From a bacterium (GTDB taxonomy: Bacteria; Thermodesulfobiota; Thermodesulfobiia; Thermodesulfobiales; Thermodesulfobiaceae), in contig JAJXTU010000009.1 of NCBI GenBank assembly GCA_021783475.1, positions 1 to 37,981 on the forward strand: DNA of 37,981 nucleotides, in the 5' to 3' direction. Positions 1-37,981 of this stretch are shown piece after piece; position 1 is the first letter of the stretch, and every line of letters begins with the position of its first letter. The translations under genes were made by a program, and so were the position numbers. The notes under the pieces were generated by a model, which saw only the letters and a list, made by a program, of their open reading frames with translations, made no database searches and was not told the origin of the DNA.

Positions 1-128
1 GCCTCAAGCACTGCTAGTGAAGTAAAGTTTTCTGAAGCAATAAGTTCCAAACCATTTCTCTGTCTGCCAACCTCACACATTACTGCTTTGAAAATTTCCT
101 CGTCTGTCATCCTTAAAAAGTTAAGCAA
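1..128 (-). CDS. glyA: Serine hydroxymethyltransferase, N-terminal fragment (cut by window edge)
   Basis: Only about the first 42 codons lie in the window. The reading frame contains [20 protein letters not shown], which matches the N-terminal signature of serine hydroxymethyltransferase (E..RQ....ELIASEN). This PLP enzyme interconverts serine and glycine and feeds one-carbon units to tetrahydrofolate in the cytosol. I place the start at TTG 128 because AAGGAGG at 137-143 ends 8 bases before it. The in-frame ATG at 110 would sit about 26 bases from that SD. The TTG start gives an N-terminus ([13 protein letters not shown]) of normal length for the family. It is the last visible gene of a minus-strand run with tsaC, whose stop lies 30 bases upstream. 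The family call is firm; the gene continues off the left edge. Confidence 0.9.
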
Positions 129-158
129 CTCAACAACCTCCTTAATTAGCAATAAAAA

Positions 159-788
159 TTATTTCTTTAACAAAACTCTTCTTACCACATCTTCTGCAAT
201 GACTCCATCTCTTAATACCTCAAATCCTTTTTCTATCTTTACAATAGTAGAAGAAGCAAGGTAAACAAGATCACCTTTTATACTAAAATCTATCTGTTTC
301 AATAGAGTTTTATCTATATCATCAATGGATAACGGATTGATTCTACCACTAATATTTGCACTTGTCCCTATAATTGGGAAGTTAACTTCTTCAAAAATCC
401 TCATTATCACAGGATGAGAAACAACTCTTAGAGCGACAAAGCCATCACATGCAACTCTTTCAGAAAGGTTAAAATTAAAAAAAAGTCTCGATACTATAGT
501 TAGAGGACCAGGCCAAAAGGTAGATGCAAGCTTTAGAAATATCTTTTTATCAGTATAATTAAAATTGCCATTTTCAAGTAACCAGGCCAGCGAAGGAACA
601 AAAACCGGAAAGCTTTTATCTGGCAACCTTTTTTTCACATCAAAGATACGCGCAGCCACTTCTTCAGACCTTGCATCTCCAGTCAGAGCAAAAAGAGTAT
701 CTGTGGGAACTATGCCAATCTTACAATCTTTAATCTTATCAGCAACGCTTTCATTATTAAAACTCTTTTTCAATTCTAAGCCATCCAC
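159..788 (-). CDS. tsaC: Threonylcarbamoyl-AMP synthase (TsaC/YrdC/Sua5 family)
   Basis: The 209-residue protein is a single YrdC-type domain. Family hallmarks are IVPTDTLFAL near residue 27, the KKRLPDKSFPVFV segment that forms part of the nucleotide/bicarbonate site, and PIIGTSANISG toward the C-terminus. The family makes threonylcarbamoyl-AMP from threonine, bicarbonate and ATP, the first step of t6A37 modification of ANN-decoding tRNAs. The length fits TsaC rather than the longer Sua5 with its extra C-terminal domain. The start used is GTG 788, which overlaps the end of the upstream PII-like gene by 13 bases and suggests translational coupling. A TTG about 15 bases further in is possible because neither has a clear SD. 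Confidence 0.88.
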   Translation of the reverse strand: MDGLELKKSFNNESVADKIKDCKIGIVPTDTLFALTGDARSEEVAARIFDVKKRLPDKSFPVFVPSLAWLLENGNFNYTDKKIFLKLASTFWPGPLTIVSRLFFNFNLSERVACDGFVALRVVSHPVIMRIFEEVNFPIIGTSANISGRINPLSIDDIDKTLLKQIDFSIKGDLVYLASSTIVKIEKGFEVLRDGVIAEDVVRRVLLKK

Positions 789-1105
789 ATTATATCTGTA
801 GCAAAGGCAAAAAATGTATCAGGTTTATTTGCCTCACCAAAAATTTTTTCAGCTATTTTTTTTATCTCTTCAAGCTTTGAGTCGTCTAAAACAAAAAATA
901 AAAATGTTTTTTCTTTAACCTCGTCTGCAGACATAATCTTTTCAATAGATTGAAAAAGTGATTCCTCTGAAAGAAGGGTAGATTTTCCAAAACCGCTGCA
1001 ATCAGAAAAGGTAACACAAGGTATTCCCAATCTTGCAAGATCTTGTAAGAATTCAGGCAATAGATCTTTATTATCAACGACCATAAAAGTGGCAACTTTG
1101 CTCAA
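776..1105 (-). CDS. Small PII-like (ferredoxin-fold) protein next to an antiporter
   Basis: The protein has about 109 residues and reads as beta-alpha-beta-beta-alpha-beta: KVATFMVVD, a helix ending ARLGI, PCVTFSDCSGFGK, then a flexible stretch STLLSEES where PII proteins carry the T-loop. A second helix, the strand KTFLFFVLDD, a third helix and a final strand follow. This resembles PII-like regulators, trimeric sensors that usually bind nucleotides and control a partner transporter or enzyme. The canonical GlnB/GlnK uridylylation-site Tyr is not visible, so this is not a classical nitrogen PII. The start is TTG 1105, 5 bases after GGAGG; a longer TTG start at 1117 would contain the SD. The antiporter gene ends 38 bases upstream. 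The fold is fairly likely; ligand and partner are inferred. Confidence 0.62.
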   Translation of the reverse strand: MSKVATFMVVDNKDLLPEFLQDLARLGIPCVTFSDCSGFGKSTLLSEESLFQSIEKIMSADEVKEKTFLFFVLDDSKLEEIKKIAEKIFGEANKPDTFFAFATDIMWMA

Positions 1106-1143
1106 ATTTACCTCCAATCATCCTGATTTTATTAATTATAACC

Positions 1144-2310
1144 TCATTGTGTTCTATAGAAAGCTTTTAGTAGTAAAGGCGTTATCATAGTAGTAAGTAT
1201 TGCAACCACAATTAACACAGAAAAGACCGATCTCGATAGAACAGTGCTCGTTAGCCCGATAGTTGCAACTATTATAGCCACTTCTCCTCTTGAAATCATA
1301 CCCACGCCAACTCTCAAGGAATCCACAATGCTAAACCTGGTAACAAATGCCCCAAAACCACAGCCAATTATCTTTGTTAAAACCGCTATCAAGAATATTA
1401 TCAAGGCATAAAAGTACAGCCCGGCTTCTAAACCGCCCTTTTCAACATATAAGCCCACACTGAAAAAAAATAAAGGCGCAAAAATTGAATAAGTTAGCGT
1501 ACTCATCCTATCAGAAATTCTCTCGTTATATTCTGTAAAAGATACCATAGCACCAAGCAAATACGATCCAGTAATGGCAGCAAGCGAACCAAAGACCTCA
1601 GCAGACCAGGAATATATTATTATTAGAGCAATCGTACCAGCGACCAAGGGTTTTGAGACCTTTAACTTTGAAAAAAAATCCAAATAGCGCTTAAGAAAAA
1701 GTTTTGCTAAAAGTATGGCTACGAATAAATAGCCGAAAATTCTGAAGAGCAAAAAGAGGATGTTCCCCCTCCCAAGCTCAAATGCTATTACCAAAGACAA
1801 AATAATTATGCCTAAAACGTCATCAATAATAGCAGCTCCCAATATGGTCATGCCAACCTTACTTCTTAATTTCCCAAGCTCCATCAATGTCTGTGCAGAA
1901 ATGCTAACAGAGGTAGCTGTCAAAACTGCCCCAACGAAAACCGATTCTGAAATCCCAAAACCCGAATATAGCGAAAAGGCAGCTCCAAAAAAAAGAGGCA
2001 GTATCACCCCAAAGCTTGCAGAAGAAAAAGCAGCTAACCCAACCTTTTTCAATTCTTTTAAATCTGTCTGCAAACCAGCAAGAAACATTAGAAATATGAC
2101 CCCTATTTCAGAAAATAAAGCTATAAATTCGTTCATATGAACAACATTTAATATTGCAGGACCAAATACAAGCCCCGCCAAAAGCTCGCCAAACACTGCA
2201 GGTTGGCCAAATTTCGCGCTTATATTCCCAGATAATTTTGATAAAAAAAGTATAAAAGCAAAAATTGGGAGAAAATTTAAAACAGCTTCTCTTTCCAGAT
2301 AAACCTCCAC
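1144..2310 (-). CDS. Kef/NapA-type cation:proton antiporter (CPA2), membrane domain only
   Basis: This 388-residue polytopic protein has the CPA2 layout of about 12-13 helices. The unwound TM4 motif TATSVS lies at residues 131-136. The ion-binding pair Asp163-Asp164 lies in AAIIDDVLG. Two acidic residues are typical of electrogenic Na+/H+ exchangers such as NapA, whereas Kef K+/H+ proteins usually have Gln-Asp. It lacks the C-terminal RCK/TrkA-N domain that regulates many relatives. The listed GTG 2310 overlaps the upstream gene by 34 bases and has no SD in front. GGAGG lies inside the first codons, so initiation slightly downstream (CTG about 2298) is possible. The PII-like gene follows directly and could supply the missing regulation. 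Confidence 0.85.
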   Translation of the reverse strand: MEVYLEREAVLNFLPIFAFILFLSKLSGNISAKFGQPAVFGELLAGLVFGPAILNVVHMNEFIALFSEIGVIFLMFLAGLQTDLKELKKVGLAAFSSASFGVILPLFFGAAFSLYSGFGISESVFVGAVLTATSVSISAQTLMELGKLRSKVGMTILGAAIIDDVLGIIILSLVIAFELGRGNILFLLFRIFGYLFVAILLAKLFLKRYLDFFSKLKVSKPLVAGTIALIIIYSWSAEVFGSLAAITGSYLLGAMVSFTEYNERISDRMSTLTYSIFAPLFFFSVGLYVEKGGLEAGLYFYALIIFLIAVLTKIIGCGFGAFVTRFSIVDSLRVGVGMISRGEVAIIVATIGLTSTVLSRSVFSVLIVVAILTTMITPLLLKAFYRTQ

Positions 2311-3257
2311 TTATAGAGGAAATTTTTGTAAAATTGATCGCCTACAAAATAAAATAGGTAGCAAAAAACCAGAACTGTTCTAAAATCAAAGAAATACATC
2401 TCTCCAATATATTTAAACACAAGATAAATAAATATGGAAAAAAATATATCTCCAAAAAAGATGCCAGCAAAAAAAGAAATAACCGAAAAGGCTATATATA
2501 AATATGGATAATAAGCACCCGTGATGTTCATCACGAAATCAGAGAACATTTCTATATAGCCATAATGCGCTACATAGCCAAAGAGCACACAAAGAAGCAA
2601 AAAATAAAATATCCCGCTATTTGCAGAATACATATCAATTTTTACAGATTTTATGTCAATTTTGTATCTTAAAAAGCCTATAATTACAAAAATTAATGCT
2701 GCCACACCTATAACCTGATCCATATAGGTGTAAACAACCGAGAGAACAGTAAAAAGTGTGATATAAAACAAAAATTCTATTTCTTTTAAAGTCTTTAATA
2801 CATCAAATCTATGATTTTTTAAAATATAGATTAGATAGAAAATTAAACTTGCAGCTATCAAAGGATAGAAAAATTGCAGATATGAAAGATAATTTACTCC
2901 AGATACGCAAAAAAAATACAAAATAGGAATAGAAGAAAATGGAAATAACCATTTTGAAAACAAATTGGTTATTTTACCTTCAGAGCCCCCCATATCAACA
3001 AATATTTTAGCTAAAGAGAGAACATTCTCTTTGCCATTTGCGACATGTTCGATAAAATCCCTAACAAAGGGCAGGGCTAAAAGCGCTAGCAAAAAATTTA
3101 GATCAAACAAATAATATATAGGCAAGATCTGATAACTTCGCGTGGCAAGCACCAAACAAACAACCAGAGAAAGCGAGAGAAAAGGTCTAAGCTTTAATCT
3201 AGAAAGAAGCAATATTGCTATATTTATATAAAATAAAGTTAAAAATATCTGCTGCAT
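2277..3257 (-). CDS. Polytopic membrane protein of unknown function (DUF401-like appearance)
   Basis: About 326 residues, almost entirely hydrophobic, with roughly ten predicted helices separated by short basic or aromatic loops. I do not recognise it with certainty. The C-terminal third, with helix pairs around AGIFFGDIFFSIFIYLVF, recalls DUF401 integral membrane proteins and ion-transporter-superfamily re-entrant regions, but this is only a visual resemblance. I chose ATG 3257 because GGGAG ends 5 bases before it; the first ATG at 3269 contains that SD and has none of its own. Its end overlaps the antiporter start, so the two are probably co-translated and may handle related ions or substrates. 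A possible extended -10 (TGTTAAAAT, about 3291-3299) lies just upstream. Confidence 0.6.
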   Translation of the reverse strand: MQQIFLTLFYINIAILLLSRLKLRPFLSLSLVVCLVLATRSYQILPIYYLFDLNFLLALLALPFVRDFIEHVANGKENVLSLAKIFVDMGGSEGKITNLFSKWLFPFSSIPILYFFCVSGVNYLSYLQFFYPLIAASLIFYLIYILKNHRFDVLKTLKEIEFLFYITLFTVLSVVYTYMDQVIGVAALIFVIIGFLRYKIDIKSVKIDMYSANSGIFYFLLLCVLFGYVAHYGYIEMFSDFVMNITGAYYPYLYIAFSVISFFAGIFFGDIFFSIFIYLVFKYIGEMYFFDFRTVLVFCYLFYFVGDQFYKNFLYKWRFIWKEKLF

Positions 3258-3352
3258 TTGTTCTCCCATAATTTTTTAAATCTGATAGCTATTTTAACAC
3301 AAATCCTAAAAGTCCAGAGAAATAGTTGATAAAAATATAAGCCTATAGTCCG

Positions 3353-3952
3353 TTAAAGCTCTAATATTATATTCTTCACATCCATACAAATCTCACCCAA
3401 ATCAAGCATTGAATTTATTAAGCAAACCTTTTCATAGGCAAAAATTTTATCAACTGTAATTTCTGTTTCTTTTAAGATGCCTTTATCTAAATAAAACTGC
3501 CTTTTGGTTCCATTTAGCAAATAGCTTTCAGGTGTGTACCATATAGTATTTTTGTATAATGCAATATTGGAATATGAGGTATCGGTCACAAAATTATTTT
3601 TAATTATCAAGATCTCTTCAGAACTCTTAATATGTTTTTTTAAACTATCAAAGATTTCTCTATCAAAGAACTTATAGCTGTATTCTATTTCATTAGCAGA
3701 CATTAATTTTAAATAATCTATCTTTCTAATAGAATAGCTGTCAATACTTATACTTTCTATACCTCTACCATAAATAATTCTGCACTTAAATCGACCATTG
3801 TTATAATTTTCTTGGTTAGGCAATACACTCTCAATATCTATATTACACTTTCCAAAGAATTTCTTTTGAGTAACATTAACTCTTTTTTGATGATACTCAA
3901 GGTTTAGGTAGCTTGAGTTGTATAATTTTATCGTTTCAATAAATTGGCACAT
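3353..3952 (-). CDS. pabC: Aminodeoxychorismate lyase-like class IV aminotransferase
   Basis: About 199 residues of fold-type IV PLP enzyme. Visible landmarks are YSYKFFDRE, whose Lys is the expected PLP lysine (about residue 94 from the chosen start), NNFVTDTSYSNIAL, matching the G.v.E.s.sN signature, and TPESYLLNGTKR. PabC cleaves 4-amino-4-deoxychorismate to 4-aminobenzoate plus pyruvate for folate synthesis. The protein is shorter than E. coli PabC (269) but fits the compact forms found beside pabB. ATG 3952 is preferred over TTG 3964; it overlaps pabB by 17 bases, a translationally coupled arrangement. The class is clear, and the substrate assignment rests mainly on the pabB partner. Confidence 0.8.
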   Translation of the reverse strand: MCQFIETIKLYNSSYLNLEYHQKRVNVTQKKFFGKCNIDIESVLPNQENYNNGRFKCRIIYGRGIESISIDSYSIRKIDYLKLMSANEIEYSYKFFDREIFDSLKKHIKSSEEILIIKNNFVTDTSYSNIALYKNTIWYTPESYLLNGTKRQFYLDKGILKETEITVDKIFAYEKVCLINSMLDLGEICMDVKNIILEL

Positions 3953-4925
3953 ATATCTTCTCAATCAATTCTTGATATTCTTTTTCAATATCGCTATATA
4001 TGGTTATTCCGCCGCCGCTTTTAAAAAATAGCTTATTGTTTATCTTTTCTATAAACCTTATCAATACATAACTTTCTAAATTATTTCCATCAAAATACCC
4101 TCCAACCCCTGTATAATATCCCCTTTTATAGTCTTCTACCTCCTTTATCTTTTTAATTGTAGCCTCTTTTGGGGCTCCGCTAATTGATCCAGCAGGCAAC
4201 AAATGCGCTATTATATTGCCCAATCTCTTTTTGTAATCACTTCCCAAATAGCCACATATCTCAGAGCTGGTTTGATAAAGCTCTCCATTAATGGTATGAA
4301 TTTTAGAAAAATATCTAAACTGGCTTACCTTTATATTGTTAGCGATTCTTCCAAGATCATTTCTAATTAGATCTACAATAGTAGCGTGTTCTGCTATCTC
4401 TTTTTCATCATTCTCTAAAATTTTTTTAGCATTTGGTATCCTTGCGTCTATCGTTCCCTTCATTGGATAGGCGAATATAAAACCATTTTTAATTCTAACA
4501 AATACTTCAGGCGAAAAGCAGGTAAAAGAATCCTTAACATGCAACTTAAACTTAGACTTGCTCAGCAAGAATATTTCAAAAAGGCTAATATTTGTGTAGA
4601 TCTCAGTCTGGAAAGTTAGATTTATTAGGTATGAGTATCCATCTCTTTCGTATTTCTGAACTGACTCAAAAGCCTTTTTGTATTCTGCCATAGAAACTGG
4701 AAAGCTTTCAAAAATTATTTTTTTATTATCTTGTTTAACATTGTGATAAACATCTTCGTAGTTTTTAAAATTGTTTATATCAAAAAAAATGTCCTTTGAA
4801 AAGAGTTTATCTCCATATAAAATTTTAAATTCATCTACCTCAAAATCTATAATGAAAAAAAATGGGACCGATTTTAAGGATAGCGTATTAAACTGCTCTA
4901 TAAATTCATTTGTACAAGAAAACAT
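3936..4925 (-). CDS. pabB: Aminodeoxychorismate synthase component I
   Basis: A 329-residue chorismate-utilising enzyme lacking most of the N-terminal regulatory domain of larger PabB/TrpE proteins. Motifs in order are PMKGT (154-158), DLIRNDL (185-191), LLPAGSISGAPK (242-253) and GYYTGVGG (269-276). The Lys in PMKGT is the residue that separates ADC synthases from anthranilate synthases, which carry Ala there, so pabB rather than trpE is well supported. It aminates chorismate to aminodeoxychorismate with ammonia from a PabA glutaminase that is not in this window. The ATG at 4925 has no SD. A TATAAT (minus, 4928-4933) lies too close to be this gene's own promoter. pabC follows and overlaps it. 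Confidence 0.92.
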   Translation of the reverse strand: MFSCTNEFIEQFNTLSLKSVPFFFIIDFEVDEFKILYGDKLFSKDIFFDINNFKNYEDVYHNVKQDNKKIIFESFPVSMAEYKKAFESVQKYERDGYSYLINLTFQTEIYTNISLFEIFLLSKSKFKLHVKDSFTCFSPEVFVRIKNGFIFAYPMKGTIDARIPNAKKILENDEKEIAEHATIVDLIRNDLGRIANNIKVSQFRYFSKIHTINGELYQTSSEICGYLGSDYKKRLGNIIAHLLPAGSISGAPKEATIKKIKEVEDYKRGYYTGVGGYFDGNNLESYVLIRFIEKINNKLFFKSGGGITIYSDIEKEYQELIEKIYVPIY

Positions 4926-5012
4926 AAATTATATTCTACAAATTAAAAATATTATTGTAAATCTGGTAAACCTGAGGAAAAAACAATAATTTACTTAGTT
5001 AAAGTTAGCCTG

Positions 5013-5021
5013 TGTTATGAT
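5013..5021 (+). promoter_or_regulatory. Candidate extended -10 promoter for glycerate kinase
   Basis: TGTTATGAT forms an extended -10 element (TG, one base, TATGAT). No good -35 is visible 16-18 bases upstream, as expected for extended -10 promoters. Transcription would start near 5028, giving a leader of about 57 bases. It lies in the 159-base divergent gap between pabB and the kinase. Confidence 0.45.
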
Positions 5022-5051
5022 TTATTTAAGCAATTGAAACAATACTAAATC

Positions 5052-5075
5052 AAAGGAGGAAGAGCTTTTTGCTCT
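5052..5075 (+). promoter_or_regulatory. Shine-Dalgarno followed by a hairpin before the start codon
   Basis: AAAGGAGGA (5052-5060) lies 24 bases before ATG 5085, too far for normal initiation. The 15 bases right after it, AGAGC-TTTTT-GCTCT, form a perfect 5-bp stem with a 5-base loop. Folding removes those 15 bases and leaves an effective spacing of 9. TTG 5069 would be well spaced but is out of frame and soon hits a stop. The pairing is plain in the sequence; its role in initiation is inferred. Confidence 0.5.
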
Positions 5076-5084
5076 ATATCAAAC

Positions 5085-6257
5085 ATGAACAAAGTATTAA
5101 TTGCTCCTGATTCATACAAAGGTTGTCTTAGCGCACTTGAAGTTTCTAACGCAATAGAAAGCGCTTTTTTAGAATTTTATCCAAAGTTAAATATAGTAAA
5201 AGTTCCAATTGCAGATGGAGGAGAAGGAACGGTAGACGCTCTTGTAACGGCCACAGGCGGAAAGCTTATGTTTAGTGAAGTATTAGACCCTTTAGGAGAA
5301 AAAATAGTTGCAAAGTGGGGCATACTAGGGGATGGCAGCACCGCTGTTATCGAGATGGCTTCAGCCTCAGGGCTGCCTCTAGTTCCAAGGGAAAAGAGAA
5401 ACCCATACATCACTTCGACATTTGGAACAGGGCAGATTATAAAGGCTGCTTTGGATGCAAACTGTAAAAAGATTGTCATTGGAATTGGCGGAAGTGCCAC
5501 AAATGATGCAGGCTCTGGAATGGCAAAGGCATTAGGCGTAAGGTTCCTTGATAGCTCTGGCAAAGAGTTGTGCGATGGAGGTTATGCGTTACAGAAATTA
5601 GAAAAAATAGACATATCCAAAATAGATCAGCGCATAAAAAACACAGAAATTCTCGTTGCATGTGATGTCGACAACCCATTGTGCGGACCTCGTGGCGCAT
5701 CAGCAGTATATGGTCCACAAAAAGGGGCAACCCCTGAAATGATTTTAGAATTAGATAAGGCCTTGCTAAAATTTTCAGATATCGCTCAGCAAGTTACAGG
5801 AAAGGATGTAAAAAATACTGCTGGTGCAGGGGCAGCAGGTGGGCTTGGAGCAGGTTTAATGTTTTTTACTGAAGCATCTCTTATGCCCGGAGTGGAATTA
5901 GTCTTAGAAGTTACAGACTTCAATAATTTAGTAAAAGACGCAGACCTTGTCATTACTGGAGAGGGCAACACAGACTTCCAAACTGTTTTCGGAAAAGCCC
6001 CAGTGGGAGTCGCAAAAGCAGCCAAAAAATACAATATACCTGTAGTCTGCATTTCTGGAGGTTTGGGAGACGGTTACGAATCGGTGTTTGATAAGGGCAT
6101 TGACGCTATTGTCAGCATCTCATCTGGACCAGTTTCATTGGATGAATGTATGCTAAATGGCGCTATCATGCTAATTTCTGCAACCAAAAGACTTATAAGA
6201 ACGCTGAATGTGGGGATGCTTATAGAAAAAAGGAGCGGCCAAGGGTGTCCCCTTTAA
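5085..6257 (+). CDS. glxK: Glycerate kinase (GarK/GlxK family)
   Basis: This 390-residue protein opens with VLIAPDSYKGCLSALEV and VPIADGGEGTVDALV, the signature of the GarK/GlxK glycerate 2-kinase family. Further glycine-rich family segments are IGIGGSATNDAGSGMAKALG and VITGEGNTD. The enzyme phosphorylates D-glycerate with ATP in the cytosol; members of this family generally make 2-phosphoglycerate, which enters lower glycolysis or gluconeogenesis. ATG 5085 is the natural start by homology, although the SD is displaced by a hairpin. The gene stands alone, divergent from pabB and convergent with the oxidoreductase operon. Its last codons (about RSGQGCPL) are read from the hairpin that terminates that operon. 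The length is slightly above the usual 375-385. Confidence 0.92.
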   Translation: MNKVLIAPDSYKGCLSALEVSNAIESAFLEFYPKLNIVKVPIADGGEGTVDALVTATGGKLMFSEVLDPLGEKIVAKWGILGDGSTAVIEMASASGLPLVPREKRNPYITSTFGTGQIIKAALDANCKKIVIGIGGSATNDAGSGMAKALGVRFLDSSGKELCDGGYALQKLEKIDISKIDQRIKNTEILVACDVDNPLCGPRGASAVYGPQKGATPEMILELDKALLKFSDIAQQVTGKDVKNTAGAGAAGGLGAGLMFFTEASLMPGVELVLEVTDFNNLVKDADLVITGEGNTDFQTVFGKAPVGVAKAAKKYNIPVVCISGGLGDGYESVFDKGIDAIVSISSGPVSLDECMLNGAIMLISATKRLIRTLNVGMLIEKRSGQGCPL

Positions 6258-6264
6258 GCCGCTC
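6233..6264 (-). terminator. Rho-independent terminator of the oxidoreductase operon, inside the glxK 3' end
   Basis: GAGCGGC (6233-6239) pairs with GCCGCTC (6258-6264), and inside it AAGGG (6241-6245) pairs with CCCTT (6250-6254) around a TGTC loop. On the minus strand the stem is followed by C and six T residues (6231-6226), so it is a good terminator for korC. On the plus strand the tail is only AGATTATTT, so glxK transcripts are terminated less certainly. The glxK stop codon (6255-6257) lies in the internal bulge. Confidence 0.85.
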
Positions 6265-6271
6265 AGATTAT

Positions 6272-6814
6272 TTAACCCTTTACTGTCTTTGCTCCCAGAT
6301 CTAGCGCTTCATAGTTCAGGGGCAAGAGGTGGTGATATTTTTTTGAAAAAACTTTTGGCAAAACTTCCTTTATGCTGTCCACAGGCATAATGTTTGATAA
6401 GCTTACGTAGGCACCCAACATAATCATGTTGGCCAGCTGTGGTTTGCCCATCTGGTTTGCAAGATGATTTATTTCAATGCCAATAACCTTCGAAGTCTTT
6501 TCAGAGGTTACTTTTTCTTTTATCAAAGATGCATTGTACAACAAAATCCCATTTTCTTGTAATGTTGGCGCAAATTTCTCAAGCGATGGTTGATTCATAA
6601 TTATTAAAGAAGTTGGCTCATCGATATATGGCGAGGAAACAGCTTCATCTGATACCACTACCATACAATTAGCCGTGCCGCCTCTCTGTTCTGGTCCATA
6701 ACTTGGCAAATAGCTTACTTCCTTGCCAAAATTAAGCCCTGCATACGCAAGAACCTGGCCCATAGTCATAACTCCCTGACCACCAAAACCTGCAATAATC
6801 AATTCTTCAGTCAT
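6272..6814 (-). CDS. korC: 2-oxoacid:ferredoxin oxidoreductase, gamma subunit
   Basis: The 180-residue protein begins TEELIIAGFGGQGVMTMGQV and contains SYGPEQRGGTANC. These are the two diagnostic motifs of the gamma domain of 2-oxoacid:ferredoxin oxidoreductases. This subunit contributes to CoA handling and subunit contacts in complexes that reversibly convert a 2-oxoacid plus CoA to an acyl-CoA, CO2 and reduced ferredoxin. ATG 6814 has GGAGG about 9 bases ahead and overlaps the beta-subunit stop by 8 bases. It is the last gene of the operon, 8 bases before the terminator stem. 2-oxoglutarate (Kor) and branched-chain 2-oxoacids (Vor) are the main candidate substrates; sequence alone does not separate them. 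Confidence 0.9.
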   Translation of the reverse strand: MTEELIIAGFGGQGVMTMGQVLAYAGLNFGKEVSYLPSYGPEQRGGTANCMVVVSDEAVSSPYIDEPTSLIIMNQPSLEKFAPTLQENGILLYNASLIKEKVTSEKTSKVIGIEINHLANQMGKPQLANMIMLGAYVSLSNIMPVDSIKEVLPKVFSKKYHHLLPLNYEALDLGAKTVKG

Positions 6815-7556
6815 CTAAACCAACCTCCTTATAAACGCCCAGAGGAAATTGCTTTGTCATATTTTCTTCCACCCATTTTGCAGCGTCTACAGGCGGCATA
6901 CCCCAACCAGTAGGGCAGGCGCTTAAAAATTCAACCAATGAAAAACCTTTTTCTTGAAGTTGATACTTGAAAGCCTTTCTGACAGCATTTTTAGCCTTAA
7001 TAATATGCTTTGGTGATGAAACCATTACCCTTTCTATGTAAGAAACCCCTTCGAAAGGAGCAAGCATCTCGGAAACTTTTATTGGATAGCCCTGTTTTTT
7101 TACATCTCTGCCTAATGGAGTAGTAGCAGTCTTCATCCCGGGCAAGGTAGTTGGAGCCATCTGACCACCAGTCATTCCATATATTGCGTTGTTAACAAAG
7201 AATACACAAATATTTTCACCTCTTGCAGCAGCATGTACTATTTCAGCAGTGCCAATTGCAGCGAGGTCTCCATCTCCTTGATAGGTAAGCACGAATTTGC
7301 CCTTTGAAACTCTCTTTATTGCTGTAGCTACCGCAGGAGCTCTACCGTGAGCAGCCTCTGAAACGTCAGTATCAAAATACTCATAAATATATACAGCACA
7401 CCCAACAGGTTGAACAATTATGGTCTTCTCCCTTAGGTCAAACTCATCAATTGTCTCAGCGATAAGTCTGTGGATGATGCCGTGGTGACATCCCGGACAA
7501 TAGTGAAACTGCTTTTGTGTTAATGACTTTGGTCTTTCAAGGATTTGATTTGACAT
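6807..7556 (-). CDS. korB: 2-oxoacid:ferredoxin oxidoreductase, beta subunit (thiamine diphosphate binding)
   Basis: The 249-residue protein starts with a cluster-associated FHYCPGCHHGIIHRL. It carries the thiamine diphosphate/Mg motif GDGDLAAIGTAE followed about 25 residues later by NNAIYGMTGGQ. This is the catalytic half of the oxidoreductase, holding the cofactor that decarboxylates or carboxylates the 2-oxoacid. The length matches compact KorB/VorA-type beta subunits rather than pyruvate enzymes of about 300. ATG 7556 has a GGGGGG SD that overlaps the end of the alpha gene, and the gap to the alpha stop is two bases. The tight packing indicates stoichiometric synthesis of the subunits. 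Confidence 0.92.
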   Translation of the reverse strand: MSNQILERPKSLTQKQFHYCPGCHHGIIHRLIAETIDEFDLREKTIIVQPVGCAVYIYEYFDTDVSEAAHGRAPAVATAIKRVSKGKFVLTYQGDGDLAAIGTAEIVHAAARGENICVFFVNNAIYGMTGGQMAPTTLPGMKTATTPLGRDVKKQGYPIKVSEMLAPFEGVSYIERVMVSSPKHIIKAKNAVRKAFKYQLQEKGFSLVEFLSACPTGWGMPPVDAAKWVEENMTKQFPLGVYKEVGLDD

Positions 7557-7558
7557 AT

Positions 7559-8611
7559 CTATACCCCCCTTTCCAGAAGAGATTTTAGTTTGATATATAG
7601 TTCGTTGGGAGATGGAACTACTCCACCTGCTCTTCCGTAAAACTTTACTTCGATCTCGTCTGGCACTATGCGCCTAACATCTTCGAGCATCTGGCCATAG
7701 CTCATCTCACTAACAAACACTTGCTTTGCCTTCATTGAAGCGCTCTTCAAAGCACTCTCAGGAAATGGCCACAGAGAAATTGGCCTAAAAATCCCAACCT
7801 TTCTCCCTTCTCCCCTTAACTTCTGTACAGCATTTTTTAATATTCTTGCTACGGTTCCATAAGCCACAACCAAGATTTCCATATCATCAGATATGTCCTC
7901 TTCATACTTTATCTCGTCATCGATATTTTTAAATTTCTCCTGTAGATGTAGATTGTGCTCTTCTAACCCCTTTGGATCAAGGTAAAAAGAAAATATCTTA
8001 TTTGCAGGTCTTCCCTTTGCTCCGGTAAGCGCCCAATTTTTCACAGAAGGTTTGCTAGCACCCTGTTCTGGCAAGCTAACAGGTTCCATAATCTGACCCA
8101 GTGCTCCGTCTGCCAAAATCATAACTGGATGCCTATATTTTTCTGTTATGTCAAATGCATCATAAACCATAGATGCTGCCTCAGAAACAGATGATGGAGC
8201 AAATGTGATTAGTTTATAATCTCCATGTCCACCACCTTTTGTAGACTGAAAATAATCGCTTTGGGATGGTTGGATGTTTCCAAGTCCAGGACCGCCTCTC
8301 ATAACGTTTATTAAAACGGCAGGCAGCTCTGCACCCACCAAATATGAAATTCCTTCCTGCATTAAGCTTACGCCAGGGCTAGAAGATGATGTCATGACCC
8401 TTACTCCAGCAGCCGCAGCACCGTAAACCATATTTATAACTGATACCTCGCTTTCAGCCTGTAAAAATACTCCTCCAGCTTCTGGCATCCTTCTTGACAT
8501 ATAGTGAATTAGCTCTGTCTGAGGAGTAATAGGATAACCAAAATAGGCACTACATCCAGCCCTTATTGCCGCCTCAGCCATAGCTTCCGTCCCTTTCATT
8601 AAAACTCTCAC
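7559..8611 (-). CDS. korA: 2-oxoacid:ferredoxin oxidoreductase, alpha subunit (KorA/VorB type)
   Basis: The 350-residue protein has KGTEAMAEAAIRAGC and FGYPITPQTEL at the N-terminus, the pyrimidine-binding domain shared by the family, then RGGPGLGNIQPSQSDYFQ. A C-terminal transketolase-like domain contains VVAYGTVARI. The length and motifs fit the VorB/KorA group; pyruvate:ferredoxin oxidoreductase alpha subunits are longer. GTG 8611 is chosen because GGAGGG ends 5 bases before it. The neighbouring ADP-forming acyl-CoA synthetase would fit conversion of succinyl-CoA or a branched acyl-CoA to acid plus ATP, or the reverse in a reductive direction. Which direction runs in the cell cannot be read from the sequence. 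Confidence 0.9.
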   Translation of the reverse strand: MRVLMKGTEAMAEAAIRAGCSAYFGYPITPQTELIHYMSRRMPEAGGVFLQAESEVSVINMVYGAAAAGVRVMTSSSSPGVSLMQEGISYLVGAELPAVLINVMRGGPGLGNIQPSQSDYFQSTKGGGHGDYKLITFAPSSVSEAASMVYDAFDITEKYRHPVMILADGALGQIMEPVSLPEQGASKPSVKNWALTGAKGRPANKIFSFYLDPKGLEEHNLHLQEKFKNIDDEIKYEEDISDDMEILVVAYGTVARILKNAVQKLRGEGRKVGIFRPISLWPFPESALKSASMKAKQVFVSEMSYGQMLEDVRRIVPDEIEVKFYGRAGGVVPSPNELYIKLKSLLERGV

Positions 8612-8636
8612 AATATCCCTCCTTTACAAAGCTTTT

Positions 8637-8861
8637 TTATTTTTCTACTTCTACTTTTTCATCTCTAAAAACTGTTATTGCTGTATCAGGACAAACCATA
8701 TAGCAAAATCCACAGCCCTTACAATCTTCTCCTACAAACTCACTAACTTTATAGCTTTTTGAATTGAAATTTTCTCCAATTCTTAGATTTCCAAAATTAC
8801 ACGCTGCTACGCATAGGCCACAGCCCTTACATCTTTCTTGATCAATTACTACCTTTGCCAT
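8637..8861 (-). CDS. korD: 2-oxoacid:ferredoxin oxidoreductase, delta subunit (2[4Fe-4S] ferredoxin-like)
   Basis: This small protein (74 residues) contains two CxxCxxCxxxC-type cluster motifs: CKGCGLCVAAC near the start and CKGCGFCYMVCP near the middle. In the second motif Pro follows the last Cys, as in bacterial ferredoxins. It is the electron-transfer subunit of the complex. I place the start at ATG 8861, 8 bases after GGGAGGAA, rather than the upstream in-frame ATG at 8888, which would add nine residues (MGRREELNK) and contain the SD. With this start the gene begins 5 bases after the ATPase stop and its stop lies about 25 bases before the alpha subunit. Confidence 0.93.
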   Translation of the reverse strand: MAKVVIDQERCKGCGLCVAACNFGNLRIGENFNSKSYKVSEFVGEDCKGCGFCYMVCPDTAITVFRDEKVEVEK

Positions 8862-8866
8862 CTTAT

Positions 8867-9532
8867 TTAGTTCCTCCCTTCTTCCCATGGATAGAATAAA
8901 AAAGGACTTATAGGAATATAGTTTTTAAAATCTTTTGCGAAGTCTTCCTGAACAAACCTAAAAAGAACCTCAAGTTTTAGCTTTTCTACAATATCATTAG
9001 CCAATTTTTCTCCAAGGGTCAATTCTTCTAATGTAGCTCCTGTGCCAAGATAAAGGTTTACTATTACATTTTTGAAAACAAGCTTGCTCGAATCTTGGAT
9101 AGACTTGATCGTTTCAAGCACTGCCGCGTACGAGCTTGAGAATGGCCTGAATGGGTTAAGTACAAAAATTGGCACAGTGTTTCTCTTAACCAAAACGTCG
9201 TTCAATGAACCCAGAACAACAGATCCATCACTATTGCCACCAACATCAATAATTAAAAAGTTCCTATAATCCTCAATCAAACCTCTAATTTTATATGCGA
9301 CAATCGGCAGATCCAGATTGATATATTCCTCTGGAACACTGACTATTTCATAAGGGAATTTAAGATTCATCTCATTTTTCACATGTCTTATGGTTCTCAT
9401 AATCTTTACGTTATCAAGATCTACAATCGTCACAGGGTTATCTTTAGACAATAAATAACCCAAATTCAAAACGATCTCTGATTTGCCAGAGCCCGCTTCG
9501 CCACAAAGAATATAAGCAGGATAGTTATTCAT
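8867..9532 (-). CDS. P-loop ATPase of unknown role encoded with the oxidoreductase
   Basis: The 221-residue protein has a Walker A motif GEAGSGKSE (11-19), a following VTIVDLDN, and a Walker B-like FLIIDVGGNSDG near residue 93. The arrangement resembles SIMIBI/MinD-type NTPases, but the deviant KGGxGKT lysine of ParA/MinD/NifH proteins is absent. There is no cysteine pair for cluster bridging as in Mrp/NBP35. It sits between the acyl-CoA synthetase and korD with a 5-base gap, so it is very likely co-expressed and may assist assembly or regulation of the complex. That role is inference from position. ATG 9532 has only a weak SD (GTGAG). Confidence 0.65.
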   Translation of the reverse strand: MNNYPAYILCGEAGSGKSEIVLNLGYLLSKDNPVTIVDLDNVKIMRTIRHVKNEMNLKFPYEIVSVPEEYINLDLPIVAYKIRGLIEDYRNFLIIDVGGNSDGSVVLGSLNDVLVKRNTVPIFVLNPFRPFSSSYAAVLETIKSIQDSSKLVFKNVIVNLYLGTGATLEELTLGEKLANDIVEKLKLEVLFRFVQEDFAKDFKNYIPISPFLFYPWEEGRN

Positions 9533-9577
9533 TTTTACTCACTTATTAAAAAAGGCCAATAGTTGACATTGAAATCC

Positions 9578-11710
9578 TCATTTTTCAAGGAGCACTCTGG
9601 AATCTACTATGACCACAGAATCTTTATAAGCAAAAACGGGATTGAATTCCATTTCCTTAACTTCTGGATGCAAATATAACACCTCAGAAAACTTGACAAG
9701 TAACTCAGCTATCTTCTCCTGATCCACAGGGTCTTCCCCTCTGACCCCTGTCAAGATCTTATATGATTTTAATTCTTTGATCATATCCATAGCTATTTGT
9801 TTTGTTATTGGAGCCATTGCAAAAGCTACGTCTTTCAAAACTTCCACGTAAATACCGCCGAGACCGAACATAACCATAGGTCCAAAATACTTGTCATTAA
9901 AGCCGCCAACAATAAGTTCCACGCCTTTCTTCTCCATTTTTTGGTATGATATTCCCATTATTTTTGCGCTAGGATCGTATTTGTTAGCATTTTCAATGAT
10001 ATTTTTATATGCACCAACCAAATCATCTTTTGATTTAATGCCTAAAATTACACCACCGGCATCGGTTTTGTGAATTATTTCATGTGATACTACCTTGGCC
10101 ACGCCTGGAAACACAATATTATTTGAATTGAGTATATCTTCTATAGATGAGAAAAAATAGCTCTGTGAAAGCGGCATCTTATAATCGTTTAAAAATTCTG
10201 AAAGAAAAGGTTCTATCAAAGAAATCTTGTTTGACTTCAAGGTCTTTGAAGTTATGCTCTTTGCTTTTTTGGATGCTTTTAGAGAAGTTTTTTCGCCCTG
10301 CCAGCTATCCTTTTCCCTGAACTTCGTATACAAAGATGATATATGTAACGAGTCAATACAATCTATTATATTGTTGTATACGAGCATTCCCTTCTTTTCC
10401 AGCTTAAGTTTTATTTTATTTGTATAATTTCCGCCAATCATAATTGAATAATAAGGTTTTGAGCTCATAGCTATCTCAGCTGGCAAAACACTTACTATCT
10501 TTTCGTCCATACCAGGCACCTGTACAAGATTTATTCCCAAAACTGCATCCACATCGTCATCTGCTTGGATAATCTTCAGTGACTTAACATAATCATCTTC
10601 ATTTCCAGATCCGGTAATATCCACAGGATTGTTTACGCTGGCAAAAACTGGCAAAAAGCTTTTTAATTTTTCCTTAGTGGAATCGGATAAGTTTGACATT
10701 TTAAAGGACTTTTCCATTGCATAATCGGTTGTCATAACTCCAGCTCCGCCACCATTGGTCAAAATCGCAACTTTATTTCCCGTTACAGGTCCCGATCTAA
10801 CCAATGCTTTGGCAGCATTAAACAATTCCCTATAGTCTCGAACCATAATTAGGCCTGCTTGTTTACAAGCACTTTTGAAAAGCAGTCCACTCCCTGCCAT
10901 GCTGCCAGTGTGAGATGCAGCAGCTTTTGTGCCCTCCTCGGAAAGACCAGCCTTCATGATTAAAATTGGTTTCTTTTTAGAAGCAGCGCTAGCCTTTTCA
11001 AAGAAAACCCTCGGATTCTCTATCCCCTCTATATAGAGACATATTACCTGTGTGTCATCGTCTTCTATCAGGTAGTCAATTAAGTCGAGCTCATTTACGT
11101 CAGCCTTGTTCCCGTAAGAAACGCCCTTAGATATGCCAATTTTTTCAGACGCTGCCCAGTCCATAATAGCAGCAAGAAATGCTCCGCTTTGCGACAAAAA
11201 CGCTATGCTGCCAGGACCAGGTCTTGCTTGTTTTTGTTTTGATAGAAAGGATGTATCAAGCCTAGATTTCGCATCGTAAATACCCAAACAATTCGGACCT
11301 ATTAGTCTCATTGAATATCTTTTTGCGATATCTAAGAGCTGATCCTCCAAGTCTTTTTTGCCTACTTCTTTGAAACCAGATGTTACAATAATAGCCCCCA
11401 AACAACCAGCCCTGCCAGCATCCTCTAAAACAATAGGCACAATTTCTCTAGGGACAGAAATTATGGCAAGATCTACTGGCTCAAACAAGTCCTGAAAGCT
11501 CGGGTAAGCTCTCATCCCCAAAATTTCTGTAGCATTAGGGTTGATTGGAAAAACCTGCCCTTTGAAATCAAGAAGGTTCTCCAAAATAGTATAGCCTACA
11601 GCACCAGGCTTTCTTGAAGCTCCCAATACAGCGACATTTCTCGGATTAAAGAAAAAATCAAGCTCAAACTGCTCCCTGTTACCATTAGATGAGTGCACTA
11701 AAATGTCCAC
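9578..11710 (-). CDS. ADP-forming acyl-CoA synthetase (fused alpha-beta, Acd family)
   Basis: The 710-residue protein carries both halves of an NDP-forming acyl-CoA synthetase. The N-terminal Rossmann CoA-binding domain (FNPRNVAVLGASRKPG, 21-36) is followed by ligase-CoA domains containing FLSQSGAF (171-178) and the phosphorylatable His267 in AASHTGSMAG. The C-terminal ATP-grasp domain (about 490-710) has His547 in HKTDAGGV and EMEFNPVF (687-694). The family turns acyl-CoA, ADP and phosphate into acid, CoA and ATP, conserving energy from products of 2-oxoacid oxidoreductases; the reverse direction activates acids. Its place upstream of the kor genes supports direct metabolic coupling. GTG 11710 is listed although its SD (GAGG) is only 2 bases away, so the start is approximate. 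Confidence 0.9.
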   Translation of the reverse strand: MDILVHSSNGNREQFELDFFFNPRNVAVLGASRKPGAVGYTILENLLDFKGQVFPINPNATEILGMRAYPSFQDLFEPVDLAIISVPREIVPIVLEDAGRAGCLGAIIVTSGFKEVGKKDLEDQLLDIAKRYSMRLIGPNCLGIYDAKSRLDTSFLSKQKQARPGPGSIAFLSQSGAFLAAIMDWAASEKIGISKGVSYGNKADVNELDLIDYLIEDDDTQVICLYIEGIENPRVFFEKASAASKKKPILIMKAGLSEEGTKAAASHTGSMAGSGLLFKSACKQAGLIMVRDYRELFNAAKALVRSGPVTGNKVAILTNGGGAGVMTTDYAMEKSFKMSNLSDSTKEKLKSFLPVFASVNNPVDITGSGNEDDYVKSLKIIQADDDVDAVLGINLVQVPGMDEKIVSVLPAEIAMSSKPYYSIMIGGNYTNKIKLKLEKKGMLVYNNIIDCIDSLHISSLYTKFREKDSWQGEKTSLKASKKAKSITSKTLKSNKISLIEPFLSEFLNDYKMPLSQSYFFSSIEDILNSNNIVFPGVAKVVSHEIIHKTDAGGVILGIKSKDDLVGAYKNIIENANKYDPSAKIMGISYQKMEKKGVELIVGGFNDKYFGPMVMFGLGGIYVEVLKDVAFAMAPITKQIAMDMIKELKSYKILTGVRGEDPVDQEKIAELLVKFSEVLYLHPEVKEMEFNPVFAYKDSVVIVDSRVLLEK

Positions 11711-11718
11711 TTCCTCTC

Positions 11719-12201
11719 TTACAGTATATTTTGATCTTTGTTAGAAGCCAAAAAGCCATTAATCTCTTCTACTATAAGCTCAACTAATCTTGGGAGTTTT
11801 TCTTTCAATGGCTGACTAAGTTCCATAGAAAAGTCTAAATTCATTGGTTCCATGCCAAAAAAAACACTTTTCTTTGGCTTCTTATCAGCAAATTCAGCTA
11901 ATCTCAGTGTCTCTGGGATTCCTATCTGATGGGGGGATAGCGCAACGCTTCTTTGATATTTCATTTCTTCAGGGTTATATTTATACATGGTGCCAGGTTC
12001 GTTACCTCCCCTTATTGCATCCACAAATATTAGCAGATCTACCCCTTCAAAATAAACGATCAAATCAGGCCCGCTTGTGCCTCCTGCCAAAAGCTCTACT
12101 TCCTTAGGTAAAGAAATCTTTTCCAATTCCTTTATCACATGAACTCCTAATCCATCATCTCCCTGTATCTCATTTCCAATTCCTATTACAACTATCTTCA
12201 T
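11719..12201 (-). CDS. [NiFe] hydrogenase maturation endopeptidase (HycI/HyaD family)
   Basis: The 160-residue protein has the family N-terminus VVIGIGNEIQGDDGLGVHV. The three nickel-ligand positions are visible: Asp at 15/16, Asp61 in FVDAIRGG and His91 in LSPHQIG. These proteases cut the C-terminal peptide of the hydrogenase large subunit after nickel insertion. The matching substrate is encoded about 1.4 kb upstream (15140-13578) and has a 15-residue tail after its last ligand His. ATG 12201 follows AAGGGGA. It is the first gene of the operon, 8 bases before the acyl-CoA synthetase, so hydrogenase maturation is transcriptionally tied to 2-oxoacid metabolism rather than to the hydrogenase structural genes. 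Confidence 0.9.
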   Translation of the reverse strand: MKIVVIGIGNEIQGDDGLGVHVIKELEKISLPKEVELLAGGTSGPDLIVYFEGVDLLIFVDAIRGGNEPGTMYKYNPEEMKYQRSVALSPHQIGIPETLRLAEFADKKPKKSVFFGMEPMNLDFSMELSQPLKEKLPRLVELIVEEINGFLASNKDQNIL

Positions 12202-12250
12202 AATTTCCCCTTAAAAAAGATTTAACCCCTAACAAATAACAAACAATTAA

Positions 12251-12279
12251 ATTATGAATTGGTTTTTTATTTTTGTCAA
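12251..12279 (-). promoter_or_regulatory. Sigma70-type promoter of the maturation protease/acyl-CoA/Kor operon
   Basis: On the minus strand a perfect -35 TTGACA (12279-12274) is followed by exactly 17 bases and CATAAT (12256-12251), one mismatch from the -10 consensus. It lies 50 bases upstream of the ATG at 12201, in the only sizeable gap before this seven-gene run. This is the best-matching promoter I found in the window. Confidence 0.75.
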
Positions 12280-12353
12280 ATAAGTTAAACTAATAGCTAC
12301 AATTGAGTATTAAAAAACTATAAAAAATTTTTAATATACGTTACACTTGGTAC

Positions 12354-12887
12354 TTATACAGTAGTATTTATCTGGGTGCTTTTAGAATTCCCTGAATTAG
12401 ACTGACTTTTCTGTCTTTCCATTATTGTTTTTTGCTCTTGAGCTTGAATAATAGCCATTTGGGCTTGAGATGCCACAGTGTAATCTTGAGTGGAAGGTTG
12501 GGCAGGAGCTAAAGCAGCTCTGATAACTGTATCCATTTTTTGGATTGTAGCATCTGGATTATTTGGAACAGGAGAGACGTCTACGTTTACATCGCCACCC
12601 ACAGCATAGAGCTTACCATCAGGACCTGTTACATAAACATAGTTTGGGCCTGAAGTGGCCAAACCGCCTGATGCAGCAATATGAGCCTGTTCGTGAGCCC
12701 TTACTTCCTGATCGGTCTTTATCAATTGTTGTAGTTGTTGCTCAACCTGAGCAGAAAACTTTTGTTTTAATAAAGAGGTAGAGTTGCTGCTAGAGTTCTG
12801 ATGTGATACACTTGACACATTAGAAGCATTATTTTTTGCAGAGGAACCAATATCATTTGACACCAACATACTATTGGCTTCAGACAT
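12354..12887 (-). CDS. SprA-family putative metallopeptidase
   Basis: The 177-residue protein matches the SprA-related family. It has a metal-binding HEQAH (65-69, HExxH), followed by IAASGGLATSGPNYVYVTGP and GKLYAVGGDVNVDVSPVP, then ASQAQMAIIQAQ. The first 45 residues are Ser/Asn-rich and probably disordered, and the C-terminal tail is Gln/Ser-rich. No signal peptide is evident. The physiological substrate of this family is unknown to me. ATG 12887 follows GGAGGA with good spacing. The gene lies 47 bases after the hydrogenase terminator, so it is either read by read-through or from AT-rich -10-like sequence in the gap. A link to hydrogenase maturation is possible only by position. Confidence 0.82.
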   Translation of the reverse strand: MSEANSMLVSNDIGSSAKNNASNVSSVSHQNSSSNSTSLLKQKFSAQVEQQLQQLIKTDQEVRAHEQAHIAASGGLATSGPNYVYVTGPDGKLYAVGGDVNVDVSPVPNNPDATIQKMDTVIRAALAPAQPSTQDYTVASQAQMAIIQAQEQKTIMERQKSQSNSGNSKSTQINTTV

Positions 12888-12933
12888 TTTACTCCTCCAA
12901 CCGTATATATACTAAATTATATTATATAATAAA

Positions 12934-12959
12934 CCCCGGATTTAGCATACAATCCGGGG
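12934..12959 (-). terminator. Rho-independent terminator of the hydrogenase operon
   Basis: CCCCGGATT (12934-12942) and AATCCGGGG (12951-12959) form a perfect 9-bp GC-rich stem with an 8-base loop. On the minus strand the stem runs straight into TTTATTATAT. It begins 25 bases after the cytochrome b stop codon, which closes the three-gene hydrogenase unit. Confidence 0.88.
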
Positions 12960-12984
12960 CAATAAATTAAAACCAAACTTAATC

Positions 12985-13566
12985 TTAATCCTTTTTTGCA
13001 ATACCAAAGAACATAAGCGGAACCTGATCCCATGCCTCTGTGAAAGATAGATATGCATGAGCAATTATAAATATGATGAACGCAAACATACCAAAATAAT
13101 GCCACAGCCTCAATGTATACAAACCACCAAAGAAATGCACTACTCCAGCAAAGCTGCCTGTAGGCCACAAAAGCGCAAAACCAGTAGTTGCCTGAAAGAT
13201 GAAAAGAACAATCAAAAGCCAGCTATAAGCTACCTTCTGAAGTGGATTATATTTTCCAGTATGAGGATGCGGACCTATAAATAAATAGTATTTAATCTGA
13301 GGAATGATATTTTTAATGTCTTCTCCTGTATAGGCAAATTCCTTCCAGTCTTTATCAGAACCAGCAAATGCAAAATAAACTCTAAATATTGCATTTAGAA
13401 TCCAGATAAACGCTAGTGAAAAATGAAGCCACCTAAGTGCCCCCATCCAGCCAGGTGCAAATGGGCTGTGGATATACCATCCCGACACAATAAGACCTAT
13501 CATGCAAAGCAAATTTATCCAGTGCATAGTTCTTTGTGGAAGCGGATGTTCTTCTAAACGCGCCAT
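12985..13566 (-). CDS. Hydrogenase b-type cytochrome subunit (HyaC-like)
   Basis: About 193 residues with four main hydrophobic helices, the architecture of the Ni/Fe-hydrogenase b-type cytochrome family. Candidate haem-ligand histidines lie in RTMHWINLL, LRWLHFSLAF, RLWHYFGMFAF and AHAYLSF; the segment VSGWYIHSPF is also typical. It anchors the hydrogenase at the membrane and passes electrons from its iron-sulfur subunit to the quinone pool. ATG 13566 is chosen because GGGAGG lies 6 bases upstream; a longer frame to 13647 would run into the large-subunit gene. It follows the large subunit by 11 bases and is the last gene before the terminator. Confidence 0.9.
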   Translation of the reverse strand: MARLEEHPLPQRTMHWINLLCMIGLIVSGWYIHSPFAPGWMGALRWLHFSLAFIWILNAIFRVYFAFAGSDKDWKEFAYTGEDIKNIIPQIKYYLFIGPHPHTGKYNPLQKVAYSWLLIVLFIFQATTGFALLWPTGSFAGVVHFFGGLYTLRLWHYFGMFAFIIFIIAHAYLSFTEAWDQVPLMFFGIAKKD

Positions 13567-13577
13567 AGTATACCTCC

Positions 13578-15140
13578 CTACTCCACAACAAACTTCAAGA
13601 TGCGGTTGCTCTCTGGATGAATAATGTGAATTGCGCAAGCCAAACATGGGTCAAATGACCTGATATTTCTTACTACGTTGACTGGATTTTCTGGATCAGG
13701 CACAGGAATACCTATGAGAGACTGCTCAAATTGACCACGAACGTTGTTCGCATCCCTTGGAGAGCCATTCCAAGTAGTAGGAACGACCTGCTGATAATTT
13801 TTGAGCTTTCCGCCTTCAATGATTGCCCAGTGGCTCAAAAATCCTCTCGGTGCCTCTACAAATCCTGCTCCCTTTCCGGTATTGGGTGTAGGCTTGTCAT
13901 CATTTACTATTAGCGGACCCTTGCCCATTAATCCTGCCAGCTGATCTACCCACTTCAAAACGTTTCTTGCAACGTCAACAGTTTGATAAGATCTTGCAGC
14001 ATGACGAGCCAAAAATCCCGGTTTAATGTTTAACTTGGTAACAATATCCATAAATTCCTTTGGTTGGTTAGTCATAGCCCAAGCAAGAGGACCCACTTCG
14101 TAAGGCTTTCCGTCATAACGAGGAGCCTTTACGAAGCTATAAGCACCTTCTTTTGTTAGGTTGAATTTTGTCTGACCTTCATATGGTGCGAGCAATGGCT
14201 GATTATTTGAATAGTCATACCATGAGTGCGCTACCGATTCTGCAATCTTTTGACCATCCAAAGGTTGGACTGAGCCAAGATTGCCATCTGTAACTACTCC
14301 GCCCTTCCACAAAAAGTCCTTGCCGCTTTCATCTGCCTGAAATTCTGGGCCTGAGAGATAGTTATTGTACCCTCCGCCAAGACCAGCTTGACCCACAGGA
14401 AGAAGCGGGCCTGCTCCAAGAAAGAGTATGTCTTTCCAGTAAACGTTCTCTACAAAATCTATCACCTTTAAAATAGATTCCTTATATTTTATTAGATCTT
14501 CAAGATTTGGATGATAAGTTACGCCACCCTGGATTACTCCTGCCTGGTGAGGTGATTTACCGCCAAAAATAGCTATACATTTCTGTGCAATGGCCCTTGC
14601 TTCGATAGCTTGCAAATAGTGGCTGACAAGGGTGGTTACTATTTCAGGATCTGTAAGCGTATATTGATCGTTTTTATATGTAGGGGTAAAAGGCGAAGTA
14701 TCGTTTGCCTTTACAAGCGAAACTATCTTATCTTTTATTGCCAAAAGCTTTGGATCGTTCCCCTTATAACCTGCAACTGCTGTAATATCGATATAATCGG
14801 GAGCGTTTAAATTATAAAAGATCTGTATATGGTCCCCCATATAAAGTGCGGCAAGCATAAGATTCCTAAGAAGTATCCCTGCCTCTGGAACCTTGCATCC
14901 GTATGCCATATCCAGAGCCCTTGAAGAGGCCATTCCATGCACCAGTGTGCACACGCCGCAAGACCTCTCAGTAACGTAAATGGCATCCATTGGTTGTCTG
15001 CCAAGGAGCATTGCCTCGAATCCCCTTGCCATAGTACCTGTAGACCATGCATCCTTAACTACGCCATTTTCAACCTCTACTTCTATTCTCAAATGGCCTT
15101 CTATTCTTGTAACTGGATCAATTACTATTTTGTTCGCCAT
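13578..15140 (-). CDS. [NiFe] hydrogenase large subunit (group 1-like uptake enzyme)
   Basis: The 520-residue protein begins with IDPVTRIEGHLRIEV. The four nickel-iron ligands are all Cys: Cys61 and Cys64 in RSCGVC and Cys499 and Cys502 in DPCLACAIH. No selenocysteine codon is needed. The last ligand-motif His505 is followed by a 15-residue tail (IIHPESNRILKFVVE), the piece removed by the maturation protease. The overall motif set and the partner cytochrome point to a membrane-bound group 1 H2-uptake enzyme active in the periplasm after co-export with the Tat-signal small subunit. ATG 15140 follows GGAGGGAG at a somewhat long spacing, two bases after the small-subunit stop. Confidence 0.95.
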   Translation of the reverse strand: MANKIVIDPVTRIEGHLRIEVEVENGVVKDAWSTGTMARGFEAMLLGRQPMDAIYVTERSCGVCTLVHGMASSRALDMAYGCKVPEAGILLRNLMLAALYMGDHIQIFYNLNAPDYIDITAVAGYKGNDPKLLAIKDKIVSLVKANDTSPFTPTYKNDQYTLTDPEIVTTLVSHYLQAIEARAIAQKCIAIFGGKSPHQAGVIQGGVTYHPNLEDLIKYKESILKVIDFVENVYWKDILFLGAGPLLPVGQAGLGGGYNNYLSGPEFQADESGKDFLWKGGVVTDGNLGSVQPLDGQKIAESVAHSWYDYSNNQPLLAPYEGQTKFNLTKEGAYSFVKAPRYDGKPYEVGPLAWAMTNQPKEFMDIVTKLNIKPGFLARHAARSYQTVDVARNVLKWVDQLAGLMGKGPLIVNDDKPTPNTGKGAGFVEAPRGFLSHWAIIEGGKLKNYQQVVPTTWNGSPRDANNVRGQFEQSLIGIPVPDPENPVNVVRNIRSFDPCLACAIHIIHPESNRILKFVVE

Positions 15141-15142
15141 AA

Positions 15143-16213
15143 TTACTTATCTCCCTCCTTCTTCTTGCCAAATACAGATCGGCCAACAAGGTGGGCAGCG
15201 ACGCCTAAGGCAGTTACAGCTGCAGCGACCGTACCAACTGTTTCAGATGGAACTCCACCAATGCCTGGCAGATTGACATCATTTGACTTAACATAAAGAG
15301 GAGAAAAACCAGCATAAAATTCTGGTTGCGAACATCCAGCACAAGGTGCGCTAGCTTTTATACACCAGTTTACATTTTCATTAAAACCTCTTGATGGACA
15401 ATCACTAAAAGTAAATGGCCCCTTGCAACCTTTTAGATAAAGACAATAGTCTGCCTGTTTTGGATCGCCATAATCGGTCACAAACTCACCGCGTTCAAAG
15501 TGCGCCCTTCTTGGACAGTTGTCGTGGATAATAGAGCCAAAAAACATTAATGGTCTTTGATGAATATCAAGTGGCGGAGCCTTTTTAAAGGTAAGATAGT
15601 AAACGATAGTTCCAGCCAAATGATCTGGATTGCATGGACACAGAGGAAGGTTAACAACCTTATCTTTTCCAAGAACTTCACTCACTCCCCTGCCCTTTGA
15701 GGGGGTGTCTTGAACAACGCCGCCCCATGTAGCGCATGAACCAAGCGCAATTACTACTGCAGCATTCTTATAAGCTTCTTTGAGGGTATCAATTACGGGT
15801 TTTCTTGCGGGGTTGGTAGCACTTTCGGTGCCGACAGTACAAAACAGAGGATCTGCGGTAGGGATTGAGCCCTCAACCACCAAAACATATCCACCTGCTT
15901 TTATGGCATCTTCTAAGGCCTTGTCTGCAACGTATCCGGTACCAAACATAACTGTATCATGATACTTTAAGCTGATAGTGTCTAACAAAATCTGGGCTGG
16001 AGTGGGTTCATAGGAATTGAGGAATGCCTCAGAATCACCCGTACAGCTTTGGGCTTCAATCCATACAACTGGAGCCTTTTTACTAGCATTTTCGACTGCA
16101 TCAGCAATCTTTGGAGCAAAAGATTCACTTAAGCCTAGGTACACGGCCATCGCCGCACAGGCTTTCATAAAATCCCTTCTACTAACCTTGTTCTTAGCTA
16201 AACTTGACAACAA
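15143..16213 (-). CDS. [NiFe] hydrogenase small subunit with Tat signal
   Basis: The 356-residue protein opens with a twin-arginine signal, SRRDFMKACAAMAVYLGL (Arg12-Arg13), so the folded heterodimer should be exported. Iron-sulfur ligands are recognisable in EAQSCTGD (proximal cluster, Cys57), GSCATWGG, LCPCNPDH and the C-terminal run with NCPRRAHF, CLYLKGCKGP, FSDCPSRGFN, WCIKASAPCAGC. A final hydrophobic segment, TVAAAVTALGVAAHLVG, followed by Lys/Arg is a membrane anchor. It relays electrons from the active site to cytochrome b. The start is TTG 16213, 9 bases after AAGGGGG; a TTG one codon later is also possible. The SD overlaps a 12-bp palindrome. Confidence 0.95.
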   Translation of the reverse strand: MLSSLAKNKVSRRDFMKACAAMAVYLGLSESFAPKIADAVENASKKAPVVWIEAQSCTGDSEAFLNSYEPTPAQILLDTISLKYHDTVMFGTGYVADKALEDAIKAGGYVLVVEGSIPTADPLFCTVGTESATNPARKPVIDTLKEAYKNAAVVIALGSCATWGGVVQDTPSKGRGVSEVLGKDKVVNLPLCPCNPDHLAGTIVYYLTFKKAPPLDIHQRPLMFFGSIIHDNCPRRAHFERGEFVTDYGDPKQADYCLYLKGCKGPFTFSDCPSRGFNENVNWCIKASAPCAGCSQPEFYAGFSPLYVKSNDVNLPGIGGVPSETVGTVAAAVTALGVAAHLVGRSVFGKKKEGDK

Positions 16214-16224
16214 AAAACAACACC

Positions 16225-16237
16225 CCCTTCATGAAGG
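16225..16237 (-). promoter_or_regulatory. Palindrome over the hydrogenase SD, part of a 10-bp direct repeat
   Basis: CCTTCATGAAGG (16226-16237) is a perfect 12-bp palindrome whose right half supplies the AAGG of the SD for the small subunit. The ten bases TCATGAAGGG (16225-16234) recur in the same orientation at 16331-16340, 106 bases upstream and just downstream of the candidate -10. The pair could bind a regulator or pair in RNA. The repeat is observed; any function is inferred. Confidence 0.45.
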
Positions 16238-16309
16238 TAAGAATTCTTGAAACAAAAGCCAAATCGTTGTTTTTCTGTTACCCCTCCTCTCTTTTTTGTG
16301 AAGAGCCAT
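16229..16309 (-). CDS. Possible 26-residue leader peptide before the hydrogenase operon
   Basis: ATG 16309 opens a 26-codon frame ending at TGA 16229-16231, inside the CCTTCATGAAGG palindrome and about 15 bases before the hydrogenase TTG start. The peptide is basic then hydrophobic (MALHKKERRGNRK followed by TTIWLLFQEFLPS). There is no clear SD in front of the ATG. It may be chance; it is listed because translation through it would deliver ribosomes to the hydrogenase SD. Confidence 0.22.
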   Translation of the reverse strand: MALHKKERRGNRKTTIWLLFQEFLPS

Positions 16310-16370
16310 ACTTAAAGTCGTAAGGCAAAACCCTTCATGAGATTTACCACATTACAATCCTTAAATAGAA

Positions 16371-16379
16371 ATTATAACA
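16371..16379 (-). promoter_or_regulatory. Candidate extended -10 promoter of the hydrogenase operon
   Basis: On the minus strand TGTTATAAT (16379-16371) is an extended -10 with a perfect TATAAT. The -35 region 17 bases upstream (TATAAA) is poor. Transcription would begin near 16364, giving a leader of about 150 bases that contains both TCATGAAGGG repeats. Confidence 0.5.
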
Positions 16380-16552
16380 TGAATTTTGAATTTTTTATAA
16401 ATTCTGATAATTCAAATAATTTTTTTGCTCATGTCTAAATAAACAAATTAAATACTAAAATGAAATAAGAGTTTTGTCTAGTAAAAACACCACTCTACAA
16501 TCAAAATAAATTTTAAATACAGAAATAATTATTTTAAGCTGGCTATTAGAGA

Positions 16553-17473
16553 TTAAGCTCTATCTAAGTAATTTATATATTCCCTTACTCCCGTTTCAAG
16601 ATCGTACTCAGGATTGTACCCAATAAAAGACCTTGCCCTTGAAATATCAGCTTGTGTAAGATTTTGATAAAAATTATAAGGACAATCAAAATATTCCACA
16701 TTTATATCCCTCTTGGTAGTATCAGAAATTATTTTTACGATATCGTTAAAAGATCTTGCGCTACCAGTGGCTATGTTGAATATACCTGATACATCGCTTT
16801 CCATCGCTCTTATGTTTGCATTTATTACGTCTTGGATATACACAAAATCTCTTTTTTGCTCACCGTATTTGAAAAGTCTCGGATTCTCGCCTCTTTTTAT
16901 TTTTAAATACATCTGTCTTATCATACTTGCGTACTCTCCCTTAAAATCCTCGCCAGGGCCATACACATTAAAATATCTCATGCCGCAAACTTGGACATCA
17001 GGGTTTATTTTCATAAATTTCAGCGTCATCATATCCATAGCATATTTTGAAAAACCATAAACGTTTTCAGGCACAAGACCGCTTTCTTCTTTCTGAGGAG
17101 CAGGAGAATTGCCGTAAACCGCTGCGCTAGATGCATATACTACTTTCGACTTAGAACTTCTTGCACAATCAAGCAAATATTTAAATGACTCAGCATTTAC
17201 TCTCATAACAAGACCCTGATCTAAAACTCTTGTGTCAGATATAGCTCCTTCATGAAATATAACATCAAACCTATAGCTTTTTAGGCCCTCCCAAACCTCC
17301 TTCAAAGATATGTCAGCAGTAATTACCTCACCCTTAAAGCCCAAAAGATTCTTAAAATGACCGCTCGAAAAGTCATCAAGAGCAAATATTTCATAAGTTG
17401 GGAAATGATCCTCAAGGGCCTTTGCCAAACTTGAACCGATAAAACCAGCAGCTCCAGTAACCAAAATTCTCAA
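16553..17473 (-). CDS. hldD: ADP-L-glycero-D-manno-heptose 6-epimerase
   Basis: The 306-residue short-chain dehydrogenase has the NAD(P)-binding GAAGFIG (7-13) and the catalytic pair Tyr139-x3-Lys143 in VYGFSKYAMD. FHEGAISDT is typical of HldD/RfaD, as are the C-terminal NIATGSARSFNDIVK and YQNLTQADISRAR. The enzyme makes ADP-L-glycero-D-manno-heptose for the inner core of lipopolysaccharide, which implies an outer membrane. TTG 17473 is the start, 7 bases after AGAGGT. It is a single gene divergent from clpC; a TATAAT at 17522-17517 (minus) may be its -10. UDP-glucose 4-epimerase relatives are the alternative, but the HEGA motif favours HldD. Confidence 0.85.
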   Translation of the reverse strand: MRILVTGAAGFIGSSLAKALEDHFPTYEIFALDDFSSGHFKNLLGFKGEVITADISLKEVWEGLKSYRFDVIFHEGAISDTRVLDQGLVMRVNAESFKYLLDCARSSKSKVVYASSAAVYGNSPAPQKEESGLVPENVYGFSKYAMDMMTLKFMKINPDVQVCGMRYFNVYGPGEDFKGEYASMIRQMYLKIKRGENPRLFKYGEQKRDFVYIQDVINANIRAMESDVSGIFNIATGSARSFNDIVKIISDTTKRDINVEYFDCPYNFYQNLTQADISRARSFIGYNPEYDLETGVREYINYLDRA

Positions 17474-17657
17474 AATATCAACCTCTTTTCGATTTTTAAC
17501 TTAAACTTATTTCAAAATTATAAAGCAAAATATCTTTGAAATTTAATTTAATTAAACCACAAAAAAACAAAAATATACAACGATAAATTCTTATTTTTCT
17601 CTAAAAATTTTACCTTGAATAGGCAGCTAATTTCTAACTAAATGTTAATAAACATAG

Positions 17658-17663
17658 TATAAT
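17658..17663 (+). promoter_or_regulatory. Candidate -10 element for clpC
   Basis: A perfect TATAAT lies 41 bases before the clpC ATG, with only a weak -35 (TAACTA, 17 bases upstream). No CtsR operator (tandem AGGTCAAA) or CIRCE inverted repeat is visible in the 230-base gap, so heat-shock control of the Gram-positive kind is not supported here. Confidence 0.45.
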
Positions 17664-17703
17664 ATATATCAAAGTAAAACTAAATACCAAATGGAGGTCT
17701 AAA

Positions 17704-20142
17704 ATGTTTGAAAAGTTTACCGAAAAGGCAGCTAAGGCCATAATCCTTGCTCAGGAAGAAGCCAAACGCTTGGGCCATAATTTCGTCGGTACTGAGCATA
17801 TACTTTTAGGTCTCTTGGCTGAAGGAACAGACATTGCAAACAAGATTATAAATTCTATGGACATAGAACCACAAGATATAATACGTGAAGTAGAAAGACT
17901 GATAGGCCGCGGCGGCGGTACGCTTATATCGGAAATACCATTCACGCCAAGAGCCAAAAGAGTACTAGAGCTTTCATGGGAAGAAGCAAGGCTTCTAGGT
18001 CATAATCACATTGGCACTGAACATATACTTCTCGGTCTTCTTAGAGAGGGAGATGGCATTGGAGCAAGAGTTCTAAAGTCATTTGGTCTAGATATAGTTA
18101 AAGTTAGAAGCCAGATTATCCAAATTATATCTGGCGGATCTGTAATTAAAAGCAAGGAATCAAGCCGTACTCCACTTTTAAATGAGTTTGGCAGAGATCT
18201 TACGGCCCTTGCACGCGAAAAAAAGTTAGATCCTGTGATAGGGAGAGATAAGGAAATAAAAAGGCTAATACAGATAATGTGCAGAAGGACAAAAAACAAT
18301 CCAGTGCTTATCGGAGATCCAGGTGTAGGCAAAACTGCAATAGTTGAAGGCCTAGCCCAATCAATAGTTGATGGCGGTGTCCCGCTTTTACTAAGAAAGA
18401 AACGTTTAATCTCCCTTGATCTTGGCTTGTTAATAGCAGGCACGAAATATCGTGGAGAATTCGAAGATAGACTCAAAAAAATAACAGAAGAAATAAGAAA
18501 TTCTGGAAACATAATACTCTTTATCGATGAGTTGCACACGATAGTTGGAGCTGGTGCTGCCGAGGGAGCGGTAGACGCTGCAAACATACTCAAACCCGCT
18601 CTTGCAAGGGGCGAAATTCAATGTATCGGAGCAACGACCGTCGAAGACTATAGAAAGCATCTCGAAAAGGATGCGGGACTCGAAAGAAGATTTCATCCCA
18701 TACAGGTCGAAGAACCAACCCAAGAGGAAGCAATTCAAATATTAATGGGCCTAAGAGAAAGATATGAAACGCATCACGGAGTCAAAATTTCCGAAGATGC
18801 AATTATGTCATCAGTAAAACTTGCCAAAAGATATATTTCTGACAGATTTCTGCCAGACAAGGCGATAGATGTTCTTGACGAAGCATCTGCAAAAGTAAAG
18901 CTTAAAGAGCCTACCATATCAGATGCATGGAAGGACCTTTACAAACAGTTGGAATATGTAATTGCAGAAAAAGAAAACGTCATTAGAATGCAGGACTTTG
19001 AAAAGGCTGCGATCTTAAGAGACGATGAACAAAAAATAAGAGATGAAATATCTACTTTTAATAGCCAGGAAATAAATGATACCCTGGAGGCCAAGATAGT
19101 AACCGAAGAAGATATCGCAGAAATAGTTAGCGAATGGACTGGAGTAGAGTTAAAGAAACTTACCGAGTCTGAAATGAAGAAGCTATTGAACCTTGAAAAC
19201 GCTCTTCATAAGAGAATAGTTGCTCAGGACGAGGCGGTAAGATCAATTGCAAAAACCCTAAGAAGAACAAGGGCGGGTCTCCAAGATCCCAAAAAGCCCT
19301 TAGGATCTTTTTTGTTCTTGGGGCCAACTGGAGTTGGAAAGACTGAGCTTGCAAAAACTCTTGCCGAATACCTTTTTGGCAGTGAAGAATCGCTATTGAG
19401 ATTTGATATGTCCGAATATATGGAAAAGCACACAGTATCGCGCTTGGTTGGAGCTCCTCCTGGATATGTTGGCTACACCGAAGGTGGTCAGCTTACTGAT
19501 GCCGTCAGAAGAAAGCCCTCATCTGTCATCTTGTTTGACGAGATAGAAAAGGCTCACCCGGATGTGTTTAATCTCTTGTTACAGATATTAGATGACGGAA
19601 GGCTGACTGATGGGAAGGGCAGAACGGTCAATTTCAAAAATACAATTCTTATTATGACCTCTAACCTTGGAACACACATGTTAAAAGAGGGCTCACCCGG
19701 ATTTTTAGCATCTTCAAGCGCACTTGATTACGAAAAGCTAAAAAGTCAAATTCAAAAAGATCTCAAGGACACCTTTAGACCAGAATTTTTAAACAGAATA
19801 GATGAAATAATAATTTTTAGCTCTCTTTCACAACCAGACATGATCAATATAACAGAAAAAATACTAGAAAATGTAAAGGACAAGTTGAAGGCAGGCCTTA
19901 TAAGCATATCTTTCTCTGAAAAGGTTATAGAACAATTAGCAAAAGAGGGCTTTGACCCAAAGTTTGGAGCCAGACCTCTAAAAAGACTAATTCAAAAGAG
20001 AATAGAAGACCCGATAGCTGACAAGATCATAGAAGGCTCAATTAGAGCAAACGATAGCATAGAAGTCGACCATGACACAACTGAGTTTGTCTTTAAAAAC
20101 ACACAAGAGCTTGTGTCAGCAAGGAGCTGCAATAGCAAATAA
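17704..20142 (+). CDS. clpC: ATP-dependent Clp protease ATPase subunit ClpC
   Basis: The 812-residue HSP100 unfoldase has two N-terminal Clp repeats (about 1-140), AAA1 with GDPGVGKT (204-211) and Walker B ILFIDE (271-276), and a UVR-type middle region (about 420-450). AAA2 has GPTGVGKTE (540-548), followed by the C-terminal sensor domain with [12 protein letters not shown]. The short middle region and UVR motif mark ClpC rather than ClpB. It feeds unfolded substrates to ClpP in the cytosol. ATG 17704 follows TGGAGG with good spacing. The usual ctsR-mcsA-mcsB companions are not next to it; radA follows and overlaps its 3' end. Confidence 0.96.
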
Positions 20143-21481
20143 AAATAAAAATAATTTCATATGTACAGAATGTGGATTTGAGTCTGCTGTCTGGAAGGGA
20201 CAATGTCCAATATGTAGTTCTTGGAATAGCTTTCAATCAAAAGACGACATGTTGGAAAAGGAAAGTGTTCTTCAGTTAGATGATTTAGTTTATGTTGAAG
20301 AAGAGAGATTGACATTTGAGTTACAGGATCTAAATGATATTTTTGGTGGCGGAGTTGTCAAAGGCTCCGTCACATTGCTTTCTGGAGAGCCAGGCATTGG
20401 AAAGTCAACCTTAGCTCTTCAAATGGCAAATCAAATTTCGAATCGATATCAAGAAGTTCTATACATATCTAGCGAAGAATCTGCAAGCCAGGTAGCATCC
20501 AGAGCAAAAAGATTGAACCTTAATGAGAAAAATTTAAAATTTCTTTCTTGCTCCGATTTAAACAAGATACTTAAAACAGTAAAAAATTATAATTTTTCTA
20601 TGATTGTAATTGATTCTATACAAATGCTTTATGATTCTGACGAGACCTCGTCTTTGGGATCTCCCTCCCAGATGAAACAGTGCGCATCAAAAATAAACTT
20701 GTTTTCCAAACAAACAAATACCCCTTTTTTGTTAATTGGTCACATAAATAAAGAAGGCTCGATTGCAGGCCCAAAATTTATTGAGCACTTGGTTGACAGC
20801 GTCTTGTTCTTCCAGGGAGATAGGTCTTCTACCACAAGAACCCTTAGATCTTTAAAAAACCGTTTTGGATCGACGAATGAATTAATTATTTTTGAGATGA
20901 AAGAAGAGGGCCTAATAAAGCCCAAAAATATTTCAGAGCTAATTTTAAAAAATAGCGATCTCTCAGGGACTTCTTTTTGTATAACGATGGAAGGCTCTAG
21001 ACCTCTTCTTGTGCAAGTTGAGTCTCTTGTCAACCAATCCTTCAAAACTAACTCGACTAGGCTCTCTCATGGCATAAACTTTAATCATTTCATGCTAATA
21101 GTAGCAATTTTAGAGAAACATCTAAATATGAAACTGTATGATAAAGATATCTACATAAACATTACTGGCGGAATCACAACAGAAGACAGAGGTATAGACC
21201 TGGCAATTGCAGTATCATTAATTTCATCTTATTATGATATCATTATTCCAAAGAGTACACTTTTTATAGGAGAATGCTCTTTATCTGGAGAAGTAAGAAC
21301 TGTATATAATATTGAAAAAAGACTTTTAGAAGCATCAAAGATTGGCATTAAAAAGGTCTTTACGTCTGACATAAAGGTAAAAGTTAAAGATTTAGATTTG
21401 AACGAAATAAAAAAACTAAAAGATTTAACAGATTGGATAAAAGAATGGAAAACTCAGTATTCAAAAGAAAAGATTGGTTAA
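20072..21481 (+). CDS. radA: DNA repair ATPase RadA
   Basis: The protein has the RadA order: a C4 zinc finger [10 protein letters not shown]...CPICSSW (Cys31, 34, 45, 48 from ATG 20072), Walker [10 protein letters not shown] (105-113), the RadA-specific KNRFG (262-266), and a C-terminal Lon-like domain with [18 protein letters not shown]. RadA drives branch migration during recombinational repair. The start is uncertain. ATG 20072 lies 71 bases inside clpC and would add about 20 residues that relatives normally lack; TTG 20111 has no SD. AAGGAG (20121-20126) is ideally placed, 5 bases before ATA 20132, which would give the typical short N-terminus. I list the longest canonical frame. It overlaps disA by 37 bases. 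Confidence 0.94.
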
Positions 21482-22530
21482 AATCTCTAAAATTAATTTC
21501 ACCTGGAAACCCATTAAGAGATGGTGTAGACCTAATACTTGATGCCAGAGGAGGTGCACTTATTGTTATAGGCAATCCAGAAAAAACCCTGCCGATAACA
21601 GTTGGAGGCTTCCCTCTCGAAATAGAATTTACTCCAGCCAGACTATTTGAATTGTCAAAGATGGATGGAGCCATAATACTAAATGCTGACGCCAAAACCA
21701 TACTAAGGGCAAACGCACTCCTTATACCAAATCCAAACATACCATCTGTAAACACTGGCTCAAGACACCAGGCGGCAGAAAGATTTGCAAAGCAAACGGG
21801 CGAATTAATAATAGCGATCTCAGAAAGAAGGGGTGTAGTAACTCTCTATAAGGGAGACGTAACATATCCCCTGAAAAGCAGCGCATCTATTGTGGGGCGC
21901 GCAAATCAAGCGCTTACCACGCTCGATAGTTACAAACAAGTTTTTAATCGCTCGCTCGAACACTTATCTGTCCTTGAGTTCACAGACAGCGTTACAGCAT
22001 CAGATATCGCAAATATCATCACCAGATCTGAAATGCTAAAATTTATTGAAGAAGAAATAGAAACGTATATTATACAGCTTGGCAAAGATGGTCTCTTAAC
22101 AAAATGGCAATTGCTCGAACTCATGTCTGAAGTTAAAGAAACCGAGGTTTTAATTCTAAAAGACTACCTCAACGAAGAAAAATTAACAGATATAACAAAA
22201 TTACTTGAAAATTTAAAACAACTTAAGTCTGAACAAGACATATTAGATCAGACTGTAGTAATGAAACATCTTGGTTTCAACAATCCAGACCAACCTTTAA
22301 TCCCAAAGGGTTATAGAGTTCTCGGAAATGTGCCAAGACTACCATCAGCAATCGTAGAAAAGTTGATTGTAAACTACAAAAACTTGAACAACTTATTGGA
22401 AGCAAAAGAAGAAGATCTAGACAAGCTCGAAGGCGTAGGCAAGATTAGAGCGCATCAGGTTGTAAGCTGCTTATCAAGGATGAAAGAAGTTACAAAGATA
22501 TCTTCTTCAAGAGATATCAAAAAGAGCTAA
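21445..22530 (+). CDS. disA: DNA integrity scanning diadenylate cyclase DisA
   Basis: A 361-residue DisA with all three parts: the N-terminal DAC domain with the catalytic DGA motif (about 74-76) and TGSRHQAAER (RHQ about 107-109), a helical linker, and a C-terminal helix-hairpin-helix region (LDKLEGVGKIRAHQV) that binds branched DNA. It condenses two ATP into c-di-AMP, and in known systems activity falls when it binds recombination intermediates. ATG 21445 puts the active-site residues within one position of the well-studied Thermotoga enzyme, so I prefer it to TTG 21433. The neighbouring radA is the usual functional partner, a modulator of DisA. No dedicated c-di-AMP phosphodiesterase is in the window. 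Confidence 0.96.
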   Translation: MENSVFKRKDWLKSLKLISPGNPLRDGVDLILDARGGALIVIGNPEKTLPITVGGFPLEIEFTPARLFELSKMDGAIILNADAKTILRANALLIPNPNIPSVNTGSRHQAAERFAKQTGELIIAISERRGVVTLYKGDVTYPLKSSASIVGRANQALTTLDSYKQVFNRSLEHLSVLEFTDSVTASDIANIITRSEMLKFIEEEIETYIIQLGKDGLLTKWQLLELMSEVKETEVLILKDYLNEEKLTDITKLLENLKQLKSEQDILDQTVVMKHLGFNNPDQPLIPKGYRVLGNVPRLPSAIVEKLIVNYKNLNNLLEAKEEDLDKLEGVGKIRAHQVVSCLSRMKEVTKISSSRDIKKS

Positions 22531-22539
22531 CAAACCAAG

Positions 22540-23685
22540 ATGAAAAAAATCATACTTCTTTTGTGTTTCGCTTTTATCTATCTAACATTTTTTTGGGCGC
22601 GCGATGCCCTATGTTACCAACCTTCCCAAACCTATGAGGAAGCAAGAGTAATTTCTGTTTCAAAAGAGCCAAACAAAGATAATCCAAACCTTGAAATATT
22701 ACAGACCAAAATCCAACTTATTACAGGGATATTTAAAGATAAAGAGTTTACTACAGAATACATTCACCAGATTGGCTCACCTTACGACTTAAAACTGTCC
22801 CCAGATGAAAGAGTGATAGTTTATCAGCAGATAAGATCGGACAACGAACCGACCTTTTTTATTTCAGACATTGCCAGATACAACAAGTACCCATGGCTCC
22901 TTTTAATATTTTTTATTTTAATTTTTATTGCAAGCGGTTTAAGAGGAATATATATGATGATAGGGCTATTTGGGTTTATGTTCTTAATATGGCTTTGGCT
23001 AATACCTGCAGTAATTACAAATCTAAACATCCTTGTTGTCACTATTGCAGTCTTGTTTATAGGCGTCGTGATACAAACAATATTGATCTGTGGTTTTTCC
23101 CAAAAATCTTTATCTGCAATAATAGGCGCTATTTCAGGCATCATTGTCGCATCTATTTTTTCTTATTATCTTAATAGTTTCTTGAACATCACAGGGATGA
23201 TAAGCGAGGAAGGATTATTCTTGAAAAATATTAGCTTGAACATTAATTTTACAAATCTTTTATCGTCTGCAATGATAATTGGTTCTTCTGGAGCGGCGAT
23301 AAAGTTATCAACAAGCATTGCCTCTACGGCAGAACAATATAAAATGCTCTTTCCTACTTCTAATTGGAGAGAAATTTTTAACTCTTCTTTCCAGTCAGGA
23401 AGAGAAAGCTTACCAGAATTGCTGCAGACTCTCTACCTTGCTTACATTGGATGTTACCTGCCCTTAATACTTTTGGTGTCAATACAGGGACCGACTCTTT
23501 CGTGGTTTAGAGTATTTAGTCTTGAGGTGGTAGCTACAGAAATTGCAAGGTCATTTATAGCAATAATAGTCCTCTTTATAACTCTACCTGTAACGTCATT
23601 TCTTATATCAAGATTTTTATCTTCTAATTTTGTTTTAAATCTATTTTTAAAAATAGTAGGTAAAATTCTAATATTAAAAAGGTGA
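22540..23685 (+). CDS. YibE/F-like membrane protein
   Basis: The 381-residue protein begins with a signal-like helix (KKIILLLCFAFIYLTFF) and an extracytoplasmic domain of about 90 residues with beta-rich segments (EARVISVSKE, PDERVIVYQQI). About seven to eight transmembrane helices follow. Helices with GVVIQTILICGFSQKSLSAIIG and the loop AAIKLSTSIASTAEQ match the YibE/F family, whose transport role is not established. ATG 22540 begins 9 bases after disA with a weak SD. Its position behind disA suggests co-expression, and a c-di-AMP-linked osmotic or ion function is possible but inferred from context only. Confidence 0.82.
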   Translation: MKKIILLLCFAFIYLTFFWARDALCYQPSQTYEEARVISVSKEPNKDNPNLEILQTKIQLITGIFKDKEFTTEYIHQIGSPYDLKLSPDERVIVYQQIRSDNEPTFFISDIARYNKYPWLLLIFFILIFIASGLRGIYMMIGLFGFMFLIWLWLIPAVITNLNILVVTIAVLFIGVVIQTILICGFSQKSLSAIIGAISGIIVASIFSYYLNSFLNITGMISEEGLFLKNISLNINFTNLLSSAMIIGSSGAAIKLSTSIASTAEQYKMLFPTSNWREIFNSSFQSGRESLPELLQTLYLAYIGCYLPLILLVSIQGPTLSWFRVFSLEVVATEIARSFIAIIVLFITLPVTSFLISRFLSSNFVLNLFLKIVGKILILKR

Positions 23686-23695
23686 TGCGATCACC
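23681..23695 (+). terminator. Short hairpin at the end of the clpC-disA-yibEF run
   Basis: GGTGAT-GCG-ATCACC forms a 6-bp stem with a 3-base loop overlapping the TGA stop (23683-23685). The tail GGTTAATGTT has no U-tract, so intrinsic termination is weak at best. It is nevertheless the only stem in this gap. Confidence 0.3.
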
Positions 23696-23815
23696 GGTTA
23701 ATGTTAAAATAAATTGAGAGTTGCTATTTTCAGACTAACAATATTGCATCTAATTTTCAAAAGTAGTGAATTAACTAAACAGAAAGCGCAAGAGTATCCA
23801 GATGTTATAATATGG

Positions 23816-23842
23816 TTGTAATAATTTACAATAACATATAAT
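23816..23842 (+). promoter_or_regulatory. Candidate promoter for the small exported protein
   Basis: A perfect TATAAT (23837-23842) lies 35 bases before ATG 23877. A TTGTAA at 23816-23821 is 15 bases upstream, a short spacer. The rest of the 191-base gap is AT-rich with no other feature. Confidence 0.4.
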
Positions 23843-23876
23843 ATATATAAAAATCAGAAATATTAGGAGGAGCTCT

Positions 23877-24311
23877 ATGAAAAGGTACACATCAATAATA
23901 ATAATGTTTTTATTCGTAACCACTTTATTCATATCTAATGCAAGGGCTTTTGAATTGCCTTTCTTCAAAAAAAGCAACAAAACAAAAATAGAAAAAATCA
24001 CCCCTGCTCAACTTTCTGAAACGGGTTTTTTTGGTTTTGTGATCAGCAAAGAGTCTTTTGACCCAATACCAAATGCAACGATAAAATTTAACAATGAGCA
24101 AACAACATCATCCGATAGAGGTTACTTTAGTGTGCAGGGTCTAAAACCAGGAAAGTACAAACTTTTCGTTTCTGCTGCTGGCTTTAAGCCTTTGAAAAGA
24201 ACAATTGAGGTCAAAGCGGGCACCTACAACCAAATTGACTCATTCGAACTCAACCCTGTCCCAAAAAAGACCAACAAAAAGAAGAAGAAATTTCTATTCT
24301 TCACATTTTAA
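23877..24311 (+). CDS. Small exported protein with carboxypeptidase-regulatory-like domain
   Basis: The 144-residue protein has a signal peptide (KRYTSIIIMFLFVTTLFISNARA, cleavage likely after ANARA-type ...SNARA). A beta-sandwich of the carboxypeptidase regulatory-like/Cna-B-like type follows: GFVISKESFDPIPNATIKF, SSDRGYFSVQGLKPGKYKLF and AAGFKPLKRTIEVKAG. Such domains are generally structural or binding modules on surface or periplasmic proteins. It ends oddly with a Lys-rich stretch (KKTNKKKKK) and FLFFTF, which could be a membrane-associated tail. ATG 23877 follows AGGAGGAG. It appears to be a single-gene unit between its own promoter and a 15-bp inverted repeat. Function unknown. Confidence 0.72.
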   Translation: MKRYTSIIIMFLFVTTLFISNARAFELPFFKKSNKTKIEKITPAQLSETGFFGFVISKESFDPIPNATIKFNNEQTTSSDRGYFSVQGLKPGKYKLFVSAAGFKPLKRTIEVKAGTYNQIDSFELNPVPKKTNKKKKKFLFFTF

Positions 24312-24318
24312 GCTCGAT

Positions 24319-24354
24319 GCAATTATAAGTTAAACGAGATTAACTTATAATTGC
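24319..24354 (+). terminator. 15-bp perfect inverted repeat, probable terminator
   Basis: GCAATTATAAGTTAA (24319-24333) and TTAACTTATAATTGC (24340-24354) pair perfectly around ACGAGA. The stem starts 8 bases after the stop codon of the 144-residue protein. It is AT-rich and is followed by AAATTATAG, not a U-tract, so it may stabilise the 3' end or bind a protein rather than terminate by itself. Confidence 0.5.
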
Positions 24355-24433
24355 AAATTATAGTCGTACATCTTTTTCAAAATATTTTTTATTAAATTTG
24401 ATAACAGATAATTAAGTATAAATTTAATTGCGT

Positions 24434-24462
24434 TTGAAAGTCTTAGGCTTTTAAAATATCAA
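24434..24462 (+). promoter_or_regulatory. Candidate promoter of tRNA-Ser and the polyphosphate operon
   Basis: TTGAAA (24434-24439) is followed by 17 bases and TATCAA (24457-24462), four of six matches at the -10. Initiation near 24469 would lie about 12 bases before the mature tRNA. No other promoter-like site separates the tRNA from the genes that follow it. Confidence 0.45.
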
Positions 24463-24480
24463 TTTCAGTTTAAATTTTGT

Positions 24481-24572
24481 GGAGAGGTGTCCGAGTGGCC
24501 GAAGGAGACCGCCTCGAAAGCGGTTAGCTGATTAATTTCGGCTCGTGGGTTCAAATCCCACCCTCTCCGCCA
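24481..24572 (+). tRNA. tRNA-Ser (anticodon CGA)
   Basis: GGAGAGG (24481-24487) pairs with CCTCTCC (24562-24568), followed by discriminator G and an encoded CCA. The anticodon stem ACCGC/GCGGT encloses CTCGAAA, giving anticodon CGA at 24515-24517 (codon UCG). The T arm is GTGGG-TTCAAAT-CCCAC, and a long class II variable arm lies between 24525 and 24544, as expected for serine. All arms fold without mismatch in the acceptor stem. Confidence 0.97.
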
Positions 24573-24598
24573 AAAAAATATTACAAGAGGTGTTGTTC

Positions 24599-24805
24599 TT
24601 GAGACAGAATAGAAATGTTGATTTTTTTCTTTTAGGGACGCTGACAGGAAGCTTGGCTTTTTTTATCGTCTCTTTTATGCTTTGCTCAGGGAAGCTCGAT
24701 GTTAGTCTTCAACCTGAAACAATTAACTCAAAAAATAGAGATCCCAAAGATCTATTAAAAAACATTGACTCACGGTTAAAGGAACTTGAAAAAGCAAAGC
24801 TTTAA
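24599..24805 (+). CDS. Small single-helix membrane protein leading the polyphosphate operon
   Basis: About 68 residues: a short basic N-terminus (MRQNRN), one transmembrane helix (FFLLGTLTGSLAFFIVSFML), then a charged tail with PKDLLKNIDSRLKELEKAKL, which could form a short coiled coil. TTG 24599 is chosen because AAGAGG lies about 8 bases ahead. The frame runs back into the tRNA, so upstream starts are not credible. The start is 26 bases after the tRNA CCA and the stop is 5 bases before the next gene. I do not recognise the family; it superficially recalls YtxH-like small proteins. It could tether operon products to the membrane, which is inference. Confidence 0.55.
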   Translation: MRQNRNVDFFLLGTLTGSLAFFIVSFMLCSGKLDVSLQPETINSKNRDPKDLLKNIDSRLKELEKAKL

Positions 24806-24810
24806 CACCC

Positions 24811-26385
24811 ATGGATAAAAGTGAAGACAGCAACTCTTATGTCAAGGAAGCTAAAAAAACAGAAAGTAAAATAATTGGAATTATCGACATAGGAGCTAAT
24901 TTTGTAAAAGCCCATATAGCCCAGAAAAAAAACGATAGAATATTCGAAACAATCGAAGACATAAAAAAACCCCTTTCGATCGGCAAGGATACCTTTTCAA
25001 TAGGCAGAATTTCAAACACAATACTTCTCCAATTAACAAAAATACTCAAGGAATTAAAGGATTTGTTTAAAGCTTACGAGGTGGAAGAAACCTTGGTTTT
25101 TGCCTCTACCGCTATCAGGGAAGCAAAAAATTGTGATTTCATAGTTGAAAGAATAAAAATTGCTACAGGAATAGACATTAAACTAATAGAAACAATCGAA
25201 GAGTCTTTTTATAAGTATCAATATATGAAAAGACATGACTGCTATCTCAGGCTGTTCGGCAATAAATCAGTTTTAATTTTTGATATAGGTTCTGGTGGAC
25301 TTTCCCTAATGATAGTAGAAAGGGACAAACTCAAATATGCGTCAAATCTTGAAATAGGATCGCTAAAATTAAGAGCGCTGCTCTCAAGCCTTGAAAGAGA
25401 AACGCTTGATTTTGCAGAGATACTGGATGAGTTCATAGAAAGTAAGATGCACACCATATCACAGGAGATAAAAAAATATAAAATAGATTTTGCAATTGGA
25501 CTTGGAGGAGAAAGCAAAGTAATTTACAATCTAATCTTTGAAGAAGAGCCCCCAAGGGATATTAGCAACATAAACAAAGAAAAACTTTTGAAATTTTATA
25601 ACGAAATTAAAGACAAGACTACAATTAACCTTGTTGAAGACTATTATTTAATGCCTCCAGTTGCTAATGTTCTTTTACCATCAACTATTATCTTTAAAAA
25701 GATATTAGATATTTGCGAAATTAATGAAGTTGGGATTATGGGTTTCTCCTTTAGGAGCGCAGTGGCGAATTCAATCCTGATGGACGAAGACGCTCTTTAC
25801 GAAGAGGACATATTAAGCGTTTCAGAGAGTATTGCAAAAAAATATTTAAGAAATATTAATATGTCTCACAACATTCTGAGATTTGCTGTCTCGATTTTTG
25901 ACTACACCAAAAGTTATCACGCAATGGGAGACAAAGAAAGACTTCTATTAAAGATAGGCTGCATTTTGCATGACGTTGGAAAGTTTATAGACGTAAACGA
26001 TCCAGGAGCACACTCATATAACATTATAAGTTCCGCAAAGATTCCAGGGCTCAGCAGCGAGGAAAGAGACATCATCGCAAATTCAGTTAAGATATACCAG
26101 AAAAGAGATCCTGATGAAAAAGATTGTTCATTTAGTTGCAAAACTATTAAAGATAGGCTAACCATAACAAAAATAGCCGCTATATTAAAGCTTTCCAACG
26201 CTCTTGATTCCTCACAAAAGGGTAAAATTAACGACATAAAATTAGAGATTGAAGAGCATTATCTGATATTTAGAGCCTTTACTCATGACGATATCCTCCT
26301 TGAAAAGTGGCATTTTGATAATGAATCTATTTTTTTTAGAAGAATTTTTGGCCTTATTCCTGTTTTAAAAGTTATTCCGCAATGA
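24811..26385 (+). CDS. Divergent Ppx/GppA-family protein with C-terminal HD domain
   Basis: This 524-residue protein has the Ppx/GppA order: an actin-like N-terminal half (IIDIGANFVKAHIA, FASTAIREAKNCDF, IETIEESFYKY, LIFDIGSGGLSLMIV) and a C-terminal HD-type helical domain (CILHDVGKF, His387-Asp388). Compared with active exopolyphosphatases the loops are altered. DLGSNS is DIGANF (26-31), and DIGGGSTE is DIGSGGLS (158-165), so the metal-binding Glu becomes Ser165. The Glu pair 130-131, near the usual catalytic base, remains. The first HD-domain His seen in the sister gene is also missing, and the S.G.LREG motif is lost. It may be a regulatory or altered-specificity paralogue. The stop overlaps ppk by 4 bases (ATGA). 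Confidence 0.82.
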   Translation: MDKSEDSNSYVKEAKKTESKIIGIIDIGANFVKAHIAQKKNDRIFETIEDIKKPLSIGKDTFSIGRISNTILLQLTKILKELKDLFKAYEVEETLVFASTAIREAKNCDFIVERIKIATGIDIKLIETIEESFYKYQYMKRHDCYLRLFGNKSVLIFDIGSGGLSLMIVERDKLKYASNLEIGSLKLRALLSSLERETLDFAEILDEFIESKMHTISQEIKKYKIDFAIGLGGESKVIYNLIFEEEPPRDISNINKEKLLKFYNEIKDKTTINLVEDYYLMPPVANVLLPSTIIFKKILDICEINEVGIMGFSFRSAVANSILMDEDALYEEDILSVSESIAKKYLRNINMSHNILRFAVSIFDYTKSYHAMGDKERLLLKIGCILHDVGKFIDVNDPGAHSYNIISSAKIPGLSSEERDIIANSVKIYQKRDPDEKDCSFSCKTIKDRLTITKIAAILKLSNALDSSQKGKINDIKLEIEEHYLIFRAFTHDDILLEKWHFDNESIFFRRIFGLIPVLKVIPQ

Positions 26386-28547
26386 TCAGAGAAAGAATTT
26401 ACAACATAAATAGAGAGCTATCTCTTTTAGAATTCAACAAGAGAGTGCTTGAGGAAGCGAAAGATGGCAGTAACAAACTCTTTGAAAGGCTAAAATTTCT
26501 GTCCATAGTTAGCTCAAATATGGACGAGTTCTTTATGATCAGAGTAAGCTCAATCATAGATAAGGTGCTCGACGATTTCGTATTTCAGGACTCATCAGGT
26601 TTGACTCCTGAAGAACTTTACAAAGAAATTACCTTAAAAGCTCACCAGATATCTCAAGATCAGCAAACTCTTTTTTTGGAAGAACTCATGCCTCTTTTGA
26701 AAAAAAACAACATAAATATATTAAAAATCAATGAATTAAACCCAAACCAGCTAAAATTTGTACAAAAATACTACAAAAACACTATTTATCCAGTACTAAC
26801 CCCTATGGCTGTGGATAGCTCAAGGCCATTCCCCTTTATTCAGAGCAGAACCCTAAACATATTTGTTTTATTAAGATCAAATTCCGATTACCTTGTGAAA
26901 AATAAAAACCAAAAACTTAAAAAAGAAGATGTTTTCGCAATAATTCAGGTGCCAGGCGTCTTAGACAGATTTATTTCCCTGCCCTCTGATAAAAACAGTT
27001 ATAGCTATATACTTTTAGAAGACATAATAACCCACCACTTAGGCGACCTCTTTAACAACCAAGAAATTGTCTACAATTCACTCTTCAGGATCACAAGAGA
27101 TGCCGATCTCACTATAGACGAACAAATTGCAGAAGATATATTAGAAGAAATAGAAAAGTCTTTAAAAAGAAGAAGATACGGCGAGGTAGTTAAGCTTGAA
27201 ATAAGTAAAGATTGCCCTGAAATTTTAGAAAATTTTTTAAAAGACAATTTCGAACTTGACGAGGAAGATGTATATAAAATAGATGGACCATTAGATTACA
27301 CATTCCTGATGAAGTTTTCCAGTCAAGAAATTGCAGCATTCAAAAGTCTTAAGGACATCCCTTTACAGCCAGTAAAGCCAATCGATTTCTTGACAGCTGA
27401 CAATACAACCATATTCGATCTGATAAAAGAAAGAGATCTCTTGCTGCATACCCCGTTTGAGAGCTTTGAAAAGATTATAGAATTTGTTCGCACAGCAGCA
27501 CAAGATCCAGATGTTCTCGCAATAAAAATGACACTATATAGAGTCACGAAAAATTCCCCAATAGTAAAAGCCCTTGAAGAAGCTGCGGACAATGGCAAGC
27601 AGGTAACAGTAGTTATTGAGCTAAAAGCTCGTTTTGACGAAGAAAACAATATTATATGGGCCAAAAAGCTCGAAAAAGCAGGCTGTCATGTAGTATATGG
27701 ACTCGCCCACTTAAAGGTCCACTCAAAGGCCATTCTAATTGTCAGAAAAGAAGAGGGTACAATAAGAAGATACGTGCATCTTGGAACTGGAAATTACAAT
27801 GAAAACACTGCAAAGATTTACACAGACCTCAGCCTGTTTACCAGCAATGTCTACTTTGGAACAGATGTGTCAAATCTTTTCAACACGCTGACAGGGCTCT
27901 CCCAGCCAAGTCACTGGTATAAAATAGGGGTTTCACCCATCAATTTAAGAGAGAAAATAATTAGATTGATAAAAAGAGAGTCAAAATATCGCTCTAACGG
28001 ACACATTATAGCTAAAATGAACGCCTTAGTAGATGATGAAATAGTAAAAGAGCTCTATCTCGCATCGATAGAGGGTGTAAAAATAGATTTAATCGTGAGA
28101 GGTATATGCTGCTTAAGGCCCAGCATAAAAGAAATCAGCGAGAACATAAGAGTAATTAGCATTGTCGGCAGATTTCTTGAACACAGCAGAATATTTTACT
28201 TCAAAAATGATTCAAATGAAGAGATATATCTTTCAAGCGCCGACTGGATGCCAAGAAATCTTGACAGAAGGATAGAATCAATTTTTCCTGTTGAGAGCGA
28301 AGCATTAAAGGAGAGAATCAAAAAGTGCCTAAACATAATGTTAAAAGACAACGTAAAAGCCAGAGAACTCAATGAAGACGGGAGTTATATTAGAGTCCCT
28401 AAAAATTCACAAAATCAAATAGATAGCCAAATGCTCCTATATGAAACAATATTAAAAAGTGCTGAAGTCAAGAACAAAGAAATCAAGACGATAAAGAGTA
28501 TGGAATTCGTCCCCATCCAAAACTTTGATGACGAGACAGCAACATAA
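26382..28547 (+). CDS. ppk: Polyphosphate kinase 1
   Basis: The 721-residue PPK1 has the N-terminal NRELSLLEFNKRVLEEA (10-26) and SSNMDEFFMIRV (44-55). The catalytic domain contains the autophosphorylated His447 in KVHSKAIL (E. coli His435 equivalent), YVHLGTGNYNENTAKIYTDLSLFT (465 onward) and the second conserved His601 in LEHSRIFYF. It makes long-chain polyphosphate reversibly from ATP, at the inner membrane in known bacteria. ATG 26382 is coupled to the preceding stop. The length is slightly above the usual 690 and all landmark residues are present, so it should be active. It is flanked by two Ppx/GppA paralogues, an arrangement placing synthesis and breakdown in one transcript. Confidence 0.96.
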   Translation: MIRERIYNINRELSLLEFNKRVLEEAKDGSNKLFERLKFLSIVSSNMDEFFMIRVSSIIDKVLDDFVFQDSSGLTPEELYKEITLKAHQISQDQQTLFLEELMPLLKKNNINILKINELNPNQLKFVQKYYKNTIYPVLTPMAVDSSRPFPFIQSRTLNIFVLLRSNSDYLVKNKNQKLKKEDVFAIIQVPGVLDRFISLPSDKNSYSYILLEDIITHHLGDLFNNQEIVYNSLFRITRDADLTIDEQIAEDILEEIEKSLKRRRYGEVVKLEISKDCPEILENFLKDNFELDEEDVYKIDGPLDYTFLMKFSSQEIAAFKSLKDIPLQPVKPIDFLTADNTTIFDLIKERDLLLHTPFESFEKIIEFVRTAAQDPDVLAIKMTLYRVTKNSPIVKALEEAADNGKQVTVVIELKARFDEENNIIWAKKLEKAGCHVVYGLAHLKVHSKAILIVRKEEGTIRRYVHLGTGNYNENTAKIYTDLSLFTSNVYFGTDVSNLFNTLTGLSQPSHWYKIGVSPINLREKIIRLIKRESKYRSNGHIIAKMNALVDDEIVKELYLASIEGVKIDLIVRGICCLRPSIKEISENIRVISIVGRFLEHSRIFYFKNDSNEEIYLSSADWMPRNLDRRIESIFPVESEALKERIKKCLNIMLKDNVKARELNEDGSYIRVPKNSQNQIDSQMLLYETILKSAEVKNKEIKTIKSMEFVPIQNFDDETAT

Positions 28548-28548
28548 C

Positions 28549-30075
28549 ATGGGAAAACGATTATCTGTAATAGACCTTGGCTCAAACTCTATAAGACTGG
28601 GAATTATAGAAGTTAACGAGGATAAGAGCTTTAGAATACTGGAGGAAAAAAAAGAGCAAGTCAGGTTGTCAGAAGGATTCTACAAGAGTAACTTCATCCA
28701 GGAAAGGCCCATTAGAAGAGCCATCCAAACGCTTAAGACTTTTAAGAAGATTATTGAATTTTATGACACAAAAAAAGTTATAGCTGTAGCTACAGCATGT
28801 ATTAGAAATTCAAAAAACGGAAAAGACGTCTTAGATCTGATCTTTAAAGAGACACTCATAACCTTTAAAACCATCTCTGAAAAAGAAGAATCATATTATG
28901 GCTACCTTGGAGCCTTAAATACAATTAACTTAAGAGACTTCATACTTGCAGACACTGGAGGCGCCAGCACTGAGATTACTCTTGTAAGAGACAGAAAGAT
29001 AGTCAATTTTGTTTCGATTCCCTATGGAAGCGTAAACCTTACAGACATGTTTTCAGAAACAAAAGAAATATGTGACACAAAAAATATAGAAAATTTTTTG
29101 AAAAAAGAACTTCAAAATATTCCATGGTTAAAAGACGTTAAAGTATCAGGAATGCCAATTGTGGGAATAGGAGGATCAAATAGGACATTTGCAAAGATAC
29201 ACAGAGCTCTTCATAAATGGTTTTCACTAAAGCTGCACCATTATGAGTTGACAAAAAATGAGGTTTTTCAAATATATTCATATATTGCGAATTTAAGTTC
29301 AAAAAATAGAAAAAATATAGATGGCCTCTCAAAACAAAGATCTGACATCATTTTAGCAGGAATGGCTCCTTTAAAGGTCTTATTCGACACAATAAATTCG
29401 GACAAATTTGTTGTTAGTGGAAATGGCCTTAAGGAAGGGTTAATTTTTGATTCGTTAAGCAACGACTTTAAGATTTATCCTTTAATATACGAAAATATTT
29501 TGGATAATAGTCTGCTAAATATTGCTAATTTATATTTTTTGGATAAAAACCACGCAAACAGAGTTACCCACCACAGCCTATCAATATTCGACCAGACAAA
29601 GCCCCGTCACAATTTCGATGAAAATGATAGGAAGTTATTAGAAATAGCATCCTTTTTACACGACATCGGAAAGTATGTAGATCCTTACAACCATGCAAAA
29701 CATAGCGCATATCTAATCCAAAACCTTCCCATATACGGAGTAAACCCAAAAGATCTAATAAGATGTTCATATATTTCCCTATTTCACGAAAATAAAATCA
29801 AATTTCAACAACTTCCAAATGAATCCTTTATATCTGAAAAACAATTTAAAGATATCATAAAACTTTCGATATTTTTAAGGCTCGCTGAACAGATAGAAAC
29901 TTGCGAATGCGCTGCAATAAAATCTGTAACGATCAATATAAGAAATAATGAAGTACTGCTTAAATTAAGAAAAAATTATGAAGAATATGACACAGAAACC
30001 GAAATTATAGAGCTCTCAAAGTCAAGCAAGGTTTTCAAAAAATTCTTTAAAAAAACCTTAACAATAGCAAGATAG
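28549..30075 (+). CDS. ppx: Exopolyphosphatase / guanosine pentaphosphatase (Ppx/GppA) with HD domain
   Basis: The 508-residue protein has intact Ppx/GppA motifs: VIDLGSNSIRLGI (7-19), ATACIRNSKNG, SEKEESYYGYLG with the catalytic Glu near 113-114, ADTGGASTEITLV (134-146), GIGGSNRTFAKIH and VSGNGLKEGLIFD. The C-terminal HD domain has the full set THHSLSIFD, FLHDIGKYVDP (His371-Asp372) and AKHSAYLI. It should hydrolyse terminal phosphates of polyphosphate and/or pppGpp; the two activities cannot be told apart here. ATG 28549 begins one base after the ppk stop. TTG 28525 and ATG 28528 lie inside ppk and have no better SD. Confidence 0.93.
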   Translation: MGKRLSVIDLGSNSIRLGIIEVNEDKSFRILEEKKEQVRLSEGFYKSNFIQERPIRRAIQTLKTFKKIIEFYDTKKVIAVATACIRNSKNGKDVLDLIFKETLITFKTISEKEESYYGYLGALNTINLRDFILADTGGASTEITLVRDRKIVNFVSIPYGSVNLTDMFSETKEICDTKNIENFLKKELQNIPWLKDVKVSGMPIVGIGGSNRTFAKIHRALHKWFSLKLHHYELTKNEVFQIYSYIANLSSKNRKNIDGLSKQRSDIILAGMAPLKVLFDTINSDKFVVSGNGLKEGLIFDSLSNDFKIYPLIYENILDNSLLNIANLYFLDKNHANRVTHHSLSIFDQTKPRHNFDENDRKLLEIASFLHDIGKYVDPYNHAKHSAYLIQNLPIYGVNPKDLIRCSYISLFHENKIKFQQLPNESFISEKQFKDIIKLSIFLRLAEQIETCECAAIKSVTINIRNNEVLLKLRKNYEEYDTETEIIELSKSSKVFKKFFKKTLTIAR

Positions 30076-30184
30076 GAAAATATCCCCAAGATAAGTTATA
30101 ATATTGAAATTGAGCGCATCATCCAAAGTTAAAATACTTTTTAGAGCTTCTTGGCCAAATATTGATCCACAAAAGGGAGGAAAA

Positions 30185-31705
30185 ATGAACACAAATATAG
30201 AAATTGAGCTAAAGCTTAGATGCATTTTTCCTGAAAAAATCGATGAGATTTACTCTCTTCCGTTGTTTTCTAACATAAAAGATGAATGGAAGAAAAAAGA
30301 GATTCGTTCTGTATATTACGACACGGCTGAAAACATTTTTTTAAATTCAGGAATGTCTCTCAGAACAAGACTGGAAGATGGCGAATGGACTCAGACTATT
30401 AAGGTTGCAGGAAATTCGAATGGGGGTTTTTCCAGGAGAAAAGAGTACAACGTCTCAATCCAGGAAGGCAAACCAGACTTAACAGTATTAAAAGATTCAT
30501 CACTAAAGAACTTTTTTAAAGACACGAAATCCAAATTCGAACTCACACCAATGTTCGAAACAGTTTTTGAAAGAAGCGTAGCCCTTTATACCTATAGCGA
30601 CGAAAGCGTGCTGGAGTTGGCAGTTGACAGGGGAAAAATTGTTTCAGGCGATAAAAATGAAGACTTCTGCGAGGTGGAAATAGAGCTTAAAGAAGGCAAT
30701 ATTTCTTCCATCCTAAAACTTGCAGAAGACCTCTCAAAATCAGTTAGTTTTCTATTGGAACCTAAAAGTAAGTATTACAGAGGTATCTTGCTTGCAAATC
30801 TGGAACCAAAATATGAAATCCAAAAGGAAAGAGATCCTGATATAATAGCTGAAGAAGGTTTGCAAAATGAGTTAACAGAAAAACTTCAAAATTTAATCCT
30901 ATATCACAATAGATTCGTAGAAAACCCAGAAAATTTTGATAATCTTCACAATTTTAGGGTATCTCTTAGAAAAATTAGAACCATATTGAAGTTCGGAAAA
31001 CCATTAATAGAAAAAGACGATCTAAACCACTGGTTAGAACAATTTGACCAGATTACAGAATTGACCAATCCACTTAGAGAGACAGATGTATTAATTGAAG
31101 ATTGGAGGAGCTTCCTTGCTATAACCAAGCGCGATGACCTTAAAAACTCCATTCTTACAAAAAAGCTTCTTGAAGAGAGACAACGCAAATTAGACTTAAT
31201 ATACCCTTATTTTTCCGAAGGAAAGTTTACCAATATATTTCTTGGTCTTTGGTACTGGCTATTAGAGGGGGCTTTTCTGATAGATGATTCAGCTACTTTA
31301 AGACTAAAGAAGTTTGCTAAAGAAAGACTAAATATATGGTTCAGAAAAACTTTGAAGAAATTGAAGAAAACAGATTTTAACAATGAGCGCGATCTTCACA
31401 AACTGAGAATTGCAACCAAAGATCTCAGGTATTCTTTAGAGGTGTTTTCTTTTGCGTTAAAATCTGACACAAAGGATATGATTTCAAAACTAAAAAAAAT
31501 TCAAGATATATTGGGATATATTCACGATACCCAAACCTTTTCAGTTTATCTTGAAAGCTTGATCTCATCATCAGATAACCCTGAAATTTACAAAGAAAGC
31601 GGTTGGCTTTTGGGTTACAGGCTCCATAGCGATCAAAGTCTCAAAAGCGATTTGGAGAAACAATGGAAAAAATTTAAAGAGCAAATAAAGGCCTTTATTG
31701 AGTAG
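30185..31705 (+). CDS. CYTH-CHAD domain protein (triphosphate tunnel metalloenzyme plus polyphosphate-binding domain)
   Basis: About 506 residues in two modules. The N-terminal CYTH domain (about 1-200) starts with the hallmark ExExK, here EIELK (6-10), and contains YYDTAE, LRTRLEDGEWTQTIK and FCEVEIELKEG, which line the triphosphate tunnel. The C-terminal CHAD domain (about 235-500) shows its repeated basic helices: LHNFRVSLRKIRTILKFG and DLHKLRIATKDLRYSLEVF. CHAD domains bind polyphosphate and CYTH enzymes cleave triphosphate or short polyphosphates, so this fits an operon built around PPK1. ATG 30185 is chosen for GGGAGG 4-5 bases upstream; a TTG at 30104 is less likely. The 109-base gap before it contains TATAAT at 30097-30102, a possible internal promoter. 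Confidence 0.92.
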   Translation: MNTNIEIELKLRCIFPEKIDEIYSLPLFSNIKDEWKKKEIRSVYYDTAENIFLNSGMSLRTRLEDGEWTQTIKVAGNSNGGFSRRKEYNVSIQEGKPDLTVLKDSSLKNFFKDTKSKFELTPMFETVFERSVALYTYSDESVLELAVDRGKIVSGDKNEDFCEVEIELKEGNISSILKLAEDLSKSVSFLLEPKSKYYRGILLANLEPKYEIQKERDPDIIAEEGLQNELTEKLQNLILYHNRFVENPENFDNLHNFRVSLRKIRTILKFGKPLIEKDDLNHWLEQFDQITELTNPLRETDVLIEDWRSFLAITKRDDLKNSILTKKLLEERQRKLDLIYPYFSEGKFTNIFLGLWYWLLEGAFLIDDSATLRLKKFAKERLNIWFRKTLKKLKKTDFNNERDLHKLRIATKDLRYSLEVFSFALKSDTKDMISKLKKIQDILGYIHDTQTFSVYLESLISSSDNPEIYKESGWLLGYRLHSDQSLKSDLEKQWKKFKEQIKAFIE

Positions 31706-31709
31706 TCAT

Positions 31710-33557
31710 ATGGATGCAGCCTCATATTTTCTGAAATTAGCTAACCAAAAATCACTATTTATATCAGGGAAAATAGATATAGGAGCTATTGATCTTGCGT
31801 CTTGCTCGAATGATAACAAATTTGTCGGACTCTCATCGAAAGGAAATTACAGCTTATATTCCATTTTTGAAAATAAAATAGCTAAAACTTGGCAAGACGC
31901 ATCCTCTTCGAAAATATTTATAAATTCAAAAAATTCTACCATATACCAAACTCTATCTGGTCAAATAAAAATTATTGATTTTGATGAATCAGACCCTAAA
32001 ACAGTTTCATCAGACATAGCCTTAGCCGATTTCAATGATAAATATATTGTCAGTTGTTCTGAATCAAATATATTAGCTCTTACCGAGATCGATAACCCAA
32101 GCAATATAAAAAATATACGCCTACCTGATAATTTTAAAGTAAAGGATATAGTATTAAAAAATAACGCTCTGCTAATTGGTGAGACAAATAACCGCGTTTT
32201 TTTCATAATATATGAATTACATTCGAGAACTCTGCCGCAACCCCAAAGTGTTCCAGATGGCAGCGTTTATGTTGGATCTTCTGACGACTTTGAATACATT
32301 GCATTCAGATCTGACAACGCAGGCCTAAATATATTCAACACAAAAGATCCATCAAAATCTTACAATATACCTATTGTAGAATCAAAAACCAAAAGGGTGT
32401 ATTTCTCAAAAGACAAAACTCTTATTGTAATAGTTGATTTCGACGAATACATCAGCTTTTGGTGGACGAATAAAGAACTTAATACAGGTAATGAACCAAT
32501 TTTCAAACAAAAAATTTGCGGCAACCCCTTAGGATTAACTTTTAGCGAAAACGGAAACGTTTCATCCTTAATGACTTACAAAAATAATTTTTTAAAAATT
32601 TGGCTTCCTGCCAGTAAAACAGATAGACTTGAATTGACTGCAAACTTTAAATCAGATGAAAGCGACTCGTTTTTGCACAACGGATATTTTCTTGACTCTG
32701 TATCGTTTACAGAAAAAAATGAAGCTGTTTGTCTTTTCATAAAACCAAGGTGGGAATCAAAGATATTGAAATTTGATTTATATAATAGACTGAACATAAA
32801 CTATGAAAATGTATTTAAGGAATCCTTAGTAAATTCTGGAATCTTATCAAATAATTCCAAACTTTTAGCCACTTTAAGAAACAAAAATAAAATAAAAATT
32901 ATCAATACCCAATCAAATAGCACAATTCAAGAATTTGCTATAAAAGATGAATCAATTAACACGCTTTGTTTCTCTCCAGATCAAAGATTTCTGATACTTG
33001 GAGGCTCTACCCTAAGAATTTGGTCTATCGATAAAGAGATAATTGTAAAGTCAATTTTTCCAGAGCACCCCGTTAGTTTTGTAGCCGTCTCTCCAAACAG
33101 CGACTTGATAGCTTTTAGTCAAAAGATCAGAGATAATATAATATTAAGCGTACTGGATTTAAATACAAAAGAAGTAAAAAGAAAATTCGATGGCTTAAAT
33201 AATGTAAATTCCTTAGTATTTTCACCAAATAGTAAGTTTTTATTTGTGGGCTCTACAAAAAAAGATCCTTTAATAAGAGCATATTCAGTTGATACGGGTA
33301 ATCAGGTATTTTCTTATCAAACGAATTATATCGATGTCAATGATATGTGCATTAGTTCGAGCGGAACACATCTCTTTTTTGGTGGTTCAGATGAAAAAAT
33401 ATACGTATTTGATCTCAGAAAAACCAAAATTATAAAAATTCTTAATGGACATTACGATATTATTAAAAAGATTAGCATATCCGAAAATGATAGATTTTTA
33501 ATTTCATCGTCAAACGATGAAAGATTATGTGTTTGGAAGGTGGCCGACTATATTTAA
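31710..33557 (+). CDS. WD40-like beta-propeller protein in the polyphosphate operon
   Basis: About 615 residues with no signal peptide or membrane helix, so probably cytosolic. The C-terminal third shows clear WD40-type repeats, for example INTLCFSPDQRFLILGGS, VNSLVFSPNSKFLFVGS and IKKISISENDRFLISSSNDE, ending in LCVWKV. The first 400 residues contain more diverged repeats (ALADFNDKYIVSCSESN, VYFSKDKTLIVIVDFDEYIS), enough for one complete propeller or two. WD40 propellers usually form interaction platforms. ATG 31710 lies 4 bases after the CYTH-CHAD stop; the TTG at 31698 overlaps it and lacks an SD. Location at the tail of a polyphosphate operon suggests a scaffolding or sensing role, which is inferred. 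Confidence 0.72.
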   Translation: MDAASYFLKLANQKSLFISGKIDIGAIDLASCSNDNKFVGLSSKGNYSLYSIFENKIAKTWQDASSSKIFINSKNSTIYQTLSGQIKIIDFDESDPKTVSSDIALADFNDKYIVSCSESNILALTEIDNPSNIKNIRLPDNFKVKDIVLKNNALLIGETNNRVFFIIYELHSRTLPQPQSVPDGSVYVGSSDDFEYIAFRSDNAGLNIFNTKDPSKSYNIPIVESKTKRVYFSKDKTLIVIVDFDEYISFWWTNKELNTGNEPIFKQKICGNPLGLTFSENGNVSSLMTYKNNFLKIWLPASKTDRLELTANFKSDESDSFLHNGYFLDSVSFTEKNEAVCLFIKPRWESKILKFDLYNRLNINYENVFKESLVNSGILSNNSKLLATLRNKNKIKIINTQSNSTIQEFAIKDESINTLCFSPDQRFLILGGSTLRIWSIDKEIIVKSIFPEHPVSFVAVSPNSDLIAFSQKIRDNIILSVLDLNTKEVKRKFDGLNNVNSLVFSPNSKFLFVGSTKKDPLIRAYSVDTGNQVFSYQTNYIDVNDMCISSSGTHLFFGGSDEKIYVFDLRKTKIIKILNGHYDIIKKISISENDRFLISSSNDERLCVWKVADYI

Positions 33558-33574
33558 TCGAAAAGGGTTGTTTG

Positions 33575-34399
33575 ATGAGCATTAACTTAGAAGACTTTTT
33601 TAAGGGGATCAATAGAGAAATTCAATCCAATAACTTTGAAGAGGCGCTAAACAAGTCCAATTATCTGCTTAGCCTCATTGAAGCAAACGAAGTTGAATTT
33701 GACACGGAGTTTTTAATAAAACTTCTTGACACCAGGAGCTTTATCCTTACAATCATGGGCAACAATGCACAAGCGCTTGAAGACATAAACAGGGCAATAG
33801 AAGAAAAAAACGGCATTTCCTCAACCAGCGACGATCAATTAGCGAAGCTTTTAATACACAGGGGACTAAATTATTTCTATTTAGGAAACCACATATCCTC
33901 GTTAAAAGACTTCAATACTGCTATAGAAATATTAAGCTCCTCTGCCGACAAAGAATCGACTAAACTGCCACAGGTATTTTTAAACAGAGGTGCATTGCTC
34001 AAGAAACAGGGGTTAAGAAAGGAATCGTTAGAAGACATAAATAAAGCAATTTCTCTTCTAACCAAGATTAACAACTCAAAATCTATACCTATATTAATAA
34101 ATGCGCTGATAGAGAAGGGGCTGCTCCTAATGGAGGAAGAGAAATTTTTTGAGTCTGCATACAATTTTGACCTGGCAATCTCAAAATCCAGACAGCTCTT
34201 AACCACAGAAAAATTGAAGATTTTAGGCACTCATATGAGATTAATTTACTATTTAATAATAACCAATCTCGCAGCAGGAAAGCATCAAGACCCCATAAAC
34301 AAGCTCTTGATGGAAGCCAAGAGTGTTGTCACTAATTATGGAGCCAATGAAGAAACAAGCTATTGGCTAAATAAAATCGGTGAAATTACAGCTATTTAA
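33575..34399 (+). CDS. TPR-repeat protein, last gene of the polyphosphate operon
   Basis: About 274 residues made largely of tetratricopeptide-like helix pairs. Recognisable units include LDTRSFILTIMGNNAQALEDINRAIEE, LIHRGLNYFYLGNHISSLKDFNTAIE and FLNRGALLKKQGLRKESLEDINKAI. A less clear fourth unit runs around LIEKGLLLMEEEKFFESAYNFDLAIS. No signal peptide or membrane segment is visible, so it is likely a cytosolic adaptor. ATG 33575 is preferred because AAAAGGG (33561-33567) ends 7 bases before it; upstream in-frame starts fall inside the WD40 gene. Its last 4 bases overlap the convergent SH3 gene, leaving no room for a separate terminator. No partner can be named from sequence. Confidence 0.75.
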   Translation: MSINLEDFFKGINREIQSNNFEEALNKSNYLLSLIEANEVEFDTEFLIKLLDTRSFILTIMGNNAQALEDINRAIEEKNGISSTSDDQLAKLLIHRGLNYFYLGNHISSLKDFNTAIEILSSSADKESTKLPQVFLNRGALLKKQGLRKESLEDINKAISLLTKINNSKSIPILINALIEKGLLLMEEEKFFESAYNFDLAISKSRQLLTTEKLKILGTHMRLIYYLIITNLAAGKHQDPINKLLMEAKSVVTNYGANEETSYWLNKIGEITAI

Positions 34400-35898
34400 T
34401 AAAATCTAATATATTGAGACGAAATATATCCTTCAGCGCCATTTTTCGTCTTTACCTTGTACCAAACGCTTTCGTTTGCAAGACGAGTATCTGACTTTGG
34501 AATATAAACTTCTACATTTTCCTTGTCAAGTCTTGCCTGGTACATCATGCCCACAGTATCTTTAATTGAAAATCCCTCCCCAACATAGATTTTTACATCT
34601 TTGCTACCATCCACACTCTTAACTGTGGAGTCGTTCATTACCACGCCCTCTCTAACCTGTGAGGGATCTATCTTCTCAAGGACGTCTACTTCATCACCAT
34701 AAGAAAGCCCTGCGGCATCTTCAGCAGACTCATACGGAGATTTTTTCAGATGGATCTGGTATCTTATCACGAATGCCTTCGCAAACATCTTTTCACTGCT
34801 CGAATTTTCACTCTCATTTGTATTATTATTAGTGCCGCCTGGCTCAACAGTTACTTTTACAGGAGTGGACTCTGCGTAATTTCCTGCCTTATTTACCGCT
34901 ACTGCCTGAAACACAAAACTGCCAATCTTTTCTGGATACCATCTATAAACAGTATCCTCACCAGCATACCAGACTTTAATAGTAAGGTTATTCATAAGCA
35001 GCCTTACCTTATCTATACCCTTTTTATCTGTAGCATTCACTCTTATCTCAAGGGGATTATTTACACCTTTAACCACAGTATCGTTCACTGGACTCTGAAT
35101 AACAACCCTTGGAGGAGTAGTATCAGGAGGTTCATGAGCAGTAGTGATCTGAAAAAACATAAACGTACCAAATGTTAGCAACAAGGATATAAAAAAGGCA
35201 ACAAGCGGTATTATATAGGAGACTGGCTTCGTTGGATGAAGGCTCTCTATCTTCGGCTCTTGAGATTTCTCTTTTTTGAACTTTAAAATAGAAGCAAAGC
35301 TTGATAGATTAATGCTCCCAAAAACCTTAGAAATCTTTTTCAGATTAGAAAAAGGGTTTGGAATTTTTAAAACAAGTTTGGATTCATAAACCTTTTGTAT
35401 CCAAGATCGCGCCCTTTTACGTTTTTCATCAAGGAGATCGCTTTCGGTCTGAGAGGGCTCTGGTATAACCTCAGAAACTATGCCCTCCTGAAATGACTCT
35501 TCAAGAGATTGTTCCTCAGCAGGCTGGACATCGACATTTCCCTGGATCTCATCGCTTGGGGCTAATTCTACGGGGTTTTCAGCAGCCTTGTCTTTAAGGG
35601 TAGAAATATCAATGCCTGTTTTCGTCACATAAGGAGAGAAGGCAAGGAGGTCTAAGTAGGACCTTTCATCAGCTTGCAACAATATACTTGTTTCATCCTG
35701 AAAATAGATCCTAAAAATAAAAGTTTTAATATTCTTTTTTATAAAGGGTAAAAAAGATTTCTCTTTCTCGAATACCTCTTCAACCCATTCAATATGGGAA
35801 ATGCTGTCCTTTAGGGCAAAAGCTCTCCCATCGGAAGAGACAATGTGTGAACCCTTCCGTTCGATTACAATATTAGAAGGCTCAAGTGAGCGAAGCAC
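34396..35898 (-). CDS. Single-pass membrane protein with Ig-like and SH3-type extracytoplasmic domains
   Basis: A 500-residue protein with a clear inside-out plan. Residues 1-110 form a cytoplasmic domain of unknown family. An acidic linker (about 110-160) and a basic region (160-225) follow, then one transmembrane helix (about 226-250). Outside the membrane there is an Ig-like/Big-type domain (TPPRVVIQSPVNDTVVKG onward, 261-352), an Asn/Ser-rich spacer (355-370), and a C-terminal SH3b-like region with YQIHLKKSPY, WYKVKTKNGAEGYISSQYI at the end. SH3b domains often bind cell-wall material. GTG 35898 follows AAGGGTGG. It is divergent from the diguanylate cyclase and converges on the TPR gene. 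Overall function is unknown. Confidence 0.72.
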   Translation of the reverse strand: MLRSLEPSNIVIERKGSHIVSSDGRAFALKDSISHIEWVEEVFEKEKSFLPFIKKNIKTFIFRIYFQDETSILLQADERSYLDLLAFSPYVTKTGIDISTLKDKAAENPVELAPSDEIQGNVDVQPAEEQSLEESFQEGIVSEVIPEPSQTESDLLDEKRKRARSWIQKVYESKLVLKIPNPFSNLKKISKVFGSINLSSFASILKFKKEKSQEPKIESLHPTKPVSYIIPLVAFFISLLLTFGTFMFFQITTAHEPPDTTPPRVVIQSPVNDTVVKGVNNPLEIRVNATDKKGIDKVRLLMNNLTIKVWYAGEDTVYRWYPEKIGSFVFQAVAVNKAGNYAESTPVKVTVEPGGTNNNTNESENSSSEKMFAKAFVIRYQIHLKKSPYESAEDAAGLSYGDEVDVLEKIDPSQVREGVVMNDSTVKSVDGSKDVKIYVGEGFSIKDTVGMMYQARLDKENVEVYIPKSDTRLANESVWYKVKTKNGAEGYISSQYIRFY

Positions 35899-35968
35899 GT
35901 TACCACCCTTCTTTTACATATACCTTATATTATAGTATTATAGACTAAAAATTCTAATGGAGAAAACT

Positions 35969-37891
35969 TTGAGCATAAGAAATTATCTTAAAATAATAAT
36001 AATCTTTTTAGTTATTACTCCATTGTTAATCTTAAGCTTAGTTGCAGTAAATTTATATAACGAAACCAAAAACAGATCGATAAACGATCTAATCCAGGAG
36101 ACAACCCTAAAACAGTTTACGATTCAAACATACCTTCAGAAATATACAGGCCTCATTAATTTATTATCGGCAAATATTTCACTTACAAACAACAATTATG
36201 AAAAAATAAATTATATATTTAAAGAGCTATCATCTGACAGTGAAATAGAAAATCTATACTTTGTAAGTCCTGATGGCTATAGTAACGTAGAACTAAGTGG
36301 TCCTCATCACATTTCATTTAATAGTGATGATCTATTTAAAGATGCCATGAAAGGAGATGAAGGGTTTTTAATAAAAAGTGATGATCTAAATAGTTATCTA
36401 TATATTTCAAAACCTGTTTACAGGAGCAACAATCAAGTATCTGGCGTAGTATTTGAAATCATAAAACTAACAAAGTTAGAAGACCTGATAAACATCCAAA
36501 ATGTCCTAAACAGCCAATCTACATTTCTTTTTTCAAACGATAAGGTGATATTGGGAAATCAACAGAAAAGTATGCCAACAAATCTTTCTAAAAAAATTGA
36601 TATTGCTAAGGGCAGCGGCCTAATAAATTATAAAAACGAGACAGGCAAGAATTTTATCTTATATTGGAAGAATTTCCCAAATCTAAATCTCTCAATAGCC
36701 TCTCAAATTGACGAAAACTATATTTTCGAACAGTTTAAACAGGATTTCGCAGTTGTAATAATTACTTTTCTGATAATATTTATTACATCGTTAATTATAT
36801 CAATCATAATGGTTAAAAAGATTGAAGAGCCAATAAGTTTTTTACAAAGTTTGTCCCAGAAAATAAAAGAAGGAAATTATAAAACAAGAGTAGGACAAAG
36901 CTTCATAGCAAGCTCACCTGAAGAGTTTCAACCCCTATTAAAGTTATACAACCAAATGAGCATCTCAATAGAGAGCTATATATCTAAATTAAACGAGCAA
37001 TCCAAGGCCCTTGCTAAAAGTGAAGCAAGGTATAGAGCAGTAGTGGAAGACCAAACAGACCTACTTTGTAGATTTCAAAAAGATGGCACTATAACATTTT
37101 CAAATGAAGCTTTCAAGAACTATCTAAACCTTGTGGAATCAGAAAAATATAATTTATTTGAACTCTTACAGGAAGATGCAAGTAACATAAAGGGCTTATT
37201 AGAGGCCTTAGACAATGAAACTCAATATAGAAGCATTGAATTAGCCTTTGAAAAAGGAGGAGTAAAGAGATATTTCGATTGGACATTCAGAATGATTTAT
37301 AAAGACGACGCATTGGAGTTCCAGGGTACAGGACACGACATCAATGAAATAAAAAAGCTTGAAGAAGAGCTCAGATACCAAAGCTTCCATGATAACCTAA
37401 CAGGACTGCTAAATAGAGCATATTTTGAAGAAGAATTTGAAAGGTTATCAAGCGGGAGGTTTAGCCCCACATCGATAATAGTAGCCGACGTTGACAACTT
37501 AAAGGTAGTAAATGACCTTCTGGGACACGACAAGGGGGACTTATTGATAATAAGGGCTTCAAAAATATTACAAGCAAACTTTAGAAACACAGATATAGTT
37601 GCAAGAATTGGCGGAGATGAGTTTGTAATTCTATTGCCGTTTTGCCCTTTAGAATGCGTAGAAGATCTCATAAAGAGGCTGGACAACAGTATAAGAGTAG
37701 CAAATAAAGAAGCTGACAGCCTTTACTTGAGCATATCAATTGGATACGCAAATGCAAAAGGGCCATTTAATAAAGTAGATCTATTTAAAGAAGCTGACAC
37801 AAAAATGTATCTGAACAAGAAATCACATCACGAAAAAGCAAAAGAGATAGCTATTAAAAGAATTAAAAATATAATACATAACAAAATATAA
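35969..37891 (+). CDS. Membrane sensor diguanylate cyclase (HAMP-PAS-GGDEF)
   Basis: About 640 residues. A first transmembrane helix is followed by a Cache-like periplasmic sensor (about 30-260), a second helix, a HAMP-type segment (KKIEEPISFLQSLSQKIKEGNY), a PAS domain (about 350-465) and a C-terminal GGDEF domain. The active-site motif ARIGGDEF is intact, and an RxxD inhibitory site (RNTD) lies five residues before GGDEF, so c-di-GMP synthesis with product feedback is expected. There is no EAL domain. TTG 35969 is preferred because GGAG (35959-35962) ends 6 bases before it; ATG 35957 has no SD and would add four residues. It shares a 58-70 base divergent promoter region with the SH3 protein. 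Confidence 0.93.
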   Translation: MSIRNYLKIIIIFLVITPLLILSLVAVNLYNETKNRSINDLIQETTLKQFTIQTYLQKYTGLINLLSANISLTNNNYEKINYIFKELSSDSEIENLYFVSPDGYSNVELSGPHHISFNSDDLFKDAMKGDEGFLIKSDDLNSYLYISKPVYRSNNQVSGVVFEIIKLTKLEDLINIQNVLNSQSTFLFSNDKVILGNQQKSMPTNLSKKIDIAKGSGLINYKNETGKNFILYWKNFPNLNLSIASQIDENYIFEQFKQDFAVVIITFLIIFITSLIISIIMVKKIEEPISFLQSLSQKIKEGNYKTRVGQSFIASSPEEFQPLLKLYNQMSISIESYISKLNEQSKALAKSEARYRAVVEDQTDLLCRFQKDGTITFSNEAFKNYLNLVESEKYNLFELLQEDASNIKGLLEALDNETQYRSIELAFEKGGVKRYFDWTFRMIYKDDALEFQGTGHDINEIKKLEEELRYQSFHDNLTGLLNRAYFEEEFERLSSGRFSPTSIIVADVDNLKVVNDLLGHDKGDLLIIRASKILQANFRNTDIVARIGGDEFVILLPFCPLECVEDLIKRLDNSIRVANKEADSLYLSISIGYANAKGPFNKVDLFKEADTKMYLNKKSHHEKAKEIAIKRIKNIIHNKI

Positions 37892-37946
37892 TACTACTTA
37901 GACAAATATCCAAACAGATATATCTAAACTAAATAGTATTATATTT
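37884..37946 (+). terminator. 18-bp inverted repeat after the diguanylate cyclase
   Basis: AAATATAATACTACTTAG (37884-37901) pairs with CTAAATAGTATTATATTT (37929-37946) with one mismatch, enclosing 27 bases that contain a second small stem ATATC-CAAACA-GATAT (37906-37921). The 5' arm includes the TAA stop. It is very AT-rich with no clean U-tract, so it may be a weak terminator or a 3'-end stabilising structure. Confidence 0.45.
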
Positions 37947-37981
37947 ATATAATAGAAGAAAAAAAATCTCCCGGCAACGTC

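Follow-up and report, generated by a model that had tools for sequence, protein, structure and literature searches.

A Ppx/GppA-HD protein lacking its catalytic glutamate as a probable partner of polyphosphate kinase 1 in a polyphosphate gene cluster

In Lactobacillaceae the usual gene order is ppx1-ppk1-ppx2, and the 'Cluster II' Ppx1 proteins found there carry substituted catalytic residues, as described in a review (PMC12248826). The same review relates that an in-frame deletion of ppx1 in Lacticaseibacillus paracasei abolishes polyphosphate and that the deletion can be complemented (Corrales et al. 2024, via PMC12248826). Clustering of CHAD, Ppx and PPK has also been published, and CHAD proteins are described from polyphosphate operons in the portions of PMC6537752, PMC8003754 and PMC10892726 that were consulted. 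PPK, Ppx and CHAD are a known recurring set. A search of the open-licence PMC literature for an inactive Ppx or pseudoenzyme found no paper.

The locus described here lies in a window of 37,981 nucleotides, the whole stretch of DNA that was analysed. Open reading frames and Pfam give the coding order membrane peptide, PpxA, PPK1, PpxB, CYTH-CHAD, WD40 and TPR, with the following features:

24481..24572, + strand: tRNA-Ser (CGA), found by ARAGORN; outside the polyphosphate coding cluster
24599..24805, + strand: 68-residue peptide with one hydrophobic stretch (sequence; TTG start assumed)
24811..26385, + strand: ppxA, Ppx/GppA-HD paralogue without the catalytic Glu (Pfam, alignment, trees)
25303..25305, + strand: Ser165 codon of PpxA (alignment to the wild-type 6pc0 and E143A 6pc1 entries of the PDB)
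26382..28547, + strand: ppk1, polyphosphate kinase 1 with both active-site His (Pfam, alignment)
28552..30075, + strand: ppxB, Ppx/GppA-HD protein with Glu141 (ADTGGASTE), predicted active exopolyphosphatase/GppA (Pfam, alignment)
30090..30102, + strand: GATAA...TATAAT block, possible internal promoter (alignment, 4 genomes)
30185..31705, + strand: CYTH-CHAD fusion, YgiF-like triphosphatase plus polyphosphate-binding domain (Pfam; PDB 5a60 and 6qv7 matches)
31710..33557, + strand: WD40 protein (Pfam, profile search)
33575..34399, + strand: TPR protein, closing the run (Pfam, sequence)

ORF calls and Pfam agree with the initial annotation on seven reading frames and their domains: a single PPK1 neighbours two unequal Ppx-HD paralogues and a fused CYTH-CHAD protein. 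The interval it assigned to the cluster, 24481-34399, does hold the seven genes, but its first part (24481-24572) is the tRNA-Ser(CGA) gene, which also precedes the cluster in the related genomes G001, G003 and G002. With the preferred starts the spacing along the cluster is 5, -4, 4, 109, 4 and 17 bases, in keeping with the tight packing and single 109-base gap noted earlier; this gap holds only if CYTH-CHAD begins at ATG 30185, preferred over the longer TTG 30104 because AAAGGGAGG precedes it and it falls near the N-termini of the G001 and G003 proteins. The gene after TPR (34396-35898, minus strand) is convergent with it. For the 68-residue peptide, which found no match in Pfam, starts at GTG 24590 or TTG 24593 are possible as well; its identity is 55% over 58 residues in G001 and 98.5% in G002. 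Across all seven genes dN/dS against G002 is 0.03-0.16, which indicates purifying selection and therefore no chance pattern of open reading frames.

PPK1 contains four PPK domains and two active-site histidines (Pfam, alignment), and the pair aligns with His434 and His591 of the 1xdo chain, which correspond to residues 435 and 592 in the native E. coli numbering. The H435A and H592A variants of PPK are catalytically impaired according to PMC6537752. PpxB scores 180.8 bits for Ppx-GppA, 85.0 for Ppx-GppA_III and 24.9 for HD in Pfam and keeps the catalytic Glu of DxGGxSTE as Glu141; against TIGR03706 it reaches 257.9 bits, under the cut-off of 307. It is predicted to be an active exopolyphosphatase/GppA. 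The CYTH (67 bits) and CHAD (119 bits) domains lie in a single chain that matches PDB 5a60 and 6qv7, and EIELK near its N-terminus, read in the sequence, fits the CYTH tunnel motif ExExK. Its domain order is that of E. coli YgiF, and its CHAD domain lies near ppk or ppx as in the polyphosphate-operon CHAD proteins of the source portions consulted.

The Pfam matches of PpxA to Ppx-GppA (PF02541, 72.5 bits) and Ppx-GppA_III (PF21447, 63.1 bits) are both above cut-off, and its HD domain scores 16.8 bits, under the cut-off of 22. The loop has changed from GGGST to GSGGL: Ser165 aligns with Glu143 of Helicobacter pylori GppA (DIGSGGLS versus DIGGGSTE), the very column at which the E143A structure 6pc1 differs from 6pc0. 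The 'changed Ppx paralogue' of the initial annotation is a protein with Ser165 in place of the catalytic Glu. Asp158, Glu131 and Arg103 are retained in the alignment, as is the HD motif ILHDVGK. A model built from 3 sequences (mean pLDDT 59; residues ~20-320 mostly 70-90, C-terminal part <50) matches Aquifex aeolicus Ppx 1t6c over its N-terminal part (E 4.9e-23, TM 0.81 by target). With dN/dS of 0.051 for ppxA and 0.033 for ppk, and identities to G001 of 85.6% for PpxA, 86.8% for ppk and 79.9% for ppxB, PpxA is about as constrained as PPK1. Its membership of a widespread, ppk-linked family is the strongest signal of the locus and one that the first reading missed.

The tie is visible in gene position. 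Among 76 outgroup loci and the window, Glu is absent in 10 of the 13 long Ppx-HD proteins that abut ppk upstream and in 0/16 of those elsewhere near ppk (p 1.4e-5, for rows related by descent and with short proteins counted apart). When 51 selected rows are placed in a tree, the PpxA clade comprises 22 of them (bootstrap 100, SH-aLRT 98), and 20 of these are encoded upstream of ppk. The clade recurs in other trees with 16 rows (96/92) and 22 rows (SH-aLRT 99); the latter tree, of 68 rows, leaves out L034, L036, L105 and one L094 protein and keeps 17 later loci. The PPK tree has the same subgroups (SH-aLRT 85-100). The association has exceptions. L128 and L131 are clade members away from ppk, in G138 and G273 the PpxA-type gene and ppk are unlinked, the Ppx immediately upstream of ppk at L047 is an ordinary one that carries Glu, and some members of the clade retain Glu; in the phylum of G275 it is kept in 11/16 matched proteins, and ppk lies within 1.5 kb in only 11/16. 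Scanning genome contigs with PpxA gave a single Bacteroidota locus, L032.

PpxA shows several features of 'Cluster II', namely a four-domain Ppx/GppA-HD architecture, a catalytic substitution, a place upstream of ppk1 and an intact ppx downstream. As in the Lactobacillaceae cluster, the substituted four-domain Ppx lies directly upstream of ppk and is followed by PPK1 and an intact Ppx. Unlike the two-domain Ppx2 described there, PpxB is a long HD-type protein, and CYTH-CHAD, WD40, TPR and the membrane peptide are additions relative to the cluster as given in the consulted parts of the review. The host phylum, with no other genus among the sampled genomes, lies outside the taxa that these parts of PMC12248826 name. 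In the 51-row tree PpxA groups with a protein of Acetoanaerobium noterae (Clostridia) and other ppk-upstream proteins; it is by description that it is likened to Lc. paracasei Ppx1. The nearest named relative is A. noterae L202 (NZ_CP154629), whose altered-loop Ppx likewise overlaps ppk by 4 bases and whose two Ppx proteins are sisters of the two in the window. In contrast to PpxA its loop, DIGSGGVE, keeps Glu, its second ppx is on the other strand and no CHAD match occurs within 13.5 kb. The same four core components form one run, CHAD - Ppx - Glu-less Ppx - PPK, at L082, L094, L099, L104, L106 and L109. Unlike in the host, CHAD comes first and the Ppx pair precedes ppk, and the CHAD proteins have no CYTH match (own profile, built from the best domain only, for all six; Pfam for L082, L099 and L106). 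At L082 and L106 an AAA/ParA-type gene separates CHAD and Ppx, and the other Ppx at L094 shows poor conservation of its own.

In 90 genomes from three groups of distant bacteria, 51 have both PpxA-type protein and PPK1, 38 have neither, none has the clade protein only, and the sole ppk-only genome is a 57%-complete assembly. The genes abut on one strand in 51/51, and Glu is missing in all 44 sequences read from these 51 genomes. This joint retention and loss points to a helper role for the seemingly inactive enzyme, not to a degrading one. The co-occurrence is weaker than it appears, since one deletion or assembly gap can remove neighbours together. Within the class that includes G114, ordinary Ppx follows almost this pattern, occurring in 37 genomes that have PPK and also in G316, which lacks it, so the operon is kept or lost as a whole.

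We consider it probable that PpxA is a non-hydrolysing partner or activator of PPK1 within the polyphosphate operon. The core of the operon would be PPK1 and its own Ppx-fold partner, which, to judge from the missing Glu, would have lost polyphosphate hydrolysis while keeping the Ppx/GppA-HD fold. The 4-base stop/start overlap suggests translational coupling to PPK1, and by analogy with the Lc. paracasei genetics PpxA may be a dedicated activator or substrate-handling subunit; complex formation, activation and the direction of the effect in the host are what we infer from these comparisons. PpxB would be the working exopolyphosphatase/GppA. CYTH-CHAD, perhaps from its own promoter, would bind polyphosphate through CHAD and cleave short chains or triphosphate through CYTH, and WD40 and TPR would be additions of the genus with a putative link to polyphosphate. 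A residual or altered activity of PpxA is possible given Asp158, Glu131 and Arg103, and the protein may act through its HD domain. These residues, the ILHDVGK motif, the HD motif kept in 32/57 Glu-less rows (one fragment and two genes read twice included) and the A. noterae relative with Glu would all fit a PpxA that is still a phosphohydrolase with a changed substrate (pppGpp, a nucleotide or an HD-domain substrate) and sets a signal controlling PPK1. We regard this as unlikely: Glu loss is general across the three groups, and at L163-L170, eight species of one genus, Glu and HD motif are both lost and the gene nevertheless keeps its place between the ppx and ppk genes, so these species require neither activity. 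That PpxA is merely a decaying, functionless duplicate of ppxB, as loss of a catalytic residue might indicate, is hardly credible given its low dN/dS; moreover, PpxA and PpxB fall into different old groups of the 51-row tree, each with its own A. noterae counterpart, and hence are not a recent duplication.

Returning to PpxA as a PPK1 partner, a broader formulation is somewhat less secure than an even bet: in a broad set spanning at least three GTDB phyla, the host's included, PPK1 may in effect be a two-protein enzyme whose dead Ppx-fold subunit is kept or lost with it and whose database label, 'exopolyphosphatase', is the opposite of its role. Should proteins of the PpxA type prove to be partners of PPK1, counting 'exopolyphosphatase' genes would be misleading, and deleting such a 'ppx' gene would decrease polyphosphate instead of increasing it. 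PPK1 from these groups might then seem a poor enzyme if expressed on its own, and a single lactobacillus genetic result would become a more general feature.

The initial annotation proposed a new machine of seven proteins that locates or senses polyphosphate and for which WD40 and TPR serve as platforms. While the existence of the cluster is confirmed, this proposal is borne out only in part, and the PPK/Ppx/CHAD set was already known. Their tight spacing (4 and 17 bases), the same order across the genomes of the genus (G002 being split by contig ends) and purifying selection on all seven genes speak for such a machine, as does a TPR gene directly after ppk at outgroup locus L098. By the refutation criterion of the initial annotation itself, this neighbourhood breaks down at the outgroup loci searched. 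No same-strand WD40 gene was found at the 76 outgroup ppk loci (own profile; <=20 kb per locus, many of them truncated at contig ends), the Pfam listing of the 25 commonest of 180 families could miss a single WD40 match, and L098 is the only one of the 76 with a TPR gene directly after ppk (own profile, weak, built from one protein). Among the loci searched WD40 stands beside ppk only in the host genus, and the published CYTH-CHAD or CHAD operons, in the portions of PMC6537752, PMC8003754 and PMC10892726 consulted, show no WD40/TPR follower. By Pfam, TPR occurs in at least 2/89 partner proteins among those 25 families. In the congeners G001 and G003 collinearity extends to each of the 21 upstream window genes examined, so the order of WD40 and TPR is no evidence of linkage, and this argument was dropped. 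WD40 and TPR have diverged about as far as the two genes that flank them downstream (67% identity to G001 versus 66.5-69%; upstream flanks tested, 75-90%). A conserved TATAAT, moreover, divides CYTH-CHAD, WD40 and TPR from the ppk part. The full set as one conserved machine is therefore not borne out, and we rate it as quite improbable.

The TATAAT belongs to the GATAA...TATAAT block, which is identical in 4 genomes (three distinct gap versions) while the rest of the 109-base gap has much diverged; its place before CYTH-CHAD hints at two transcription units. The consensus promoter/terminator scan, which did not list the block, was uninformative: it gave 42 promoter-like sites, and shuffled sequences averaged 43.3. 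For the WD40 protein a fold computed without alignment (mean pLDDT 37) was discarded; its C-terminal propeller is clear and its N-terminal half is more weakly WD40-like.

The polyphosphate cluster of the window is a run of seven coding genes, all on the plus strand, and the interval first assigned to it (24481-34399) opens with a tRNA gene:

first 92 bases of 24481-34399, tRNA-Ser gene
24599-24805, +, 68-aa peptide
24811-26385, +, ppxA
26382-28547, +, ppk1
28552-30075, +, ppxB
30185-31705, +, CYTH-CHAD protein
31710-33557, +, WD40 protein
33575-34399, +, TPR protein

The gene after TPR points towards it, and the two overlap at the stop of TPR; the product of that convergent gene, with Ig-like and SH3-like matches, is followed by a dCache-GGDEF protein (together 34396-37891), both kept in the genus.

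PpxA reads DIGSGGLS where DIGGGSTE is expected, and its Ser165 occupies the place of the Glu mutated in Helicobacter pylori GppA E143A (6pc1 versus 6pc0). A search with PF02503 found PPK in 79 of 290 genomes, 75 of them outside the genus, giving 76 outgroup loci for which up to 20 kb of sequence was fetched, many being shortened by contig ends. Across these loci and the window, Glu is absent in 10 of 13 long Ppx-HD proteins encoded upstream of and abutting ppk and in none of 16 in other positions (p 1.4e-5, a guide only, as the rows are related). Short Ppx proteins were tallied separately: upstream of ppk four have Glu and three lack it; elsewhere eight have it and two are fragments. In trees the ppk-upstream long proteins group together, in one case as 22 rows, 20 of them upstream of ppk (support 100/98). 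Acetoanaerobium noterae supplies the sisters of both window proteins: its ppk-upstream Ppx, which retains Glu in a similarly altered loop, pairs with PpxA (100/95), and its other Ppx with PpxB (98/81). The two window paralogues, each with a sister of its own, are therefore an old pair and did not arise by recent duplication. The A. noterae record that holds ppk and two ppx genes (L202, NZ_CP154629.1) is filed as plasmid pTPELB2 with four annotated features in total; at 2.63 Mb it looks like a chromosome. In eight species of one genus (g275, family f229; loci L163-L170) a Ppx gene between ppx and ppk has lost the HD motif as well as the catalytic Glu.

The clade of PpxA-like proteins occurs together with PPK. 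Three groups were searched as drawn with the clade profile A1 and PF02503. In the class of genome G114 the clade protein was found in 37 of 47 genomes, PPK in 38 and both in 37, the clade protein scoring at least 438 bits and ordinary Ppx at most 349, with the cut placed after this gap was seen. The one genome with PPK only, G330, is a 57% complete assembly. Both proteins occur in the same 7 of 25 genomes in the phylum of G237 and in the same 7 of 18 in the class of G020. Pooled over 90 genomes, 51 have both, 1 has PPK only, none the clade protein only and 38 neither, the last meaning that the respective searches, run at E 1e-60, 1e-110 and 1e-90, gave no clade match; two of the genomes among the absences are 76% (G351) and 88% (G316) complete. 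Where both are present the genes always abut, on the same strand (51/51), and Glu is absent from all 44 of these 51 clade proteins whose sequence was read. In seven genera whose species differ in presence (g266, g267, g275, g278, g280, g18, g271) the genes vary jointly, G330 in g275 being the exception. In a diverse sample all 14 outgroup genomes with the clade protein have PPK, 12 of them first found via ppk loci. The PPK tree repeats the clade subgroups (SH-aLRT 85, 98, 100, 100), an agreement for which the species' common descent would account in part; in G138 and G273 the clade member lies away from ppk, and PPK still falls in the matching subgroup.

These data probably reflect a role of PpxA as a non-hydrolysing partner of PPK1. 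That PPK1 is in effect a two-protein enzyme with a dead Ppx-fold subunit in a broad set of bacteria is a more tentative proposition, slightly short of an even chance. Adjacent genes can be lost through one deletion, and ordinary Ppx in the class of G114 is distributed almost identically (38 genomes: PPK is present in 37 and absent from G316), so what the data show is retention or loss of the operon as a whole; they do not establish the clade protein alone as indispensable. It is unlikely that PpxA is still an enzyme, an altered phosphohydrolase. The phylum of G275 also speaks against the partner role: there 16 of 149 genomes matched the clade profile (E ≤ 1e-110), 11 of the 16 proteins keep Glu and 11 have ppk within 1.5 kb, so that the clade is not uniformly dead and its link to ppk is looser in that phylum.

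For a non-hydrolysing PpxA, going beyond gene order, residues, phylogeny and co-occurrence, we infer that most likely PpxA and PPK1 would be co-produced via their overlapping stop and start and would cooperate: PpxA would bind polyphosphate or a nucleotide signal, leave it uncut, and so permit or boost PPK1; PpxB would trim the chains, and CYTH-CHAD may bind polyphosphate and clear short ones. Excerpts of a review (PMC12248826), with Corrales et al. 2024 as the primary source of the Ppx1 results, describe ppx1-ppk1-ppx2 as the commonest gene order in Lactobacillaceae and the catalytic residues of Ppx1 there as substituted. In Lc. paracasei BL23 deletion of ppx1 abolished polyphosphate accumulation and complementation restored it; proteins of Clostridia and Negativicutes share Ppx1 'Cluster II' and were suggested to be Ppk1 activators.

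Sixty relatives were drawn, three from the same genus (G001, G002, G003) and the remainder sharing the domain only. Gene order in the cluster is identical in G001 and G003 and is split over two contigs at the CYTH-CHAD gene in G002. All 21 upstream genes tested are likewise collinear in G001 and G003; therefore genus-level order does not mark out this cluster. Identity to G001 is 86.8% for ppk, 85.6% for ppxA, 79.9% for ppxB, 77.7% for CYTH-CHAD, 67.5% for WD40 and 67.2% for TPR, with flanking genes at 66.5-69% (two downstream) and 75-90% (three upstream). dN/dS against G002 is 0.033 for ppk, 0.051 for ppxA, 0.063 for CYTH-CHAD, 0.075 for TPR, 0.088 for ppxB and 0.161 for WD40. In alignment the 109-base gap before CYTH-CHAD is strongly diverged between window/G002, G001 and G003; GATAA...TATAAT and a ribosome-binding site are identical across them. 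The conserved motif hints at an internal promoter, which makes a single transcript for all seven genes doubtful.

Outside the genus, a same-strand CHAD gene lies within 4 kb of ppk in 16 of the 76 loci; CYTH-CHAD accompanies PPK and Ppx at L055 (partial Ppx match), L072 and L080, and two Ppx with CHAD and PPK occur at six loci (L082, L094, L099, L104, L106, L109). WD40 was found on the ppk strand in 0/76 loci; the two WD40 genes that did turn up sit on the other strand, some 7 kb from ppk. The polyphosphate core set thus recurs beyond the genus, and WD40 near ppk is particular to the window's genus in this sample. A Pfam scan of 89 of the 91 other partner proteins encoded up to three genes from ppk (two very long ones were omitted) gave TPR-family matches in two. 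The initial annotation had suggested that WD40 and TPR belong to an organised polyphosphate machine, an idea that these counts do not support outside the genus. The parts are known, CHAD genes within polyphosphate operons being described in PMC6537752, PMC10892726 and PMC8003754. What this analysis adds is the membership of the window's genus, the joint presence and absence over 90 genomes, and the corrected view of WD40 and TPR.

The window's genome holds a second long WD40 protein, a 926-aa frame (L027, G000:C26), divergent from a gene we take to be pyruvate-kinase-like. Two CHAD-Ppx-Ppx-PPK operons carry a gene for an AAA/ParA-type ATPase between their CHAD and Ppx genes (L082:5418-6173, by Pfam; L106:2054-2851, by N-terminal sequence); in Acidithiobacillus, too, parA is reported together with ppk and CHAD (PMC10892726). 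The gene immediately ahead of the ppk-linked Ppx encodes a dCache methyl-accepting chemotaxis protein at two loci (L098:5562-7766 and L102:5567-7762). A ROK-family gene holds the position directly upstream of such a Ppx at L087:12228-13247 and L091:4946-6007; this family includes polyphosphate-using glucokinases.
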